Shown: in pieces, positions 1 through 64,000 of the stretch
Layout of the letters: the number at the start of each line of letters is the position of its first letter
How positions within the stretch are numbered: the stretch's first letter is position 1
Assembly: GCA_016191525.1 (NCBI GenBank)
Contig: JACPOK010000014.1
Location: 434,001 to 498,000 of the forward strand
Reading direction: 5' to 3'
Length of the DNA stretch: 64,000 nucleotides
From: Burkholderiales bacterium
Lineage (GTDB): Bacteria; Pseudomonadota; Gammaproteobacteria; Burkholderiales; Burkholderiaceae_C
Program-made: the position numbers and the translations under genes
Notes under the pieces: generated by a model
The model's database searches: none
Told to the model about the DNA's origin: nothing
What the model saw: the letters and a program-made list of their open reading frames with translations, nothing else

Positions 1-775
1 CCGCGCGGTGGCGGCCAGCGCGGCCGACGGCTACACGCTGCTGATGGCCTTCGACGGCACCCACGTCACGCTGCCGGCGGCCAACCCCGGCATCGGCTTC
101 GAGCCGGTGGGCGACTTCGCGATGATCGGCAAGGTGGTTGACGCGCCCGTGCTGATCACGGCGCACCCGAGCTTCCCGGCGCGCGATTTCGGCGAATTCA
201 TCGGCCTGTCGCGCAAGGCCATCAGCGGCAGCGCCGGCACGCGTGTGTACGACTACGGCACCTCGGGCGTGGCCAGCACCGGCCACCTGACGATGGAACT
301 GCTCAAGCAGCGCATGGGCATCTATGCCGTGCACATTCCCTACCGCGGCGGCGGCGACGCGCGCGCGCAGGTGCTGGGCCGGCAGATCCCGCTGATGCTG
401 GCGGCCGTGCCCACCACCTCGGGCGACATCCGCAGCGGCACGCTCAAGGGCCTGGCCGTGACCAGCGCAAAGCGCTCGCCGGTGCTGCCCGGCGTGCCCA
501 CGCTGGCCGAGCTTGGCTACAAGGAAATGGCCGGCATGGACATCAATTCCTGGGTGGGCCTGATGGCGCCGGCCCGCACGCCGCCCGCCATCCTGGCGCG
601 GCTGGACGCGGCGCTGCGCCAGACCATGGCCACCGACGAGGTCAACACACGGCTGCTCAATTCCGGTGCGACGCCGGTCAAGAGCTCGCCGGAAATGTTC
701 AGGTCGCAGATCGCCGGCGACCTGGCACGCTGGAAGAACGTGATCCGCGACTCGCACCTGCGCCTGGAAGCCTGA
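1..775 (+). CDS. Bug/TctC-family solute-binding protein, 5' end outside window
   Basis: This is the C-terminal part, about 257 residues, of a periplasmic substrate-binding protein of the tripartite tricarboxylate transporter (Bug/TctC) family. These proteins capture carboxylates, and many are encoded far from any membrane component. Landmarks seen are the ADGYTLL segment at the edge, the IPYRGGG loop and the LPGVPTLAELGY segment. An in-frame GTG sits at base 8, but the frame is open to the edge and ADGYTLL normally lies well inside the mature protein, so the true start and signal peptide lie upstream. No TctA/TctB membrane gene is visible. The substrate cannot be inferred. Confidence 0.9.
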   Translation, partial: RAVAASAADGYTLLMAFDGTHVTLPAANPGIGFEPVGDFAMIGKVVDAPVLITAHPSFPARDFGEFIGLSRKAISGSAGTRVYDYGTSGVASTGHLTMELLKQRMGIYAVHIPYRGGGDARAQVLGRQIPLMLAAVPTTSGDIRSGTLKGLAVTSAKRSPVLPGVPTLAELGYKEMAGMDINSWVGLMAPARTPPAILARLDAALRQTMATDEVNTRLLNSGATPVKSSPEMFRSQIAGDLARWKNVIRDSHLRLEA

Positions 776-793
776 ACGGCTGCCGGCGCGGCG

Positions 794-1771
794 CTATTGC
801 ACCGTCGGCGCCACCGGCGGCTGGTCGCCGCGCGAGGTGAATATCTGCGCGGCATCGACCGCGTCGAAGTGATACTGCTTGCCGCAAAAATCGCAGCCCA
901 CCTCGATCTCGCCGCGCTCGGCCAGGATGCTGTCGGCCTCTTCCTGGCCCAGGCCGCGGATCATGCCGGCCACGCGCTCCCGGCTGCAGGTGCAGGCAAA
1001 GCGCGGCGTCTGCGGCTCGAAGCGCAGTACCTTCTCTTCCCAGAACAGGCGGTGCAGGATGGTGTCCACGTCCAGCTCCAGCAGCTCCTCGCGTTTCAGG
1101 CTGGCAGCCAGGATGGAGATGCGGTTGTAATCTTCGTTGACGCCGATCTCGTCCTCATTGGCGCGGCTCACCAGGGAGCCGGCCAGGTTGCCCTCGCCCT
1201 CCAGCGGCAGCCGCTGGATCAGAAGGCCGGCGGCCACCTTGTCGTCGGCCGCCAGGATGAGGCGCGTATCCAGCTGCTCGGACTGCAGCATGTAGTGCTC
1301 CAGCACCTCGCTGAGCTTGTCGATCTTCTCGCGGTGGTCGCCATGCAGCGGCACCACGCCCTGGTAGGGCTGCTGCCCGGGGAACTTGTCCTGCGGGTCC
1401 AGCGTGATGGCGCAGCGGCCCTTGTTGCCCACGTTCACCAGGTCGGGCAGGCGCGCGTTCACCGCCACGTCACCCACCACCTTGGCCGTTACGCGCAAGG
1501 CCAGGTCGGCCTGCACCTCGGCTACCGCCACCTTGACCGGCCCGTCGCCGAAGATCTGCAGGATCAGCGCGCCGTTGAACTTGATGTTGGCCTGCATCAG
1601 CGCACCGGCGGCCGCCATCTCTCCCAGCAGCTCGGCCACCGGCGGCGGCCAGGCGCCGCTGGCGTTGTTGGCGCGGCGGCGCGCCAGGATCTCCGTCCAG
1701 GCATCGGTCAGGCGCACGATGGCGCCGCGCACCGGCATGCCCTCGAAGATGAACTTGTGCAGCTGCGACAT
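794..1771 (-). CDS. hslO: Hsp33 redox-regulated chaperone
   Basis: Cytoplasmic holdase that is activated by oxidative unfolding when its C-terminal zinc centre is oxidised. The protein has 325 residues. The zinc cysteines are visible as a CxC (ACTC, around residue 260) and a CxxC (CDFC, around residue 292), the normal Hsp33 arrangement. The N-terminus (MSQLHKFIFEG) also fits the family. The ATG shares one base with the stop of the upstream gamma carbonic anhydrase gene (TGATG), so the two are probably translationally coupled. The 23 C-terminal residues after the domain are Pro/Val-rich and not conserved. Confidence 0.95.
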   Translation of the reverse strand: MSQLHKFIFEGMPVRGAIVRLTDAWTEILARRRANNASGAWPPPVAELLGEMAAAGALMQANIKFNGALILQIFGDGPVKVAVAEVQADLALRVTAKVVGDVAVNARLPDLVNVGNKGRCAITLDPQDKFPGQQPYQGVVPLHGDHREKIDKLSEVLEHYMLQSEQLDTRLILAADDKVAAGLLIQRLPLEGEGNLAGSLVSRANEDEIGVNEDYNRISILAASLKREELLELDVDTILHRLFWEEKVLRFEPQTPRFACTCSRERVAGMIRGLGQEEADSILAERGEIEVGCDFCGKQYHFDAVDAAQIFTSRGDQPPVAPTVQ

Positions 1772-2295
1772 CAGCCGATCTTCTTGAACCCGCGTTGATA
1801 GCGCAGGGCGTTTTCCACATAGTGCTCGGCCAGGTGGCCCAGCAGCTTCACCTGCTCTTCCGTCAGCTGGCGCACCGCCTTGGCGGGCGCGCCCACGATC
1901 AGCGAGTTGTCGGGGAATTCCTTGCCTTCGGTCACCACCGCGCCCGCGCCCACGATGCAGTTGCGCCCGATCTTCGCGTGGTTCAGCACCACGGCCTGGA
2001 TGCCGATCAGCGAGCCGTCGCCGATAGTGCAGCCGTGCAGCATCACCTGGTGGCCCACGGTGACGTTGTCACCCAAGGTGAGCGGCACGCCGATGTCGGC
2101 ATGCAGCATCGACTGGTCCTGGATGTTGGTGTTGCGGCCAATCCGGATTGTCTCGGTGTCGCCGCGGATCACGGTGCCGAACCACACGCTGGCGTTCTCG
2201 CCCAGCTCCACGGTGCCGATGACCTCGGCGCTGTCCGCCACCCAGGCGCCCTTGCCAAGCTGCGGAGCCTTGCCGTCGAGTTCGTAGATTGCCAT
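1771..2295 (-). CDS. Gamma-class carbonic anhydrase-like hexapeptide-repeat protein
   Basis: A 174-residue left-handed beta-helix protein of the gamma carbonic anhydrase/YrdA family. Hexapeptide-repeat turns run through the first two thirds, with RGD followed by N-x-Q-D and later HADIG and VGHQVMLHG supplying metal-ligand-type histidines. Family members are zinc or iron enzymes or structural relatives, and the substrate of the YrdA type is often uncertain. The frame stays open 46 codons further upstream, but MAIYELDGKAP is the usual start. hslO follows with a one-base overlap. The gene is divergent from the DUF455 gene, 53 bp away. Confidence 0.9.
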   Translation of the reverse strand: MAIYELDGKAPQLGKGAWVADSAEVIGTVELGENASVWFGTVIRGDTETIRIGRNTNIQDQSMLHADIGVPLTLGDNVTVGHQVMLHGCTIGDGSLIGIQAVVLNHAKIGRNCIVGAGAVVTEGKEFPDNSLIVGAPAKAVRQLTEEQVKLLGHLAEHYVENALRYQRGFKKIG

Positions 2296-2348
2296 GTGTC
2301 CTGCCTGTACAAAAGAGGCATTGTAGGGAGTCAAACTAGAATCCGGCG

Positions 2349-3134
2349 ATGGAACTCCGCCAACAGGCCCTGACCGCCCTTTGCACTTGCGATCCAGAGG
2401 AAAAATTGGCTGCAACGCGCTCCAGTCTTGCACAGGCAGCTACACTTTTAATAGCAGACAAGGCGCCCGTGCCCAACGCTGCGCTGCCAGGCCGGCCTTG
2501 CAGGCCTGAGCTCATCCACCCCGCTCGCGTACCGCGCCGCTCCCCCTTCAAGCCCGAAGGCCTGGCCGCGCTGCTGCACGCCATCGCCCACATCGAGTTC
2601 AACGCCATCAACCTGGCCCTGGACGCGGCCTGGCGCTTTGACGGCATGCCGCGCGAGTTCCATCTGGACTGGCTTCACGTCGCCGCGGAAGAGGCCCATC
2701 ACTTCAGCCTGCTGCGCGAGCACCTTCAATCGCTGGGCCACGACTACGGCGACTTCCCCGGCCACGACAACCTGTGGTCGATGTGCGAGCGCACGGCGGA
2801 CGATGTGACGGCGCGCATGGCGCTGGTGCCGCGCACGCTGGAAGCACGCGGGCTGGACGCCTCGCCGCTGATCCAGGACAAGCTGCGCAAGGTCGGCACG
2901 CCCGCTGCACTGCGCGCGGTGGACATCCTGGACATCATCCTGCGCGACGAGATCGGCCACGTGGCCATCGGCAACCACTGGTACCGCTGGCTGTGCGCGC
3001 GGGAGCAGGTGGATCCCGTGGCGCACTACGCCACGCTGGTGGTTCGCCATGACGCGCCAAAACTGCACCCTCCTTTCAACATGGAAGCGCGCCGCCGCGC
3101 GGGCTTCGACGAGGCCGAATTGGGCCGGCTCTGA
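2349..3134 (+). CDS. DUF455 ferritin-like domain protein
   Basis: A 261-residue protein of the DUF455 family, predicted to adopt a ferritin-like four-helix bundle. Candidate di-metal ligands are seen as IEFNAINLALD, an EEAHHF motif and RDEIGHVAIG near the C-terminus. This family is widespread in Burkholderiales and its reaction is not established; some relatives resemble the tRNA hydroxylase MiaE. Codons around 16-37 consist of a copy of the dispersed ~62-bp element described separately, so residues PEEKLAAT to LLIADKA may be element-derived and lie outside the fold. Divergent from the carbonic anhydrase gene. Confidence 0.88.
   Translation: MELRQQALTALCTCDPEEKLAATRSSLAQAATLLIADKAPVPNAALPGRPCRPELIHPARVPRRSPFKPEGLAALLHAIAHIEFNAINLALDAAWRFDGMPREFHLDWLHVAAEEAHHFSLLREHLQSLGHDYGDFPGHDNLWSMCERTADDVTARMALVPRTLEARGLDASPLIQDKLRKVGTPAALRAVDILDIILRDEIGHVAIGNHWYRWLCAREQVDPVAHYATLVVRHDAPKLHPPFNMEARRRAGFDEAELGRL
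2395..2457 (+). repeat. Dispersed ~62-bp in-gene element, copy 1 (DUF455 gene)
   Basis: The right end carries the 17-nt core GCTAC-ACTTTTA-ATAGC (2439-2455) in otherwise GC-rich coding DNA. The left part (CAGAGGAAAAATTGG, then GCTGCAACGCGC) aligns with the copies in mutL, miaA, the permease gene and the ABC exporter gene. The distance from the left TTGG block to the core is 29 nt, as in copies 3 and 6. The copy is read in frame. Confidence 0.8.
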
Positions 3135-3174
3135 GTGCCGCTATCATGGCGCCGTATCGAGGAGGAGTGACCCC

Positions 3175-3999
3175 ATGCAGCAGCTTTCCCATTCCCTGTT
3201 CCAGCCGGGTACCGCCGCGTCCGCGCTGCGCGTGATGCTGGTCGTGGCCCTGCTCGCCGCGGTCGCGGATGCCGACGCGCGGGGCGGCCGGCGCAGCAGC
3301 GCGCGCAGCAGCAGCACCAGCAAGTCCGACAGCGGCGGCGGCATCGGCCACGGCATCGCCTCCGGCCTTTCCCGCAACGGCTCGCAGTCCACCGCGGGCG
3401 ACGGCAGCGGCACGGCGCAACTGGACGGCCCGGGCAGGTCCGCGGACAAGGAGCCTCTTGCCCGGACACCGGCCGAACTGGCGGCGATCGAGCGCGTGCA
3501 GGCACGCAAGGACGCGGCCGAGCGCGCAAAGGCCGAGAAGATCGAAGCCGCCCGCGTCGCCGCCGAGAAGGCCGAGGCCGAGCGTGTGGCCGCGATGAGC
3601 GCCGCCGACAGAGCAGAGGCCGCCAAGCTGGCCGCACTGCAGGCGCAGAAGAGCCGCGAAGAAGCCGCCGTCGCCGCCGACGTGGACCGCATCCTGCAGC
3701 GCGCGATGGCCGACTACCCCTCGCTCAAGACACCGCGCGGAGAACCCGTCCTGGGCAGGATCATGGCCCGGCAAAAGATGCTGGCCGACGGCGGCCTGTA
3801 CCCGAGCGTGGCCATGGTCGAAGCCGTGGCGGACCACGCGCACGAGCTCAGGCCGCGCCAGCGGCTGGACTGGGCACGGCCCATTGCGCCGGCCGCCCCC
3901 GTCGCTGCCGCACCGGCAGCGGAGCCCGCGCCTTCCATGCAACCCGTCGGGTTCGGCGGCTGCCGCTGGACCTCGGCGATCCAGTGGTCCTGCAACTAG
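3175..3999 (+). CDS. Exported Ala-rich coiled-coil protein, function unknown
   Basis: A 274-residue protein starting at an ATG preceded by a strong GAGGAGGAG ribosome-binding site. A signal peptide covers about residues 1-36 and ends ADADARG. A Ser/Gly-rich low-complexity stretch follows. Residues ~100-165 are an Ala/Glu/Lys-rich coiled coil (repeats such as AAEKAEAERVAA), followed by an Ala/Pro-rich linker and a C-terminal tail with two cysteines (GGCRW and WSCN). I do not recognise the family. Its location is probably periplasmic. It converges with the next Bug gene, with only six bases between the stops. Confidence 0.75.
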   Translation: MQQLSHSLFQPGTAASALRVMLVVALLAAVADADARGGRRSSARSSSTSKSDSGGGIGHGIASGLSRNGSQSTAGDGSGTAQLDGPGRSADKEPLARTPAELAAIERVQARKDAAERAKAEKIEAARVAAEKAEAERVAAMSAADRAEAAKLAALQAQKSREEAAVAADVDRILQRAMADYPSLKTPRGEPVLGRIMARQKMLADGGLYPSVAMVEAVADHAHELRPRQRLDWARPIAPAAPVAAAPAAEPAPSMQPVGFGGCRWTSAIQWSCN

Positions 4000-4005
4000 G
4001 CCGCT

Positions 4006-4965
4006 TTACTCGGCCTTGATGCCCGCCGCCTTGATGATGCGGGCGTTGTTCTGCGACTCGGCCGCGATCTGCCTGCCGAAATCCGCCGCGCTGCCGCCGG
4101 TGGGCACGTTGTCGCTGCCGGTCAGGCGGGCGCGAACCTCCGGGTTGGCCAGCGCCTTGTTGATCTCCGCGTTCAGCCGCTCCATCACGGGCGCCGGCAC
4201 GCCCGCCGGGGCGAACACGCCGAACAGCGACGTGAGGTTGGCGGACGCGTAGCCCAGCTCGGCCAGCGTGGGGACGCCGGGCAAGGCATCGACGCGTGAC
4301 GGCGCGCCCACGGCCAGGGCGCGCAGCTTGCCCGACTTGACGTGCTGGGCGATGGCCGGGCTGGTGTTGATCGACAGCACCTCGAACTGCCCGCCCAGGG
4401 CGTCGGTGATCTGCTGGCCGCCGCCCTTGTAGGGAATGTGCGTGATGTCCACCTTCGCGCCGGCCTTGAACTGCTCCAGCATGATGTGTCCGAGCGAGGC
4501 CGGGCCGGAAGTAGCCCAGCGGACCGAGCCCGGTTTCGCCTGCGCGGCGGCCACCAGTTCCTGCAGGTCCTTCGCCGGGGTGGCCGGCGTGGCCAGCAGC
4601 AGCACGGGCGAATACATCACGCTGGCGACGGGGGCGATGTCTTTCACCGGGTCGAACGGCGGCTTGCCCAGGTGTGGGCTGAGCGTGAGCGGGCTCACGG
4701 CCGCGAAGCCGATGGTGTAGCCGTCGGGCGCGGCCTTGGCCACCGCATCGACACCGATGCTGCCACTGGCGCCCGCCCGGTTGTCCACCACCACGGGCGT
4801 GCCCATCTGCGCGGCCAGCCGCTCGGCCAGGGCCCGGGCCACCACGTCGCTGACGCCGCCGGGCGGGTAGGCCACGATGAGGCGGATGGGTTTGGCGGGC
4901 CAGGCCTGCGCCGCGGCGAAGCCGGCAAGAGTGGCCAGCGCGATGGAGATAAGCTGTTTTTTCAT
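4006..4965 (-). CDS. Bug/TctC-family solute-binding protein
   Basis: A 319-residue periplasmic binding protein of the Bug family. The signal peptide (MKKQLISIALATLAGFAAAQA) supports the chosen ATG; the frame is open further upstream but without signal-like sequence. Landmarks are WPAKPIRLIVAYPPGG at the mature N-terminus, the DNRAGASG loop, the APDGYTIGF segment, IPYKGGG and LPGVPTLAELGY. It is most similar within this window to the Bug protein at 19.9-20.8 kb: both have YPPGGVSD, SPLTL.PHL and a VDITH(I/V)PYKGGGQQI stretch, so these two are close paralogues. It lies 13 bp downstream of xerD and could be co-transcribed. Confidence 0.92.
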   Translation of the reverse strand: MKKQLISIALATLAGFAAAQAWPAKPIRLIVAYPPGGVSDVVARALAERLAAQMGTPVVVDNRAGASGSIGVDAVAKAAPDGYTIGFAAVSPLTLSPHLGKPPFDPVKDIAPVASVMYSPVLLLATPATPAKDLQELVAAAQAKPGSVRWATSGPASLGHIMLEQFKAGAKVDITHIPYKGGGQQITDALGGQFEVLSINTSPAIAQHVKSGKLRALAVGAPSRVDALPGVPTLAELGYASANLTSLFGVFAPAGVPAPVMERLNAEINKALANPEVRARLTGSDNVPTGGSAADFGRQIAAESQNNARIIKAAGIKAE

Positions 4966-4978
4966 GCCTGCGATTATC

Positions 4979-5872
4979 TCAACCACGTGGATGGTGCTGT
5001 GCGTGCAGGGCCTTGAGCCGCTCGCGCGCGACGTGGGTGTAGATGGTGGTGGTGGAGATGTCGGCATGGCCCAGCAGCATCTGCACGGCGCGCAGGTCGG
5101 CGCCGTGGTTCAGCAGGTGGGTGGCGAACGCATGGCGCAGCGTGTGGGGCGACAGCGGCGCGGTGATGCCGGCCGCCAGCGCGTGCTTTTTCACGATGAC
5201 CCAGAACATCACCCGGCTCATGCCCGCGCCGCGCGCGGTCACGAACAGGTCTTCGGTCTGCTGCCCCGCAAGGATGGCGCCGCGCGCCTCGCCGAGATAG
5301 CGCGTGATCCAGTCGCCCGCCACCTGGCCGAACGGGATCAGCCGTTCCTTGTTGCCCTTGCCGGTGACGCGCAGCACGCTGTCGTTCATGCTCACATTGA
5401 AGGCCTTCAGCCCCACCAGTTCGCTGACCCGCAGGCCGCTGGCATACATCAGCTCCAGCATGGTGCGGTCGCGCAGGCCCAGGGGCTTCGCAACATCGGG
5501 GGCGCCCAGCAGCAGTTCCACCTGCGCTTCGCTCAACGTCTTGGGCACGCGCAGCGCCTGCTTGGCCGATTGCAGCTTGAGGGTGGGGTCGGCCTCCACC
5601 ACCCGCTCGCGCAGCGCCCAGCGGAAGTAGCGCTTGAAAACGGTGAGCCGGCGGTTGGCAGACGTCGCCTTGCTGGCGGCGTGGCGCGCGGCAAAGTAGC
5701 TGTTGATGTCCGCTTCCGTGCTGGCATCCAGCACGCGCCCCTGTCCCGCCAGCCACCGGCCGTAGAGCGACAGGTCGCGCCGGTAGGCGGCCAGCGTGTT
5801 TTTCGACAGGCCTTCCTCCAGCCACAGCGCGTCGATGAAGGCGTCGATCGAAGTGTCGGCGGCGGAAGTCAT
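4979..5872 (-). CDS. xerD: Site-specific tyrosine recombinase XerD
   Basis: A 297-residue tyrosine recombinase that works with XerC to resolve chromosome dimers at dif. Both domains are present: an N-terminal SAM-like core-binding domain and a C-terminal catalytic domain. The catalytic set is visible: Arg in GLRVSE, Lys in GKGNKER, His and Arg in SPHTLRHAF, His in LLGHADI and the nucleophilic Tyr in TTTIYTHV, spanning about residues 148-280 as in E. coli XerD. It lacks the extra helix insertion of integron integrases, so it is not the integrase of the cassette array at 31-34.5 kb. XerC is not in the window. Confidence 0.95.
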   Translation of the reverse strand: MTSAADTSIDAFIDALWLEEGLSKNTLAAYRRDLSLYGRWLAGQGRVLDASTEADINSYFAARHAASKATSANRRLTVFKRYFRWALRERVVEADPTLKLQSAKQALRVPKTLSEAQVELLLGAPDVAKPLGLRDRTMLELMYASGLRVSELVGLKAFNVSMNDSVLRVTGKGNKERLIPFGQVAGDWITRYLGEARGAILAGQQTEDLFVTARGAGMSRVMFWVIVKKHALAAGITAPLSPHTLRHAFATHLLNHGADLRAVQMLLGHADISTTTIYTHVARERLKALHAQHHPRG

Positions 5873-5902
5873 GCGGCAACGATAGCAAATGGCGCCGCCA
5901 TG

Positions 5903-5928
5903 AAAAAAGGCCGCCCCGGGGCGGCCTT
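5903..5928 (-). terminator. Rho-independent terminator of the downstream-facing Bug gene
   Basis: A perfect 22-nt palindrome (AAGGCCGCCCC and its complement, 5907-5928) followed on the minus strand by six T residues (5908-5903). It begins 21 bp past the stop of the Bug gene that ends at 5950, so it should terminate that transcript before xerD. Confidence 0.9.
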
Positions 5929-5949
5929 GCCTGCGAGCGATGCGCGGGT

Positions 5950-6924
5950 TCAGTCCAGCTTCAGCTTGGCCTGCTCCACGACCTTCTTGTAGACGGCGTA
6001 TTCGGCCTTGATCTGCTCGGCGAACTCGGCCGGCGTGTTGCCGATGACGATGGAGCCGGTGTCCTCGATGCGCTTGCGCACACCGGGGTCCTGCAGCGCC
6101 TTGACGACGCCGGCGTGAATCCTGTCCACCACGTCCTTGGGCAGGCCCTTGGGCCCGTAGATGCCGTAGAAGGCCATGCGGTTTACCGGCTCCAGGCCCA
6201 CCTCCTTGAAGGTCGGCGTGTTCGGCAATGCCGTGAGGCGCTGCGGCGCGGCCACCACGATGGGCACCAGCCGGCCTTCCTTGATGAAGGGCAGCGCTGA
6301 GGGCATGTTGTCGAAAATCATCGGGACCTGGCCGGCCACGGTGTCGTTGAGAGCCGGGCCCGCGCCGCGGTAGGGGATGTGCGTGACGAAGGTGCCCGAA
6401 AGGTTCTTGTACAGCTCCATCTGCAGGTGGCCGATGCCGCCCGTGCCCGAGGAGGAATACGAATAGCGGCCGGGCGCCTTCTTCAGTTCGGCCACGAAGG
6501 TCTTGTAGTCCTTGGCCGGGAAGCTGGGGTGCACCGCGATGATGTTGGGCGTGGCCGCGATGTTGGTGATGGGCGTGAAGTCCGTCAGCGGGTTGTACGG
6601 GATCTTCGGGTTGATCGCCGGGTTGGCCGCCACGGTGGACACGGTGGCCATGCCCAGCGAGTAGCCGTCGGGCGCGGCACGCGAGGTGTCCAGCGCGCCG
6701 ATGACGCCGCCGCCGCCGGCCTTGTTTTCAACCACCACGGCCTGGCCCAGCGCCTTGCCCAGCGCCTCGGAAATGACCCGGGCCACGATGTCGGTGGTGC
6801 CGCCGGGCGCGAACGGCACCTGCAGCTTGACCGGCTTGTTCGGATAGCCCTGCGCGAAGGCGGGGCCGGCGGCTGCCATCGACAGGGCGATGGCGGTGAG
6901 GGCGAACCATTGGCGGCGTTGCAT
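5950..6924 (-). CDS. Bug/TctC-family solute-binding protein
   Basis: A 324-residue periplasmic Bug-family binding protein. The chosen ATG is preceded by GGAGAAA and followed by a signal peptide (MQRRQW to AGPAFAQG). Family landmarks are [43 protein letters not shown] and [12 protein letters not shown]. It differs clearly from the 4.0 kb and 19.9 kb paralogues (PFAPGGTTD instead of YPPGGVSD), so it probably binds a different carboxylate. It stands alone: an intrinsic terminator follows and a divergent AEC-type carrier gene lies 122 bp upstream. Confidence 0.92.
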
Positions 6925-7046
6925 CAGTTTTTCTCCTGGTATCAATACAAAAATTACAGACCGCGCAATGCTATTCGCAGATGCAGTGGGTCGGGTCTGT
7001 GGATTACACATAAGGGCTTACCCTAGACGGCCGTTATGCTTGAGCT

Positions 7047-7952
7047 GTGAATTACGCCCTTCTGCTTTTCCCGGACTTCTCGCTGATTCTTTGCGGTTAC
7101 CTGGTGTGCCGCTACACGGCGCTGAACCGCACCGTCTGGGAACAGGTGGAAAGCCTGGTTTACTACTTCCTGTTCCCGGTACTGCTGTTCCACTCCATCG
7201 TGAAAAGCCCGCTGGACCTGGGCGCCACCTCCAGCCTGATCGCCGCGGGCCTGCTGATGGGCGTGGCCGGGATCGCGCTGTCCTATTCGCTGCCGTGGTG
7301 GCCCTGGCTGGGCCGGCACATCGACGGGCGCGAACACGCGGGCAGCGCCCAGGTGGCGTTCCGTTTCAATTCGTTCATCGCGCTGGCCCTGGCCGAGCGG
7401 CTGGCCGGCGCGCAGGGCCTGCTGCTGATCGCGGTGCTGATCGGCGTGTGCGTGCCGCTGTTCAACGTGGGCGCGGTGTGGCCCATGGCGCGCCACGCCA
7501 AGACGGGCTTCGCGGGCGCGCTGCTGCGCAACCCGCTGATCATCGCCACCGCGCTCGGGCTGGCGGCCAACTTGGCGGGGTTTTCCGTGCCGCAATGGCT
7601 GGAACCGACAGTGGTGCGCATCGGCGCCGCCTCACTGGCGCTGGGCCTGATGGCTGCCGGCGCGGGCATGCAGTTCGGTGCGCTGGCACGAGCCAAGGCG
7701 CTGGCGGCGGGCGTGCTGGGAATACGCCATATCGTGCTGCCGCTGGTGGCGATGGGCCTGGCGCGCCTGTTCAAGCTGGATGCCGTGCAGACCACGGTGC
7801 TGCTGGCGTTCTCCGGCCTGCCCACCGCGTCCAGCTGCTATGTGCTGGCGGCGCGCATGGGCTATGACGGCTCCTATGTGGCCGGCCTGGTCACGCTGTC
7901 CACGCTGCTGGGCGCGGTGAGCCTGCCGTTCGCGCTGGGCGTGCTGCGCTAG
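7047..7952 (+). CDS. AEC-family (auxin efflux carrier-type) membrane transporter
   Basis: A 301-residue integral membrane protein with about ten hydrophobic segments, starting MNYALLLFPDFSLILCGY, typical of proteobacterial AEC carriers (malate/malonate or auxin-efflux type permeases). The substrate is unknown. Initiation is at GTG with no Shine-Dalgarno sequence. A TATGCT box ends exactly six bases before it (7035-7040), which would place transcription start at the G of GTG, but no good -35 is seen. Divergent from the Bug gene. Its C-terminus is followed after 33 bp by a small exported protein gene. Confidence 0.88.
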   Translation: MNYALLLFPDFSLILCGYLVCRYTALNRTVWEQVESLVYYFLFPVLLFHSIVKSPLDLGATSSLIAAGLLMGVAGIALSYSLPWWPWLGRHIDGREHAGSAQVAFRFNSFIALALAERLAGAQGLLLIAVLIGVCVPLFNVGAVWPMARHAKTGFAGALLRNPLIIATALGLAANLAGFSVPQWLEPTVVRIGAASLALGLMAAGAGMQFGALARAKALAAGVLGIRHIVLPLVAMGLARLFKLDAVQTTVLLAFSGLPTASSCYVLAARMGYDGSYVAGLVTLSTLLGAVSLPFALGVLR

Positions 7953-7985
7953 TAGTATTCTCCCCAGCCTGGAGGGGAGACAAAA

Positions 7986-8684
7986 ATGGGTTCAATCATC
8001 AAGGCAGCCGGTGCGCTGCTGGTGGCGGCGCTGGCTGCCGGGCCCGCGGTGGCCGTGTACCGCTGCGGCAACGTGTTCCAGGACAGCCCCTGCGACGGAG
8101 CGGCGCCGGACAGGCGCAGCGCCCCCGCGGGCCAACCGGCCGCCACGCCCCCGCCCGCCGCCGCGGCAACGTCCGCGCCTTCGCCTTTCGCTCCGTCCTG
8201 CTCGCGCGTCGGCGAAGAGGCCCAGCGCGTCGCCTGGAAGCGCGAAGCCGGCGCCACCCGCGAACGCCAGCTGGCCGAAGCGCCCGCCGGCGCCGGCCGC
8301 GCCCAGGCGCTCGAAGTCATAGAAGCGGTTTACCAGCGGCGGGGCAGCGCGCCCGAAATACGCAAATCGGTGGAAGCCGAATGCGTCGCCGAAAAACAGA
8401 AGGCCGCCGACACGGCCCAGGCGCTCAGGGCGCTCAGCCCCATCGGCGCCGCGCCCGCCGCGCCTGCCCCTGCCATTGTTCCGGCCGCAGCCAGTGCCGA
8501 GCCGCAGGGCCAGGCGGCCGCCGGCTCGGGCGGTTCACCCGCCTACTCGCCCTGCAAGTCGCTGGCCAACCAGAAAGAATCCATTGAAGCGCAGCAACGC
8601 GCGGGGGGCAGCGCGGCGCGCATGCAGAACCTGAGCGACTCGCGCCAGCGCGTCGAAAAGTCCCAGCGCGAAGGCAAGTGCTAG
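7986..8684 (+). CDS. Exported DUF4124-like protein
   Basis: A 232-residue protein with a cleavable signal peptide (MGSIIKAAGALLVAAL to AVA) followed at once by VYRCGNVFQDSPCDGA, which resembles a DUF4124 domain (short N-terminal module starting V-Y-[KR]-C). The rest is low-complexity Ala/Pro-rich sequence with a few charged helices and a Cys-containing C-terminus. It is preceded by GGAGGGGAG. It is probably periplasmic and no function is known. The stop codon overlaps the stop of the convergent lipoprotein gene in a shared CTAG. Confidence 0.75.
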   Translation: MGSIIKAAGALLVAALAAGPAVAVYRCGNVFQDSPCDGAAPDRRSAPAGQPAATPPPAAAATSAPSPFAPSCSRVGEEAQRVAWKREAGATRERQLAEAPAGAGRAQALEVIEAVYQRRGSAPEIRKSVEAECVAEKQKAADTAQALRALSPIGAAPAAPAPAIVPAAASAEPQGQAAAGSGGSPAYSPCKSLANQKESIEAQQRAGGSAARMQNLSDSRQRVEKSQREGKC

Positions 8685-10726
8685 CGCATGGAATAGACCA
8701 CGGCCGTGCGCTCGCCATTCACGCCGTTGACGGCAAGGTTCAGGTTGACCAGCACCACGGGCTGGCCCGAACAGGTGGCAGGGATGCTCAAAGTGGCGGA
8801 GGTCGATGTCACGCCCAGCACGGCGCTGGCTTCCGTTTCGCAGCGCAGTGTTGAGGAGCCGCTTTGCAGGCTCGTGAACGACAGCGCCGACAACTGCACG
8901 GAGCCCACGGCGAACGTGGCGGGCAACGTCCAGCGCACGGTCAGCGTGCCGCCCAGGCTGGCGGCGGCCAGGGCTGAACTGGCCGGGCTGGTGATCTGCA
9001 CCAGCTCACTGGTGAACGCGTTGAGCGGCAGGGAATAGCTCAGAGCCGCCGCGTTGGCGCGGGTCAGGGCAAACGCATACGAGGTGCCGGCCACAGGATA
9101 GGCGCCGGCGGCCGGGTCGGTGCTGCCGAAAAAACTGTCCAGCAGCGCGCCGGAGGCGTCAACCACCGTGGAACTTTGTGCCAGCGCGATGTTGCCCGCG
9201 CTGCTGGACACGGCTGCGCCACTCACGGTGCCCTGCGGGGCCTTGACGGCCGCCGTGATGCGCGGACCGTTTCGCGCGTTGCCGGTGCCCAGCTCGCGCA
9301 CGGCTTCCGCCGTCAGCGAAACCTCCGCCAGCCGCTGGTCGCCCGACAGCATCCACGCCGTGCCGACTTTCCTGAAAAAGAAGACGCTTGTGCTGCTGGC
9401 GGTCTGTCCCGCCTGCGTCTGCACCAGGTTGAACACGACCTCCGCCAGCCCGGCAGCGGGATCCAGCTGCTTGAGCTGCACTGCGGTGAAGGCCACCACT
9501 TGGCCCCGGTTCAGGCTGGACACCACGCCCGCCGCAAACTGCGCGCGGTTCAGGCCCTTGTCCAGAAGCGCCGGATCCATGAGGCCAGTCACCTGCGATA
9601 CGGTGAGGGAAGTACCCTGGGCATTGACGATCGCGGCAAGCGAGTTCATGAGCGTGCTGATTTCACTGAGCGCGGTGACCTGCGCCGTCTGCACGGGCAC
9701 CACCGCGTTGATCGAGCTGGAACTGGTGCTCGCGCCTCCCACCACGGTGGAGGCAGCGCTGATGGTGGCGCTGGCCGGGTTGTAAACGAGCGATGTCGTC
9801 TGCACGGTGCCGGTGCCGGTGACCACCACGGTTGCCGTACCCGTGCCGTAGGTGATGCGGGTGCGGTCCAGCACCTCGTCCAGTCCGCTGCGATTGGCCA
9901 CGAAGACCCCGGAAATCAGGTCGGCCGCGGCAGTGATGCCCGCGCCGCTGCTGTTCAGCGCCAGCTGCATGACGGACAGCACCGTCTGCGCCACCACCTG
10001 CACTTGCTGCGGACTGGGCGCCGGGCTGGCCACGGGGTTGGCAAACGCTGTATCGGCTGACCCGCCCTGCACCCCATACCAGGAACGCACGATCAGGTCG
10101 GTGAGCGGCGTGATGTTGACCAGCGCCGCGGAACCGGTGTCCGCGTTCACGCTGTACAGCCTGGCGCCGGAGCCGGTAACCACCTGGAGCAGGTAAGGCG
10201 GCGTCAGGCCGGTGGTGGCCACGGTGTAGCTGCCCGAAACGCTGGTTGTCGCCGTCGCGGTGCGGTTGGTGCTGTCCTTGAGGGTGACGGCCGCGCCGGC
10301 GATGGCGGCGCCGTTGGCCGCCACGCCGGAAACCGATCCGGCGCAATTGCCCGGATAGACCCGGCAGCTGAAGTCTGAAAGCGCGCCGATGCGCACGACG
10401 TTGTTCGCCGTGATGGCGCCCAGCACATAGACCTGGTCAGCCACAACCGCAAGGTAGTTCTGCGTGGCGGGGTAGAAGCGGAAAACGATGGTGCCGGAGG
10501 TGAGGCTGGCCTGGTGCCCCGGAAAAAAAGTGGGGAACGCTCCCTCTATCCAGTCCATCAGGGCGGCCGCGTCCACAGCCTGGGCCGCCTGGGGCGTGCC
10601 GATCGCCTGCGCCCGCGCGGCGGCGGCCTGCAGCCCCTGAGGCACAGGGCGTTCGCTGCCGCCCCCGCACGATGTGATCAAGACAGCCAGTCCGCACAGC
10701 AGTGCCGAAACGAGAGCTCGGGTCAT
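8681..10726 (-). CDS. Large surface/exported lipoprotein with carboxypeptidase-like module
   Basis: A 681-residue lipoprotein. The signal peptide MTRALVSALLCGLAVLITSC ends in a lipobox with the lipidated Cys at about residue 20, followed by GGGS. The first ~130 residues hold a conserved block (DWIEGAFPTFFPGH ... YLAVVADQVYVLG) common in Burkholderiales lipoproteins. Residues ~140-190 look like a carboxypeptidase regulatory-like beta-sandwich. The remainder is Ser/Thr/Ala-rich beta sequence, ending with a cysteine-bearing stretch. An alternative ATG 14 codons upstream is in frame, but it lacks the signal sequence at its N-terminus. Function unknown, possibly an outer-membrane or surface lipoprotein. 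Confidence 0.78.
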   Translation of the reverse strand: MTRALVSALLCGLAVLITSCGGGSERPVPQGLQAAAARAQAIGTPQAAQAVDAAALMDWIEGAFPTFFPGHQASLTSGTIVFRFYPATQNYLAVVADQVYVLGAITANNVVRIGALSDFSCRVYPGNCAGSVSGVAANGAAIAGAAVTLKDSTNRTATATTSVSGSYTVATTGLTPPYLLQVVTGSGARLYSVNADTGSAALVNITPLTDLIVRSWYGVQGGSADTAFANPVASPAPSPQQVQVVAQTVLSVMQLALNSSGAGITAAADLISGVFVANRSGLDEVLDRTRITYGTGTATVVVTGTGTVQTTSLVYNPASATISAASTVVGGASTSSSSINAVVPVQTAQVTALSEISTLMNSLAAIVNAQGTSLTVSQVTGLMDPALLDKGLNRAQFAAGVVSSLNRGQVVAFTAVQLKQLDPAAGLAEVVFNLVQTQAGQTASSTSVFFFRKVGTAWMLSGDQRLAEVSLTAEAVRELGTGNARNGPRITAAVKAPQGTVSGAAVSSSAGNIALAQSSTVVDASGALLDSFFGSTDPAAGAYPVAGTSYAFALTRANAAALSYSLPLNAFTSELVQITSPASSALAAASLGGTLTVRWTLPATFAVGSVQLSALSFTSLQSGSSTLRCETEASAVLGVTSTSATLSIPATCSGQPVVLVNLNLAVNGVNGERTAVVYSMR

Positions 10727-10791
10727 GGGGAGCCTTGTGGCCCCGGAAACCCGAAGCTGGTCTTGCATTAACCCCGACAACCTCGAGGGTG

Positions 10792-11886
10792 TCAACCGGC
10801 GGGGCTGCCTTGCGACAGTGCCCAGGTGATGTGTTCTCCGAGCAGTTCGCCGGCCCCGGCCTCGCGCGCCTGCAGCACCGCGCGAAGGACCGCGCTGTCC
10901 TCCTTGGCCAGCGCATTGCCGATCGCCACGGCGACGTTGCGAAGCCAGCGTTCGTGTCCGATGCGGCGGATGGGGCTGCCTTCCGTGTGGCGCAGGAACT
11001 CCTCTTCGCTCCAGGCGAACAGCTGCGCCAGCTGCGCGCCCGAGAGGCCGGCGCGCTCGTCGAAGTCGGGCAGCGCATTGCGCCGGGCGAACTTGTTCCA
11101 CGGGCACACCAGCTGGCAATCGTCACAGCCATAGATGCGGTTGCCGATCAGCGGGCGCAGCTCTTCGGGTATCGGCCCCGCGTGTTCGATGGTGAGGTAG
11201 GAGATGCAGCGGCGCGCGTCCAGCCGCTGCGGCGCGACGATGGCCTGCGTGGGGCAGACATCGATGCAGGCGCTGCAGCTGCCGCAATGCTCGCTGACGG
11301 CCTCGCTCGCGGGCAGCGCCAGGTCCACATAGATCTCGCCCAGGAAGAACATGGAGCCCGCCTCGCGGTTGAGCACCAGCGTGTGCTTGCCGCGCCAGCC
11401 CTGGCCGCTGCGCGCCGCGAGTTCGGCTTCCAGCACCGGCGCCGAGTCGGTGAATACCCGGTGGCCGAACGGGCCCACGGCCTGCGCGATACGTTCGCTC
11501 AGCTTCTGCAGGCGCGAACGCAGTACCTTGTGGTAATCGCGGCCCCGGGCATAGAGCGAGACAATGCCCTCCGCGGGACGCTCCAGCCGCGCAAACTCGA
11601 CGGCTTGCCAGCCTTCCAGCGTGCCGGCGGGCAGGTAGTCCATCCGTGCGGTAATCACGCTCACGGTGCCGGGCACCAGTTCCGCCGGCCGCGCGCGCTT
11701 CAGCCCGTGGGCCTGCATGTAGGCCATTTCGCCATGAAAACCGTTGGACAGCCAGGCGGCCAGGCCGGGCTCGGCGGAAGAAAGATCCACGCCGGCCACG
11801 CCGATTTGGGAAAATCCCAGTTCGCGGGCCCACTGCCCGACCTGTACGAGTAATTGAGGACCGTTGATCTGAGCGCTGCTGGACAT
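10792..11886 (-). CDS. queG: Epoxyqueuosine reductase QueG
   Basis: A 364-residue cobalamin- and iron-sulfur-dependent enzyme that reduces epoxyqueuosine to queuosine in tRNA. Two [4Fe-4S] cysteine clusters are seen: CGSCSACIDVCP and, further on, CDDCQLVCPWNK. The cobalamin-binding N-terminal domain (FSQIGVAGVDLS) and the C-terminal HEAT-like repeat region (RRIGHERWLRNVAVAIGNAL) are present. The start at ATG 11886 lies only three bases from the predicted start of the divergent tsaE gene, so the promoters must lie inside the opposing genes. The queG-tsaE divergent pair is common in Burkholderiales. Confidence 0.93.
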   Translation of the reverse strand: MSSSAQINGPQLLVQVGQWARELGFSQIGVAGVDLSSAEPGLAAWLSNGFHGEMAYMQAHGLKRARPAELVPGTVSVITARMDYLPAGTLEGWQAVEFARLERPAEGIVSLYARGRDYHKVLRSRLQKLSERIAQAVGPFGHRVFTDSAPVLEAELAARSGQGWRGKHTLVLNREAGSMFFLGEIYVDLALPASEAVSEHCGSCSACIDVCPTQAIVAPQRLDARRCISYLTIEHAGPIPEELRPLIGNRIYGCDDCQLVCPWNKFARRNALPDFDERAGLSGAQLAQLFAWSEEEFLRHTEGSPIRRIGHERWLRNVAVAIGNALAKEDSAVLRAVLQAREAGAGELLGEHITWALSQGSPAG

Positions 11887-11889
11887 CAC

Positions 11890-12360
11890 TTGCCGATTGT
11901 AGAAACCACCGTCACCGCCCTGGCCTGGCGCACCGAGGACGACACACGGGCCTTCGCCGCGAAGCTCGCCGGCCACCCCGCCATTGCCAACGCCTTCATC
12001 GAGCTGCATGGCGAACTGGGCGCGGGCAAGACCACGCTGGTGCGGCACCTGCTGCGCGCGCTGGGCGTGCAGGGCCGGGTGAAAAGCCCCACCTATGCGG
12101 TGGTGGAACCGCACGAGCTGCCGGGCCTGAATATCTGGCATTTCGACTTCTACCGCTTCAGCGATCCGCGCGAATGGGAAGACGCCGGCTTTCGTGACCT
12201 GTTCGCCAGTCCGGGCCTGAAGCTCGCCGAATGGCCCGAAAAGGCCGCCGGCCTGCTGCCCCTGGCCGACCTGGCGATCCGGATCGAGGTGCAGGCCGAC
12301 GAATCGCGCCAGGTGGCGCTGCACGCGCAAACGCCCGCGGGCCAGGAGTTGCTGAAATGA
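11890..12360 (+). CDS. tsaE: tRNA threonylcarbamoyladenosine biosynthesis ATPase TsaE
   Basis: A P-loop ATPase needed for t6A37 modification of ANN-decoding tRNAs with TsaB and TsaD. The Walker A motif GELGAGKTT, the SPTYAVVE segment, the HFDFYR motif and LAEWPEKA are all visible. The frame is open to 11854, but the first plausible start that avoids overlap with queG is TTG at 11890 (MPIVETTVTALAW), giving 156 residues; an upstream TTG at 11854 cannot be excluded. The stop overlaps the amiC start as ATGA, so the two are coupled. Confidence 0.9.
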   Translation: MPIVETTVTALAWRTEDDTRAFAAKLAGHPAIANAFIELHGELGAGKTTLVRHLLRALGVQGRVKSPTYAVVEPHELPGLNIWHFDFYRFSDPREWEDAGFRDLFASPGLKLAEWPEKAAGLLPLADLAIRIEVQADESRQVALHAQTPAGQELLK

Positions 12361-13712
12361 AGCGGCGCGGCCTGCTCAAGGGTGGAACGCTGGTGCTGCT
12401 GCTGGGCGCGCAGCAGATCGCACGCGGCGCCACCATCCTGGCCGTGCGGATCTGGCCCGCGCCCGACTATTCGCGCGTCACCATCGAATCGGACGGCCAG
12501 CTGCGCTCCACCCAGATCGTGGTGACCAGCCCGCCGCGGCTGGCGGTGGACATCGAGGGCATCGAGCTCAATCCCGAGCTGCGCGAACTGGTGGCCAAGG
12601 TGAAGGCCGACGACCCATTCATCGCGGGCATCCGTGTGGGGCAGAACGCGCCCGGCGTGGTGCGGCTGGTGATCGACCTGAAGCAGTCCGCCCTGCCCCA
12701 GGTTTTCACGCTGCCACCGGTGGCGGCCTACCAGCACCGGCTGGTGTTCGACCTGTACCCGCTGAAGGCGGCAGACCCGCTGGAAGCATTGATTGCCGAG
12801 CGCATGAAGGACAGTGCTGCGCCCCGGCCTGCGCCTGCGCCTGCGCCTCTGCCCGCACCCGCGTCCGCGCCCGCCGTCGATCCGCTGGGAGAGCTGATCG
12901 CGAGGCAAGCCCAACGGCCTGCGGCTCCCGCTGCGCCACTGCCCACGCCACCGGCTGTTGCTGCCGCACCTGCGCCCGCGGAGAAGACCGACCGCCTCAT
13001 CATCATCGCGCTGGACCCCGGCCATGGCGGCGAAGACCCGGGCGCGGTAGGCCCTTCCGGCACGCGCGAAAAGGATGTGGTTCTGCAGATCGCGCACCGC
13101 CTGCAAACCCGCATCAATGCCACCGTGGTCAACGGCAACCCGATGCGCGCCTTCCTCACGCGCGACGCCGATTTCTTCGTGCCGCTGCACATCCGCGTGC
13201 AAAAGGCGCGGCGGGTGCAGGCCGACCTGTTCGTGAGCATCCATGCCGATGCGTTCTTCACGCCCAGCGCGCGCGGCGCCAGTGTCTTCGCGCTGAGCCA
13301 GAGCGGGGCTTCGAGCTCCGCCGCGCGCTGGATGGCCGACAAGGAAAACAAGGCCGACCTGATCGGCGGCGTCAACGTGAAATCGCAGGACAAGCAGGTG
13401 GCTCATGCGTTGCTGGACATGAGCACCACCGCGCAGATCAACGACAGCCTGAAGCTGGGCAGCGCGCTGCTGGGCGAGATCGGCAACGTGGGCAAGCTGC
13501 ACAAGCGCGGTGTGGAGCAAGCCGGCTTCGCGGTGCTGAAGGCCCCGGACATTCCCAGCGTGCTGGTGGAAACCGCCTTCATCAGCAATCCCGAGGAAGA
13601 AGCTCAGCTGCGAAGCGAGGCCTACCAGGAGCAGTTGGCCGACGCCATCATGCGCGGCATCAACCGCTATTTCGCGCGCAACCCGCCGCTCGCGCGCAAC
13701 AGGCAGGTGTAG
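12357..13712 (+). CDS. amiC: N-acetylmuramoyl-L-alanine amidase, AmiC type
   Basis: A 451-residue periplasmic zinc amidase that splits septal peptidoglycan during daughter-cell separation. The N-terminus (MKRRGLLKGG...) is a twin-arginine signal, as in E. coli AmiA/AmiC. An AMIN domain (about residues 25-130) is followed by an Ala/Pro-rich linker partly encoded by a CCTGCG hexanucleotide run near 12826-12850. The Amidase_3 domain runs from about residue 215, with zinc ligands in DPGHGGEDPG and SIHADA and the catalytic Glu in LVETAFISN. In many bacteria tsaE-ami-mutL-miaA are adjacent; here mutL is 12.5 kb away. Confidence 0.94.
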   Translation: MKRRGLLKGGTLVLLLGAQQIARGATILAVRIWPAPDYSRVTIESDGQLRSTQIVVTSPPRLAVDIEGIELNPELRELVAKVKADDPFIAGIRVGQNAPGVVRLVIDLKQSALPQVFTLPPVAAYQHRLVFDLYPLKAADPLEALIAERMKDSAAPRPAPAPAPLPAPASAPAVDPLGELIARQAQRPAAPAAPLPTPPAVAAAPAPAEKTDRLIIIALDPGHGGEDPGAVGPSGTREKDVVLQIAHRLQTRINATVVNGNPMRAFLTRDADFFVPLHIRVQKARRVQADLFVSIHADAFFTPSARGASVFALSQSGASSSAARWMADKENKADLIGGVNVKSQDKQVAHALLDMSTTAQINDSLKLGSALLGEIGNVGKLHKRGVEQAGFAVLKAPDIPSVLVETAFISNPEEEAQLRSEAYQEQLADAIMRGINRYFARNPPLARNRQV

Positions 13713-13859
13713 CGTCTGTCAGGCGGCGGCCCCCCAAGCCGACAATGCCGAACGCGCTTCTCCTACACCCTGGTTTTTGCCTCCTGCCTACAGTTGTTTT
13801 CACAGGCCAAGCCATTCCGGCGTTCGGAGCCTGCAACCAACCAACTCGAGGTGAATGAC

Positions 13860-14066
13860 ATGAAAGCAAAGATTCTGAGCGCCATTGCAATGGCTTCGCT
13901 GATTTCGCTGACCGGCTGCGGCACCATGGACCGGCAGACCGCCGGCACCGTGGGTGGCGCCGTAGTGGGCGGTGTGGTGGGTGACGCACTGATCGGCGGC
14001 CCGATCGGCACCATCGGCGGCGCCGTCGCCGGCGGCTACATCGGCAACCAGGCCACCAAGCGCTAA
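13860..14066 (+). CDS. Small glycine-zipper lipoprotein (OsmB/SlyB-like)
   Basis: A 68-residue lipoprotein with lipobox SLTGC at about residue 19, then two glycine-zipper segments (GTVGGAVVGGVVGDALIGG and GTIGGAVAGGYIG) of the Gly-zipper_2TM type. Such proteins sit in the outer membrane and are often stress induced. The start follows a GAGGTGA ribosome-binding site seven bases upstream. The stop is interlocked with that of the convergent oxygenase beta gene. The 147 bp upstream show no other feature that I can support. Confidence 0.85.
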   Translation: MKAKILSAIAMASLISLTGCGTMDRQTAGTVGGAVVGGVVGDALIGGPIGTIGGAVAGGYIGNQATKR

Positions 14067-14548
14067 ATGGGGTAGATCAGCGAGTTCAGCACCATCTCGC
14101 TGTCATACACACACAGCCGGCTGCGAAAACGCAGGCCGGCTGTTGTTTTTTCAAGCTCGTCGATATACCGCCCCACGTTGTAGGCCTCGCTGGCATCACC
14201 CGGCCGGGTGCGAAAGACGGCATAGCTGGCCTCGGCCCTTATTACGCCTTCTTCCTGCGACAGCACCCGCGCCGGGCCCATCACGTGGCGCGTGTAGTAC
14301 GGGCCGTGGTAGATGGTCTGCGTGATGCCGTAGACGCGGTCTTTCATCATCCCGCGGCTCTCCAGCGCCATCAGCGCCAGCGGCAGGCCGCGGTCGAAGT
14401 TCTCGCGCGCCTGCAGCTTGTACAGCCCGTCTTCCACAAAGAATTCCGGCCAGTCGTCAAACCGCCGTTCGTCCAGCGCCGCGGCATAGGCGGCATTGAG
14501 CTGGTCGACCTCCAGCTGCAGCAAGAGCCTTTCGATGCCGGCGCTCAT
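14063..14548 (-). CDS. Aromatic ring-hydroxylating oxygenase, beta subunit (NagH/AndAd-like)
   Basis: A 161-residue small subunit of a Rieske non-heme iron oxygenase, with the cone-shaped NTF2-like fold of ring-hydroxylating beta subunits. Typical sequence features are FFVEDGLYK, the YYTRHVMGP segment and the C-terminal ...RLCVYDSEMVLNSLIYPI. It is structural and supports the alpha subunit in alpha3beta3 assemblies. Start and alpha stop overlap as ATGA, so the two are translationally coupled. No ferredoxin or reductase gene lies nearby, so electrons must come from components encoded elsewhere. Confidence 0.9.
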   Translation of the reverse strand: MSAGIERLLLQLEVDQLNAAYAAALDERRFDDWPEFFVEDGLYKLQARENFDRGLPLALMALESRGMMKDRVYGITQTIYHGPYYTRHVMGPARVLSQEEGVIRAEASYAVFRTRPGDASEAYNVGRYIDELEKTTAGLRFRSRLCVYDSEMVLNSLIYPI

Positions 14549-15855
14549 ACCGCCATCACCTTTTTCCAGTAGGCATACATGCTGCGGATCAGCGTCTCGG
14601 TGACCATGTGCTCGGTGGCCTCGGTGCCGGTGCCGCCCAGTTCGCACAGCGTGCTGCCCGACTCGCCCCATTGCCGGAAACCGGCCTGGCTGAACTCGAT
14701 GACCTCGCCGTCGTCGGCGCTGACGAATCCCGCGGGGCCGAACAGGTTGGCCTGGCGCAGCCTGCGCTGCGTCATTTCCGGCGAGTCGCCGGCAAACCCG
14801 AAATGCGTCCAGACAAAATCGAACTCGCCTTCGCCGCGCGGCACGATGTGGCGGGTGGAAAGCGAATTCACCTGCTGCTGGATGATGACGCCGGGAAACA
14901 GCGTGATCATGGTCACCGTGGGGGTGATGTCGCTGCCGGGCTGGGCCGGGTCGGGAATCTTCCACCATGATTCGGGCACGACATCGAGCAGCCGCGCGTC
15001 AGTGAGCGCCATGTTGGCCTTGAACGAGGTCACGCCTTCCGTCACCGCCGTGTTCTGCCCGCCCTCATTGCGGCGCGAGATCATCACCGCGTGGCGGCCG
15101 TGTTCGTCCATCACCATGCGGCTTTTCTGGTCGGCCCGCCACAGGCCGAAGGTGACGAACCAGGTGTGCAGCAGGCCTGGGTGGTAGGGGTCCTTGATGT
15201 TCTCCATCATCAGCTTCCAGTTGCCCGGAATGCGCTGGCGGTTGTAGCCCAGCAAGGTGAGCGTGCGCCCCTTGAAGATGCGGTCAAGCCAGGGCATGAC
15301 TTGCGGGCCGAGGTAATCCTGCAGCGATTCAACGCTGTCGCTGAATGTGGCGAACACCAGGCCATGCAGCACGGCGACGCGCAGCTTCACCAGCCCGTGC
15401 TGTTTCAGGTCGAAGTCCGACGGCATTCCCCCGTTGACGCAGTCGCCCTCCTTCACGCCGTCCTTGAACGGCAGGCCGGCCAGATCGCCGTTGAGCTTGT
15501 AGGTCCACTGGTGGTAGGGACACACAAAGCTGCGTGCATTGCCGTGCTGCTGCTGGCAGAACCGCACGCCGCGGTGCGCGCAGCGGTTTTCCACCACACG
15601 GATGCCGGGGTCTGTCTCCCGGTCCTTCGGCGCCACGCGGTCGCGCACCATGATCACCTGCCGCTCCCCGATGTGGCTGAGCCTGAAGTCGCCCGTACCG
15701 GGAATCTCCACTTCCAGGCCCACATAGTTCCAGTGCGCGCCGTAGAAGATTTGTTCCAGCTCACGCTGGTACAGCTGAGCGTCCGTGTAGGCCCAGAAAG
15801 GCACGCGGCTGGAGCCGGTCCCGCTCCAGCGGGACAGTGGGGGGGGCGCGTTCAT
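14545..15855 (-). CDS. Aromatic ring-hydroxylating oxygenase, alpha subunit (salicylate 5-hydroxylase/anthranilate dioxygenase type)
   Basis: A 436-residue Rieske oxygenase large subunit. The Rieske [2Fe-2S] ligands are CAHRG and, 17 residues on, CPYH. The mononuclear iron motif is NIKDPYHPGLLH. The overall sequence (VPFWAYTDAQLYQREL, YNRQRIPGNWKLMMENIKDPYHP, QQQVNSLSTRH) matches my memory of NagG (salicylate 5-hydroxylase) and AndAc (anthranilate 1,2-dioxygenase), so a substituted benzoate such as salicylate or anthranilate is the likely substrate. This rests on recalled similarity only. ATG follows CGAGGAGAC. A region rich in inverted repeats lies upstream. Confidence 0.9.
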   Translation of the reverse strand: MNAPPPLSRWSGTGSSRVPFWAYTDAQLYQRELEQIFYGAHWNYVGLEVEIPGTGDFRLSHIGERQVIMVRDRVAPKDRETDPGIRVVENRCAHRGVRFCQQQHGNARSFVCPYHQWTYKLNGDLAGLPFKDGVKEGDCVNGGMPSDFDLKQHGLVKLRVAVLHGLVFATFSDSVESLQDYLGPQVMPWLDRIFKGRTLTLLGYNRQRIPGNWKLMMENIKDPYHPGLLHTWFVTFGLWRADQKSRMVMDEHGRHAVMISRRNEGGQNTAVTEGVTSFKANMALTDARLLDVVPESWWKIPDPAQPGSDITPTVTMITLFPGVIIQQQVNSLSTRHIVPRGEGEFDFVWTHFGFAGDSPEMTQRRLRQANLFGPAGFVSADDGEVIEFSQAGFRQWGESGSTLCELGGTGTEATEHMVTETLIRSMYAYWKKVMAV

Positions 15856-15902
15856 GGCGGGTGTCTCCTCGCGGAAATGATACGCGTACTTATCAATTGA
15901 AA

Positions 15903-15939
15903 CTCCATATTCATAACATATGGAGAATGCAATTGTTAT
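15903..15939. promoter_or_regulatory. Nested inverted repeats upstream of the oxygenase operon
   Basis: An AT-rich island in GC-rich surroundings. CTCCATAT (15903-15910) and ATATGGAG (15918-15925) form a perfect 8-bp inverted repeat with a 7-nt spacer. CATAAC (15912-15917) pairs with GTTATG (15934-15939). The island lies 48-84 bp upstream of the oxygenase ATG and about 155-190 bp upstream of the large gene on the plus strand. It is a likely operator for a regulator that is not encoded next door. The rest of the 239-bp gap shows no gene. Confidence 0.55.
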
Positions 15940-16094
15940 GTATTTGCAAATATGCCTTTGCCGTTTAAAACTTTAGCCATAAGAGCAGGAGACTGCATTG
16001 AAGTCGAAATACGTTGTGGGACTTTCACGTCGCCGTCGCCGGCTCCCCTCGCTCGTCCGCCATTCCGTTCCATCCCCACAGCGAAGGTGCCACC

Positions 16095-19000
16095 ATGCCC
16101 CAGTTCACTTCCCACCAGCTTGAGCAACTCGTCATTCTCGCCACCGGCAGCGGCGCCTCCGCCGCCACGCTCGCCGCGCTCGGCAGCGTGCCGGACGGGG
16201 CCCTCACAGGCGTTGTCGACCGGTTCCTGTCGTCTGTTGCGGCCGGCACCGGCGCCACCAAGACATTCCAGCAGGTCGTACGCAACGGCCTGGGCGTGGC
16301 GCTGAGCGATGCCCAGGCCGCGTCACTGGTTTCCGAGCTCGCGAAGGCGGGCGTCGACAGCTGGGGCAAGATCGTCCAGCTGCTCATCGACAAGCAGGGA
16401 GGCGTGTTCGACGTGCTCGATGCCAGGGCCGACGCGGGCCTGGCCTTCAATTCGGCGCTGGCGGCATCGGGCAAGAGCGCGTTTTTTGACCGCGCCGCCG
16501 TGGCCGCCGCCGTGGGCGGCCTGCTGCAGACCATCGGCACCTCCGCGTCGTCGGCAGCGGCCGCGAATGACGGCCTGACAGCGCTGGCGGGGCGGCTCAC
16601 AAAGGCGGGCATCATGGGGAGCGTCGTGGACGGCTACGTGGCCGGCGCCACGGTCTTCGCGGACGCGAACGGCAACCACCAACTCGATGCGGGGGAGTGG
16701 TCCACACGCACCGACGCCAGCGGGAACTTCGTCCTTTCCGGTGACGTTACCGGAACACTGGTCGCCTCGGGCGGCACGGACCTGCAGACCGGCAAGGCCT
16801 TTGGAGGCATGCTCACGGCGCTGCCGGGCGGCTCGCTGCTTAACCCGGTCACCACCATGATCGAAGCCATGGTAAGCAGCGGCGGTGCGGCGACGGTGGA
16901 GCAGGCCATCGCCAAGGTCGCGGTGGCCCTGAACCTGCCTTCGGGCGTGAACCCCCTGACCTACGACCCGCTGGCCGTTCTGGCCAACGGGCAAGCCAGT
17001 GCAAGCGCGAAGGCCGCCGCGCTCGCTTACCAGCAGACGAACGAAAAGATCGTCGCGATCGTCGGCAGCTTCACTCCGGCGGAGGCAATCCTGACGCTGG
17101 CGAAAACGCTTTCCACCAGCACTTCCGCCGTCGATCTGGGTGCCCTGGCGACCGCGGCCGCAACCGCGACAGCGACCGCCATTGCAACCGAGAACGCGTA
17201 CATATCCGAGCTCGCGATCGTGGCTGCGTACAACAGCACGAAACCGACGCTCACCATCAGCAGTTCCAGGGACGTGCTGCACGCCGGCGAGACCTCCACC
17301 ATCACCTTCACGTTCACCAAGGACCCGGGCAACAGCTTTGTGGACGGCGACATCAGCGTGACCGGCGGCACACTTACCGCCCTGTCCGGCACCGGCGCGG
17401 TGCGCACCGCCACCTTCACCGCCTCGGCGGTGACCCAGCTCAACGCCGGGGCGCACATCAAGGTGGATCCCTCGTCGTTCCAGGATGCGTCGGGCAACCT
17501 CGGCGCCTCCAATGGCGACCCGGCGCTGCATATCGGCACGGCATTCACGCCGGTCCTGTTCGTCGGCAACAGCGCGACCTTCGGCCGTGTCGACCCGGTG
17601 CTGACCTACGACACATACAACGCCACCACCAACCCGGGCGGCGTGCATGACCTCACGTCTTCCGATCGCGGCGGCACCTTCACCAACCTGAACGGCTCGA
17701 ACCTCTACGAGCCGCACAACTGGGGTGGCGTGCCCGGCCTGGTCGACAGGTTCGCCGACCAGGTGGGGCTGACCTGGGACGTGTCGATCTCCGCGCGCAA
17801 CGCGGCCACGCTGTCCGGCCAATACAGGAACTCCTCGCCCGCCGGCTGGGACCTGCGCGGCAACATCGCCAGCGCGAAGTGGGACATCGTGGTGCTGCAG
17901 GACCAGACCGACGAGCCGCTGCCCGGCGGCACAGGCTCGATCACGTTCGCGGCCGGCAGTGCCACGGCAAGCCTGATCGTCACGCCGCGCAGCGACACCT
18001 CCGTGGAGAACGACGAGACGCTGGCGCTCACGCTCGCCACCGGCACGGGCTACCGGGTGGGCACCAGCAGCGCCGTCAGCACGAGCATCCTGAACGACGA
18101 TCCCACAGCGCCGGCAAACAATCCGGCCCTGCCGACGGTAACCCTGGCAACGTCGGGCTCGGTGCTGGAAGACGGGCACACCAACCTCGTTTTCACCTTC
18201 ACCCGCACGGGGTCGACGGCCGGCGCCCTGACGGTAAGCTTCACGCCCACGCGCGACGGCAGCCAGCCGTCGGTTGCGTCCCCCCTGGCGGCCACGGGCG
18301 ACGTCGAGCTCTACAGCTCCACCACCTTCAACCCGGTTGCGGTCGGAACGTCCGGCAGTTCCGCGCGCTTTTCCGCCGGTGCCACCGGCTTCGCGCTGGA
18401 CACCAATACGGGCGCCAACACCACGACCGGCAGCATATCCTTCAACAACCCCAGCACCATCGTGATCCCGGCGGGCCAGGCCTCGGCCAGCGTCACCTAC
18501 GATCCGAGGGCCGATGCCGTCGTGGAGGTGGACGAGTCGATCCGGTTCACCCTGGGTACCAGCGCCAACTACAACGTCGGCACGCAGGGCGCGGTCACCG
18601 GCACCATCCTCAACGACGACTTCGCCGCGGGCACGGACACCAGCCTGCCGAACATCACCCTCGGCCTCGCCTCGGCCGCCGGCGTGTACGAGAGCGCCGG
18701 CCAGAACCTGGTGTACACGTTCACGCGAAGCGGCAGCACCAGCGGAGCGCTGACCGTCAACTTCACCGAGAGCGGCACCGCCACGTACTTCTCCAGCAGC
18801 CCCACGCAGTCGGACTTCAGCCTGTCCACGACGGGTGCCACGGGCTCGTCGCTGGTGACCACCGGGGGCGCCAATGCCGACACCGCAAGCCTGACGACGT
18901 ACGCGAACCTGATCGCGAACTACATTCACACCGGCGCGGCCGACAGCACCACGATCGCCGGCACGACCATTGCCGCCAACGCCAATGCGAGCACGCAGAC

Positions 19001-19865
19001 AGACATCTATCTTTACTCGACGTGGGCGCGGCCGGACATGATCGTCGGCAACTTCGACATGGTTACCAGCAAGGTGGTGCAGCCCGACGGCTCCAACGGC
19101 GGCACCGGTGCCATCACGCAAACGACAACGCAAGGCGCGGGCTACTACCTGCGCCTGGAGGACATGAGCACGGACCTCACCAACGCGTACAACGCGCTGG
19201 CCACGGCCAACAGCCAGTTCAAGGGCGTGGCCGCCGTCAGCACCGCTTTCATGAACGCCGTGGTGCAGGGCCTCTCCATCCGCGACCCGTACACCGAAAC
19301 GGCCGGTGCCGGCAAGATCAACCTGTGGTTCGACGACAACCTGCACGCCAGCAAGTATGGTTCGTACCTGGCCGGCCTCACGCTGTTCCAGACACTCACA
19401 GGCCTCGATTCCCAGGTGCTGGGCGCGAGCGACGTGGTGGCACGCAACCTGGGTGTCGACTCCACCACCGCCGTCGCGCTGCAGAAGGTCGCTTCGGCCA
19501 CCGCCGGCTTCGACGCCTCGCTGCGCTGGACGTCACCCGGGCGCGTGGCCGACCTGGGCGGCACCAACGCGGCCGTGACGCTGGCCACCGCGGGCGCCTA
19601 CAGCTTTGTTGATCCGGCAGTGACCCAGCACACCGTATCGGTGCAGGCGCGGGCCGGTGCGCTTGGCACCCTCACGGCCGCGGTGCGGTCCGACGGCAAC
19701 ATGGGCGAAGTGAACTGGCTCTACAAGGTCGGCAACCAGGTGATCGACCCGCTGCTGGGAGGCGGCGTGCAGCGGACCGATACGTTCGACGTGCTGCTGA
19801 GTGATGGAGCGGGCCACAGCCTGACGAACACCGTGGTAGTCACGCTGGTGGGAACGACCGCCTGA
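16095..19865 (+). CDS. Large secreted protein: Ig-like and Calx-beta modules inserted in an SGNH-hydrolase-like domain
   Basis: A 1256-residue Ser/Thr/Ala-rich protein with no Sec signal, so type I secretion is possible. In order: an unknown N-terminal region (1-170); a Cna-B/SdrD-like module (VDGYVAGATVFADANG, about 176-230); an Ig-like domain (about 383-475); an SGNH block I-like motif LFVGNSATF (Ser 493); WDIVVLQDQTDEPLP (596-610); a half Calx-beta repeat, one full repeat and another half repeat, the complete ends marked by ILNDD (about 611-925); then YANLIANYIH, YLYSTWARP and FDDNLHASKYGSYLAG (Asp 1081, His 1084), which resemble the rest of a DUF4886-type SGNH hydrolase; and a VCBS-like C-terminal domain. 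ATG follows GAAGG. The enzyme assignment is inferred from motifs. Confidence 0.75.
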   Translation: MPQFTSHQLEQLVILATGSGASAATLAALGSVPDGALTGVVDRFLSSVAAGTGATKTFQQVVRNGLGVALSDAQAASLVSELAKAGVDSWGKIVQLLIDKQGGVFDVLDARADAGLAFNSALAASGKSAFFDRAAVAAAVGGLLQTIGTSASSAAAANDGLTALAGRLTKAGIMGSVVDGYVAGATVFADANGNHQLDAGEWSTRTDASGNFVLSGDVTGTLVASGGTDLQTGKAFGGMLTALPGGSLLNPVTTMIEAMVSSGGAATVEQAIAKVAVALNLPSGVNPLTYDPLAVLANGQASASAKAAALAYQQTNEKIVAIVGSFTPAEAILTLAKTLSTSTSAVDLGALATAAATATATAIATENAYISELAIVAAYNSTKPTLTISSSRDVLHAGETSTITFTFTKDPGNSFVDGDISVTGGTLTALSGTGAVRTATFTASAVTQLNAGAHIKVDPSSFQDASGNLGASNGDPALHIGTAFTPVLFVGNSATFGRVDPVLTYDTYNATTNPGGVHDLTSSDRGGTFTNLNGSNLYEPHNWGGVPGLVDRFADQVGLTWDVSISARNAATLSGQYRNSSPAGWDLRGNIASAKWDIVVLQDQTDEPLPGGTGSITFAAGSATASLIVTPRSDTSVENDETLALTLATGTGYRVGTSSAVSTSILNDDPTAPANNPALPTVTLATSGSVLEDGHTNLVFTFTRTGSTAGALTVSFTPTRDGSQPSVASPLAATGDVELYSSTTFNPVAVGTSGSSARFSAGATGFALDTNTGANTTTGSISFNNPSTIVIPAGQASASVTYDPRADAVVEVDESIRFTLGTSANYNVGTQGAVTGTILNDDFAAGTDTSLPNITLGLASAAGVYESAGQNLVYTFTRSGSTSGALTVNFTESGTATYFSSSPTQSDFSLSTTGATGSSLVTTGGANADTASLTTYANLIANYIHTGAADSTTIAGTTIAANANASTQTDIYLYSTWARPDMIVGNFDMVTSKVVQPDGSNGGTGAITQTTTQGAGYYLRLEDMSTDLTNAYNALATANSQFKGVAAVSTAFMNAVVQGLSIRDPYTETAGAGKINLWFDDNLHASKYGSYLAGLTLFQTLTGLDSQVLGASDVVARNLGVDSTTAVALQKVASATAGFDASLRWTSPGRVADLGGTNAAVTLATAGAYSFVDPAVTQHTVSVQARAGALGTLTAAVRSDGNMGEVNWLYKVGNQVIDPLLGGGVQRTDTFDVLLSDGAGHSLTNTVVVTLVGTTA

Positions 19866-19870
19866 TCCGG

Positions 19871-20830
19871 CTAGTTCAGCCGCCCCAGGCGCCGGTTGGC
19901 TGACCACTGGGCGCGGATTTCCCTGGCAAACCAGGCAGCGCTGCCACCGGCGGGCAGGTTGTCCGCGGCGCGCAGGCGCTCCTGGAAGCCGGGTTGCGCG
20001 ATCACCTCGTTGACGATGCCATTGAGCCGCGTGATGCGGTCGTCCGGCGTGCCCGCGGGCGCGAACAGCCCGAACAGCGATGACACATTGGCCGCGGGCA
20101 GGCCAAGCTCGGCAAAGGTGGGCACATCCGGCAACACCGACAGCCGGGCGGGCGCGCCGACGGCAAGCGCCTTGAACCTGCCCTCGCGCACCAGCTGCAG
20201 CTGCTGGGCCGCGACATTGGTGGACAGCAGTTCGAACTCACCGGACAGCGCGTCGTAGATCTGCTGGCCGCCGCCCTTGTAGGGCACGTGCGTGATGTCC
20301 ACCTTCGCGCCCAGCCGCACCTGCTCCAGCACGTTGTGGCCGGCGGTCGCCACGCCCGAGGTGGCCCAGCGCAACGCCCCGGGGTGGTTGCGCGCCTGCG
20401 CCAGCAGGTCGCCGAAGCTGGCGCCGCTGAAGCCCGGCGTTCCCACCAGCAGCACCGGCGTGTACATCACGGCGGCCACCGGCGCGAACTGCTTCAGCGG
20501 GTCGGCCGTCACACGCTCCAGGTGCGGCTTGAGCGTCAGCGGGCTCACCGCGGAGAACGCCAGTGAGTGGCCGTCGGCATCGCTGCGCGCCAGCGCCTGC
20601 ATGCCCAGGCTGCCACCGTCACCGGCGCGGTTGTCCACCAGCACCGCCACCCCCAGCGGCGCGGCCATCCGCAGGGCCAGTTCGCGCGCGATGGCGTCGC
20701 TCACGCCACCCGGCGGATAGACCACCGAGATACGCAGCGGCTTGTGCGGCCAGCCGCCCTGCTGCGCGCGCAGCGGCGCCGCCGCGCAGCCCGCGGCGAG
20801 CACGACGGCGGCGCGGCGCGTGATGTTCAT
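19871..20830 (-). CDS. Bug/TctC-family solute-binding protein
   Basis: A 319-residue periplasmic binding protein. The N-terminus (MNITRRAAVVLAAGCAAAPLRA) is a signal peptide with a twin-arginine pair. Landmarks are PHKPLRISVVYPPGG, VDNRAGDGG, DADGHSLAFSAVSPLTL, THVPYKGGG and LPDVPTFAELGLP. It is a close paralogue of the Bug gene at 4.0-5.0 kb. Its ATG overlaps the stop of the LysR gene (ATGA), so the regulator and binding protein are one transcription unit; this pairing is typical where a LysR regulator controls uptake of its inducer. Three bases separate the stop from that of the large plus-strand gene. Confidence 0.92.
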   Translation of the reverse strand: MNITRRAAVVLAAGCAAAPLRAQQGGWPHKPLRISVVYPPGGVSDAIARELALRMAAPLGVAVLVDNRAGDGGSLGMQALARSDADGHSLAFSAVSPLTLKPHLERVTADPLKQFAPVAAVMYTPVLLVGTPGFSGASFGDLLAQARNHPGALRWATSGVATAGHNVLEQVRLGAKVDITHVPYKGGGQQIYDALSGEFELLSTNVAAQQLQLVREGRFKALAVGAPARLSVLPDVPTFAELGLPAANVSSLFGLFAPAGTPDDRITRLNGIVNEVIAQPGFQERLRAADNLPAGGSAAWFAREIRAQWSANRRLGRLN

Positions 20831-21756
20831 GCGGCCCTGCGTGAGAGCCTGGCTGCGACCTTGCGGGTCAGCGCCACGAAGCTGGCCACCGGCCCGGCCG
20901 AGTCTTCGGCCCGGTACACCAGCGTCAGCGGCGCATCGAGCTTCGCGCTTTCGACCAGCGGCCGGTAAACCACCGCGCCCGCGTGAAGGCCCTGCATGGA
21001 AGCAGGCACGATGGAGATGCCCACGCCGGCGGCGACCAGGTTCAGGTTGGTCATCATCCGTTCCACCTCGGCGGCGATGCGCGGCCGGAAGCCCTGCTGT
21101 TCGCACAGCGCGAGCAGGTTGGCGTACAGGCCCGGCGCGCCCGGCCGCCGCACCAGGATGAGTTGTTCGTCGCGCAGTTCGGCCAGGCTCACGGCCTTCG
21201 GCCGCCGCCCCTTGGGCACCTGCGCAAGGGGATGGTCGGAGGGCACGGCCACCAGCACCGGCTCGCGCAGCAGGGTCTCGAACACCAGGCCTTCGGGTTG
21301 CGCCACCGGCACGCGGATCAGGCCGCAATGCAGCCGGCCGGAAGCCACCAGCTCGGTGATATTGGCCGCGTTGTCCTCGCTGGGCACCAGGCGGATGCCG
21401 GGGAAGGCCTGGCGGCAGGCACGCAATGCGTCCGGCGTGAAGGGGTGGGCCGCGGCCGAGCTGGTGAAGCCGATCTTGAGCATGCCCTGCTCGCCCCGGG
21501 CGATGCGGCCCATGCGGTCTTCCACCGCGGCAACGTCGGACACGATGCGCTGCGCCTCCTCGCGGAACAGCCGGCCGCCGTCGGTCAGCGCCACGCCCTT
21601 GGGGTGGCGCCGGAACAGCGTCATGCCGATGTGCTTTTCCAGCGCGCGGATCTGCAGGCTGAGCGGCGGCTGCTGTATGCCCAGCCGCTCGGCGGCGCGC
21701 GTCACGTGGCCCTCTTCGGCCACGGCCAGGAAATAGCGCAAATGCCGTAATTCCAT
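20827..21756 (-). CDS. LysR-family transcriptional regulator
   Basis: A 309-residue LysR regulator. The N-terminal winged helix-turn-helix is typical (MELRHLRYFLAVAEEGHVTRAAERL ... IRALE, with TLFRR), and the effector-binding periplasmic-protein-like domain follows from about residue 90. It resembles the CatR/BenM-type subgroup (MELRHLRYF start), whose members often sense aromatic or dicarboxylic acids; this is an inference. It is divergent from a lipoprotein hydrolase-porin pair across 110 bp that contain a candidate LysR site, and is co-transcribed with a Bug protein. Confidence 0.93.
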   Translation of the reverse strand: MELRHLRYFLAVAEEGHVTRAAERLGIQQPPLSLQIRALEKHIGMTLFRRHPKGVALTDGGRLFREEAQRIVSDVAAVEDRMGRIARGEQGMLKIGFTSSAAAHPFTPDALRACRQAFPGIRLVPSEDNAANITELVASGRLHCGLIRVPVAQPEGLVFETLLREPVLVAVPSDHPLAQVPKGRRPKAVSLAELRDEQLILVRRPGAPGLYANLLALCEQQGFRPRIAAEVERMMTNLNLVAAGVGISIVPASMQGLHAGAVVYRPLVESAKLDAPLTLVYRAEDSAGPVASFVALTRKVAARLSRRAA

Positions 21757-21781
21757 ATCTTTAAGGTATTGAGATTGAGAT

Positions 21782-21802
21782 CCCAGTATATTTGACGCTG
21801 GG
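21782..21802. promoter_or_regulatory. Candidate LysR-type operator in divergent promoter region
   Basis: CCCAG (21782-21786) and CTGGG (21798-21802) form an inverted repeat with an 11-nt spacer, the geometry expected for a LysR box. A possible plus-strand -35 (TTGACG, 21792-21797) lies inside it, with a weak -10 (TACCGT) 17 bases on. It is placed midway between the LysR gene and the divergent hydrolase-porin genes. Confidence 0.4.
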
Positions 21803-21866
21803 TACGGATTGGCTTACCGTCCGTCCATTCACATTTGCTTTCGAATTTTTCCGGAGCCGCTTTTTC

Positions 21867-23213
21867 ATGCGAATCATTCTGTCCGCCGTTGCCATCGCGG
21901 CCCTGCTCATGGGGTGCGCGTCGCAGGCGCCCGAGCCGGCGGCATCAGTCCGCGCACCGGCGCCGCAAGCCGCCACCTGCCCGCGCGAAGTGCCCACCAG
22001 CGCGCGCTGTTTCACCGGCGAAGACGGGGTGGGTTCGTTCTACTGGATCGCCATTCCCGCCGGCTGGGACAAGCAGGTGCTGGTGATGCATGCGCACGGC
22101 GGGCCCGCCGACACCGGCCCGGCCAAACTGGAGCGCAGCGAGGAGGACCTGAAGCGCTGGGCCGTCACCGTGAAGGCCGGCTATGCCTGGGCCGGCTCGA
22201 CCTACCGGCGCGGCGGCTACGGCGTCACCATGGCCGCGGAAGATACCGAGCGGCTGCGCCAGATCTTCGTGCAGGCCTTCGGCCAGCCGCGCCGCACCCT
22301 GCTGCACGGCCAGAGCTATGGCGGGGCCGTCGCCTCCAAGGCGGCCGAGCTGTTCGCCACGGTGGGCGGCAAGCGCGGCCCCTACGACGGCGTGCTGCTC
22401 ACCAGCGGCGTGCTGGGCGGCGGCACCCAGGCCTACGATTTCCGGCTGGACCTGCGCGTGGTCTACCAGTACATCTGCAAGAACCACCCTCGTGCCGACG
22501 AGCCGCAGTACCCGCTGTGGATGGGCCTGCCCGAAGGCAGCAAGCTCACCCGCGCCGACCTCGCGGCCCGCGTGGACGAATGCACCGGCCTGCGCAAGCC
22601 CGTGGCGCAGCGCACCGAGCAGCAGAAAGCCAACCTGGCCACCATCGCGAAGGTGGTGCGCATTCCCGAGTCTTCGCTGATCAGCCACCTGAACTGGGGC
22701 ACCTGGCTGTTCCATGACCTGGTGCACCTGCGGCTTGCGGGCCGCAACCCGTTCGGCAACGACAAGGTGGTGTACCGCGGCTCCGCCAATGACGCGGCGC
22801 TCAATGCCGGCGTGCTGCGCTACAAGGCCGACCCGCAGGCCATGGCGATGCTGGCCGGCGACAGCGACCCCGCGGGCCGCGTCAACGTGCCGGTGCTGAC
22901 CCTGCATGCGGTGGACGACCCCACGGCTTTCGTGGAGCTGGAGTCGGCCTACCGCGCCATCCTGGAGCGCGCAGGCACCGGCGGCAACCTGGTGCAGACC
23001 TTCAGCGACGAGCACGAACACAGCTACCTGAGCGATCCGCAGTACCCCGCCCTGCTCACCGCCCTCATGGACTGGGTGGACAAGGGCGCCAAGCCCACAC
23101 CGCAGAAAGTGGCGCAGCTTTGCAAGGGCTATGAGGCGGCCTACGCCAACACCTGCAGGCTGCTGCCCGACTACCGGCCACCGCCGCTCGCCGACCGCGT
23201 CGCCCCGCGGTAA
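21867..23213 (+). CDS. Alpha/beta-hydrolase-fold lipoprotein
   Basis: A 448-residue lipoprotein. The signal peptide MRIILSAVAIAALLMGC ends in a lipobox. The protein then has an alpha/beta-hydrolase fold: oxyanion-type HAHGGP, nucleophile elbow HGQSYGG, a candidate acid in LHAVDDPT and a candidate His in DEHEHSYL. Extra cysteines (CPREV, ARCF, ICKN, ECTG, LCKG, NTCR) suggest disulfides and periplasmic or surface exposure. An esterase or peptidase acting on an incoming substrate is plausible. The ATG is chosen because the signal starts there; GGAG lies 11 bases upstream. A porin gene follows 94 bp downstream, suggesting joint uptake and hydrolysis of one compound class. Confidence 0.85.
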   Translation: MRIILSAVAIAALLMGCASQAPEPAASVRAPAPQAATCPREVPTSARCFTGEDGVGSFYWIAIPAGWDKQVLVMHAHGGPADTGPAKLERSEEDLKRWAVTVKAGYAWAGSTYRRGGYGVTMAAEDTERLRQIFVQAFGQPRRTLLHGQSYGGAVASKAAELFATVGGKRGPYDGVLLTSGVLGGGTQAYDFRLDLRVVYQYICKNHPRADEPQYPLWMGLPEGSKLTRADLAARVDECTGLRKPVAQRTEQQKANLATIAKVVRIPESSLISHLNWGTWLFHDLVHLRLAGRNPFGNDKVVYRGSANDAALNAGVLRYKADPQAMAMLAGDSDPAGRVNVPVLTLHAVDDPTAFVELESAYRAILERAGTGGNLVQTFSDEHEHSYLSDPQYPALLTALMDWVDKGAKPTPQKVAQLCKGYEAAYANTCRLLPDYRPPPLADRVAPR

Positions 23214-23307
23214 ACACCCACCCCCATCCCCGCAGAACCGGGCGCGCGAATTGCGCCCCGGGCGGGCGCAGCCCAGCCTTTTTTTAGCAACCACAAGAGG
23301 AGACTCC

Positions 23308-24387
23308 ATGAAACCGCACCACCGCACCCTTGCCATTGCCGCGCTCTGCGCCGCCGGAGGCGCCAGCGCCCAGTCCAGCGTCACCGTGTTCGGCCTGATC
23401 GACCTGTCGTACACCCACCTGAAATCGTCCACCGCGCACGTCACCCAGCTGGCACCCGACGCCAACACCTCCAGCCGCATCGGCTTTCGCGGCACCGAAG
23501 ACCTGGGCGGCGGCATGAAGGCCGGCTTCTGGATCGAGGCGGCCATCGCACCGGACGACGGCGAAGGCGCGGCCACCAACGCCAACAACCAGGGCACGGG
23601 CGTGGGCGCCGCCACCGCCGGCCGCCAGGGCCTGACCTTCGGGCGCAAATCGATCGTCAGCCTGGCAGGCAACTGGGGCGAAGTGCGCCTGGGCCGCGAC
23701 TACACGCCCACCTTCCTGAATCTCACCACCTCGATGCACCCCTTCGGCACCAACGGGGTGAGCAGCTCGCTCATCCTGTTCGGGCCGAAGGCGGCGGGCG
23801 GCACCACGGCGCGCACCAACGTGCGCGCCTCCAACTCCTTCGGCTACGTGCTGCCCGAAACGCTGGGCGGCTTCTACGGCCAGGCCATGTACGCGCTGGG
23901 CGAGAACGCCAGCAACTCGGGCGTCACTGCCGACGACGGCAAATACGGCGGCCTGCGCCTGGGCTACAAGGCCGGCGACCTGAATCTGGCGGCCGCCACC
24001 GGCAAGACCAAGTACTCCACCGGCGACTACACGCAGAGCAATGCCGGCATCAACTACCAGTTCGGCCCCGCGCAGCTGATGTACCTGTGGGGCAGCAACA
24101 AGGTGGGCGTGACGCGCACCACGGCGCAGATGATCGGCACGCAGTGGCGCGTGGGCCCGGGCGAGCTGCGGCTGGCCTACACGCGGGTCAAGGCCAGCGG
24201 CGTGGCCAACGACGCGACGCAGGTGGCCCTGGGCTATGTGTACGAGCTGTCCAAGCGCACCGCGGTCTATGCCAACTACTCGCAGATCCGCAACAAGGGC
24301 GTAGGGACCGGGTACGACGTGGGCATTGCGGCCACCCCGGGCGGCACCACCAAGGGTTACGAGCTGGGCATGCGCCACAGCTTCTGA
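23308..24387 (+). CDS. Gram-negative trimeric porin (Burkholderiales OmpC-like)
   Basis: A 359-residue outer-membrane porin. Signal peptide MKPHHRTLAIAALCAAGGASA, mature start QSSVTVFGLIDLSY, then SSRIGFRGTEDLGGGMKAGF and LTFGRKSIVSLAGNWGEVRLGRDYTP, all hallmarks of Burkholderiales general porins, ending in the C-terminal Phe needed for BAM recognition (MRHSF). It forms a passive channel for small solutes. ATG follows AAGAGGAGA. The gene is downstream of the lipoprotein hydrolase and divergent from LysR-Bug, so its expression may depend on that regulator. Confidence 0.95.
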   Translation: MKPHHRTLAIAALCAAGGASAQSSVTVFGLIDLSYTHLKSSTAHVTQLAPDANTSSRIGFRGTEDLGGGMKAGFWIEAAIAPDDGEGAATNANNQGTGVGAATAGRQGLTFGRKSIVSLAGNWGEVRLGRDYTPTFLNLTTSMHPFGTNGVSSSLILFGPKAAGGTTARTNVRASNSFGYVLPETLGGFYGQAMYALGENASNSGVTADDGKYGGLRLGYKAGDLNLAAATGKTKYSTGDYTQSNAGINYQFGPAQLMYLWGSNKVGVTRTTAQMIGTQWRVGPGELRLAYTRVKASGVANDATQVALGYVYELSKRTAVYANYSQIRNKGVGTGYDVGIAATPGGTTKGYELGMRHSF

Positions 24388-24397
24388 GCACCAAAGC

Positions 24398-24436
24398 GGT
24401 GATGGCCTACAAGCCCTGACAGGCTTGGCCGTCACC
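24398..24436 (+). terminator. Long stem-loop after the porin gene
   Basis: GGTGA-GGCC-CAAGCC (24398-24415) pairs with GGCTTG-GCC-TCACC (24422-24436) around a 6-nt loop, giving a strong interrupted stem starting 11 bp past the porin stop. No T-tract follows, so it may stabilise the porin mRNA 3' end or assist Rho-dependent termination rather than act as a classical intrinsic terminator. Confidence 0.5.
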
Positions 24437-24475
24437 CCGTGCGGCGCGGCCTGCTTAATGTCGGGCATCGCGCCC

Positions 24476-25582
24476 ATGACAAACAAGACCCCCCTCGTCG
24501 CCGCCCTGCTGCTGACCTGCGCCGCCGCCGCCTGGTTCTGGGCCGGCCGCATCGCGCCCGAACCCGAAGGGCCGGTGGTGCTGCACACCCTGCCGGCGCC
24601 CGCCGCGCCACCCGTAACGGCCGCGCCCGCGCCCGGGGCTTCGGCACCGCCCGCCGAGCCGGCCCGCGCCGAGGCGGTGGAAGACGTGGAGATGGCCGAT
24701 ACCGCATCCACCCTGGAGAAAATCCTGCCGCGCCGCTCGATCGGCCATGCCACCGGGCTGGACAAGGTGGAAGACCCGCTGCGGCTGGGCTCCAGCGCCG
24801 CCCTGGTGCTGGAAGCCGTGAGCCGCAAGGTGATCTACAGCAAGAACGAAGCCTCCGTGCTGCCGATCGCCTCCATCACCAAGCTGATGACCGGCCTTGT
24901 CATCGCCGAAGCCCAGCTTCCGATGGAGGCCGACATCACCATCACCGACGAGGACGTGGACACGCTTTTGCACAGCCGCTCGCGCCTGAAGGTGGGCACC
25001 GTGCTGACCCGCGCCGAAGCCCTGCACCTGGCCCTGATGTCCAGCGAAAACCGCGCCGCGCATGCGCTGGGCCGCACATACCCCGCCGGGCTGCAGGCCT
25101 TCGTGGCCGCCATGAATGCCAAGGCCCGGCAGCTGGGCATGGCCAGCACCCACTATGAAGACCCCACCGGCCTGTCCAGCGGCAACCGCTCCAGCGCAAG
25201 TGACCTGGCCACCCTGGTGCTGGCCGCCTCCGGCCATCCCCTGCTGCGCGATGACTCCACCACCGCCGCGCTGCAGGTCCGCCTGGGCAAGCGCACGCTG
25301 CAGTACAACAACTCCAACCGCCTGGTGAAAGACCCGCTATGGGACATCCACCTGCAAAAAACCGGCTATATCGTGGAAGCCGGCCACTGCATGGTGATGC
25401 GCACCCGCCTGGCCGGGCGGGACGTTGTGATGGTGCTTCTGGACGCCGCGAGCAACAGCGTCCGCTCGGCCGATGCGCAGCGGGTGCGCAGCTGGATGGA
25501 CCCGCACGCCCCTGTGGCCCGGGAACCGCGTGAAGAGCGCAAGCCCGCCGGCCGCATCCGCCGGACCTTCTCCAGGCCCTAG
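24476..25582 (+). CDS. pbpG: D-alanyl-D-alanine endopeptidase (PBP7/PbpG family)
   Basis: A 368-residue low-molecular-weight penicillin-binding protein that cleaves cross-links in peptidoglycan. An N-terminal hydrophobic segment (about residues 5-22) is followed by an Ala/Pro-rich linker and the peptidase S11 domain. The active-site motifs are SxxK in ASITKLM, SxN in SSEN and KTG in QKTGYI. The ATG was chosen because the export signal starts at MTNKTPLVAALLL; an ATG six codons upstream is also in frame. The stop shares CTAG with the convergent DedA gene. Confidence 0.92.
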   Translation: MTNKTPLVAALLLTCAAAAWFWAGRIAPEPEGPVVLHTLPAPAAPPVTAAPAPGASAPPAEPARAEAVEDVEMADTASTLEKILPRRSIGHATGLDKVEDPLRLGSSAALVLEAVSRKVIYSKNEASVLPIASITKLMTGLVIAEAQLPMEADITITDEDVDTLLHSRSRLKVGTVLTRAEALHLALMSSENRAAHALGRTYPAGLQAFVAAMNAKARQLGMASTHYEDPTGLSSGNRSSASDLATLVLAASGHPLLRDDSTTAALQVRLGKRTLQYNNSNRLVKDPLWDIHLQKTGYIVEAGHCMVMRTRLAGRDVVMVLLDAASNSVRSADAQRVRSWMDPHAPVAREPREERKPAGRIRRTFSRP

Positions 25583-26223
25583 GTGCGCGCCTTGCGCCGT
25601 GAGCGCACGGCCCCGATAAGGATGATGAAGCCGGGGATCAGGATCATCGCCCAGATGATCTTGTCCAGGTGGGACTTGACCCACGGAATGCCGCCGAACA
25701 GGTAGCCGGCGATGGTGATGCTGCCTATCCACAGCGCGCCGCCCGTGACGTCGTAGAAAGTGAACTTGCGGCGCGTCATCTGCGCCACGCCCGCCACGAA
25801 GGGCGCGAAGGTGCGCAGGAAAGGCATGAAGCGCGCCGCCACGATGGTGATGCCGCCGTACTTCTCATAGAAGGCGTGCGCGTCATCGAAGGCCTTCTTG
25901 TTGAAAAACCGCGACTGCTCCCACTTGAACACGCGCGGCCCGAAGTGGTGGCCGATGGTGTAGTTGCTCTGGTTGCCCAGCACCGCGGCGGCCAGCAGCA
26001 CGCCCAGCGAGACCGGCAGGCTCATCAGCCCGGCCCCGCACATGGCGCCCACCACGAACAGCAGCGAGTCACCGGGCAGGAACGGCATCACCACCACGCC
26101 CGTCTCCACGAAGATGATCATGAACAGCAGCGCGTAAACCCAGGCCCCGTAGTTGGTGACGAAGGTTTCCAGGTAGGTATCCACGTGCATGATGAAGTGC
26201 ACGACAAAGGCAATCAGTTCCAT
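25579..26223 (-). CDS. DedA-family membrane protein
   Basis: A 214-residue integral membrane protein of the DedA (SNARE-associated/VTT) family, linked to flipping of undecaprenyl phosphate or polar lipids and to membrane homeostasis. Conserved features are FVETGVVVMPFLPGDSLL, the GxxxG-rich centre and the reentrant-type FMPFLRTFAPFVAGVAQM motif with the family's key Arg. A basic tail (RSRRKART) ends the protein. Divergent from mutL by 42 bp. Confidence 0.92.
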   Translation of the reverse strand: MELIAFVVHFIMHVDTYLETFVTNYGAWVYALLFMIIFVETGVVVMPFLPGDSLLFVVGAMCGAGLMSLPVSLGVLLAAAVLGNQSNYTIGHHFGPRVFKWEQSRFFNKKAFDDAHAFYEKYGGITIVAARFMPFLRTFAPFVAGVAQMTRRKFTFYDVTGGALWIGSITIAGYLFGGIPWVKSHLDKIIWAMILIPGFIILIGAVRSRRKART

Positions 26224-26265
26224 AGGGTGGGGATTATCCCCGCGACCTAGAATGGGCAGCTGAAC

Positions 26266-28098
26266 ATGAACGCCGTGCTCTCCCCCGCCCCCCGCCGCCC
26301 CATCCGCGAACTGCCCGACGAGCTGGTCAGCCAGATCGCCGCCGGCGAAGTGGTGGAGCGGCCCGCCTCGGTGGTGCGGGAGCTGGTGGACAACGCGCTG
26401 GACGCGGGCGCCGCACAGGTCACGGTGCGGCTTCTGGCCGGCGGCGTGCGGCTGATTTCGGTGGAAGACGATGGCGCGGGCATCGCGCGCGAAGAGCTTT
26501 CCATCGCGCTGCGCCGCCATGCCACCAGCAAGATCGCCTCGCTGGCCGACCTGGAGTCGGTGGCCACCATGGGCTTCCGGGGTGAAGCGCTGGCGGCCAT
26601 CAGCTCGGTCTCCGAACTCACCCTGCTGTCACGCCCCGCGGGCCAGGCCAGCGCCTTCGCGCTGGATGGCCGCACCGGCGAGCTGCGCCCCGCCGCGCGC
26701 GGCACCGGCACCACGGTGGAAGTGAAAGAGCTTTTCTACAGCACGCCGGCGCGCCGCAAGTTCCTGAAGAGCGACGCGACGGAGCTGGCGCATTGCGTCG
26801 AGGCCGTGCGCCGCCACGCGCTGGCCCGGCCCGACGCGGGCTTTGCCATCTGGCACGAGGGCAAGCTGGTGGAGCAGTGGCGCGCCGCCACGCGCGAGCA
26901 GCGGCTGGCCGACGTGCTGGGCAGCGAACTGATCGAACAGGGCGTGGCCGTGGACTACAGCGCCGGCCCCATCCGCATCACGGGCCGCGCCGGCATCCCC
27001 GACCTGTCGCGCTCGCGAGCCGACCAGCAGTTCTCGTACGTCAACGGCCGCTACGTGCGCGACAAGGTGGTCACCCACGCCGCGCGCAGCGCCTACGAAG
27101 ACGTGCTGCACGGCCACCGCCAGCCGGTCTATGCGCTGTACGTGGAGATCGACCCCGCGCGGGTGGACGTGAACGTGCATCCCACCAAGATCGAGGTGCG
27201 CTTTCGCGACAGCCGTGAAGTGCACCAGGCCGTGCGCCATGCGGTGGAGAACGCGCTGGCCGCTCCGCGCGCGGCGGCCGCGGGCGGCGCGCAGGCCCCG
27301 CTTTCCACCGAGCTTCCAGAGGCAAATCGGCCCGCAGAGCGCGCCAGCTGGGCGCAGCCAGCTATGAATTTTGTAGCAGAGGCAGGCAACCGCGTGTCGG
27401 ACCTGTCCGCGCTGTGGCAGCCTTCCAACAATGCCGCTCGCCCTGAGCTCAATCCCGTTCGGGCTGAGCCTGTCGAAGCCCCTTCGACAAGCTCAGGGCG
27501 AACGGAGCAAGTCTGGCCGCTGGGCCGCGCCATCGCGCAGCTGCAGGGCATCTACATCCTGGCCGAGAACCAGCAGGGGCTGGTGATCGTGGACATGCAC
27601 GCGGCGCATGAGCGCATCGTGTACGAGCGGCTCAAGCTGCAGATGGATAGCGCAAGCGCCATCAGCAGCCAGCCGCTGCTGATTCCCGCCACCTTCGCCG
27701 CCACGCCGCAGGAAGTGGCCACGGCCGAAGCGGCTGGCGAAACGCTGGCCGCGCTGGGCATGGAGATCACGCCCTTCTCGCCCAAGACCCTGGCCGTTCG
27801 CGCCGTGCCCACCAGCCTGGCGCACGGCGACGCGGTGGAGCTGGCGCGCAGCGTGCTGGCCGAACTGGCGCAGCACGACGCCAGCACCGTGATCCAGCGC
27901 GCCCAGAACGAGCTGCTGGGCACCATGGCCTGCCACGGCGCGGTGCGTGCCAACCGCAAGCTGACCCTCGAGGAGATGAACGCCCTCTTGCGCCAGATGG
28001 AAGAAACCGAGCGTTCCGACCAGTGCAACCATGGCCGGCCCACCTGGCGCCAGCTGACGGTGCGCGAGCTGGATGCGCTGTTCATGCGCGGGCGTTGA
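26266..28098 (+). CDS. mutL: DNA mismatch repair protein MutL
   Basis: A 610-residue GHKL ATPase that couples MutS recognition to strand excision. The N-terminal ATPase motifs are present (ELVDNALDAGA, DDGAGI, GFRGEAL). The C-terminal domain has DMHAAHERIVYE, close to the metal-binding endonuclease motif DQHA-x2-E-x4-E, plus ACHGAVRAN and CNHGRPTW, so this MutL is probably a nicking enzyme, as expected for a lineage without MutH. The linker (about residues 345-430) holds two different foreign repeat elements in frame, the ~62-bp element and a 51-bp palindrome. It is separated from amiC and miaA by accessory DNA. Confidence 0.95.
   Translation: MNAVLSPAPRRPIRELPDELVSQIAAGEVVERPASVVRELVDNALDAGAAQVTVRLLAGGVRLISVEDDGAGIAREELSIALRRHATSKIASLADLESVATMGFRGEALAAISSVSELTLLSRPAGQASAFALDGRTGELRPAARGTGTTVEVKELFYSTPARRKFLKSDATELAHCVEAVRRHALARPDAGFAIWHEGKLVEQWRAATREQRLADVLGSELIEQGVAVDYSAGPIRITGRAGIPDLSRSRADQQFSYVNGRYVRDKVVTHAARSAYEDVLHGHRQPVYALYVEIDPARVDVNVHPTKIEVRFRDSREVHQAVRHAVENALAAPRAAAAGGAQAPLSTELPEANRPAERASWAQPAMNFVAEAGNRVSDLSALWQPSNNAARPELNPVRAEPVEAPSTSSGRTEQVWPLGRAIAQLQGIYILAENQQGLVIVDMHAAHERIVYERLKLQMDSASAISSQPLLIPATFAATPQEVATAEAAGETLAALGMEITPFSPKTLAVRAVPTSLAHGDAVELARSVLAELAQHDASTVIQRAQNELLGTMACHGAVRANRKLTLEEMNALLRQMEETERSDQCNHGRPTWRQLTVRELDALFMRGR
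27317..27379 (+). repeat. Dispersed ~62-bp in-gene element, copy 2 (mutL linker)
   Basis: The core is GCTAT-GAATTTT-GTAGC at 27361-27377. The left block CAGAGGCAAATCGGCC and GCAGAGCGCGCC align with the permease-gene copy (CAGAGGCGAATTGGCC, GCAGGGCGC). It is read in frame as PEANRPAER and AMNFVAEAG within the non-conserved linker of MutL. Confidence 0.85.
27455..27505. repeat. 51-bp imperfect palindrome inserted in the mutL linker
   Basis: Two 24-nt arms (left CCGTTCGGGCTGAGCCTG..., right its complement with three mismatches) flank a 3-nt centre at 27479-27481. The type, with a GAGCCTGTCGAAG arm, is a REP-like palindrome I know from many Proteobacterial genomes. It is read in frame as NPVRAEPVEAPSTSSGRTE. 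A partial extra copy, CGCCCTGAGCT, lies just upstream at 27440-27450. Confidence 0.85.
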
Positions 28099-28132
28099 AC
28101 TTTCTGGCCGCGAAACGGCTCAGTAACGGGTC

Positions 28133-28993
28133 ATGAAACGCTGGCTCTTCTTCACGCTTATCGCGATCGCAGGCGCCCTCACCCTGGGCTGCACCACCCT
28201 GGACGAAAAGCAGCGCGCCTGGATCTTCCAGCCCAGCGACCGGGCCTGGGGCGGCACCGCCGAACTGGCGCAGGGCATGGACGAGGTGTGGATCGCGTTC
28301 GATTCCAAAGCAACCGGCCAGGGCGCCAGGCTGCATGGCCTGTGGCTGGCAGCCGACGGCCCGCATGCCGCACAGGCGCCGGTGCTGCTGTACCTGCATG
28401 GCGCGCGCTGGAACGTGGAAGGCTCGGCCCCGCGCATCAAGCGCATGCAGGAACTGGGCTTCTCGGTACTGGCCATCGACTACCGGGGCTTTGGCAAGAG
28501 CACGGCCGGCCTGCCTTCGGAAGACACGGCCTATGAAGACGCCCGCGCCGCCTGGGACTGGCTGGCCGCGAAGTACCCGCAGCGCCCGCGCTACATCTTC
28601 GGCCACTCGCTGGGCGGGGCCATCGCCATCGACCTGGCGGCGCGCGTGCATGATGAGCGCGGCACCATCGTCGAAGGCACCTTCACCTCCATCCCCGAAC
28701 TGGCCGGCACCATGAAACTGGGCTGGCTGCAGGGCTCGTGGCTGCCGATGTCGATGCTGGTGACCCAGCGCTTCGATTCACTCAACAAGGTGGCGAAGAT
28801 CGGCTCGCCGCTGCTGGTGGTGCACGGCGACAGCGACAGCCTGATCGCCAGCAGCCTGGGCAAGAAGCTGTTCGAAGCAGCGAAAGAGCCCAAGCAGTTC
28901 GTGCTGGTGGAAGGCGGCTCCCACTTCAGCACCCTGGCCATGGCGCAGGCCCAGTACCGCAAGGCCCTGGGGCAGCTGTTCAGCCTGAAGTAG
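28133..28993 (+). CDS. Alpha/beta-hydrolase lipoprotein
   Basis: A 286-residue lipoprotein with signal peptide and lipobox (ALTLGC at about residue 20). The hydrolase fold shows LYLHGARWN (oxyanion region), DYRGFGKS, nucleophile elbow FGHSLGGA, acid in HGDSDSLI and His in GGSHFST. It belongs to the serine aminopeptidase S33/BAAT-like exported hydrolases. The substrate is unknown. The 3' end overlaps the convergent pyridoxamine-oxidase-like gene by 14 bp. It begins 35 bp after mutL and may be read through from it. Confidence 0.88.
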   Translation: MKRWLFFTLIAIAGALTLGCTTLDEKQRAWIFQPSDRAWGGTAELAQGMDEVWIAFDSKATGQGARLHGLWLAADGPHAAQAPVLLYLHGARWNVEGSAPRIKRMQELGFSVLAIDYRGFGKSTAGLPSEDTAYEDARAAWDWLAAKYPQRPRYIFGHSLGGAIAIDLAARVHDERGTIVEGTFTSIPELAGTMKLGWLQGSWLPMSMLVTQRFDSLNKVAKIGSPLLVVHGDSDSLIASSLGKKLFEAAKEPKQFVLVEGGSHFSTLAMAQAQYRKALGQLFSLK

Positions 28994-29531
28994 CCTCGGG
29001 CGACTTGGTGTGGTCCGCCGCCGGCCATTGCTGCTGAACCGATGGAAGCGTCTGCTCCTTGCCGGTGATGCGCTCGATGGCCAGCGAATACACCGTCACC
29101 GCGTCCAGCCGCGGATAGAAGCTTTTGGGCCGCGTTGAATCATTGCCGTGGTACTTGGCCATCAGCGCATCGAAGAACTGCGCCTTCTTCACCCGGTCGT
29201 CAACGATGGCCGCGCGGCCGAAAGCCACGATGCTCTGGTATTCGACGGAGGTGTCGCATTCAAAGCGGCCATACGCGAACACCTGGCCCGGTGCCGAGAT
29301 CTCGAAGCACACCCGCGGGTCGCGCCGCACGTTGTCCTGCAGGTGACCGTGGGCGCTGGTGTTATGCACCCAGATTTGCCCGTCCAGCCACACGTACAGC
29401 AGCGGGCAAATATAGGGCGAGCCATCCGCGCTGATGGTGGCCAGGTGGCCGCAGTGGCCCGTGGCCAGCAGCTTTTCAAGCTTGTCCTGCGGCAGCATCT
29501 TGTCGGCGCGGCGGACGGGCGGGCTGCTCAT
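28980..29531 (-). CDS. Pyridoxamine 5'-phosphate oxidase-like flavin-binding protein
   Basis: A 183-residue protein with the split beta-barrel of the PNPOx-like FMN-binding superfamily (GHLATISADGSPYICPLLYVW, then VCFEISAPGQVFAYGRFECD and SIVAFGRAAIVDD). Members include heme or F420/FMN-dependent reductases and nitroimidazole-type enzymes; the cofactor and substrate here are unknown. The ATG overlaps the SnoaL-like gene's stop (ATGA). Its first 14 codons are also present as a detached copy 837 bp upstream (30325-30370), which marks a rearrangement. Confidence 0.85.
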   Translation of the reverse strand: MSSPPVRRADKMLPQDKLEKLLATGHCGHLATISADGSPYICPLLYVWLDGQIWVHNTSAHGHLQDNVRRDPRVCFEISAPGQVFAYGRFECDTSVEYQSIVAFGRAAIVDDRVKKAQFFDALMAKYHGNDSTRPKSFYPRLDAVTVYSLAIERITGKEQTLPSVQQQWPAADHTKSPEATSG

Positions 29532-29533
29532 GC
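29488..29533. repeat. 46-bp direct repeat, copy A
   Basis: Covers the start codon and first codons of the PNPOx-like gene. It matches 30325-30370 at 45 of 46 positions (the difference is T versus G at 29498/30335). The offset is exactly 837 bp. The two copies flank the SnoaL-like and small membrane protein genes. Confidence 0.9.
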
Positions 29534-29980
29534 CTGCCCGATGCCTGGCGGGACTTTCCCGGACTCGGCCCCGGCCAGCGGCGTTGCCCAGATGTCGTTC
29601 GCGTGCTGGGTGTCCAGGTACTCCCTGACCGACGCAATCTTGCCGCCCCTGAATTCCAGAAGCATGTGGTACTCCTGCCGATACTGGCGCCCATTCTTCA
29701 GGTCGCCGGCCGATACGACTTCAAGGGCGACACGGTCTCCTTCGCCTATGCAGGAAACCACCGTCATCTTCAGGCCGCCCTCCAGCGCGTTGACCATGCG
29801 GTGAAAGAGGCGGCCGATCTTGTCCTTCGGATAGAGGCCGGCTGATGGTGAACGGTCCTTCTTGCCCGGGATCCACCAGGTTGCATCGTCCGTCATCGTA
29901 TCCAGCGCGCCCTGGATGTCGCTCGCGCTGAAGCGCTCGAAGAATCGGAAGGCAATGGCTTTGTTCTCTTCTGTACTCAT
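29528..29980 (-). CDS. SnoaL-like/NTF2-fold protein
   Basis: A 150-residue protein of the NTF2-like superfamily (SnoaL-like polyketide cyclase or ketosteroid isomerase-like group). Typical features are the N-terminal helix MSTEENKAIAFRFFERFSASD, DDATWWIPG, and EYHMLLEFRGGKIASVREYLDT near the end. Such proteins bind small hydrophobic molecules and the substrate cannot be predicted. It lies inside the segment bounded by the 46-bp repeats and is coupled to the downstream PNPOx-like gene by an ATGA overlap. Confidence 0.87.
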   Translation of the reverse strand: MSTEENKAIAFRFFERFSASDIQGALDTMTDDATWWIPGKKDRSPSAGLYPKDKIGRLFHRMVNALEGGLKMTVVSCIGEGDRVALEVVSAGDLKNGRQYRQEYHMLLEFRGGKIASVREYLDTQHANDIWATPLAGAESGKVPPGIGQA

Positions 29981-30018
29981 GGCGGGTGACTCCGGAGTTG
30001 CCGTCAATGCTACAAGCT

Positions 30019-30288
30019 TTAGCAGAACCAGAAAGTAATGGGAAACAGCGCGAAAGTCAGCGCAAAGCATCCGAGGAAGAAGCCCACCACCGGCAGCCAG
30101 GCCCCGCCCCGGAAATACCAAGCCCACGCAGCGATGGCTATGCCCGCCAGGCCCACCGCCACCGCGGCCATCTCGGGACTTCGGATTCCCCCGGCGGAAA
30201 AGAGCGGAAAGTACAGCTTGCACACGTGTGCCGCGGCACCGACGAAAAACCCCAGCAGGCTGCTGATGAGGAGATTGAGCGCTTTCAT
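30019..30288 (-). CDS. Small membrane protein, function unknown
   Basis: An 89-residue protein with three hydrophobic segments (about residues 3-25, 37-57 and 62-85) and few charges. I do not recognise a family. ATG 30288 is preferred because GGAGGG lies 12 bases upstream; a GTG three codons earlier would be too close to it. It lies within the segment flanked by the 46-bp direct repeats and upstream of the SnoaL-like gene in the same orientation. Confidence 0.65.
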   Translation of the reverse strand: MKALNLLISSLLGFFVGAAAHVCKLYFPLFSAGGIRSPEMAAVAVGLAGIAIAAWAWYFRGGAWLPVVGFFLGCFALTFALFPITFWFC

Positions 30289-30293
30289 GAAAC

Positions 30294-30785
30294 TCACTTT
30301 CCCTCCTCGTCCGAACCAGAAGCTTGCGGCAGCAGCTTGTCGGCGCGGCGGACGGGCGGGCTGCTCATGCGTTGAACGTCTTGATGCTGGCCGGCGTCTC
30401 GAACCAGAACGACGGCGGCAGGATGTGGGAGCGAATCAGCCAAGGCATGGAAATCCTGCTTGGAAATGAATTCGTCCCGCAGGAAGTCGGGTTCGGGCGA
30501 TGCCGCCCGTTCCACCACGCTTGTCAGGTGCGCGAGCGCCTTGGTGCGGATGAAGATCGGCAGGTCGCCCTGGCGGGCCACGTAGCCCACGATAGGCGTG
30601 CCGCGCAGCTCGAAGGAGCCCAGGTTCGCCCAGCGCGGATCCACTCTTTGCACCCGCAGGCCCTCGCGCAGCACGCCCTTGGCCAGGACGCGGGCCACGA
30701 TGTGCTCATGCTCCAGGCGCTCGCGCGCCCATTGCGTTACCACTTCCCAGAAGCGGTAGCTTTCGACGTGCCGTGACAGGGTCAT
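30294..30785 (-). CDS. Hypothetical protein with probable C-terminal frameshift
   Basis: The reading frame encodes 163 residues; no family recognised. The first ~118 residues read naturally (MTLSRHVESYRFWEVV ... DEFISKQDFHA). After that, the current frame gives an unlikely tail that ends with codons from the detached PNPOx-like start (MSSPPVRRADKLLPQ). Removing one base of the AA at 30443-30444 restores a natural ending, AWLIRSHILPPSFWF... to FNA, with a stop at 30365 that overlaps the detached ATG as ATGA. The gene is therefore probably a recent pseudogene or carries a sequencing error. Confidence 0.6.
   Translation of the reverse strand: MTLSRHVESYRFWEVVTQWARERLEHEHIVARVLAKGVLREGLRVQRVDPRWANLGSFELRGTPIVGYVARQGDLPIFIRTKALAHLTSVVERAASPEPDFLRDEFISKQDFHALADSLPHPAAVVLVRDAGQHQDVQRMSSPPVRRADKLLPQASGSDEEGK
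30325..30370. repeat. 46-bp direct repeat, copy B (detached PNPOx-like gene start)
   Basis: Second copy of the 29488-29533 sequence, with one mismatch. It carries an ATG (30366-30368) and the first codons of the PNPOx-like gene, but continues into unrelated sequence. It is therefore a junction scar, not a gene start. Confidence 0.9.
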
Positions 30786-30851
30786 GTTTTGTCTCCCGGT
30801 AAAACAGGATCACTCATCATTGCGCAAGGCGCTTCAAGATGTCCAGCGCTG

Positions 30852-30875
30852 ATATTTCAACATTTCTTGAAATAT
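30852..30875. promoter_or_regulatory. Perfect AT-rich inverted repeat upstream of the frameshifted gene
   Basis: ATATTTCAA (30852-30860) and TTGAAATAT (30867-30875) form a perfect 9-bp inverted repeat with a 6-nt spacer, 67-90 bp upstream of the gene starting at 30785. This looks like a dimeric repressor operator. No regulator gene is adjacent. Confidence 0.5.
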
Positions 30876-30918
30876 AGTGGTGCAGCAGGCGAAGTCGGCA
30901 GAAAAAACGGCTTTCCGG

Positions 30919-31000
30919 CGCCTGCAGGAGAAATTTGGAATGCAGGCGTGGCGCGCCTCGCGGGGCGTTTCCGGGCTGCAGGGCGCATGGAATATGCGTG
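30919..31000. repeat. Inverted repeats and half copy of the in-gene element in a 281-bp non-coding gap
   Basis: CGCCTGCA (30919-30926) pairs with TGCAGGCG (30941-30948). Then GGGCTGCAGGGCGCATGG followed by AATATGCGTG (30973-31000) matches the left half of the dispersed element and contains its own small hairpin (GCGCAT/ATGCGT); the GCTA core is missing. The gap 30786-31066 contains no gene that I can support. Confidence 0.45.
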
Positions 31001-31020
31001 AAGACCTTTTAGGAAAGGGG

Positions 31021-31072
31021 TGTCAACGAAACTGAGGCAAGCTCCGGGTCCGTGTTGAATGACTTGTTAGAC
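31021..31072 (-). repeat. Truncated or degraded attC site (array end)
   Basis: The R'' box GTCTAAC (31072-31066) and the L'' box CAACACGGACC are intact. The L' partner is missing and the terminal core is degenerate (GTTGACA, 31027-31021). The stop codon of the cassette gene lies within R''. Confidence 0.7.
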
Positions 31073-31495
31073 GGCATATTGCCCCCGCTTCGAGCGTGAA
31101 CTGCGAAGTGCAAAAACTACAAGCAACGCGCCGAGCCGAACAACCACTCCGGCGACAAAAGCAAGGTTTGCGAAAAGGAAGAGACCACTCGTAAGGCCAC
31201 GGCTGTCAGCGTTCATTGGATCTGCAGCGACCTCTACGCTGTACCCAAGCCAAACGAACCACCACACGACGGCGTAGAGCACTGCCACGAGAACGAGCCC
31301 TCGGCGTGACGGGGGCAAGAACGGCAGAACAGCATGCGGCGCGAGCCAAGCGACCATGATTCCGGCCACACCATGGACTTGCGCGACCCACACGTGCCAC
31401 TCCTTTGTTCCGAAGAAAGCAGCCCAGAGAAGCGCTGCGCAAGCAACAGCGCCGAGTCCTCGTAGGGCGTGCAACGCGAAGAGTCTGGTTTTCAT
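31067..31495 (-). CDS. Cassette gene: four-helix membrane protein, unknown
   Basis: A 142-residue protein with four predicted transmembrane segments (about residues 8-28, 35-58, 65-86 and 108-132) and a basic C-terminus (RSSRSKRGQ). I do not recognise a family. The ATG lies three bases after the GTTAGAC core of the upstream attC, a typical cassette layout with no room for its own promoter, so expression depends on an outside promoter. The stop TAA lies inside the next attC core. Confidence 0.7.
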   Translation of the reverse strand: MKTRLFALHALRGLGAVACAALLWAAFFGTKEWHVWVAQVHGVAGIMVAWLAPHAVLPFLPPSRRGLVLVAVLYAVVWWFVWLGYSVEVAADPMNADSRGLTSGLFLFANLAFVAGVVVRLGALLVVFALRSSRSKRGQYAV

Positions 31496-31498
31496 GCG

Positions 31499-31585
31499 GT
31501 CTAACGTTGGAGGCAACCGGACCACCACCCTTGCGGCGAAGCCGCCTTGTACAGGTGTGGGTCCGTGTTGGCCGACCAGTTGGGC
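31499..31585 (-). repeat. attC site, 87 bp
   Basis: R'' GCCCAAC (31585-31579) and R' GTTAGAC (31505-31499) both fit consensus. The inner boxes CAACACGGACC and GGTCCGGTTG pair with one extra base. The central part contains GGCGGCTTCGCCGC. Confidence 0.9.
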
Positions 31586-31608
31586 ATCATGACGTACATG
31601 GTCCGAAC

Positions 31609-31962
31609 TCAGTCGAAGTAAAAAAACGACCAGTCGATGTCTGGCAGCTCCAGCCATGAAAGATCGAAGTCAAACCACGACGTATCCGCGGCAGTACTTA
31701 CCGTGCTGAGCATGTCCGACTTCATCGACAAGTAGTCGCAGTTCTCTCCGGCTGAGAGATGGTACGCATCGAAGTCCCGATGCGAAGTGAATGCTGCCAG
31801 AGACCAGCAATCAAAAGCCGCTGAAACGTTCTGCCGACGGTTCGCAGCCTTTACTTCATCGACCGAATAGAACAGCTTTTGGCCGTGACTACGTACGAGG
31901 TCATTGCCGACACGTCGAACTTGATCTCGTCGCTCGGCTGGCTGAATTTTTTTCGCTGGCAT
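31609..31962 (-). CDS. Cassette gene: acidic-tailed soluble protein, unknown
   Basis: A 117-residue protein with a basic N-terminal third (MPAKKIQPAERRDQVRRVG) and an unusual C-terminus rich in Trp, Phe and Asp (SWFDFDLSWLELPDIDWSFFYFD). No family recognised. The ATG at 31962 is chosen because AAGGAG lies nine bases upstream; an ATG at 31980, three bases after the attC core, is in frame and also possible. The composition, less GC-rich than the chromosome, suits a mobile cassette. Confidence 0.65.
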   Translation of the reverse strand: MPAKKIQPAERRDQVRRVGNDLVRSHGQKLFYSVDEVKAANRRQNVSAAFDCWSLAAFTSHRDFDAYHLSAGENCDYLSMKSDMLSTVSTAADTSWFDFDLSWLELPDIDWSFFYFD

Positions 31963-31983
31963 ACCCGAGATCTCCTTCATGAG

Positions 31984-32069
31984 GCCCAACGTCGGCGCTG
32001 CCGGCATGCAACAGGAGCCGCGAAGCGGCCTCCTGCTGTTGCATATCCGCGCCGAGCAACCTATTAACC
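31984..32069 (-). repeat. attC site, 86 bp, with degraded R'' box
   Basis: R' GTTGGGC (31990-31984) is a perfect core. The R'' position reads GGTTAAT (32069-32063), which departs from RYYYAAC. The central imperfect palindrome ATGCAACAG...CTGTTGCAT is strong. The inner boxes belong to a different type from the CAACACGGA family. Confidence 0.75.
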
Positions 32070-32076
32070 CGGTTCT

Positions 32077-32394
32077 CTACAAAATTCCAAGCAACTTGCA
32101 TAGTGCAAATGTGAGTAGAAGGAAAAGAACACCAATGACGTAGATGAACAACTCGAAGAAGACGGTAGCAATGAAACCCCTGTCCCCAGGCTTCCCCGTT
32201 AGATAGGCCTTGAGGGCGCCAGCAACTTCGACCAGTGTAGGCCCGTCGACAGGATCGACGATTCCAGCCGCAGTTTTGGAATTTCGGATCTGTGCATATG
32301 TGGGTCTGGCCAAGCAGCCGCAGTTCGTGCACCTCTCACTCGTCGGAGCGTTCGCGATTTCGCATGCGAGACAGCGCCACCTGTACAAAGGCAT
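32077..32394 (-). CDS. Cassette gene: zinc-ribbon membrane protein
   Basis: A 105-residue protein. Four cysteines at the N-terminus (RCLACE ... RCTNCG) form a RanBP2-like or double-CxxC zinc ribbon, and a single hydrophobic segment (about residues 78-103) anchors the C-terminus. This ribbon-plus-membrane layout also occurs, in reverse order, in the first cassette gene. The ATG is three bases after the attC core GTTAACC. No function known. Confidence 0.72.
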   Translation of the reverse strand: MPLYRWRCLACEIANAPTSERCTNCGCLARPTYAQIRNSKTAAGIVDPVDGPTLVEVAGALKAYLTGKPGDRGFIATVFFELFIYVIGVLFLLLTFALCKLLGIL

Positions 32395-32397
32395 GAG

Positions 32398-32484
32398 GGT
32401 TAACGAGAAGATGACCGGACCAAAACACATTGCGGAGAAGCCGCCTCCTTCTGTTTTGGGTCCGTGTTGATTGACATGTTATGC
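32398..32484 (-). repeat. attC site, 87 bp
   Basis: R'' GCATAAC (32484-32478), which includes the TAA stop of the MOSC cassette gene, and R' GTTAACC (32404-32398). The inner boxes CAACACGGACC and GGTCCGGTCA are of the shared family. Confidence 0.88.
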
Positions 32485-32937
32485 GGCAGTTTCAATGCGA
32501 GCACCACGAACAATTTCCCCGCTGCTCAACACGTCAGCACGCAGGCCAGCGCGATGAACCCAGTGCTTTATGACTGCGGGGGAGGCAAGAGCCTCGCTAC
32601 TCAGGCTGTTGCCAAGGAGGACGCATGGTTCGCAAAGCTCGACGCCGCGCGCTCGCACAGGGCCGATTTGGAACTCCACGCCGACAAGATCGTTCAGTCT
32701 CACGCCTCTAGTAATAAGGTTGCGGCGAGTGAGCGATAGATCCGGGATTTGCGAGTGCCCTGCGCAGAACAGTTCAATTTCTTCAGCCTCTACCAGAGTG
32801 ATGTTTTGACCCGGGTGAATGTTCTTTCCGAAGTTCCGATCACCTGTAACTCCCATCCCGCTTTGGACCGTGACATGCTCACACTCTACTTGCGCCGCGT
32901 GGCGCTCAGGACTGATAAAGATTCGCTCAACGTGCAC
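32479..32937 (-). CDS. Cassette gene: MOSC-domain protein
   Basis: A 152-residue protein that matches the MOSC fold (molybdenum cofactor sulfurase C-terminal domain). Features are HVERIFISPERHAAQ, GDRNFGKN, TRRNLITRGVRLNDLVG, and the conserved cysteine region ELCEPC. Stand-alone MOSC proteins such as YiiM bind molybdenum cofactor and reduce N-hydroxylated compounds, so a detoxifying role is plausible but inferred. GTG 32937 is preferred because GGCAGGGG lies just upstream; the frame is open back through the attC. Confidence 0.82.
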   Translation of the reverse strand: MHVERIFISPERHAAQVECEHVTVQSGMGVTGDRNFGKNIHPGQNITLVEAEEIELFCAGHSQIPDLSLTRRNLITRGVRLNDLVGVEFQIGPVRARGVELCEPCVLLGNSLSSEALASPAVIKHWVHRAGLRADVLSSGEIVRGARIETAA

Positions 32938-32951
32938 CGCTTGCCCCTGCC

Positions 32952-33008
32952 GTATAACGTTGGAATTCACCGGCGCCGAAGGCGCCGGTGTGGAATGACC
33001 AGTTATGT
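32952..33008 (-). repeat. Short attC site, 57 bp
   Basis: R'' ACATAAC (33008-33002) and R' GTTATAC (32958-32952) flank a perfect hairpin (CACCGGCGCC, loop, GGCGCCGGTG at 32969-32991). The length is like that of the 60-bp attC of aadA cassettes and unlike the 87-bp majority here. Confidence 0.85.
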
Positions 33009-33022
33009 TTCCGCACGTCGTG

Positions 33023-33514
33023 TTACGGCCGAAGCCGCAAGCTGTCAGCACCTAGCCTGCCCGGACAAGTTTCCGTAATTGTCTTCTTCACCCATCCGAA
33101 CTGAGGCGAGAGAAGTGGATACCCGAAGCCTTTGCGAGATAGCACTACTCTGGTTCCGACGAGACCCCCGTACTCAGCAGGTTCACTTAGGATCATCGTG
33201 CGCGGTTGGCCCAGCTTCATGGAAATGATCTCGCCAACGCGAATACCCGCTCCGAACACTACCTCCTCTACGACTCCTTGATAGAGAGCTAGGCGACAAA
33301 GCGTCCCCTTTCCCGTCGTTGGCTCATTCCCAATACTTATAGGCGCCGCGGCTTCGACGCATTCAGCCCTATTGAGCTTCACAACGAAGACCGCTTCAGC
33401 TTGGCAGAGGACAACTTCTTCCATCACCGGGGACGTAGCCCGCGCGACCGTTGGAGTTAGCGCTAGCGCCAGCGCGAAAGCAACATAACGTTGGAGGCAA
33501 CCGGACCGCAACAT
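33023..33514 (-). CDS. Cassette gene: exported protein, unknown; start probably inside upstream attC
   Basis: The mature-looking part has a signal peptide (VAFALALALTPTVARA) followed by about 130 residues with four cysteines and no recognised family. No start codon lies between the attC core and the hydrophobic stretch. The nearest suitable ATG (33514, MLRSGCLQRYVAFA...) lies inside the upstream attC site, giving 163 residues. The protein's N-terminus would then be set by whichever attC precedes it. Probably periplasmic. Confidence 0.6.
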   Translation of the reverse strand: MLRSGCLQRYVAFALALALTPTVARATSPVMEEVVLCQAEAVFVVKLNRAECVEAAAPISIGNEPTTGKGTLCRLALYQGVVEEVVFGAGIRVGEIISMKLGQPRTMILSEPAEYGGLVGTRVVLSRKGFGYPLLSPQFGWVKKTITETCPGRLGADSLRLRP

Positions 33515-33569
33515 GCGTGGCCAAGCCGCCACGTGCTGGTGCGGATCCGTGTTGGTCGACATGTTATGC
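33483..33569 (-). repeat. attC site, 87 bp
   Basis: R'' GCATAAC (33569-33563) and R' GTTATGT (33489-33483). Inner boxes CAACACGGATCC and GGTCCGGTTG. It also carries the probable start codon of the next cassette gene. Confidence 0.88.
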
Positions 33570-33596
33570 GTGTCCATCAGTACCCATCGCTGACTC

Positions 33597-34067
33597 TCAG
33601 AACGAACAACCTGGAACCAACGCCCGCAGTGCAGCCGCAAGCGCATCAAATGCGGGTGTTTGTAAAGGACCTTCGGGTTCGCCAGAGGCATTTGGGTAGC
33701 TATTGATTCCGAATACAGTAACCGAGCGGTCGTCATACCTTACTTCAAAGGCCCATCCGGTCCCGTCGCGCACGTCAGAATTACGGTTCGACTTCCAACC
33801 CCATACGTTCTCTCGATTGAGCGAGTCGCGAAAGACGGCCCATTGCTCGTTGGTGGGTGTTCCGGATTGAAGCGCCACCACTTTGCCGTCAAAGGAATTG
33901 CTCGTCTGGCAAGTGACCGTTGCGTCTTTGAGACCTACCCTATAGGTACTCCCAAAGGTGCCACCTAGAAAAGCCGATAGCTTGCTGGGTGCGGGCGAGG
34001 CGTCACTGGCCGACGCGGCACCCACCCAAAGCAAGATCGTAAGCAGCACAGGAAGATTAGATCCCAT
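33597..34067 (-). CDS. Cassette gene: exported protein, unknown
   Basis: A 156-residue protein with signal peptide MGSNLPVLLTILLWVGAASA. The mature part is small and beta-rich (SDVRDGTGWAFEVRYDDRSVTVFGINSYP) with two cysteines. I do not recognise a family. It starts 14 bases after the attC core and ends 27 bases before the next attC. Confidence 0.7.
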   Translation of the reverse strand: MGSNLPVLLTILLWVGAASASDASPAPSKLSAFLGGTFGSTYRVGLKDATVTCQTSNSFDGKVVALQSGTPTNEQWAVFRDSLNRENVWGWKSNRNSDVRDGTGWAFEVRYDDRSVTVFGINSYPNASGEPEGPLQTPAFDALAAALRALVPGCSF

Positions 34068-34081
34068 AAACGGTTCGGCAC

Positions 34082-34168
34082 GTATAACGTAAAAATGACC
34101 GGACCACCAACACTTGCGGCGAAGCCGCCTTCTGCTGTTGTGGGTCCGTGTCGATTGACATGTTAAGC
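34082..34168 (-). repeat. attC site, 87 bp
   Basis: R'' GCTTAAC (34168-34162) is a perfect core and R' is GTTATAC (34088-34082). Inner boxes are CGACACGGACC and GGTCCGGTCA. The centre contains GGCGGCTTCGCCGC. Confidence 0.88.
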
Positions 34169-34192
34169 GGCCCGCGCCGCAGGTGAACGGTA

Positions 34193-34507
34193 CTATTCAT
34201 TGGGCGCCGCAAATTCATAGTTGCACCATAGGCACTGCCCGAGGCCACCAGGTGTTTCCTTCTGGCATTTCGGACACGCCAACATCGGTCCGGCTTTCTC
34301 GTAGACCACTTCCTTTCGGGGCGAATCCTTTACCAGGAGGAGCAATGCTGCGGCCAAGAACGGCAATCCGAGAAGGAATGGCAGGCCGAGAACGAAGTCT
34401 AGATAACACCCACTACTTGATAAGGCGCACATAGCGATGGTGCAGCCAGATGGGACAAGAAGCAAAAGTGCCACGATCCCACTGAGCACGCCGAAGACCT
34501 TCTTCAC
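34193..34507 (-). CDS. First cassette gene: membrane protein with C-terminal zinc ribbon
   Basis: A 104-residue protein with two hydrophobic segments (about residues 4-27 and 36-58) followed by a zinc ribbon (LACPKCQKE ... QCLWCNYEF). It starts at GTG nine bases after the GTTAAGC core. The architecture mirrors the zinc-ribbon cassette protein at 32.1-32.4 kb. Function unknown. Confidence 0.7.
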   Translation of the reverse strand: MKKVFGVLSGIVALLLLVPSGCTIAMCALSSSGCYLDFVLGLPFLLGLPFLAAALLLLVKDSPRKEVVYEKAGPMLACPKCQKETPGGLGQCLWCNYEFAAPNE

Positions 34508-34516
34508 GGAGATGCC

Positions 34517-34572
34517 GCTTAACGTAATGTCTGCCGCAAAACCTGCGGATTAAAACTGCCCTTGCGGATTAA
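34517..34572 (-). other. Array boundary core site with adjacent direct repeats (attI-like)
   Basis: A single GTTAAGC core (34523-34517) precedes the first cassette with no attC partner. Two direct repeats TGCGGATTAA (34544-34553 and 34563-34572, 19 bp apart) lie next to it, in the place where integrase-binding repeats occur in attI sites. The 34519-34759 gap holds no integrase gene and no other feature that I can support. Confidence 0.45.
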
Positions 34573-34759
34573 TCTTGCCGCGCTGTGCTCTTGCAACCCG
34601 CATGCAACCTCGCTTTGCTTCGTTTTCTTCACTTTTTATGCAGGTATAAATTTCCCCGCCAAACCCGGCACGCTGCCTGCAATTCAGCGGTGCCCGCAAC
34701 TATAGCCGGGTAATGCAAAGGTGCACACCCCGCTCCTCCTGCGGGTTTAAGCTGCACCC

Positions 34760-35131
34760 ATGACCTGCCCTCTCCCCAGCAGCGAAACCGGTACCGCCGA
34801 GGGCGAGAGCATGGAGGCATTGCGCGCCCGCCTGCCCGGGCTGGTGCTGCAGGCCGCCGCGGCAACGCAAGCTTATGACCGCATGGCCTGGGCCAGGTAC
34901 ATGGTGATCTTCATCCCGATCCCGTTCGTGGTGGTGATGTTCCGGCTCTACATGCAGGCCTGGCACTACTACCTGGCCGGTGGCTTGTTCCTGGCCATCG
35001 CCATCGGCGTGTACGCCATCGACCTGGCTGCGGCCAACCGCCGCGATGAGGCCGCGCGTGCAGTTGACCGCGCGCAAGAGGCCCTGGAACGCGCGCGGCT
35101 GTCGCAGGCAGCGACGGGCGAAATCAGCTAA
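34760..35131 (+). CDS. Small two-helix membrane protein, unknown
   Basis: A 123-residue protein with two hydrophobic segments (about residues 48-66 and 73-92) and a C-terminal Ala/Arg/Glu-rich helix (DRAQEALERARLSQAA). A second start at MEALRARLPG (17 codons on) is possible. No family recognised. It lies where an integron integrase would be expected, but its sequence is not a recombinase. The MetX-like hydrolase gene begins 28 bp downstream after AAGGAGAC. Confidence 0.7.
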   Translation: MTCPLPSSETGTAEGESMEALRARLPGLVLQAAAATQAYDRMAWARYMVIFIPIPFVVVMFRLYMQAWHYYLAGGLFLAIAIGVYAIDLAAANRRDEAARAVDRAQEALERARLSQAATGEIS

Positions 35132-35158
35132 ATTGCCTTCACAACGAAGGAGACAAGC

Positions 35159-36220
35159 ATGAATGCATTGCTGCGCGCCGCACTGGCGTGCCTGTCACTG
35201 GCCGCGTCCCTGGCGCATGCCGCCGACTATCCGGCACCCAAGGAGGGCAGCTGGGTCGCCAAAGACTTCCGCTTCCACAACGGCTTCGTCATGCCCGAAG
35301 TGCGGCTGGCCTACACCACGGTGGGCGCGCCCACCGGCGAGCCGGTGCTGGTGCTGCACGGCACGGCGGGCTCGGCGGCATCGATGCTCAACCCCGCGTT
35401 CGCCGGCGAGCTGTTCGGCGCGGGCCAGCCGCTGGATGCCAGCCGCTACTACATCATCATTCCCGACGCGCTGGGCGCGGGCAAGTCTTCCCGCCCTTCG
35501 GACGGCATGCGCGCCGCCTTTCCGCTGTACAACTACGACGACATGGTCGATGCGCAGTACCGGCTGGTGACGGAACACCTGGGCATCAAGCACCTGCGCG
35601 CCATCATCGGCAATTCCATGGGCGGCATGCAGACCTGGATCTGGGGCGCCAAATACCCCAACGCCATGGACGCGCTGGTGCCCATGGCCTCGCAGCCCAC
35701 CGAGATGTCCAGCCGCAACTGGATGCTGCGCCGCCTGATCACCGATTCCATCCGCAACGACCCCGAGTGGAACGGCGGCAACTACGCGAAGCAGCCGCGC
35801 AGCGCGCAATTCGCCTCCGTGTTCTTCGGCGTGGCCACCAATGGCGGCGACCTGGCCTATTACAAGGCCGCGCCCACCCGGGCGCAGGCCGATGCGCTGC
35901 TCGATGCGCGGCTGAAGGCGCCCTTCACCGCCGACGCTAACGACGTGCTCTACCAGTGGGATTCATCGCGCGACTACAACGCGTCGGCCGGGCTGGAGCG
36001 CATCCAGGCCGCGCTGCTGGCCATCAATGCCGCCGACGACGAGCGCAACCCGCCCGCCACGGGCATCATGGACCGCGAGATGAAGCGCGTGAAAAACGGC
36101 CGCTACTTCCTTATCCCCGCCAGCGAGCAGACCGCCGGCCACGGCACCACCGGCCAGGCCAGGTTCTGGAAGCAGCAGTTGGCCGACTTGCTGCAGTCGG
36201 CCCCGCGCAGGGGCAACTAG
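35159..36220 (+). CDS. Exported alpha/beta hydrolase of the MetX-like group
   Basis: A 353-residue protein with a signal peptide (MNALLRAALACLSLAASLAHA). It resembles homoserine O-acetyltransferase-like hydrolases: LHGTAGSAASM, PDALGAGKSSRPSDG, nucleophile elbow IGNSMGGMQTW and a late AGHGTTGQA His. MetX enzymes are cytoplasmic acyltransferases; this exported relative is more likely a hydrolase of unknown substrate. The start follows AAGGAGACAAGC. Confidence 0.85.
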   Translation: MNALLRAALACLSLAASLAHAADYPAPKEGSWVAKDFRFHNGFVMPEVRLAYTTVGAPTGEPVLVLHGTAGSAASMLNPAFAGELFGAGQPLDASRYYIIIPDALGAGKSSRPSDGMRAAFPLYNYDDMVDAQYRLVTEHLGIKHLRAIIGNSMGGMQTWIWGAKYPNAMDALVPMASQPTEMSSRNWMLRRLITDSIRNDPEWNGGNYAKQPRSAQFASVFFGVATNGGDLAYYKAAPTRAQADALLDARLKAPFTADANDVLYQWDSSRDYNASAGLERIQAALLAINAADDERNPPATGIMDREMKRVKNGRYFLIPASEQTAGHGTTGQARFWKQQLADLLQSAPRRGN

Positions 36221-36264
36221 CCGCGCACAGCGCTACCGTGCGGGCCTCTGCTACGCTCGCACGG

Positions 36265-37500
36265 ATGCCCGCCGCGCCCCCTGTCACCGCCCCCGCCCAC
36301 AGCACCGCGATGGCACCCGGCTTGGTGGTGCTGGTGCTCTCACTGCTGCTGGGCATTCAGCCCGTCACCACCGACCTGTACCTGCCGGCCCTGCCCGCGC
36401 TGACCGAGGGCTTCGGCGCGCCGCTGTCGCAGGCCCAGCTCACGCTCACCTCGCTGCTGCTGGCCTTCGGCATCTCGCAGCTGGTCTGGGGCCCACTGTC
36501 CGATCGCTTTGGCCGCAGGCCCATCCTGCTGCTGGGCCTGGGCGCCTATGCACTGGCTTCCATCGGCTGCGCGCTGGCGGCTTCCATGCCGCTCCTGATT
36601 GTTTGGCGCACCGTGCAGGGCGCGGCCATGGGTGCGGCCGTGATGGGCGCGCGCGCCATTGTGCGCGACCTGTACACGCCCGAGATGGGCGCGCGCATCA
36701 TGTCCAAGGGCCTCACGGGCCTGGGCGTCATCGCCTGCCTGTGCGCGCCGCTGGGTGGCGTGCTCACGGATGCCTTCGGCTGGCGCTATGCGCTGCTGGT
36801 GCTGGCGGTGTTCGGCTCATCGGCGCTGGCGCTGGTCGCCTTGCGGTTCGAGGAAACCGTGCCGCAGAAAAACCCCAACGCGCTGCAGCCCGCGGCGCTG
36901 GTGCGCACCTGGGGCAGCATCGTTCGGCACCCCACCTTCATCGCCTATTCCATCCTCTCCACCGCTTCGTACGCGGGGCTGTTCACCTTCCTGGCGTCAT
37001 CGCCGTTCGTGTTCACCAAGGTGCTGGGCTACACCCGCACGCAATACGGCCTGGCGATGTTCTCCATCTCCTTCGTCTACATCCTGGGCACCTTCCTGTG
37101 TCGGCGGCTGCTGCCGCGGCTGGGTGTGCGCCGCTCGGTGGCGCTGGCGGGCGCGATCACGCTGCTGGCGGGCACGCTGATGGGCGGCCTGGCGCTGGCG
37201 GGCGTGCAAAACGGCTGGGCCATCCTGCTGCCCTTCTGGCTGTTCATGCTGGCGCACGGCGTGCACCAGCCCTGCGGCCAGAGCGGCGCGGTGGGCCCGT
37301 TCCCGCAGGCGGCGGGCGCGGCCTCGGCGCTCAATGGCTTCTTGATGATGCTGGCGGCCTTTGCCGTCGGCGGCTGGATAGGCCGCAGCCTGGACGGCAC
37401 GGTGTTCACGCTCACCAACGGCATCTGGTTCTGGAGCGTGGTGATCTCGCTGGCCGCCTGGACCCTGGTGCAAAAACATGGCGAACCCCGGCGCACCTGA
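36265..37500 (+). CDS. MFS drug-resistance transporter, Bcr/CflA type
   Basis: A 411-residue 12-helix major facilitator. The Bcr/CflA signature is clear: [12 protein letters not shown] in helix 1, [14 protein letters not shown] in the loop 2-3 motif and a [10 protein letters not shown] stretch in helix 4-5. Such pumps export bicyclomycin, chloramphenicol, florfenicol or sulfathiazole-type compounds; specificity here is unknown. The 3' end overlaps miaA by 23 bp, so the genes are probably co-transcribed. Confidence 0.9.
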
Positions 37501-38458
37501 GGGCGTCGCGCCCCGCGTGATTGCCCTGGCCGGCCCCACGGCCTCCGGCAAGACCGCCGCCGCCATGGCCGTCGCGCGGCAGCAGCCCTGCGAAATCATC
37601 AGTGTCGATTCGGCGCTGGTCTACCGCGGCATGGACATAGGCACGGCCAAGCCCACCCTGGCGGAGCAAGCCGGCGTGCCGCACCACCTGATCGACATCC
37701 GCGATCCGCTGCAGGCCTACAGTGCCGCCGAATTCGCGGCCGATGCGCGCGGGCTCATCACCCAGATCAATGCGCGCGGCAAGCTGGCCTTGCTGGTGGG
37801 CGGCACCATGCTGTACTTCAAGGCGCTGTTCGAAGGCCTGAACGAGATGCCGCCCGCCGATGCGGGTGTGCGCGCCGAACTGGAAGCCGAAGCGGCCATC
37901 AATGGCTGGCCCGCGATGCATGCCGCGCTGGCCCGCGTGGACCCTGCCACCGCGGCCCGCCTGGGCCCCAACGATTCGCAGCGCATCCAGCGCGCGCTGG
38001 AGGTTTACCGGCTCACCGGCAAGCCCCTCTCGACCCTGCATGCTACTGAAAACATAGCTGCCCAGGCACAGCTGGTGCGCCCTGCAGCCGTTTTCTCCCT
38101 TGAACCGCAGGAACGAAGCTGGCTGCACAGCCGCATCGCCGAGCGCTTTGACGCGATGCTAGCCAGCGGCTTCCTGGAAGAAGTGAAGGCGCTGCGCGCG
38201 CGCGGCGACCTGCATGCCGACTTGCCCAGCACGCGCTGCGTGGGCTACCGCCAGGCGTGGGAACTGCTCGACCAGCAAGAGGCAAACGGCGGCGCGTTCG
38301 ACATGGCGCAGCTGCGCGACAAGGGCATCTTCGCCACCCGCCAGCTGGCCCGGCGCCAGCTCACCTGGCTGCGCGGCATGCAGCAGCGCGAAGTGATCGC
38401 CTGCGACGCGCCCGATGCCATCGCGCAATTGCTCGCCCGCGTGGAGCACATGGCATGA
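37478..38458 (+). CDS. miaA: tRNA dimethylallyltransferase
   Basis: A 326-residue enzyme that adds the dimethylallyl group to A37 of UNN-decoding tRNAs. Seen are the P-loop [34 protein letters not shown], the [13 protein letters not shown] segment and TRCVGYRQ. Part of the middle (residues about 188-208, [18 protein letters not shown]) is encoded by a reversed copy of the dispersed ~62-bp element. The gene is 9.4 kb downstream of mutL, its usual neighbour. The stop overlaps the ABC ATPase start (ATGA). Confidence 0.95.
38040..38101 (-). repeat. Dispersed ~62-bp in-gene element, copy 3 (miaA, reverse orientation)
   Basis: On the minus strand: AAGGGAGAAAACGGCTGC, AGGGCGCACCAGC, then the core GCTAT-GTTTTCA-GTAGC (plus-strand 38042-38058). 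It is the only copy lying opposite to its host gene. It still keeps the miaA frame open. Confidence 0.8.
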
Positions 38459-39108
38459 GCATCTCCGTGCGCGGCCTCGCCAAGCGCTACGGCACGGTGC
38501 CGGTGTTCGAGCATGTGTCGCTGGATGTCTTGCCCGGCGAGTTCGTGGCCATCGTCGGCGAATCGGGCGTGGGCAAGTCCACCCTGCTGAACTGCCTGGC
38601 CGGCCTGGACGACTGGGACGAAGGCACCGTGTCGGTGGACAGCGCCGACCTGGCCACGCTGGGCGATGAGGCCCGCGCGCTGCTGCGCCGGCAACGCATC
38701 GGTTTTGTGTTCCAGGCTTTCCACGTGCTGCCGCACCTGGATGTGGCGCAGAACGTGGCCCTGCCGCTGATGCTGCTGAAGGCGCCCGACGATGCGCGGG
38801 TGCAGCGCATGCTCGATGCCGTGGGCCTGCAGGGCCTGGGCGCGCGCCTGCCGCAGGAACTCTCGGGCGGGCAGCTGCAGCGTGTGGCCATTGCCCGCGC
38901 GCTGGTGCACAAGCCCGCGTACCTGCTGGCCGACGAGCCCACCGGCAACCTGGACCCGGCCACCGCCATGAAGGTGATGGACGTGCTGCTGGCGCAAACG
39001 CGCGAGCACGGCGCCGCACTGGTGCTGGTGACGCATTCGCAGGCCGCCGCGGCGCGGGCCGACCGGGTGCTGCACCTCACCAGCCAGGGCATCGCGGACG
39101 GGGCCTGA
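38455..39108 (+). CDS. ABC transporter ATP-binding protein (LolD/MacB/AttE type)
   Basis: A 217-residue ATPase with Walker [11 protein letters not shown]-loop [11 protein letters not shown], signature LSGGQLQR, Walker [13 protein letters not shown] and H-loop VTHSQ. The group pairs with FtsX-type permeases. The only such permease in the window is at 44.6-47.2 kb, now separated by a 5-kb minus-strand block. It overlaps miaA by four bases and is followed one base later by a small anchored protein. Confidence 0.92.
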
Positions 39109-39109
39109 A

Positions 39110-39541
39110 ATGTGGCGCGCGCTTTCCCTGGTGCTGGGCGTGCTGGTGCTGCTGGCGCTGGCCTGGAACCCCGACGCGCCGGAGGGCGACAGCCCGCAGC
39201 AGCGCCTGGTGGGCACCTGGCTGCGCGAATACGACGAGAACGGCGCACACGTGCGGCGCGTGCTGGTGCTCCAGGACCAGGGCCGCTTCGATGAAAGCTC
39301 GCGCGACGTGGTGCCCGGCCAGCCCGATGCGCTGCACCGCCACCAGGGCCGCTGGATCTTTGACGGCACCAACCTCAAGCGCCACTACACCCTGCTTGAC
39401 GGCAAGGCGCCCTCGGCCCCGGTGGTGCCGTTCGCCACCTTCGAGCTCAAGTTCAATTCCAACCACGAGTTCATCGGCCGGGACCACGTGCACCGGCGCG
39501 AGGTGCTTTACCGGCGCGTGCCGGACGGCACGCAGCCCTGA
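39110..39541 (+). CDS. Membrane-anchored small protein, unknown
   Basis: A 143-residue protein with an N-terminal hydrophobic anchor (about residues 3-19) and a beta-rich remainder (LVGTWLREYDENGAHVRRVLVLQDQGRF, GRWIFDGTNLKRHYTLLDG) that resembles lipocalin-like small exported domains. No family is claimed. It is part of the miaA-ABC unit and starts one base after the ATPase stop. Facing inward-outward position suggests a periplasmic domain. Confidence 0.7.
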   Translation: MWRALSLVLGVLVLLALAWNPDAPEGDSPQQRLVGTWLREYDENGAHVRRVLVLQDQGRFDESSRDVVPGQPDALHRHQGRWIFDGTNLKRHYTLLDGKAPSAPVVPFATFELKFNSNHEFIGRDHVHRREVLYRRVPDGTQP

Positions 39542-39558
39542 GCCCTTCAAAGCCCGGC

Positions 39559-40323
39559 TCAGGGTGCCAGCATGCCCCGCGCCTCAAAGGTGGCCTGCAC
39601 GCCCGGGCTTTGCAGCAGGGTGAGCAACTGTTGCGCCGCCGCAGGCTGCGCGGCGCGCGAGGAGATGCCGGCCACATACAGCGTGTAGTTCTGAATCTCG
39701 GCCGGCAGCGGCCCCACCACCTTCACGCCCGGCACCACCACCAGCTCGCTCATTTGCTGCACGGCCACGTCGGCCTCGCCGCTCACCACCCGCTCGGCGG
39801 TCAGGCCGCCGGGCACGAGAATGGCCTTGGCCTTGATGCGCTCGGCAATGCCCCACTGCTCGAACAGCTTGACCAGGTAGATGCCGCTGGAGCCGCCGGC
39901 GGCAGGGTCGATGTGGGCGATGGAGCGCGCATCCAGCAGCGCCTGCCTGAATTTCTCGGTGCTGCTGATGTCGGGCACCGGCGCGCCCTGCTTCACCGCG
40001 AAGCCGATGCCCACGCGCGAAACAGGCGTGGACGACGCGGCCGCGATCTGGCCCGTGCGGATCACTTCGGCTATGGTGCTTTGCGTCAGCACGGCCAGGT
40101 CAAACACCGCGCCTTCCTGGATGCGCCTGGCCAGCGCGCCGGCCGTGCCGTTTTCAAGGATCACACGGTGGCCGGTCTGCCGCTCGAAGTCGGGAATGGC
40201 GGCCTGCACCACGGGCTTGAGCGCGCCTGCCGTCAGCACGCGAATATCAGCGGCCATGGCGGCCGTGGCGCACAGCGCCGTGGCAAGCGTGGCAAGGGCC
40301 AGCGCCCGGGTGATGCGGCGCAT
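39559..40323 (-). CDS. ModA-like periplasmic substrate-binding protein
   Basis: A 254-residue protein with a signal peptide (MRRITRALALATLATALCATAAMA) and the ModA/extracellular binding protein fold: IRVLTAGALKPVVQAAIPDFE, DLAVLTQSTI, GSSGIYLVKLFEQWGI and NYTLYVAGISSRA. Classical ModA binds molybdate or tungstate for ModBC, but no modBC is here, and relatives of this orphan type may bind other ligands. The start overlaps the upstream Tudor-knot-like gene stop by one base. Confidence 0.85.
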   Translation of the reverse strand: MRRITRALALATLATALCATAAMAADIRVLTAGALKPVVQAAIPDFERQTGHRVILENGTAGALARRIQEGAVFDLAVLTQSTIAEVIRTGQIAAASSTPVSRVGIGFAVKQGAPVPDISSTEKFRQALLDARSIAHIDPAAGGSSGIYLVKLFEQWGIAERIKAKAILVPGGLTAERVVSGEADVAVQQMSELVVVPGVKVVGPLPAEIQNYTLYVAGISSRAAQPAAAQQLLTLLQSPGVQATFEARGMLAP

Positions 40324-40724
40324 CAGCGGCCCCGCATCCGCTCGGGGCCCACCCACTCGTCCCACGAGCTTTCGTAGCCGTCGTAGTGGATCTTCCAGCG
40401 ACCCTCGCCCACCGAGATCACGCTCGCGGGCCACCACTTACCCTTCCAGGCCACCTGCACGTCGTCGCCCACCTTGTAGCGCGGCGCGGCGCCGGCCACG
40501 CGGATGCGTTCGCTGCTGACCCATTCGTCCCATTCGGAGCCGTAGCCGTCGTAGCGGATGAAGCAGCGGGTCTGGGTTTCGTTGACGCGGGTGACGCGGG
40601 CGCCATACCACTGGCCCTTCCAGAACACCTGCGCCTGGTCGCCGACGGAACACACGGGCTGGGCAAAGGCCGGCGCGGCAAACGCCAGCAGCCACGCGGC
40701 CAGGAAACTGAGAACGATACGCAT
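40323..40724 (-). CDS. Exported protein with two Tudor-knot/chromo-barrel-like repeats
   Basis: A 133-residue protein with signal peptide MRIVLSFLAAWLLAFAAPAFA. The mature part is two tandem repeats of about 50 residues: (V-F-W-K-G-Q-W-Y-G-A-R-V) ... IRYDGYGSEWDEWVSSERI and (V-A-W-K-G-K-W-W-P-A-S-V) ... IHYDGYESSWDEWVGPERM. The pattern YDGY-x-x-x-WDEWV resembles the Tudor-knot/chromo-barrel domain of MRG15/MOF and the agenet/MBT group. The periplasmic role is unknown. Probably co-translated with the ModA-like protein. Confidence 0.8.
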   Translation of the reverse strand: MRIVLSFLAAWLLAFAAPAFAQPVCSVGDQAQVFWKGQWYGARVTRVNETQTRCFIRYDGYGSEWDEWVSSERIRVAGAAPRYKVGDDVQVAWKGKWWPASVISVGEGRWKIHYDGYESSWDEWVGPERMRGR

Positions 40725-40766
40725 GGTGCACGCTCCTCGAGGGTTGAAAGAATCCCAGCGCGGATA

Positions 40767-41726
40767 TTACGCCGCCGCCAGCTCGGCGAAGCGGCGCAGG
40801 TCCACGTTGCCGCCGCTGATCACCACGCCCACCCGCTTGCCCGCCAGCGGCAGGCCGGCATGGCGGGCGGCGGCAAAGCCCAGGCAACCGGTGGGCTCCA
40901 CCAGCATCTTCATGCGCTCGGCGAAAAAGCGCATGGCCTCCACCAGCTGCGCGTCGGTGGCGGTGAGCACGTCATCCACGTTGGCGCGGATCAGCGCGAA
41001 GGTGTATTCACCCAGGTGCTGGGTCTGCGCGCCGTCGGCAATCGTGCGCGGGGTGGCGATGTCGATGATGCGGCCCGCGCGGAACGATTGCTGGCCGTCG
41101 TTGCCGGCCTCGGGCTCCACGCCGTACACCTTGCAGCCGGGCGACAGCGCGCGCGCGGCCAGCGCGCTGCCACTGAGCAGCCCGCCGCCGCCCAGGGGCA
41201 CGAACAGCGCATCCAGCCCGCCCACTTCGTCGAACAATTCTTTCGCGGCCGTGCCCTGCCCCGCCAGCACGTCGGGGTGGTCGTAGGGCGGGATCAGCGT
41301 CATGCCGCGCTTGTCGGCCAGGCCGCGCGCCAGTGCCTCGCGGTCTTCCTTGTAGCGGTCGAAGATGATCACTTCGGCGCCGTAGCCGCGGGTGGCATCC
41401 ACCTTGGCCTGCGGCGCGTCATGCGGCATCAATATGGCGGCGGGCATGCCCAGGATGCGGGCCGACAGCGCGATGGCCTGCGCATGGTTGCCCGAGGAGA
41501 AAGCCAGCACGCCGGCGCGGCGCTGCGCCTCGCTGAATTTCGACAGCGCGTTGAACGCGCCGCGGAACTTGAAGGCGCCCATGCGCTGGTAGTTTTCGCA
41601 TTTGAAGAACAGCTGCGCGCCCAGCAGGCTGTCGGCGGTGGAAGAGCGCAGCACCGGTGTGCGGTGGGCCTGGCCCTGCAGCCGCTGCGCGGCGGCGGTG
41701 ACGTCGTCGTAGGTGGGAAGAAGCAT
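40767..41726 (-). CDS. PLP-dependent threonine dehydratase/hydroxyaspartate ammonia-lyase family
   Basis: A 319-residue fold-type II PLP enzyme. The PLP lysine is in MGAFKFRGA, the phosphate-binding loop is PLGGGGLLSG and SSGNHAQ is the substrate loop. The single-domain form without an ACT regulatory domain fits catabolic threonine dehydratase, serine racemase or threo-3-hydroxyaspartate ammonia-lyase; relatives in this bacterial group are usually named the last. The precise substrate is uncertain. It stands 41 bp upstream of the Tudor-knot gene in the same direction. Confidence 0.88.
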   Translation of the reverse strand: MLLPTYDDVTAAAQRLQGQAHRTPVLRSSTADSLLGAQLFFKCENYQRMGAFKFRGAFNALSKFSEAQRRAGVLAFSSGNHAQAIALSARILGMPAAILMPHDAPQAKVDATRGYGAEVIIFDRYKEDREALARGLADKRGMTLIPPYDHPDVLAGQGTAAKELFDEVGGLDALFVPLGGGGLLSGSALAARALSPGCKVYGVEPEAGNDGQQSFRAGRIIDIATPRTIADGAQTQHLGEYTFALIRANVDDVLTATDAQLVEAMRFFAERMKMLVEPTGCLGFAAARHAGLPLAGKRVGVVISGGNVDLRRFAELAAA

Positions 41727-41750
41727 GTGCGCAAGCTTAGCGCAACACCT

Positions 41751-43994
41751 TCAGCGCGGCACCATTTCAGGCCGCAGGCGGCGCAGCAGCGAATCCAGCG
41801 CCACGTGGTCCACCGGCTTGGTGAGGTGGTGGTCAAACCCCGCCTCGCGCGCCTGCGCCTTGTCCGATTCGTTGCCCCAGCCGGTCAGCGCCACCAGCGG
41901 CGTGCGGTCGAAGCGCGGGTCGGCGCGCAGGCGCTGCGCCACCTGGTAGCCGTTCAGGCCGGGCATGCCGATGTCCAGCAGCACCACTTCGGGCGCGAAG
42001 CCGGGCGCCGCCTCCAGGGCGGCCGTGCCCGAATACACCGTGTGCACCGTGTGGCCGCTCATCTGCAGCACGGCCGTCATGGTGTCGGCGGCGTCCACGT
42101 TGTCGTCGGCCAGCAGCACGCGCAGGGCCTGCTGCGGCGCGTTGGCGGCGGCGCGCTCGGGCGCAGGGGCCGGCGGCTGCGTGTCCGCGCTCTCGCAGGG
42201 AATGCGCAGGGTGAAGGTGCTGCCCTGCCCGGCGCCCGCGCTGGCGGCGGTGACGCTGCCGCCGTGCAGCTCGGCCAGGCTGCGCACCAGCGACAGGCCG
42301 ATGCCCAGCCCGCCCTGGGCCCGGTCTATCGTGCGGCCCACCTGCGCGAACAGCTGGAAGATGCGCTCCTGCATGTCGGGCGGAATGCCCACGCCGTTGT
42401 CCTGCACGCTGATGACGGCGGCCGTGCCTTCGCGCCGCGCGTGCAGGCTGATCCGCCCGCCGGGCGGCGTGTACTTGGCCGCGTTGTTCAGCAGGTTGCC
42501 CACCGCCTGCGCCAGGCGCGTGAGGTCGGCATCCAGCCAGATTTCCTCGCGGGGCATCTCTACCGCCAGCTGGTGGCGCGCCGCTTCGATGACGGGCCGG
42601 CTGGTCTCCAGCGCGGTGTCGATCACGGTGCGCAGCTCCACCCGCTGCTTTTCCAGGCGGATCTTGCCGCTGGTCACGCGCGAGATGTCCAGCAAATCGT
42701 CCACCAGCCGGATCATGTGCACCAGCTGCCGCTCGATGATCTCGCGCGCCCGCTGCGAGGGCGGGCCGTTGGCCGTGTCCTTCTTCAGGATTTCCAGCCC
42801 GGTGCGGATGGGGGCCAGCGGGTTGCGCAGTTCATGCGCCAGCGTGGCGATGAATTCGTCCTTGGCGCGGCTGGCCTCCTGCAGCGTCTGCTCGGCCTGC
42901 TTGCGCTCGGTGATGTCGATCATGGAGCCGGCCATGCGGGTGGGCGTGCCCGCCGCGTCCTTCTGCGCCTGCCCGGCCACGAAGAACCAGCGCCACTGCC
43001 CGCCCTGCACCCGCAGCCTGCATTCGATCTGGTAGGGCCGGCCGTCCCGCAGGTGGCCGCGCAGCGCGCTGCGCACCGTGTCGCGGTCGTCGGGGTGCAT
43101 CACCGCCGTGATGCTGTCGGCGCGGTCGGGAAACTCCAGCTCGCTGTAACCCAGCATTGCGCGAAAGCGCGGCGCATAGAACGTGGCGCCGCTCAACATG
43201 TCCCAGTCCCACAGGCCGGCGCTGGAGCCGCGCACCGCCAGCTGGTAGCGCTCGTCGCTCTCACGCAGCGCGCGGTTGGCGCGCTCCAGCGTTTCGGCGC
43301 GCTTGCCCAGCTCGGCCAGCATGGCGTTGAACACGTCCACCAGCGAGCCGATCTCGTCGTCGCTCAACTTTTCGGCGCGAATGCTGAAGTCCTGCCGCTG
43401 CAACACCTGCTGCGCCACATCGCTCACCGCCAGGATGGGCGCCACCAGCCGGTCCTGCAGCCGGTTGGACAGCAGCAGCGCGGCGCCCAGGCTCGCCAGG
43501 AAAATCAGGCTGAGCGCGCCCAGGTACTCCAGCACGCGGGCCAGCAGGTCGTGCCGCGCCTGCAGGTAGATGGTGCCTATGGTGTCGCGGTTGGAAATGA
43601 TGGGGCGCGCCACGCGCACCCACTGCCCGTCCAGCTGCACCATGGGCCGCGGCGCGCGGGCCGGCAGCGTGGCGCCGCCGATGTCCTCGGCGATGAATGA
43701 AGCGAATGGCTGGCCCTGCGCGTTGAACAGCGCGGCGGCCGCCACGTCGTGGCGTGCCCGCAGCACGCTCAGGTTTTCGCGGCCCACCTTGGCGTCGTCG
43801 AACACCAGCGCCGAAGTGCTGGCCAGGCCCACGATGTCGGCCTGCGCCACCAGGTCGCGCTCCAGCGTGTTGATCTGGTTGCGCAGGTCGAAAGCCACCA
43901 GCACCACGCCCGCCACCAGCAGGGCGAAGAAGGTGGTGGCCAGAACGATCAGGTTCAGCTTCTGGCGAATGGAGCGGGGTTTGCGGCCGGCCAT
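41751..43994 (-). CDS. Hybrid sensor histidine kinase with CHASE8-like sensor domain
   Basis: A 747-residue membrane kinase. Order: TM1 (about 13-35); periplasmic CHASE8-like domain (QADIVGLASTSALVFDD, LFNAQGQPFASF); TM2 (about 155-178); HAMP; PAS (about 245-375, LRVQGGQWRWFF); HisKA with phospho-acceptor in ATLAHELRNPL; HATPase (NLLNNAAKYT, DNGVGIP, GGLGIGLSLV); C-terminal receiver with Asp in VVLLDIGMPG and Lys in LTKPVD. CHASE8 is also the sensor of the diguanylate cyclase YfiN. Start overlaps the yfiR-like stop by one base. No separate response regulator is nearby. Confidence 0.92.
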   Translation of the reverse strand: MAGRKPRSIRQKLNLIVLATTFFALLVAGVVLVAFDLRNQINTLERDLVAQADIVGLASTSALVFDDAKVGRENLSVLRARHDVAAAALFNAQGQPFASFIAEDIGGATLPARAPRPMVQLDGQWVRVARPIISNRDTIGTIYLQARHDLLARVLEYLGALSLIFLASLGAALLLSNRLQDRLVAPILAVSDVAQQVLQRQDFSIRAEKLSDDEIGSLVDVFNAMLAELGKRAETLERANRALRESDERYQLAVRGSSAGLWDWDMLSGATFYAPRFRAMLGYSELEFPDRADSITAVMHPDDRDTVRSALRGHLRDGRPYQIECRLRVQGGQWRWFFVAGQAQKDAAGTPTRMAGSMIDITERKQAEQTLQEASRAKDEFIATLAHELRNPLAPIRTGLEILKKDTANGPPSQRAREIIERQLVHMIRLVDDLLDISRVTSGKIRLEKQRVELRTVIDTALETSRPVIEAARHQLAVEMPREEIWLDADLTRLAQAVGNLLNNAAKYTPPGGRISLHARREGTAAVISVQDNGVGIPPDMQERIFQLFAQVGRTIDRAQGGLGIGLSLVRSLAELHGGSVTAASAGAGQGSTFTLRIPCESADTQPPAPAPERAAANAPQQALRVLLADDNVDAADTMTAVLQMSGHTVHTVYSGTAALEAAPGFAPEVVLLDIGMPGLNGYQVAQRLRADPRFDRTPLVALTGWGNESDKAQAREAGFDHHLTKPVDHVALDSLLRRLRPEMVPR

Positions 43995-44542
43995 CAGCGC
44001 CCCTTCTCCACCGTCTGCGCCACCGACAGCAGCCGCGCGCTCAGCCGCAGGCCCCGTGCCTCGGCGGCCGCCAGCGAAACGGAAAAGCGGATGCGGCCGG
44101 CCTCGGTGGTGAGGTTCACCACGCTGCCGGCGCGCAGCGCGCCGTCCTGCTCCGTGACGACGAGCACCGGGCCGGTGACGGCGGCAAGCACTTCGCGCAG
44201 CCGCCCGGCGCGCATGTTGCCGACAAAGAGGATCTGCATGGCCATGGGCCCGTCGGCTTCGCGCAGGCGCTTGAGCACCACCGGCCGGCCTTCCACCTTG
44301 CGCCCGGCCGCCACCTGCTCCAGGTCGTCGGCCACCGCGTCGTCGCCCAGCACGCCGATCACCAGCGGGTCGTCCGGCCTGGCAAAAGTGCCGGCAGGCC
44401 ACTCGACGAAGGCGCCGAACTTGTACAGGAAGGCCGCCTTGACGGCGCTTTCGCGGGCCGGCTGGGCCATGGCCTGTGTGACGCCGGCGGCAAGCAGCAC
44501 GGCGGCGAACAGGCAACGCGAAAACGACTGGAGGCGCGGCAT
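43994..44542 (-). CDS. YfiR-family periplasmic protein (DUF4154)
   Basis: A 182-residue protein with signal peptide ending TQAMAQ. The YfiR core is visible: ESAVKAAFLYKFGAFVEWP, IGVLGDDAV, ILFVGN and a C-terminal NLTTEAGRIRFSVSLAAAEARGLRLSARLL. In Pseudomonas YfiR restrains the cyclase YfiN through its periplasmic domain. Here its partner is most likely the overlapping CHASE8-like kinase. It lies divergent from the FtsX permease. Confidence 0.9.
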   Translation of the reverse strand: MPRLQSFSRCLFAAVLLAAGVTQAMAQPARESAVKAAFLYKFGAFVEWPAGTFARPDDPLVIGVLGDDAVADDLEQVAAGRKVEGRPVVLKRLREADGPMAMQILFVGNMRAGRLREVLAAVTGPVLVVTEQDGALRAGSVVNLTTEAGRIRFSVSLAAAEARGLRLSARLLSVAQTVEKGR

Positions 44543-44609
44543 CGGGATCCGGGAACGATGGAATCGCGATCATAGTCAGGCGGGCCCGGGTTCCGGGGAC
44601 AATCCGGCC

Positions 44610-47153
44610 ATGATTTCGCTGCTTCGCACGTTTTCCGCCAGGGAAGCGCGCCACCACCCGTGGCGCACCGCGGCCGCGGTGCTGGCCGTGATGCTGGGCG
44701 TGGCGCTGGCGTTCTCCGTGCAGCTCATCAATGGCTCGGCGCTCAGCGAATTTTCCGGCGCGGTGCGCTCCGTCAACGGCCAGCCCGACCTGGAACTGCG
44801 CGCCGTGCACGGCAGCTTCGATGAAACGCTTTACGCCCGCATCGCCGCCGATCCGCAGGTGGCCCTGGCCAGCCCGGTGCTGGAGCTGGGCACGCTGGCG
44901 CTGGCGGCGGACGGCCAGCGCAAGCCGGTGCGCGTGCTGGGCCTGGACGCGCTGGTGGTGGCCGCGGTGGCGCCGGCCCTGATGCCGGTGCCCGCGCAGG
45001 GCATGGACCGGCTGGCGCTATTCGAGCCCGGCTCGGTGTTCCTCAACCCGGCCGCACGGGCGCTGGTGGGCAGCGGCGCGCTGCGCCTGCAAAGCGGCCT
45101 GGCCCTGCGCGAGGTGCGGGTGGCCGGCACGGTGGCCGCCGGCGGCCCGCCGCTGGTGGTGATGGACATCGCCGCGGCGCAGGAGCTGTTTGGCCGCGCG
45201 GGCGAGCTTTCGCGCATCGACCTGCGGCTGCGCGCGGGCACGGATGCGGCGTCCTTCGTGCGTTCTTTGAAGTTGCCCGGCGGCGTCACCGCCGCCGAGC
45301 CGGGCGACGCGGCGCAGCGGGTCAGCGCCCTGTCGCGCGCCTACCGCGTCAACCTCACGGTGCTGGCGCTGGTGGCCCTGTTCACCGGCGGCTTCCTGGT
45401 GTTCTCGGTGCTGGCGCTCAGCGTGGCGCGGCGCGCGCAGCAGTTCGCGCTGCTGGGCGTGCTGGGCCTGGCGCCGCGCGAGCGGCGCAACCTGGTGCTG
45501 GCCGAATCGGTGCTGCTGGGCACGCTGGGCAGCGCGCTGGGCATCGCCCTAGGCACGGCACTGGCGGCGCTGGGCCTGCGGCTGCTGGGCGGCGACCTGG
45601 GCGGCGGCTATTTCTCCGGCGTGGCGCCCGCGCTGCAATGGAGCACTGCCGCAGCCCTGGCCTATGGCACGCTGGGCGTGGCCGCCGCGGTGCTGGGCGG
45701 CTGGTGGCCGGCCCGCGCCGTGCAGCAACTGCCGCTGGCGCAAACGCTCAAGGGCCTGGGCACACGCCTGCCCACCGGCAAGGGCCACTGGCTCAGCCTG
45801 CTGCTGATTGCGGCGGGGGCGCTGTGCGCGCTGCTGCCGCCGGTGGGCGGCATTCCGCTGGCGGCCTATCTCTCGGTGGGCCTGCTGCTGGTGGGCGGCA
45901 TCACCGCCCTGCCCTGGGCGGTGGCCCTGCTCTACGACCGTGTGGCGCCGCTGGTGGCGCACCGCCTGCTGCCGCTACTGGCGGTGGAGCGCGCCCGCCG
46001 CGTGCGCGAGAGCGCGGCGGTGGCCGTGAGCGGCGTGGTCGCCTCGTTGAGCCTGGCCGTGGCACTCACGGTGATGGTGGCCAGCTTCCGCGATTCGGTG
46101 TCGCACTGGCTGGACGTGGTGCTGCCAGCGGACCTCTATGTGCGCACCGCGCTGGCGGCCAGCGCGGGCGATACGGCTTATTTCACACCCGAATTTGTGC
46201 AGGCCGTGTCGCAGCTGCCCGGCGTGCAGCGTATCGCCACCCAGCGCATCCGCCTGCTGTCGCTGGACCCCGCCTTGCCCGCCGTGGCGCTGGTGGCACG
46301 AAACGTCGGCGATGCGGCGAAGTCGCTGCCGCTGGTGGGCGAGCCGCTGCCGGTGCCCGCGGGCCAGGTGGGGTTGTATGTAAGCGAGGCCATGGTGGAC
46401 CTGTACGGCGCTCGGCCGGGCACGGTTTTCACCCGGTTTTCAGAGGCGAATTGGCCCGCAGGGCGCATGGATAGTGCTGTGCCAGCTACATTTTTCATAG
46501 CAGGCGTGTGGCGCGACTATGTCCGCCAGAGCGGCACCATCGCGATGGACCAGCGCGACTACGAGCGCCTCACGGGTGACCGCAAAGCCAACGACCTGCA
46601 GCTGTGGCTGGCGCCGGGCGCCGATGCGGCACAGGTGCAGCAGGCGGTGCGGGCGGCGGCCCAACGAGAGGCCGGAGCCGGCGCGTTGCTGGAATTCGCC
46701 TCGGCCCGCGAACTGCGCGCCACCTCGCTGCGCATCTTCGACCGCAGCTTTGCCGTCACCTACTGGCTGCAGGCGGTAGCCATAGCCATCGGCTTGTTCG
46801 GCGTGGCGGCGAGCTTCAGCGCGCAGGTGCTGGCGCGGCGCAAGGAGTTCGGGCTGCTGGCCCACCTGGGCCTGACGCGCCGGCAGGTGCTGGCCGTGGT
46901 GGCGGGCGAAGGCGCCGCCTGGACGGTGATCGGCGCACTGGCCGGGCTGGCACTGGGCCTGGCCGTGGCCGTGGTGCTGGTGCACGTGGTGAACCCGCAG
47001 AGCTTTCACTGGACCATGGACCTGCAGCTGCCCTGGCCGCGCCTGCTGGCGCTGTGCGCGGCGGTGGTCGCCTCCGGCACCTTCACCGCGTGGCTGGCCG
47101 GCCGCGCGGCGGCGGGCCGCGACGCGGTGCTGGCGGTGAAGGAGGATTGGTAG
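44610..47153 (+). CDS. ABC transporter permease with two FtsX-type domains
   Basis: An 847-residue permease (AttF/G- or YbbP-like) with about ten transmembrane segments: an N-terminal helix (residues 20-40), two clusters (about 240-450) and a C-terminal trio. The FtsX core repeats are seen (ALVALFTGGFLVFSVLALS and GLFGVAASFSAQVLARRKEFGLLAHLGLTRRQ), with large periplasmic domains. Its ATPase is probably the gene at 38.5 kb. A copy of the in-gene element encodes residues SEANWPAGRMDSAVPATFFIAG (about 611-632). The IlvD-like gene follows 9 bp later. Confidence 0.9.
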   Translation: MISLLRTFSAREARHHPWRTAAAVLAVMLGVALAFSVQLINGSALSEFSGAVRSVNGQPDLELRAVHGSFDETLYARIAADPQVALASPVLELGTLALAADGQRKPVRVLGLDALVVAAVAPALMPVPAQGMDRLALFEPGSVFLNPAARALVGSGALRLQSGLALREVRVAGTVAAGGPPLVVMDIAAAQELFGRAGELSRIDLRLRAGTDAASFVRSLKLPGGVTAAEPGDAAQRVSALSRAYRVNLTVLALVALFTGGFLVFSVLALSVARRAQQFALLGVLGLAPRERRNLVLAESVLLGTLGSALGIALGTALAALGLRLLGGDLGGGYFSGVAPALQWSTAAALAYGTLGVAAAVLGGWWPARAVQQLPLAQTLKGLGTRLPTGKGHWLSLLLIAAGALCALLPPVGGIPLAAYLSVGLLLVGGITALPWAVALLYDRVAPLVAHRLLPLLAVERARRVRESAAVAVSGVVASLSLAVALTVMVASFRDSVSHWLDVVLPADLYVRTALAASAGDTAYFTPEFVQAVSQLPGVQRIATQRIRLLSLDPALPAVALVARNVGDAAKSLPLVGEPLPVPAGQVGLYVSEAMVDLYGARPGTVFTRFSEANWPAGRMDSAVPATFFIAGVWRDYVRQSGTIAMDQRDYERLTGDRKANDLQLWLAPGADAAQVQQAVRAAAQREAGAGALLEFASARELRATSLRIFDRSFAVTYWLQAVAIAIGLFGVAASFSAQVLARRKEFGLLAHLGLTRRQVLAVVAGEGAAWTVIGALAGLALGLAVAVVLVHVVNPQSFHWTMDLQLPWPRLLALCAAVVASGTFTAWLAGRAAAGRDAVLAVKEDW
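46441..46503 (+). repeat. Dispersed ~62-bp in-gene element, copy 4 (permease gene)
   Basis: CAGAGGCGAATTGGCC and GCAGGGCGCATGG, then the core GCTAC-ATTTTTC-ATAGC (46485-46501). It is in frame and in the same orientation as the host gene. Confidence 0.85.
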
Positions 47154-47162
47154 GATGGCGCC

Positions 47163-48884
47163 ATGACCTCAGGCATGCGCAAGGGATTGACCTCGTACGG
47201 CGACGCGGAGTTTTCGCTGTTCCTGCGCAAGGCGTTCATCAAGGCGATGGGCCTGTCGGACGACGCGCTGTCGCGGCCCGTCGTCGGCATCGCCAACACC
47301 TTCAGCGACTACAACGCCTGCCACGGCAACGTGCCGAAACTGGTGGAGGCGATCAAGCGCGGCGTGCTGCTGGCCGGCGCGCTGCCGATGGAGTTTCCCA
47401 CCATCTCCATCCACGAATCGTTCGCGCATCCCACCAGCATGTTCCTGCGCAACCTGATGGCCATGGACACCGAAGAGATGATCCGGGCCCAGCCGATGGA
47501 CGCCGTGGTGCTGGTCGGCGGCTGCGACAAGACGATTCCCGCGCAGATGATGGCCTGCGCCTCGGCCGGCGTGCCCACGGTGATCGTCCCCGTGGGCCCC
47601 ATGCTGGTGGGCCATTACCAGGGCGAGCAGCTGGGTGCGTGCACCGATTGCCGGCGCCTTTGGGGCGAGCATCGCGGCGGCCGCATCGACGCGCAGGAGA
47701 TCGAGCGCATCAACGAGCGGCTGGCCCCCACGCCCGGCACCTGCATGGTGATGGGCACGGCCAGCACCATGGCCTGCATCGTGGAGATCATGGGGCTGGC
47801 GCTGCCGCGCTCCGCCACCATCCCGGCCACGCACGCGGACCGGCTGCGCTCGGCCGAGGCCAGCGGCCAGTTCGCGGCGGCGATGGCGGTGAACGGGGGG
47901 CCGAAGCCTTCGCAGCTGATGACCAAGGCGTCGTTCCGTAACGCGATGGTGGTGCTGCAGGCCATCGGCGGGTCGACCAACGGCCTGGTGCACCTCGCCG
48001 CCGCCGCGGGCCGCGTGGGCCTGAAGATCGACCTGCGCGAATTCGACCAGCTGGGCCGCGAGGTGCCGGTGCTGGTGGACCTGAAGCCTTCAGGCAGGCA
48101 CTACATGGAGCACTTTCACTGGGCCGGCGGCGTGCCGCGCCTGATGCGCGAACTGGGCGGCCTGCTGGAGCTGGACGCGCCCACCGTCACCGGCGCCACG
48201 TTGCGTGAAGTGATGGAAGCGGCGGAAGACGTCGCCGGGCAGGACGTCATCCGCCCGCGCTCGCAGCCCATCTACCCGTCCGGCAGCATGGCGGTGCTCT
48301 ACGGCAACCTGGCACCTCGCGGCGCCGTGATCAAGCAGTCGGCGGCTTCGGCCTCGCTCATGACGCACACCGGGCGCGCCGTGGTGTTCGATTCGGTGGA
48401 GGACATGGCGCTGCGCATCGACGACCCGGCGCTGGACGTCAACGCCGGTGACGTGCTGGTGCTGCGCAACGCGGGCCCGGTGGGTGCGCCGGGCATGCCG
48501 GAGGCGGGCTACCTGCCGATCCCGCGCAAGCTGGCCGTGCAGGGCGTGAAGGACATGGTGCGCATCTCGGATGCGCGCATGAGCGGCACCGCCTTCGGTA
48601 CCGTGGTGCTGCACATCACGCCCGAGGCCGCGGCGGGCGGGCCGCTGGCGCTGGTGCGCAGTGGCGACCTGATCACGCTGGACGTGCCGGCCCGGCGCAT
48701 CGAGCTGCTGGTGGACGAAGCGGCCCTGCAGGCGCGCCGTGCCGCGCTGGGTGCGGGCGCAACCGCGGGCGCGGCCCCTGCGCCGGACCGGGGCTATGCC
48801 GCCCTTTTCCACCGCAGCGTGCTCCAGGCGGACGAAGGCTGCGACTTCGATTTCCTGGTGCCGGGGTGCGATGCTTCGCCGTAG
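47163..48884 (+). CDS. IlvD/Edd-family dehydratase
   Basis: A 573-residue iron-sulfur dehydratase. The [2Fe-2S] cysteines are in DYNACHGN, GGCDKT and GTCMVMG, and the family segments IHESFAHPTSM, GGSTNGLVHLAA and DARMSGTAFGTVVLH are present. The divergent start and C-terminus are closer to sugar-acid dehydratases (arabinonate, xylonate type) than to true IlvD, so a sugar-acid substrate is inferred. It is placed between the ABC permease and the AttH-like gene, overlapping the latter by 14 bp. Confidence 0.9.
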   Translation: MTSGMRKGLTSYGDAEFSLFLRKAFIKAMGLSDDALSRPVVGIANTFSDYNACHGNVPKLVEAIKRGVLLAGALPMEFPTISIHESFAHPTSMFLRNLMAMDTEEMIRAQPMDAVVLVGGCDKTIPAQMMACASAGVPTVIVPVGPMLVGHYQGEQLGACTDCRRLWGEHRGGRIDAQEIERINERLAPTPGTCMVMGTASTMACIVEIMGLALPRSATIPATHADRLRSAEASGQFAAAMAVNGGPKPSQLMTKASFRNAMVVLQAIGGSTNGLVHLAAAAGRVGLKIDLREFDQLGREVPVLVDLKPSGRHYMEHFHWAGGVPRLMRELGGLLELDAPTVTGATLREVMEAAEDVAGQDVIRPRSQPIYPSGSMAVLYGNLAPRGAVIKQSAASASLMTHTGRAVVFDSVEDMALRIDDPALDVNAGDVLVLRNAGPVGAPGMPEAGYLPIPRKLAVQGVKDMVRISDARMSGTAFGTVVLHITPEAAAGGPLALVRSGDLITLDVPARRIELLVDEAALQARRAALGAGATAGAAPAPDRGYAALFHRSVLQADEGCDFDFLVPGCDASP

Positions 48885-49917
48885 CCTGCTGGCGGCCGCG
48901 GCGGCCGCCAACGCGTGGCCGGTGTGTGCGCTGCCCGCCCGGACCCTGGCCTTTCCCCGCGACCACGGCTCGCACCCTGAGTTGCGCACCGAGTGGTGGT
49001 ACGTGACGGGCGAGGCGAAAAGCGGGGACCGGGAATTCGGCTTCCAGGTGACCTTCTTCCGCTCGCGGGTGGAAGGCACGCAGCAGATGGCGTCGAAGTT
49101 CGCGGCGAAGCAGCTGGTGTTCGCCCATGCCGCCGTCACCGATGTGGCCGGCAAAAAGTTGCTGCATGACCAGCGCATATCGCGCGAAGGCTTTGGCATC
49201 GCTGCCGCCGCCGAAACCGACGCCGACATCCGCCTGCGCGACTGGTCGCTGAAACGCCAAGGCGGCGCGTGGAAGGCTGCCGTGCCCGCCAACGGCTTCG
49301 CGCTGCAGCTGGCCTGCGCGCCGACGCAGCCGCTGCTGCTGCAGGGGCGGCAGGGCCTCTCGCGCAAGGGGCCCGATGAAAAACAGGCGAGCTATTACTA
49401 CAGCGAGCCGCAGCTGAAAGTCAGCGGCACGCTGGCGCTGGCCGGTGCCGCGCTGCCGGTGCAGGGCCGCGCCTGGCTGGACCACGAATGGAGCGCCGAG
49501 CTGCTGCACCCCGAGGCCGTGGGCTGGGACTGGATCGGCATGAACCTGGATGATGGCAGCGCCCTCACCGCCTTTCGCCTGCGGCGCAAGGACGGCAGCA
49601 CGCTGTGGGACGGCGGTTCGTTCCGCTCGCCCAAGGCGGGCCTGTACACCTTCAGCCCGGGCGAGGCGGTGTTCAGCCCGCAGCGGAACTGGAAGAGCGT
49701 GGTCTCCCAGGCCAGCTACCCGGTGGAATGGATCGTTCGCACGCCGGCCGATTTCTACACCGTGAAAGCCGTCATCGACAACCAGGAGCTGGACAGCCGC
49801 GCCTCCACCGGCGCCATCTACTGGGAGGGCCTGTCGGACCTGTTCGACAGCAACGGCAACAAGGTCGGGCGCGGCTACCTGGAGATGACCGGGTACTCGC
49901 AGGCGCTGCGGTTGTAA
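48871..49917 (+). CDS. AttH-like lipocalin-fold protein (CrtC-like)
   Basis: A 348-residue exported protein: short signal (MLRRSLLAAAAAANAWPVCA), then the two-lipocalin AttH/CrtC pattern PELRTEWWYVTG, GFQVTFFR, FAHAAVTD, YYYSEPQL, AWLDHEWS, DWIGMNLDDGS. AttH proteins work with AttEFG ABC systems of unknown cargo and are related to hydroxyneurosporene synthase. The matching ATPase lies at 38.5 kb and the permease at 44.6 kb. Confidence 0.88.
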   Translation: MLRRSLLAAAAAANAWPVCALPARTLAFPRDHGSHPELRTEWWYVTGEAKSGDREFGFQVTFFRSRVEGTQQMASKFAAKQLVFAHAAVTDVAGKKLLHDQRISREGFGIAAAAETDADIRLRDWSLKRQGGAWKAAVPANGFALQLACAPTQPLLLQGRQGLSRKGPDEKQASYYYSEPQLKVSGTLALAGAALPVQGRAWLDHEWSAELLHPEAVGWDWIGMNLDDGSALTAFRLRRKDGSTLWDGGSFRSPKAGLYTFSPGEAVFSPQRNWKSVVSQASYPVEWIVRTPADFYTVKAVIDNQELDSRASTGAIYWEGLSDLFDSNGNKVGRGYLEMTGYSQALRL

Positions 49918-49962
49918 CAAGACGCACGGCGATATGCTTGAGCTTCACGGGAGGTGGATCTC

Positions 49963-51123
49963 ATGATCAAGGACCTGATGAGCAAGGCGGAGTTCAAGAA
50001 GGCCACCGAGGTGGACTACAACCGCCGCTGGGCCTCAATGACGGCAATTGGCCGGGGCGTGGCCACCGCGCACGCGGCCAACGGCGCCGTGGAGCAGCAC
50101 AAGGCGCTGGTCACGCTGCTCAAGCTCACCTACACCTGGAAGCGCGAATACAAAACGCGAAACCCCACCAAGACCTGGCAGGCCTCGCGCCGCGCTGCGG
50201 GCGTGACGGGGCTGGAAACGCAGATCCGCCACCTGTTCGCCACCACCTTCCTGGAGCAGGACAACGCCTTCCGCGCGGCGCTGAACGCCAAGCTGGACCG
50301 CGCACGCGGCGTCATCTCCGGTATCTACGGCATCGGCCAGCACATTCCCGGCACCCTGCGCGGCGGCATGCGCACCCTGTCCAGCGAGGACTACATGTTC
50401 GAGTACCTGGAGCCGCAGCACCGGGGCAACGCCACGCAGATCAGCAACAAGTGGAAAGCCTCCACCGAAATGGTGTCGTTCGGCGAGTTCATCACCAACT
50501 CGGTGGCCAAGGACCCCGGCTTCCTCACCGACCTGGACAAGATGAACGGCAAGGTGCGGGTGGGGCTGGACGACCATGAGAAGTGGGTGCAGTACCTGGA
50601 CGCGGATGCGCGCAAGCCCTACGAGATCAAGGCCAAGGGCCTGAACCGCTTTGCCCGCGACATGGACGGCGGCGCCGATTTCCATACCGGCAACCACGAG
50701 TCCGAGCCCAAGCACAAGGGCTGGTCGATCTTCGTGATGGATGCGGGCAACTGCATCTACTCGCACAGCAAGGCGGTGAAGTACTTCCACCACTCCAGCT
50801 TTCTTTCGGGCTCGCCCACCAAGTCAGCCGGCACCCTGCGGGTGGACCGCGGCAAGATCACCCACGTCACCATGGCCAGCGGGCACTACGCGCCGGGCAA
50901 GGTGCAGGCGCTGGCGATCGCGCGGGTGCTGCTGGTGAAGTTCGCCGCGCACTCCGACAGCGCGCGGGCCCAGACCGAGCTGGGTACGGTGAAGCTGTGC
51001 CCCGATTTCGAGCAGAAGGATTTCTACAACGCGCTGGAATACCTGAAGGCCGGCGGCGACGTCACCGGCCTCGTAAAAACTGCGTTCCCGGCCAAGCTGG
51101 ACCCGATCGTGGCGCTGGCCTAG
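49963..51123 (+). CDS. Protein with a C-terminal IQM-like domain
   Basis: A 386-residue, mainly basic, probably cytoplasmic protein. ATG follows GGGAGGTGG. The N-terminal third is helical and holds a K-x-x-Y-K-T-R segment. Residues about 253-335 (KGWSIFVMDAGNCIYSH, FHHSSFLSGSPTKSAGTLRV, MASGHYAPGKVQ) share HSSFL-x-G and SGHY-x-P with the C-terminal domain of the plant calmodulin-binding IQM proteins, as I remember them. No bacterial function is known to me. It is the last gene of this plus-strand run. Confidence 0.75.
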   Translation: MIKDLMSKAEFKKATEVDYNRRWASMTAIGRGVATAHAANGAVEQHKALVTLLKLTYTWKREYKTRNPTKTWQASRRAAGVTGLETQIRHLFATTFLEQDNAFRAALNAKLDRARGVISGIYGIGQHIPGTLRGGMRTLSSEDYMFEYLEPQHRGNATQISNKWKASTEMVSFGEFITNSVAKDPGFLTDLDKMNGKVRVGLDDHEKWVQYLDADARKPYEIKAKGLNRFARDMDGGADFHTGNHESEPKHKGWSIFVMDAGNCIYSHSKAVKYFHHSSFLSGSPTKSAGTLRVDRGKITHVTMASGHYAPGKVQALAIARVLLVKFAAHSDSARAQTELGTVKLCPDFEQKDFYNALEYLKAGGDVTGLVKTAFPAKLDPIVALA

Positions 51124-51139
51124 CCGGTGCGAGCATCGC

Positions 51140-52708
51140 TCAGTGCGCGCCCGCGGCGGCTTCGGAGCCGCCCGCCGCCGCCGCGCTCTGCGGCCGGGTG
51201 ATCCACACCAGCGGAATCATCAGCAGGAACAGGCCCGCCGACACATAGAACAGGTCGTCGGCCGCCAGCATGAAGGCCTGCTGGTCGATCAGGCGGTTGA
51301 TCTGGAACAGCGCCTGCTCGCTGCTCAGGCCGGCGCTGTTGAAGCCGGCGATGGCCGCGTTGGCCGCGCCGTTGCCGCGGTTGATGTACTCCGACAGCTG
51401 CGCATGGTGCATGGCCGCGCGGCTTTCCCACAGCGTGGTGAAGATCGAGGTGCCGAAGGCGCCCGCGGTGATCCGCACGAAGTTGGACAGCCCCGAGGCT
51501 GCCGGCAGCCGCTGCGGCGGTATGCCCGACAGCGTGATGCCCACCAGCGGGATGAAGAAGAACGCCATGGCGACGCCCTGCACGATGGTGGGGACCATGA
51601 TGGTGAACAGGTCGGCCTGGGTGTTGAAGCGCGAGCGCATCCACAGCACCAGCGCGAACACGATGAAGGCGAACGTGGCGAAGTACCGCGGGTCCACTTT
51701 GCCGATGTTCTTGCCCACGATGGGCGCCAACACGATGGCCAGCAGCCCCACCGGCGCCATCACGAAGCCCGCATCGGTGGCGGTGTAGCCCATGAACTGC
51801 TGCAGCCACAGCGGCAGCAGCACCACGTTGCCGAAGAACAGGCCATAGCCGATGGAGGTGGCCAGCGTGCCGGCCCAGAAGTTGCGCCGCAGGAACAGGT
51901 GCAGGTCGACCACCGGGTGCTTGTCGGTGAATTCCCAGATGACGAAGAACGCCAGCCCCACGGCCGCCACCACGCCCAGCGTGACCACGATGGGCGACTG
52001 GAACCAGTCGTGCTCCTTGCCGATGTCCAGCATGATCTGCAGCGAGCCGATCCACAGCACCAGCAGCGCCAGCCCCATGGAATCGATGGGCACCTTGTGC
52101 ACCTGGCTCTCGCGCTTGCGGTACAGCGCCAGCACCGCGAACACGGTGGCGATGCCTACCGGGATGTTGATGAAGAAGATCCAGGGCCAGGAGATGTTGT
52201 CGGTGATCCAGCCGCCCAGCAGCGGCCCCATGACGGGCGCGACCAGCGTGGTCATGGACCACATGGCCATGGCCGTGCCCGCCAGTATCCGCGGGTAACT
52301 TGAAAGCAGCAGCGTCTGCGACAGCGGGATGATGGGCCCGGCCACGAAACCCTGCAGCGCGCGGAAGATGATCAGCGTGGTCATGTTCGGCGCCAGGCCG
52401 CACAGCCAGGAAGCGATCACGAACAGGATGAGGCTGGTGATGAACATGCGCACCTGGCCGAAGCGCTGCGACAGCCAGCCGGTGAGCGGCACCGCGATGG
52501 CGTTGGCCACGGCGAAACTGGTGATGACCCAGGTGCCCTGGTTGGGGCTGACGGACAGGTCGCCCGCGATGGCGGGCAGCGACACGTTGGCGATGGAGGT
52601 GTCCAGCACGATCATGAAGGTCGCGGCGGACAGCGCCAGGGTGCCCAGCGCGCGCGCCTTGCCTTCCAGCGGCGGCTGGGCGATGTAGGCGGGAGGAGCG
52701 GAGGCCAT
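51140..52708 (-). CDS. emrB: DHA2-family multidrug efflux MFS transporter (EmrB type)
   Basis: A 522-residue 14-helix major facilitator. EmrB marks are LDTSIANVSLPAIAGDL, GWLSQRFGQVRMF, ALQGFVAGPIIPLSQ and WPWIFFINIPVG. It is the inner-membrane pump of a tripartite system with the EmrA adaptor and NodT-type outer-membrane factor encoded just upstream. Start follows five bases after the emrA stop. Export of hydrophobic acids or uncouplers is typical for the family. Confidence 0.93.
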   Translation of the reverse strand: MASAPPAYIAQPPLEGKARALGTLALSAATFMIVLDTSIANVSLPAIAGDLSVSPNQGTWVITSFAVANAIAVPLTGWLSQRFGQVRMFITSLILFVIASWLCGLAPNMTTLIIFRALQGFVAGPIIPLSQTLLLSSYPRILAGTAMAMWSMTTLVAPVMGPLLGGWITDNISWPWIFFINIPVGIATVFAVLALYRKRESQVHKVPIDSMGLALLVLWIGSLQIMLDIGKEHDWFQSPIVVTLGVVAAVGLAFFVIWEFTDKHPVVDLHLFLRRNFWAGTLATSIGYGLFFGNVVLLPLWLQQFMGYTATDAGFVMAPVGLLAIVLAPIVGKNIGKVDPRYFATFAFIVFALVLWMRSRFNTQADLFTIMVPTIVQGVAMAFFFIPLVGITLSGIPPQRLPAASGLSNFVRITAGAFGTSIFTTLWESRAAMHHAQLSEYINRGNGAANAAIAGFNSAGLSSEQALFQINRLIDQQAFMLAADDLFYVSAGLFLLMIPLVWITRPQSAAAAGGSEAAAGAH

Positions 52709-52713
52709 CGCGT

Positions 52714-54000
52714 TCAGCGGGTGACAGTGCCGTTGGCCTGGGCCACGGCGGGCTTGCCCCCGACCGGGGCGCCGCTGCCCTGCGCGACGTTGCGCGCGCG
52801 ACCGCCGTTGGCGATGATCACGCGGCGCACTTCCTCGTCGGCGCCGCGGTCCAGCGCGCTGAACACCTCGGTCTGCGCGGCCACCGGCTTGATGGAGCCG
52901 TCGGCCAGCATGCGCCCGTCCTTGCCGGCCACGTCGATCGACACGTCCATCGACAGGCCCACGCGCAGCGGACTGGCGGCCAGCTGCTTCGCGTCCAGCG
53001 CGATCCGCACGGGAACGCGCTGCACCACCTTGATCCAGTTGCCGGTGGCGTTCTGCGCCGGCAGCAGCGCGAACGCCGCGCCGGTGCCCACGCCCAGGCC
53101 GGCGACCGAGCCCTTGTATTCCACCTTCTTGCCGTACACGTCGGCCGTCAGCGTGACGGGCTGCCCTATGCGGATGTTGCGCAGCTGCGCTTCCTTGAAG
53201 TTGGCATCGACCCACAGCTGGTTGAGCGGGATCACCGACATCATCGGCGTGCCGGCGGCCACGCGCTGGCCCAGCTGCACGGTGCGCTTGGCCACGTAGC
53301 CGTCCACCGGCGCCAGCAGCGCCGAACGCTGCGAGGCCAGCCAGGCCTCACGCACCTTGGCGCCCGCGGCCTGCACGCTGGGGTGCTGCTCGATGCTGGT
53401 GCCTTCGGTCATGGCCTGGTTGCTCACCAGCTGCTCGCGCGCCGCTTCCACGCCTGCCTGCGCGGCGGCCATGGCGCTCTTCGCGTTGGCCAGCTGCGAT
53501 TGCGCGTGGTTCAGCTCTTCGCGCGACACCGCGCCGTTGCCCACCAGCGACTGGCGCCGGTTCAGGTCGTCGTTGGCGCGGGCGATTTCGCTTTGCGCCC
53601 TGGCCACGTCGGACTGGCGCAGCGACACCTGCGCTGACAGCGCGCCGTTGTTGGCGTACAGCGTGCGCACCTGGCGCACCGTCTGCGCCAGGTTGGCTTC
53701 GGCCTGGTCCAGCGCAACCCTGGCATCAGCCGGGTCGAGCTTGACCAGCGGCTGGCCGGCCTTCACGAAGTCGGTGTCGTCGGCCAGGATGGCCATCACG
53801 GTGCCGCCGATCTGCGGGGTGATCTGGACCACGTTGCCCTGCACGTAGGCGTTGTCGGTGGTTTCGTAGTGGCTGGCGACGAAGTATTCGTACGCGCCCC
53901 AGCCGATGCCGGCGACGATGACCACGCTGGCGAGGATGGTGAGGCCCTTCTTGCGGGCGGAGTTGCCGGCGGGCGCGGCGGGGGCTTGTTGTTCGCTCAT
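52714..54000 (-). CDS. emrA: EmrA-type membrane-fusion (adaptor) protein
   Basis: A 428-residue HlyD/EmrA adaptor with one N-terminal transmembrane helix (about residues 17-37), a biotinyl-lipoyl half (FVASHYETTDNAYVQGNVVQITPQI), a long coiled coil (residues ~100-200) and a beta-barrel part (RTVQLGQRVAAGTPMMSVIP). A Gly/Ala-rich C-terminal tail follows. It bridges the EmrB pump and the outer-membrane channel. It is second in the marR-nodT-emrA-emrB operon. Confidence 0.93.
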   Translation of the reverse strand: MSEQQAPAAPAGNSARKKGLTILASVVIVAGIGWGAYEYFVASHYETTDNAYVQGNVVQITPQIGGTVMAILADDTDFVKAGQPLVKLDPADARVALDQAEANLAQTVRQVRTLYANNGALSAQVSLRQSDVARAQSEIARANDDLNRRQSLVGNGAVSREELNHAQSQLANAKSAMAAAQAGVEAAREQLVSNQAMTEGTSIEQHPSVQAAGAKVREAWLASQRSALLAPVDGYVAKRTVQLGQRVAAGTPMMSVIPLNQLWVDANFKEAQLRNIRIGQPVTLTADVYGKKVEYKGSVAGLGVGTGAAFALLPAQNATGNWIKVVQRVPVRIALDAKQLAASPLRVGLSMDVSIDVAGKDGRMLADGSIKPVAAQTEVFSALDRGADEEVRRVIIANGGRARNVAQGSGAPVGGKPAVAQANGTVTR

Positions 54001-54023
54001 GGTGTTTCTTCCTGCTTGTCTTC

Positions 54024-55448
54024 TTACTTTTGGGCGGCCGTCACGGCGTCGGCACGCCAGCCTCCGCCGAGGGCGCGAATGAGGGCCACCTGCGTGTCCA
54101 GGGCGCGAGCGGCCAGGTCCACGCCCAGGCGGCGCTGGGCCAGCACCGCGGTTTCGGCGGTGAGCACGTTGAGGTAATTGCCCAGGCCCGCCTGGTAGCG
54201 CTGCAGCGCGATCTGGTAGGCCGATTCGGCGGCTTCCTGCGCCTGCCGCTGCTCGGCCTGCTGGCGCGTGATGGACTGGCCGGAGGCGAGCTGGTCGGCC
54301 ACCTCATGGATGGCGTCGATGACGGCGGCGTTATAGCTTTCCACCGCCGCGTCGTAGTCGGCCGTCTTGCCGCGCAGGTTGGCGCGCAGCCGGCCCGCTT
54401 CAAAGATCGGCAGGCGGATGGCCGGGCCCACGCCCCACTGCTGGCTGCCGCTGTCCAGCAGACGGCCCAGGCCGATGCTGGACAGGCCGGCGAAGGCCAC
54501 CAGGTTGATGTTGGGATAGAACTGCGCCTTGGCGTTCTTGATGTCGTAGCCGGCGGCTTCCACGCGCCAGCGCGCGGCGGCCACATCGGCCCGCTGGCCC
54601 AGCAGGTCGGCCGGAATGGCAGCCGGGCTTGCTACGGTTTTGATAGCCGCGATAGCAGGCGGGGTGCGGGCTACATCGGTATTTGGCTGCCCAACCAGGG
54701 CGGCGAGCGCGTTCTTCGCGAGCGCGGACTGCTCCTTCAGCGCCTCAATCTGCTGGCGTGCCTCGGGCAGGCCGCCTTCGCTCTGGCGCAGCTCCAGCCG
54801 CGTGTCCAGGCCGGCGTTGACGCGGTCGCGCACCAGGCGCAGCGATTCTTCGCGCTGGGCCAGCGTGCGGCCGGCCACCGCCAATTGGTCGTTGACGCGC
54901 GCCAGTTGCAGGTAGCTGCGCACCACATTGCTGGCCAGCAGGATGCGCGCGGCATCGGTGTCGGCCTGCGCGGCGCGCGCCGCGCCCAGCGCCGTGTCGA
55001 GCGCCGCGCGGTTCTTGCCGAAGAAGTCCAGTTCCCAGCTGGCGCCCAGCTGCAGCGCGCCGCTGTCCTTAATGGAACCGGCCAGCGGCGGCGGCACCGC
55101 GCCGTTCTGCGTGTAGCGCTGGCGAGTGATGTCCAGCGAGCCGTTGATTTGCGGCAGCAAGGCGGCGTCGGCCACTTCACTCACGGCTTGCGCGCGCGCC
55201 AGCCGCGCCTGCGCGATGCGCAGGTTGGGGTTGCCGGCCAGCGCCTGGTCCACCAGGCGGCTGAGCTGCTCGTCGCCGAAGCCGCGCCACCACTGGGCAT
55301 CGACCGCGGGCGAGGCACCGGCGGCCAGGTTGAGCGAGCCGGCGTCACGCAACTGCGCCTGGGTGTTGATGCCCGACATGTCGGCGCAGCCGGCCAGGGC
55401 CAGCGCCAGCAGCAGCGCCGTCGGGCGCAGGAAGTTCTTACTTGTCAT
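54024..55448 (-). CDS. NodT-family outer-membrane efflux lipoprotein
   Basis: A 474-residue outer-membrane factor of the TolC/OprM type. Lipobox ALALAGC at about residue 21, then two OEP repeats (PNLRIAQARLARAQA, RVNAGLDTRLELRQSEG, YPNINLVAFAG, YQAGLGNYLNVLTAE). It provides the exit duct for EmrAB. Part of the middle (AIAAIKTVA) is encoded by a divergent copy of the in-gene element. Its start overlaps the marR-like gene by 11 bp. Confidence 0.92.
   Translation of the reverse strand: MTSKNFLRPTALLLALALAGCADMSGINTQAQLRDAGSLNLAAGASPAVDAQWWRGFGDEQLSRLVDQALAGNPNLRIAQARLARAQAVSEVADAALLPQINGSLDITRQRYTQNGAVPPPLAGSIKDSGALQLGASWELDFFGKNRAALDTALGAARAAQADTDAARILLASNVVRSYLQLARVNDQLAVAGRTLAQREESLRLVRDRVNAGLDTRLELRQSEGGLPEARQQIEALKEQSALAKNALAALVGQPNTDVARTPPAIAAIKTVASPAAIPADLLGQRADVAAARWRVEAAGYDIKNAKAQFYPNINLVAFAGLSSIGLGRLLDSGSQQWGVGPAIRLPIFEAGRLRANLRGKTADYDAAVESYNAAVIDAIHEVADQLASGQSITRQQAEQRQAQEAAESAYQIALQRYQAGLGNYLNVLTAETAVLAQRRLGVDLAARALDTQVALIRALGGGWRADAVTAAQK
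54629..54689 (-). repeat. Dispersed in-gene element, copy 5 (nodT gene, divergent)
   Basis: In gene sense (minus strand): CAGCCAAATACCG block, then the core GCTAT-CAAAACC-GTAGC (plus coordinates 54631-54647). The core spacing is exact but the left part is only loosely similar to the other copies. It reads in the same frame as the others (A-I-K-T-V-A). Confidence 0.55.
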
Positions 55449-55947
55449 TCTTTTCCCTTTCGGCCTGGATGGACTGCGCGTTGGCCAGGATGCGGCGCAG
55501 CATGCCTTTGAGTGTTTGCCATTCGTCCTGGCTGAAGCCCTGCAGGTGGGCGTTCTGCACGCCGCACAGGATGGCGGGAATCCGCTTGGCGGCCGTGCGG
55601 CCTTCGGGCGTGAGTTCGAGGTTGACCACGCGCCGGTCTTCCGAGGAGCGCACCCGCTTGAGCAGGCCCTTGGTCTCCAGCCGGTCCAGCGTGCGCGTCA
55701 TGGCGCCCGCGTCCAGCTGGCATTCGCGCGCCAGCTCGGCCACGGTGGAGGCCGAGCCCATGTACAGCTTGAGCAGCGGCACCCACTGCGCGTTGGTCAG
55801 GCCGCTGGGCTCCAGCTCGACCTCGACCTCCGCCGAAACGGTGTTGAGGATCTTGCGCATCAGGTAGCCGACGCTTTCCTCGGGCCGGTAGTTGCCGGGC
55901 TCGTAGAAGCGCTGCGGCGGGGGCGGTGACGGGGTCTTGGCGGCCAT
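55438..55947 (-). CDS. MarR-family transcriptional regulator (EmrR type)
   Basis: A 169-residue winged-helix regulator. The DNA-binding part includes LTNAQWVPLLKLYMG, STVAELARECQLDAGAMTRTLDRLETKGLLKRVRSSEDRRVVNLELT. It probably represses the downstream nodT-emrAB genes and is released by a ligand, as EmrR does. A consensus promoter overlaps a palindrome upstream and seems to make the mRNA leaderless (see the promoter entry). An ATG five codons upstream is in frame but lies within the -10 region. Confidence 0.92.
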   Translation of the reverse strand: MAAKTPSPPPPQRFYEPGNYRPEESVGYLMRKILNTVSAEVEVELEPSGLTNAQWVPLLKLYMGSASTVAELARECQLDAGAMTRTLDRLETKGLLKRVRSSEDRRVVNLELTPEGRTAAKRIPAILCGVQNAHLQGFSQDEWQTLKGMLRRILANAQSIQAEREKNDK

Positions 55948-55953
55948 GGCGAA

Positions 55954-55982
55954 ATAATACATGCCTAGGCAAATATTGTCAA
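55954..55982 (-). promoter_or_regulatory. Sigma-70 promoter of the marR-emr operon, predicted leaderless
   Basis: On the minus strand: -35 TTGACA (55982-55977), 17-nt spacer, -10 TATTAT (55959-55954), then TTCGCC and the ATG. The predicted +1 coincides with the A of ATG at 55947. No Shine-Dalgarno sequence exists. Confidence 0.75.
55962..55971. promoter_or_regulatory. Palindromic operator TGCCTAGGCA within the promoter spacer
   Basis: A perfect 10-bp palindrome between -35 and -10. A MarR dimer bound here would block RNA polymerase, giving autorepression. The site also lies 48-57 bp upstream of the divergent ABC exporter start. Confidence 0.65.
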
Positions 55983-56018
55983 GGCTGTCTTTGCACTCAA
56001 CAACATTACACTTGGGCC

Positions 56019-57809
56019 ATGGCATCCCTCCCCTCTTCCTCCACCGCGCCCGCCAAGGGCTCGCCCCGCTCCCTGTCGGGCCTGGTGCCCTTCCTCAAGC
56101 CCTACCGCGGCCGGATCACCCTCGCGGCGATCTTCCTGGTGCTGGCGGCCATGGCCACGCTGGTGTTTCCGCTGGCCTTGCGCGGGCTGATCGACGGCGG
56201 GCTTTCGACCGCCGACAAGGGCACGCAGGTGCTGGCGCTGCGCGAGCATTTCGTGGAGCTGTTCGGCGTGGCGGTGGCGCTGGGCTTTTTCTCGGCCGCG
56301 CGGTTTTACACGGTGAGCTGGCTGGGCGAGCGCGTCACGGCCGACCTGCGCAACGCGGTGTACGCGCATGTGCTGCGGCAAAGCCCCGAGTTCTTCGAAA
56401 CCGCGCAGACCGGCGAAGTGCTGTCGCGGCTGACCACCGACACCACGCTGGTGCAGACGGTGGTGGGCTCGTCGCTCAGCGTGGGGCTGCGCAACCTGGT
56501 GATGGGCACCGGCGCGATGGGCATGCTGGTGTGGACCAACCCCTACGTGATGACGCAGGTGCTGGGCATCCTGGTAGTGGTAGTGCTGCCCAGCGTATGG
56601 TTCGGCCGGCGGGTGCGCAAGCTTTCGCGCGCCAGCCAGGACCGCGTGGCCGATTCCAGCGCCATCGCGGCGGAGGTGCTGGGCGCCATCCCGGTGGTGC
56701 AGAGCTACACGGCCGAGGCGCGCGAGGCCGCGCGCTTCGATGCCTCCACCACCAATGCCTTCGACACCGCCGTGCGCCGCACCCGCGCCCGCGCGGTGCT
56801 GATCGTCTTCATCATCATCGCCACCAGCGCGGCGCTGCTTTGGGGCCTGTACCAGGGCACGCAGGCCGTGCTGGCGGGCAAGATCACCGCCGGCCACCTG
56901 GGGCAGACGGTGGTGTACGTGATCATGCTGGCGGGCTCGGTGGGCGTGCTCAGCGAGGTGTACGGCGACCTGCTGCGCGCCGCCGGCGCGACCGAGCGCC
57001 TGATGGAGCTGCTGGACTCGCGCTCGCCCGTGGTTTCACCGGAGAATCCGGCTGCAGCGCGCGCCACGCAAGCAGGGAGCGCTATCGAAATGGTAGCAGT
57101 GACGTTCAACTACCCGTCCCGCCCGGCCACGCCGGCGCTGCGCGAATTCAACCTGGAAGTGGCGCCGGGCGAAACGGTGGCGCTGGTCGGCCCCAGCGGC
57201 GCGGGCAAGAGCACGGTGTTCCAGCTGCTGCTGCGCTTTTACGATCCGGCGCAAGGCGACATCCGGCTGGACGGCGTGCCCACGCGCGAGCTGTCGCTGC
57301 ATGACCTGCGCCAGCGCATCGGCATCGTGCCGCAGGACGCGGTGGTGTTCTCCACCAGCGCGATGGAAAATATTCGCTACGGCAAGCCCGGGGCCAGCGA
57401 CGCCGAGGTGGTGGCCGCCGCCACGGCGGCGTTCGCGCACGACTTCCTCACTGCCCTGCCGGAAGGCTATGACACCTTTTTGGGCGAGCGGGGCGTGCGC
57501 CTGTCAGGCGGCCAGCGCCAGCGCATCGCGATCGCGCGAGCCATCCTGAAGAACCCGCCGCTGCTGCTGCTGGACGAAGCCACCAGCGCGCTGGACGCGG
57601 AGAGCGAGCGCATGGTGCAGGCGGCGCTGGAGTCGGCGATGCAGGGCCGCACAACGCTGGTGATCGCCCACCGCCTGGCCACCGTGCAGAAGGCCGACCG
57701 CATCATCGTGCTGGACCACGGCCGCATCGTGGAGCAAGGCACGCACGAGACGCTGATGGCGGTGAACGGTGTTTATGCGCGGCTGGCGGCGCTGCAGTTC
57801 ATGGACTGA
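56019..57809 (+). CDS. ABC exporter, fused membrane and ATPase domains (MsbA/LmrA type)
   Basis: A 596-residue half-transporter: six-helix exporter domain (about residues 30-320) and ATPase domain with Walker A GPSGAGKST, Q-loop VPQDAVVF, signature LSGGQRQR, Walker B LLLLDEATSALD and H-loop IAHRL. Likely exports lipids or drugs as a homodimer. It diverges from marR and may share its operator. No Shine-Dalgarno is seen; TACACT (56007-56012) ends six bases before the ATG, so a leaderless transcript is possible. An in-gene element copy encodes the linker before the ATPase domain. Confidence 0.92.
   Translation: MASLPSSSTAPAKGSPRSLSGLVPFLKPYRGRITLAAIFLVLAAMATLVFPLALRGLIDGGLSTADKGTQVLALREHFVELFGVAVALGFFSAARFYTVSWLGERVTADLRNAVYAHVLRQSPEFFETAQTGEVLSRLTTDTTLVQTVVGSSLSVGLRNLVMGTGAMGMLVWTNPYVMTQVLGILVVVVLPSVWFGRRVRKLSRASQDRVADSSAIAAEVLGAIPVVQSYTAEAREAARFDASTTNAFDTAVRRTRARAVLIVFIIIATSAALLWGLYQGTQAVLAGKITAGHLGQTVVYVIMLAGSVGVLSEVYGDLLRAAGATERLMELLDSRSPVVSPENPAAARATQAGSAIEMVAVTFNYPSRPATPALREFNLEVAPGETVALVGPSGAGKSTVFQLLLRFYDPAQGDIRLDGVPTRELSLHDLRQRIGIVPQDAVVFSTSAMENIRYGKPGASDAEVVAAATAAFAHDFLTALPEGYDTFLGERGVRLSGGQRQRIAIARAILKNPPLLLLDEATSALDAESERMVQAALESAMQGRTTLVIAHRLATVQKADRIIVLDHGRIVEQGTHETLMAVNGVYARLAALQFMD
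57038..57099 (+). repeat. Dispersed ~62-bp in-gene element, copy 6 (ABC exporter)
   Basis: CACCGGAGAATCCGGCTGCAG and GCGCGCGCCACGC, then the core GCTAT-CGAAATG-GTAGC (57081-57097). It is in frame and in sense with the host, encoding the linker between the membrane and ATPase domains (PENPAAARATQ, AIEMVAV). Confidence 0.8.
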
Positions 57810-57815
57810 GCACTC

Positions 57816-57887
57816 TGTCATTGCGGGCTTGACCCGCAATCCACGTTGGCGCACCACGGTGGATGCCGGATCAGGTCCGGCATGACA
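57816..57887. repeat. 72-bp cloverleaf-like palindromic intergenic repeat
   Basis: Outer pair TGTCAT/ATGACA (57816-57821 and 57882-57887), hairpin TTGCGGG-CTTGA-CCCGCAA (57821-57837), middle pair ATCCAC/GTGGAT (57839-57844 and 57859-57864) and hairpin ATGCCGGA-TCAGG-TCCGGCAT (57863-57883). This type recurs in many proteobacterial genomes. It lies between the ABC exporter and DUF1178 gene ends and could also act as a bidirectional terminator-like structure. Confidence 0.8.
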
Positions 57888-57892
57888 ACCCC

Positions 57893-58330
57893 TTATTGCA
57901 GCGGCTCTTTCAGCGCCTTGGGTATCGGCAGCGGCAGCACGCCGATGCCCTCTTCCTGCAGCGCCTCGGTCTCGCGGGCCGAAGCCTGGCCGCGAATGCC
58001 GCGCTCCTCGACTTCCCCGTAGTGGATGCGGCGCGCCTCTTCGGCAAAACGCCCGCCCACGTCTTCGGTATGCGCCATGACGTGGCGCACCATTTTCATC
58101 CAGGCCGCCTGCATGGTGGCGTCGGGCGCGGCCATGACTTCCTGCTTCGGCGCTTCGCGCGAGGCGCCCAGCATCAGGCGCGGCGCGGTCAGCATCTTGG
58201 CGATGGCGGTGTCGCCGCACAGCGGGCACTCGACCAGGCCGCGCGTGAGCTGGTCCTGGAAATCCTCTTCCGAGCCAAACCAGCCTTCAAACGAATGCCG
58301 GTGGGTGCATTGCAGGTTGAGGACTTTCAT
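57893..58330 (-). CDS. DUF1178 family protein
   Basis: A 145-residue protein with an N-terminal zinc-binding type pattern MKVLNLQCTHRHSFEGWFGS followed by ECPLCGD, typical of DUF1178. The C-terminal half is helical (HVMAHTEDVGGRFAEEARRIHYGE). Function unknown. It is the usual downstream neighbour of NUDIX-DUF2818-nuo in this group. It starts eight bases after the NUDIX gene. Confidence 0.9.
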   Translation of the reverse strand: MKVLNLQCTHRHSFEGWFGSEEDFQDQLTRGLVECPLCGDTAIAKMLTAPRLMLGASREAPKQEVMAAPDATMQAAWMKMVRHVMAHTEDVGGRFAEEARRIHYGEVEERGIRGQASARETEALQEEGIGVLPLPIPKALKEPLQ

Positions 58331-58338
58331 GGCTTCGA

Positions 58339-58911
58339 TTATCCGCGCCAGTCCAAAGACCACGCGCCGGACAGGACGTTCTGCAGCCACAACGCGGCCA
58401 CCAGCGTCTTGGCGTCGGTGACCTGGCCTTCGCGGCACCAGGCGGAAAGCTCCTGCGGCGTGGCGCTGAACACTTCGAGGAATTCGCCTTCGTCCAGCTT
58501 GCGCTCGCCCAGCGTAAGGCCCCGCGCGAACCAGATGTCGATGAATTCGGTGGAGTAGGAGATGACAGGGTGCAGTACGCCGGCGCGAGCCCATTCGCGC
58601 GCGCTGTAGCCGGTTTCTTCCAGCAGTTCGCGCCGGGCGCAGGCCAGCGGCTCTTCGCCCTTGTCGATCTTGCCGGCGGGGAACTCGGTCATCACCCGCT
58701 GCACGGGGTAGCGGAACTGGCGCTCCAGCAGCACGCGCCCGTCATCGAGCAGCGGGATGATCATCACCGCGCCCGGGTGCACCACGTATTCGCGCGTGGC
58801 ACTGCCGCCATCGGGCAGCCGCACCGTGTCGCGAAAGGCGTGCAGGAATTTGCCCTTGAACAGCTCCACGCTGTCCTGCTTGTGCTCGATCAGGTGGTCG
58901 TCGGTGCTCAT
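58339..58911 (-). CDS. NUDIX hydrolase, ADP-ribose pyrophosphatase-like
   Basis: A 190-residue NUDIX enzyme. The Nudix box G-x5-E-x7-REUxEExGU is present (GKIDKGEEPLACARRELLEETGY). The sequence before it (LERQFRYPVQRVMTEFPAG) fits ADP-ribose/ADP-sugar pyrophosphatases. It hydrolyses nucleoside diphosphate sugars in the cytoplasm. It starts one base after the DUF2818 stop. Confidence 0.92.
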   Translation of the reverse strand: MSTDDHLIEHKQDSVELFKGKFLHAFRDTVRLPDGGSATREYVVHPGAVMIIPLLDDGRVLLERQFRYPVQRVMTEFPAGKIDKGEEPLACARRELLEETGYSAREWARAGVLHPVISYSTEFIDIWFARGLTLGERKLDEGEFLEVFSATPQELSAWCREGQVTDAKTLVAALWLQNVLSGAWSLDWRG

Positions 58912-58912
58912 G

Positions 58913-59215
58913 TCAGTGGCGGTGCTTCCAGAGGTAGCGCCAGATGAAACCGGGGAAGGCGAAGACGATGAAGAGCGCGCCGGTCACGGCATAGAACTCC
59001 CAGCCCTGCGGTGCGATCTGCCCCGCGCTTTTCTCCAGCGCAAGGCCGAGGCCACCGGCGACGAAGTACAGCACCACCAGTTCAGCGAGCCGCAGCGCCA
59101 GCGGCTTCGGGGCCGCCATCGGCACGACGGCGAACAGCCGCTGGTTGAGGAAAGGCAGGTTGGCGGCGCACAAGGCCACCGCGATCACCAGCCAGACAGA
59201 GATGTTTTGCGACAC
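58913..59215 (-). CDS. DUF2818 small membrane protein
   Basis: A 100-residue protein with three hydrophobic segments (about residues 6-26, 42-60 and 73-92) and a basic end (WKHRH). It is the DUF2818 protein regularly found after nuoN in betaproteobacteria, so a link with complex I assembly or stability is possible but unproven. Confidence 0.88.
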   Translation of the reverse strand: MSQNISVWLVIAVALCAANLPFLNQRLFAVVPMAAPKPLALRLAELVVLYFVAGGLGLALEKSAGQIAPQGWEFYAVTGALFIVFAFPGFIWRYLWKHRH

Positions 59216-59236
59216 GGGCGGGCGCCCTTGCGGGTG

Positions 59237-60724
59237 TTATGTCGCCAGCGTCTTGACGATGGCGTTCAGGCACAGCGTCATGAGCCCGCCGGGCAGGATG
59301 CCCAGGATCAGCACCAGCGCGCCGTTGATGGTCAGCACCGCGCGCACGTCCGCCGGCGCCGACACGGTGGTGGCCGTGATGGGCTCGTCGAAGTACATGA
59401 CCTTGACGACACGCAGGTAGTAGAAGGCGCCGATCAGCGACATGATCACCGCGTAGATGGCCAGGCCGATGTAGAGCGTGTCGCCCGAAGCCACCAGCGC
59501 CTGCAGCACCGTGAGCTTGCCGTAGAAGCCCACCAGCGGCGGCACGCCGGCCAGCGAGAACAGGCACACGGCCATGACGCCGGCGTACAGCGGGCTGCGC
59601 TGGTTCAGGCCGGCCAGGTCGGAGATTTCCTCGCTCTCGAAGCCTTCGCGCGCCAGCAGCAGGATGATGCCGAAGCTGGCCAGCGTGGTGAGCACATAGG
59701 TGATCACGTAGAACATGGCGGCGCTGTACGCATACTGCGCGTTGAGCGTGTTGCCGTTGACGAAGCCCGCGGCCAGGCCCAGCAGTACGAAGCCCATCTG
59801 CGCGATGGTGGAGTACGCCAGCATGCGCTTGAGGTTGGTCTGCGCGATGGCGGCGAAGTTGCCCACCAGCAGCGAGCCGGCGGCCAGCACCAGCAGCATC
59901 TGCTGCCAGTCGGGCGCCAGCGGGATCAGGCCTTCCACCAGCAGGCGGATGGCGATGCCGAAGGCCGCCAGCTCGGGCGCCGCGCCGATCATCAGCGTGA
60001 CGGCCGTGGGCGCGCCCTGGTACACGTCGGGGATCCACATGTGGAAGGGCACGGCCCCCAGCTTGAAGGCCAGGCCGGCGACGATGAACACCAGCCCGAA
60101 CACCATCACCTGGTGCTTGATGCGGCCGCTGCCCACGGCCTTGAACACTTCAGTGAGGTCCAGCGAGCCGGTGGCGCCGTAGATCATGGAGATGCCGTAC
60201 AGCAGGAAGCCGCTGGCCATGGCGCCCAGCACGAAGTACTTCATGGCCGCCTCGGTGGAGGTGGCGTGGTCGCGCCGCAGCGCCACCAGCGCGTAGCTGC
60301 ACAGCGTGAGCAGCTCCAGCCCCAGGTAGATCACCAGGAAGTTGCTGCCCGAGACCATGACGAACATGCCCAGCAGCGCGAACATCGACAGGGTGAACAT
60401 CTCGCCGCCGCGCAGCATGTCCCGGTCGGCCGCGTAGGGGCGGCCATACACCAGCGTGACCATCACGGCCAGCGTGGAGAAGCACTTGAGCCAGTTGCTC
60501 AGCGGGTCGCTGACGATCATGCGGTTGAAGGCGTAGATCGTGTCGCCGCGGATGGCGAAGTCGGCGTTGAACCAGGCCACCACGGCCAGCGTGGCCATGG
60601 TGAGCCAGTAGGTCAGGTTGCGCTGGCGGGTCTTCACGCCCAGGTCGATCAGCGCGATCACGCAGGCCATCACCAGCAGCAGGATGTCCGGCGACACGAC
60701 GATCAGGCTTATTTTGTCCAGCAT
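59237..60724 (-). CDS. nuoN: NADH-quinone oxidoreductase subunit N
   Basis: A 495-residue antiporter-like membrane subunit of respiratory complex I. It has 13-14 transmembrane helices with the proton-channel segments intact ([27 protein letters not shown], in which the conserved Lys is present). It carries part of the proton translocation. It starts 21 bp after the nuoM stop. Confidence 0.95.
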
Positions 60725-60745
60725 GGCGCTCTTCGATTCAGTCTG

Positions 60746-62221
60746 TTAGTTCAGTTTGGAAACAGCCACGTGCTTCAGCAAGTCGGCCACCGAGGCGTTC
60801 ATGATGTCGGTGAAGGGCTTGGGATAAATGCCCATGTACATGACGGCGATGGCCAGCAGGCCCAGCATCAGGAATTCGCGGGCATTGATGTCGGTGAGTT
60901 CGCGCACGTGGTCGTTGGCCACCGGGCCCAGGTACACGCGCTTGAACATCCACAGGGTGTAGGCGGCGCCGAAGATCAGCGCGGTGGCGGCGGCGAAGCC
61001 CAGCCAGAAGTTGGCCTTGACGGCGCCCAGGATCACCATCCACTCGCCCACGAAACCGGCAGTGGCGGGCAAGCCGCAGTTGGCCATGGAGAACAGCAGC
61101 GCGAAGGCGGTGAAGTTGGGCATGGTGTTCACCACGCCGCCATAGCTGGAAATCTCGCGCGAATGAACGCGGTCGTACAGCACGCCGATGCACAGGAACA
61201 TGGCGCCCGAGACAAAGCCGTGCGCGATCATCTGCACCAGGCCGCCGGCCACGCCGAGGTCGTTGAAGATGAAGAAGCCCAGGGTGACGAAGCCCATGTG
61301 CGCGACGGACGAATAGGCCACCAGCTTCTTCATGTCCTGCTGCACCATCGCGACCAGGCCCACGTAGATCACCGCGATCAGCGACAGCGCGATCATCAGC
61401 CAGGCCCATTCGTGCGAGGCGTCGGGCGCGATCGGCATCGAGAAGCGCAGGAAACCGTAGGCGCCCAGCTTCAGCATGATGGCCGCCAGCACGGCGGAGC
61501 CGCCGGTGGGCGCCTCCACGTGCACGTCGGGCAGCCAGGTGTGCACCGGCCACATCGGCACCTTGACGGCGAACGCGGCGAAGAAGCCGAAGAACAGCAG
61601 CGTCTGCGCGCCGGCCGGCAGCGGCAGCTTGTGCCAGGTGAGGATGTCGAAGCTGCCGCCGGACTTGCCGTACAGGTAGATCAGGGCGATCAGCATCAGC
61701 AGCGAGCCGAGCAGCGTGTACAGGAAGAACTTGAAGGCCGCGTAGATCTTGTTGGGCCCGCCCCAGATGCCGATGATCAGGTACATCGGGATCAGCGTGG
61801 CTTCGAAGAAGGTGTAGAACAGGATGCCGTCGAGCGCGCAGAACACGCCGATCATCAGGCCCGACAGGATCATGAAGGCGCCGAAATACTGGTTGACGCG
61901 CTCGGTGATGACTTCCCAGCCGGCGATGACCACCACCACGTTGATGAACGCGGTGAGCAGCACGAACCAGAACGAGATGCCGTCCACGCCCAGGTGGTAA
62001 TTGATGTGGAAGCGGTCGATCCAGGCCACGTTCTCGACGAACTGCATGGCCGAGGTGCCCAGCTTGAAGCCGTCGTACAGCGGCAGGGTCACCAGCAGGC
62101 TGATGACCGCGCCGACCAGCGCGATCCAGCGCACGCTGTGCGCCTGGTCGTCGCGGCCCAGGGCCAGCAGGACAAGGCCGAAGAAGATCGGTGTCCAGAT
62201 TGCAAGGCTCAGCAAACCCAT
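60746..62221 (-). CDS. nuoM: NADH-quinone oxidoreductase subunit M
   Basis: A 491-residue antiporter-like subunit of complex I. Conserved segments include FFEATLIPMYLIIGIWGG, the HTWLPDVHVEAPTGGSAVLA stretch and QQDMKKLVAYSSVAHMGFV with the channel lysine. It is complete and in normal order between nuoL and nuoN. It begins 18 bp after the nuoL stop. Confidence 0.95.
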   Translation of the reverse strand: MGLLSLAIWTPIFFGLVLLALGRDDQAHSVRWIALVGAVISLLVTLPLYDGFKLGTSAMQFVENVAWIDRFHINYHLGVDGISFWFVLLTAFINVVVVIAGWEVITERVNQYFGAFMILSGLMIGVFCALDGILFYTFFEATLIPMYLIIGIWGGPNKIYAAFKFFLYTLLGSLLMLIALIYLYGKSGGSFDILTWHKLPLPAGAQTLLFFGFFAAFAVKVPMWPVHTWLPDVHVEAPTGGSAVLAAIMLKLGAYGFLRFSMPIAPDASHEWAWLMIALSLIAVIYVGLVAMVQQDMKKLVAYSSVAHMGFVTLGFFIFNDLGVAGGLVQMIAHGFVSGAMFLCIGVLYDRVHSREISSYGGVVNTMPNFTAFALLFSMANCGLPATAGFVGEWMVILGAVKANFWLGFAAATALIFGAAYTLWMFKRVYLGPVANDHVRELTDINAREFLMLGLLAIAVMYMGIYPKPFTDIMNASVADLLKHVAVSKLN

Positions 62222-62239
62222 TTTTATTCTTCCGCCTCG

Positions 62240-64000
62240 TTAATTCTTAATCCATACGAACCACGTCATCAGCACGAACACGCCCAGGATCATCCCGAAC
62301 GCATAGTGGTAGATGTAGCCCGACTGGAACCAGCGCACCACGCCGGAGAACCAGCCGGCGAGCTTCCAGGAGCCGTTGACCAGCGCGCCGTCGATGATGG
62401 CTTGGTCGCCGCCCTTCCACAGGCCCATGCCCAGGCCGCGGGCGCCGCGCGCCAGGATGTTCTCGTTGATCCAGTCCATGTAGTACTTGTTGTCCAGCAG
62501 CTTGTACACGGGCTGCACCATGGACTGGATCTTCGCGGGCAGCGCGGTATTGACCATGTACAGGTAGTAGGCCAGCGCCACGCCCGACAGCGCCAGCCAG
62601 AACGGAAGCGAAGTGAGGCCGTGCAGCGCCATCTGCGCGGGGCCGTGGAAGGCCTTGGCCAGCTCTTCCATGGCCGGGTGCTTTTCCAGGTTGACGAAGA
62701 TCGAATCCTTGAAGAATTCGCCGAACAGCATGGGCTGGATGGTGAGGAAGCCGATCACCACCGAGGGGAAGGCCAGCAGCAGCAGCGGCGCCGTCACCAC
62801 CCAGGGTGACTCGTGCGGCTCGTGGTGGTCGTCGTGGTGGTGATGCGGGTCAGGCTCTTCATGGGCATCGTGGTGGTGCAGCTCGGGGTTCTGGTCGAAG
62901 CGCTCCTTGCCGTGGAACACCAGGAAGTACATGCGGAACGAATAGAAGGCCGTGACGAACACGCCGGCCAGCACCGCGAAGTGCGCGAAGCCGGCGCCCC
63001 ACAGGTGGCTCTCGCCCACCGCCTCGATGATGCTGTCCTTGGAATAGAAGCCCGCGAACAGCGGCGTGCCGATCAGCGCGAGCGAACCCAGCAGCGAGGT
63101 GATCCAGGTGATGGGCATGTACTTGCGCACGCCGCCCATCCAGCGGATGTCCTGGTTGTGGTGCATGCCGATGATGACGGAGCCGGCCGCGAGGAACAGC
63201 AGCGCCTTGAAGAAGGCGTGCGTCATCAGGTGGAACACGGCCACCGAGTAGGCCCATGAACAGGGCCGTGATGGCGCCGATCACCATGATGAAGGACAGC
63301 GCGGTATCCGACAGCTCGAACAGCGGCGACATGCGCGCGACCATGAAGATGCCGGCCGTCACCATGGTGGCGGCGTGGATCAGCGCGGAGATGGGCGTCG
63401 GGCCTTCCATCGAATCAGGCAGCCACACATGCAGCGGGAATTGCGCGCTCTTGCCCATGGCGCCGATGAACAGGCAAATGCAGATCACGGTGACCAGCAT
63501 CCACTCGGTGCCCGGGAAGCCCAGCTTGGCCAGCTCGCCCGACTTGCCGAAGACCTCGGCATAGTTCAGCGAACCGGCGTAGGCGGTGATGAGGCCGATG
63601 CCCAGGATGAAGCCGAAGTCGCCCACGCGGTTGACCAGGAAGGCCTTCATGTTGGCGAAGATGGCCGTGGGCTTGTTGAACCAGAAGCCGATCAGCAGGT
63701 ACGACACCAGGCCCACCGCTTCCCAGCCGAAGAACAGCTGCAGGAAGTTGTTGCTCATCACCAGCATCAGCATGGAGAAGGTGAATAGGGAGATGTAGCC
63801 GAAGAAGCGGTTGTAGCCGTCGTCTTCCTCCATGTAGCCGATGGTGTAGATGTGCACCATCAGCGACACGAAGGTCACCACGCACATCATCATGGCCGTC
63901 AGGCCGTCGACGAGGAAGCCCACTTCCATCTTCAGGCCGCCGACGACCATCCACTCGTACAGGGTGGCGTTGAAGCGCGCGCCGTCGATGGCGACGCTCT
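62240..64000 (-). pseudogene. nuoL: nuoL with an out-of-frame internal deletion, 5' end outside window
   Basis: Complex I subunit L, split into two frames. The upstream part (64000 to about 63251) runs normally to GAITALFMG and then shifts. The downstream part (from about 63250) resumes YSVAVFHLMTHAFFKALLFLAAGSVI and continues to the stop. Compared with the family, about 31 residues are missing in between: the helix with the conserved lysine (D-I-K-R-V-x-A-Y-S-T). The change leaves the frame shifted, so no full NuoL can be made. A His-rich cytoplasmic/periplasmic loop (HHHDAHEEPDPHHHH) is normal for this group. A true mutation or an assembly error are both possible. Confidence 0.85.

Follow-up and report, generated by a model that had tools for sequence, protein, structure and literature searches.

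Why should one and the same sequence of about 60 bp recur inside six protein-coding genes of a single chromosomal segment? The question arises in a window of 64,000 nucleotides, the whole stretch of DNA analyzed here, from a Burkholderiales genome (G000, 5.0 Mb; contig JACPOK010000014.1, positions 434,001 to 498,000). An earlier note had reported in it six occurrences of a palindromic core, GCTAYN7RTAGC, and had read them as a mobile palindromic element that inserts into genes without breaking them.

A repeat with a palindromic core and dialects

The six cores lie where the earlier note had placed them (Table 1). In 100 dinucleotide shuffles of the window the pattern occurred 0.03 times on average and at most once, so the chance expectation is far below one, as had been supposed. 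The host genes were also correctly named, as judged by their Pfam matches: DUF455, MutL, MiaA (IPPT), FtsX permease, OEP (nodT) and ABC exporter. Gene contexts come from a home-made gene caller, which had begun the DUF455 gene downstream of the element; this copy was placed by hand. An earlier start, with the element inside the gene, is supported by the Pfam match, which begins at residue 13 of the open reading frame starting at 2349, and by homology with G199, a second element-rich genome of the source genus. Conserved blocks had been described upstream of the core in five copies. This is correct for four of them (2439, 27361, 46485 and 57081, all on the minus strand); the plus-strand copy at 38042 has them downstream, and that at 54631 is a weak plus-strand copy.

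Table 1. Copies of the element in the window (positions of the window; scores in bits from nhmmer)
Host gene	Element	Strand	Core	Score (bits)	Remark
DUF455	2391..2458	-	2439-2455	56.3	
mutL	27314..27379	-	27361-27377	58.0	between N-terminal domains and C-terminal dimerisation domain
miaA	38040..38105	+	38042-38058	58.5	
FtsX-type permease	46437..46503	-	46485-46501	38.3	
nodT/OEP	54629..54675	+	54631-54647	15.5	weak copy, E 0.0038
ABC exporter	57033..57099	-	57081-57097	37.6	between membrane and ATPase domains

We built an element profile from 24 seeds and searched 464 kb of the source genome with it (400 kb of contig C8 and the window). It returned 38 copies at E < 0.01, including all six of the window, which extrapolates to around 400 copies per genome; the bit scores of the seeds are flattered, since the profile was built from the sequence it then searched. 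The same profile found five copies at E < 0.01 in 180 kb of G199, and its best match in 220 kb of two element-poor genomes (G154 and G206) scored 10.4 bits. The exact core occurs 230 times in the source genome and the pattern read backwards 41 times. This reversed control is an unfair background because the string abounds across the family and, in element-poor genomes, often outnumbers the core by far. A better background is provided by the 58 element-poor genomes of the source genus, which have 1 to 32 cores each.

With copies aligned in one orientation, the element reads as the core, TGCCYACGCA, a variable stretch, GCGCNCTGCAGNC, a T-tract and CCTCTGAA. It is about 58-65 bp long, and its core has the form GCTAY-nn-WWW-nn-RTAGC, followed by a dialect-specific middle block and the T-tract. 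Of 44 extracted copies we selected 36, from seven genomes representing six genera, and left out eight; all were trimmed to 58 bp from the core. They align over 58 columns without any gap, i.e., the constant spacing reported for the window copies holds across the whole element. The GCTA and TAGC of the core are invariant in this alignment, and T18, C41, G46, C48, T52 and T53 are nearly so. The motif carries around 77-81 bits of information, an upper estimate because the copies had been selected with a profile. The middle block differs by genome or genus, which defines dialects. Further stretches yielded two copies in G035 and one in G099, and those taken from G039 and G009 contained none.

By eye, the rows of G020, G211, G085 and G003 have a middle block that forms an inverted repeat whose two arms change in concert; those of G000, G031 and G035 lack proper pairing there. 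A two-helix structure has 57 cells with double changes, against 27.7 in shuffles (0 of 500 shuffles reach this value), and all but one of these cells are in helix 2; the alignment has several rows per genome, so these statistics are not built on independent rows. Two of the five covariation measures are not above the shuffles (9 vs 8.0 double-change pairs, 19 vs 19.0 pair types), and helix 2 is paired in only 67% of the cells. As helix 2 breaks down in several genomes, we rejected an RNA hairpin as the unit of conservation. In 9 of the 36 copies, core positions 5 and 13 are unpaired. Because they are not strictly paired, we read the symmetry of the core as protein-DNA recognition rather than RNA structure. 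In contig C1 of G031 (54850-54933), two cores start 67 bp apart, possibly in a paired arrangement; their orientations are uncertain.

Distribution and placement of the copies

Our genome surveys counted the core only, not the full element. In the GTDB family f1, 38 of the 150 genomes (source genome included) have at least 100 cores and most others have fewer than 20 by our own count. Among the 226 genomes of the same class outside this family (229 were surveyed in the class), the maximum is 27. Two of the 60 genomes of the source genus are rich (230 and 165 cores) and the next highest has 32. The genus of G020 has five rich genomes out of seven (245-420 cores), the two poor ones having 2 and 3. 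In other words, cores are abundant only in f1, and rich and poor species coexist within one genus. Around the chromosome of G211, copies were found in 15 of 20 stretches, and three adjacent stretches at 3.87-4.47 Mb had none. Only 2 of the 33 matches in this genome fall in the five stretches (of 20) with GC below 0.64, a cut-off picked after seeing the table and applied to GC as a mere proxy for recent acquisition.

Two Comamonadaceae plasmid records (Diaphorobacter and Comamonas) match an idealised copy of the element. Among viral sequences, 82 stretches match the core plus TGCNNGCGC, and a phage contig with primase/helicase and ParB-like genes has four same-orientation profile matches within 2.5 kb (L212:3573-6049). 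An Escherichia coli plasmid carries an element-like sequence antisense inside a DUF1010 open reading frame, between dfrA12 and aadA2 (L293:657-947, E 0.003), and the Pfam DUF1010 match starts where the element is translated. Judging from this plasmid, part of the DUF1010 family may be translated element, and the dfrA12-aadA2 cassette may stem from an element-bearing bacterium.

Copies are placed tolerantly, near the 3' ends of genes and in tolerant coding sequence. Fewer lie inside genes than the coding fraction predicts (22 of 38 in G000 and 10 of 44 in G020). In G020, none of the 34 intergenic copies is in a divergent spacer (39 of the 188 spacers are of this type), and 15 are between convergent genes, which is an enrichment relative to the 25 convergent spacers among the 188. 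The avoidance of divergent spacers is weak in G000 (1 of 16 intergenic copies vs 43 of 149 spacers, P 0.07). Copies in tandem spacers are nearer the 3' end of the upstream gene in 11 of 13 cases in G000 and 14 of 19 in G020. Both strands are used, with 22 copies on the minus and 16 on the plus strand in G000, and 21 and 12 in G211. Relative to the gene, same-strand and opposite-strand copies number 5 and 8 (G000) or 11 and 8 (G020) in tandem spacers, and 9 and 13 inside the genes of G000.

All 15 exact in-gene cores of the source genome are read in phase 0, encoding A-[ITM]-x-x-[VI]-A; seven more in-gene copies lack an exact core. This phase is also favoured in six other genomes (18 of 23 in-gene cores, with G020 and G208 sharing sites). 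When half-sites alone were counted in plus-strand genes of G020, 9 of 262 GCTAY and 16 of 21 RTAGC were in the favoured phase. The two half-sites have opposite phase habits, and a pooled count of both (25 of 283) is given no weight here because it mixes them. Mean profile scores are lower in genes than between them (41.9 vs 55.1 bits in G000, 38.6 vs 45.2 in G020). This pattern of placement, phase and score is what one would obtain if a DNA-driven motif were filtered by the tolerance of the proteins.

Length and divergence at the element sites

An insertion of element length should add 22 residues to the host protein. We compared the six genes of the window with orthologues in G199, G154 and G206 (16 comparisons, as DUF455 was compared with G199 only), and the net length difference ranged from -3 to +8 residues, never reaching this value. 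Hence, the earlier note was right in describing a real repeat of about 60 bp with a palindromic core, in frame in many genes and with hundreds of copies in some relatives, but its proposal that a mobile element was inserted into these genes is not borne out. The net differences to G199, G154 and G206, in this order, are 0, 1 and 4 residues for miaA, 0, +8 and -2 for ftsX, and 2, 0 and 2 for nodT/OEP. The ftsX of G206 shows single gaps of up to 10 residues, offset by opposite gaps. For DUF455, the G199 orthologue, the sole one in the stretches compared, aligns ungapped across the element, and G199 has no match at the site. Solved MiaA proteins are 7 residues longer (3crm) or 4 shorter (2zm5) in the element region; a MiaA search of the genome contigs gave distant relatives only.

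The earlier note had named the same residues in the same place in orthologues of distant bacteria as telling against its reading, and this partly holds in mutL, where the core overlies W-x-QP. This motif is present in 22 of 22 orthologues, and its extended form W-x-QP-x-M-x-F in 12 of them. The linker of mutL varies in length, with 14-26 residues in the 22 orthologues and 23 in the source protein. In G199 this site holds a diverged copy (23.6 bits), and the other 21 orthologues have no clear match. In the ABC exporter, the same 23 residues stand at the element in 21 of 21 orthologues of the genus, residues inside the element (e.g., SP and GSA) are common to element-free orthologues, and a distant ABC transporter (8woi) differs in length by at most 2 at the site. 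G199 has a copy of 28.0 bits there and is, at the nucleotide level, alone in having a clear copy at this site and in mutL.

We also analyzed nine further proteins with in-gene elements from contig C8 of the source genome. In eight of them the element is inside the Pfam match, and the length of the match minus that of the profile, worked by hand, is +4, +13, +28, +3, -2, -6, +10 and -4 residues. Relative to a solved RlmJ, the protein with +28 (RlmJ) shows a gap of 11 residues at the element, and the one with +13, TlyA/FtsJ, has gaps of 4 and 5 residues, i.e., 9 extra around the element. None of the nine is compatible with the insertion of a full element length at its site. Since RlmJ, TlyA and ftsX (the latter vs G154) have 11, 9 and 8 extra residues around the element, length-variable loops are favoured as sites.

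How the element changes with time was assessed in one species pair only, G020 and G208, which are around 93% identical and have 13 G020 elements in aligned blocks. Twelve of these sites keep the element in G208, one weakly (15.7 bits). When positions were split at 0.9 bits, 52 of 452 high-information positions (0.115) and 90 of 317 low-information ones (0.284) had diverged, and the extreme information classes gave 0.100 vs 0.323. As neutral yardsticks, fourfold sites have diverged by 0.136 and intergenic DNA by 0.152. Motif positions are thus modestly below the neutral rate (P 0.014 vs 0.152) and the other positions well above it (P 2e-9). Divergence is also raised in the 20-bp edges of the elements (0.246, vs 0.109 in the flank). 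At low-information positions it is bimodal, with eight sites at 0.08-0.27 and five at 0.38-0.62. Four of these five retain the motif positions (0.08-0.18 changed), and in the fifth, 496255, the motif was lost in G208. From these alignments, we read the changed sites as elements that were probably replaced in place by other element sequence. Local hypermutation may still account for the raised divergence at some sites, although the two groups of sites are better explained by replacement in place.

To look for sources of the replacing sequence, we searched both versions of the most changed site, 479040, genome-wide. The matches listed included tens of non-orthologous copies. Among the best 40 candidates per genome, its own orthologue was absent in either direction and there was no near-identical copy; the best non-self matches were 86% over 50 bp and 79-81% over 62-70 bp for one version, and 82% over 65 bp and 90% over 41 bp for the other. 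The G020 element at 491708, in turn, matches a copy at a distance of 101 kb with 94.7% identity over 57 bp, but its G208 orthologue with only 0.77. In three genomes the top pair of copies is more alike than in column shuffles (P 0.005, 0.005 and 0.000 with 200 shuffles), the highest pair identity being 0.94 in G211. The spread of pairwise identities in G020 is 0.0637, vs at most 0.0597 in shuffles, with no excess in the first 12 copies. Copies share information at motif positions and little at the others.

Two elements 5.3 kb apart in contig C8 of G000 (177198-177259 and 182493-182558) share the variable middle stretch with 85% identity, the top pair of the genome sample; this similarity gives a hint of local copying. 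G020 also has a separate repeat of about 120 bp (contig C1, around 516760-516881; L154:16760-16881), with matches of 77-95% at 23 listed places in G208. This repeat is unlike the element and looks recently copied.

What may maintain the element

In our best explanation, the element could well be a lineage-specific motif resembling a DNA-uptake signal, kept by biased exchange and selection. Hundreds of permissive sites would hold it through a process acting on DNA, not through transposition. DNA with a good match would be preferentially taken up or recombined, so that matches would arise and persist in place at sites where the constraints on protein and regulation permit, and would decay once the specificity is lost. 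The recognizing machine would presumably be the uptake apparatus, and maintenance would result from drive rather than from a function at each site.

The comparison is with the DNA uptake sequences (DUS) of Neisseriaceae and the uptake signal sequences (USS) of Pasteurellaceae, which occur in many copies, in excess between genes though within genes as well, at permissive sites and in lineage dialects that share a constant inner core; many of their new sites are too divergent for simple point mutation (PMC2397512, PMC12616744). The DUS/USS dialects are described in PMC12616744, and the excessive divergence of many new DUS and their location in permissive regions in Treangen et al. 2008 (PMC2397512). 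We liken the element to these signals because it is over-represented, with hundreds of copies in dialects that keep one core, is lost sporadically, sits at permissive sites without net insertion, and has diverged strongly where sites changed. It differs from them by its length (about 58-65 bp vs 9-17), its palindromic core and its occurrence in another bacterial family. We do not file it as a DUS or USS because its length and information are unlike theirs and because ComEC does not discriminate: this gene is present in 22 of the 22 genomes searched, rich and poor, does not track the element, and was rejected as what sets them apart. To our knowledge, such a length is unprecedented for an uptake signal. 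Other observations also count against reading the element as one: its information is far above that of a motif of 9-17 bp, its high-information positions diverge only modestly less than neutral DNA, copies occur on phage contigs, some copies are related to each other, RTAGC half-sites are in the favoured phase on their own, some in-gene sites (ftsX, RlmJ and TlyA) show a local gain in length, and divergent spacers are only weakly avoided in G000.

In the main rival, which we regard as less likely, a complex that organises the chromosome or otherwise binds DNA genome-wide would recognise the element as its site, and each copy would be maintained through a small function of its own. Known sites of this kind are matS, parS and those of SlmA. 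The palindromic core, with its purine/pyrimidine freedom and A/T center, is of the kind contacted by dimeric proteins, the conserved blocks are about one helical turn apart with even spacing in the sampled genera, motif positions diverge less than others, and copies are on both strands. However, hundreds of copies with a very long specificity are unexpected for an essential architectural site, as are the sporadic presence in the genus and the wholesale change of non-motif positions at some sites. The G211 copies are moreover spread over the chromosome rather than confined to one macrodomain, even with the empty interval mentioned above.

A third explanation, which we deem improbable, is an old palindromic mobile family of the RPE or MITE kind, with gene conversion now exchanging sequence among its copies in place. 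It would account for the high information content, the open reading frame within genes, the element at 491708 being closer to its paralogue than to its orthologue, and the top pairs and identity spread above shuffles. It is at odds with the lack of an element-sized length difference at the six genes, with site 479040 having no near-identical copy among the best 40 candidates per genome, and with the little information shared by non-motif positions. Nor does Y1_Tnp (PF01797), which we take to be the family of RAYT transposases, track the element: it has no match in the rich G020, G208, G211 and G212, and has matches in the poor G154, G206, G168, G203, G205, G097, G209, G210 and G030. This distribution led us to reject a transposase-driven REP. 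We consider transposition disfavoured because of it, of the absence of element-sized insertions, and of the retention and replacement in place.

Known palindromic repeats resemble the element in part. Rickettsia palindromic elements (RPE) are palindromic repeats in frame within many unrelated genes, integrated and about 150 bp long (PMC10969869). The element shares the open frame in its host genes, but adds no length of its own relative to orthologues, and most copies of G020 are intergenic. The REP/GTAG and CGTC palindromes are likewise short, of high copy number and in some cases intragenic, according to a survey (PMC3733652) whose main text includes no Acidovorax, Delftia, Variovorax, Comamonas or Burkholderia. 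Unlike REP/RAYT systems, the element is a long spaced motif, not a single tagged stem-loop, and Y1_Tnp is absent from the four element-rich genomes.

An element acting at the RNA level, e.g., a transcription terminator or mRNA hairpin, is very improbable: an inverted repeat followed by a T-tract, the excess of double changes and the enrichment in convergent spacers of G020 speak for it, but the lack of a clear strand preference relative to the gene disfavours such a role, helix 2 fails in three genomes, two covariation measures are at shuffle level, and there is no Rfam match. Rfam gave no match at the gathering threshold in the window, and three further loci gave a single match at E 0.77, far under the cut-off.

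In the open-access literature (titles and abstract openings, top-ranked results for broad queries), we found no published description of the motif. A paper on transformation in Verminephrobacter suggests sequence-specific binding (PMC4212676); the words "motif" and "repeat" are absent from its text.

A motif this long, at hundreds of sites and without insertion, calls for an active process. It may, on a tentative view, be a third class of DNA signal for self-recognition, evolved independently of DUS and USS and far exceeding them in length, present in many genera of one beta-proteobacterial family, overwriting genes without insertion and reshaping proteins at hundreds of sites per genome. Were it an uptake signal, self-specific transformation would reach into a large environmental family, whose barriers to gene exchange would thereby be explained; a protein site would reveal a genome-wide complex not known before. 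As rich and poor species occur in the same genus, the recognition gene can be sought directly by comparing them. Under either reading, many proteins would carry residues dictated by the function of DNA, not by that of the protein.
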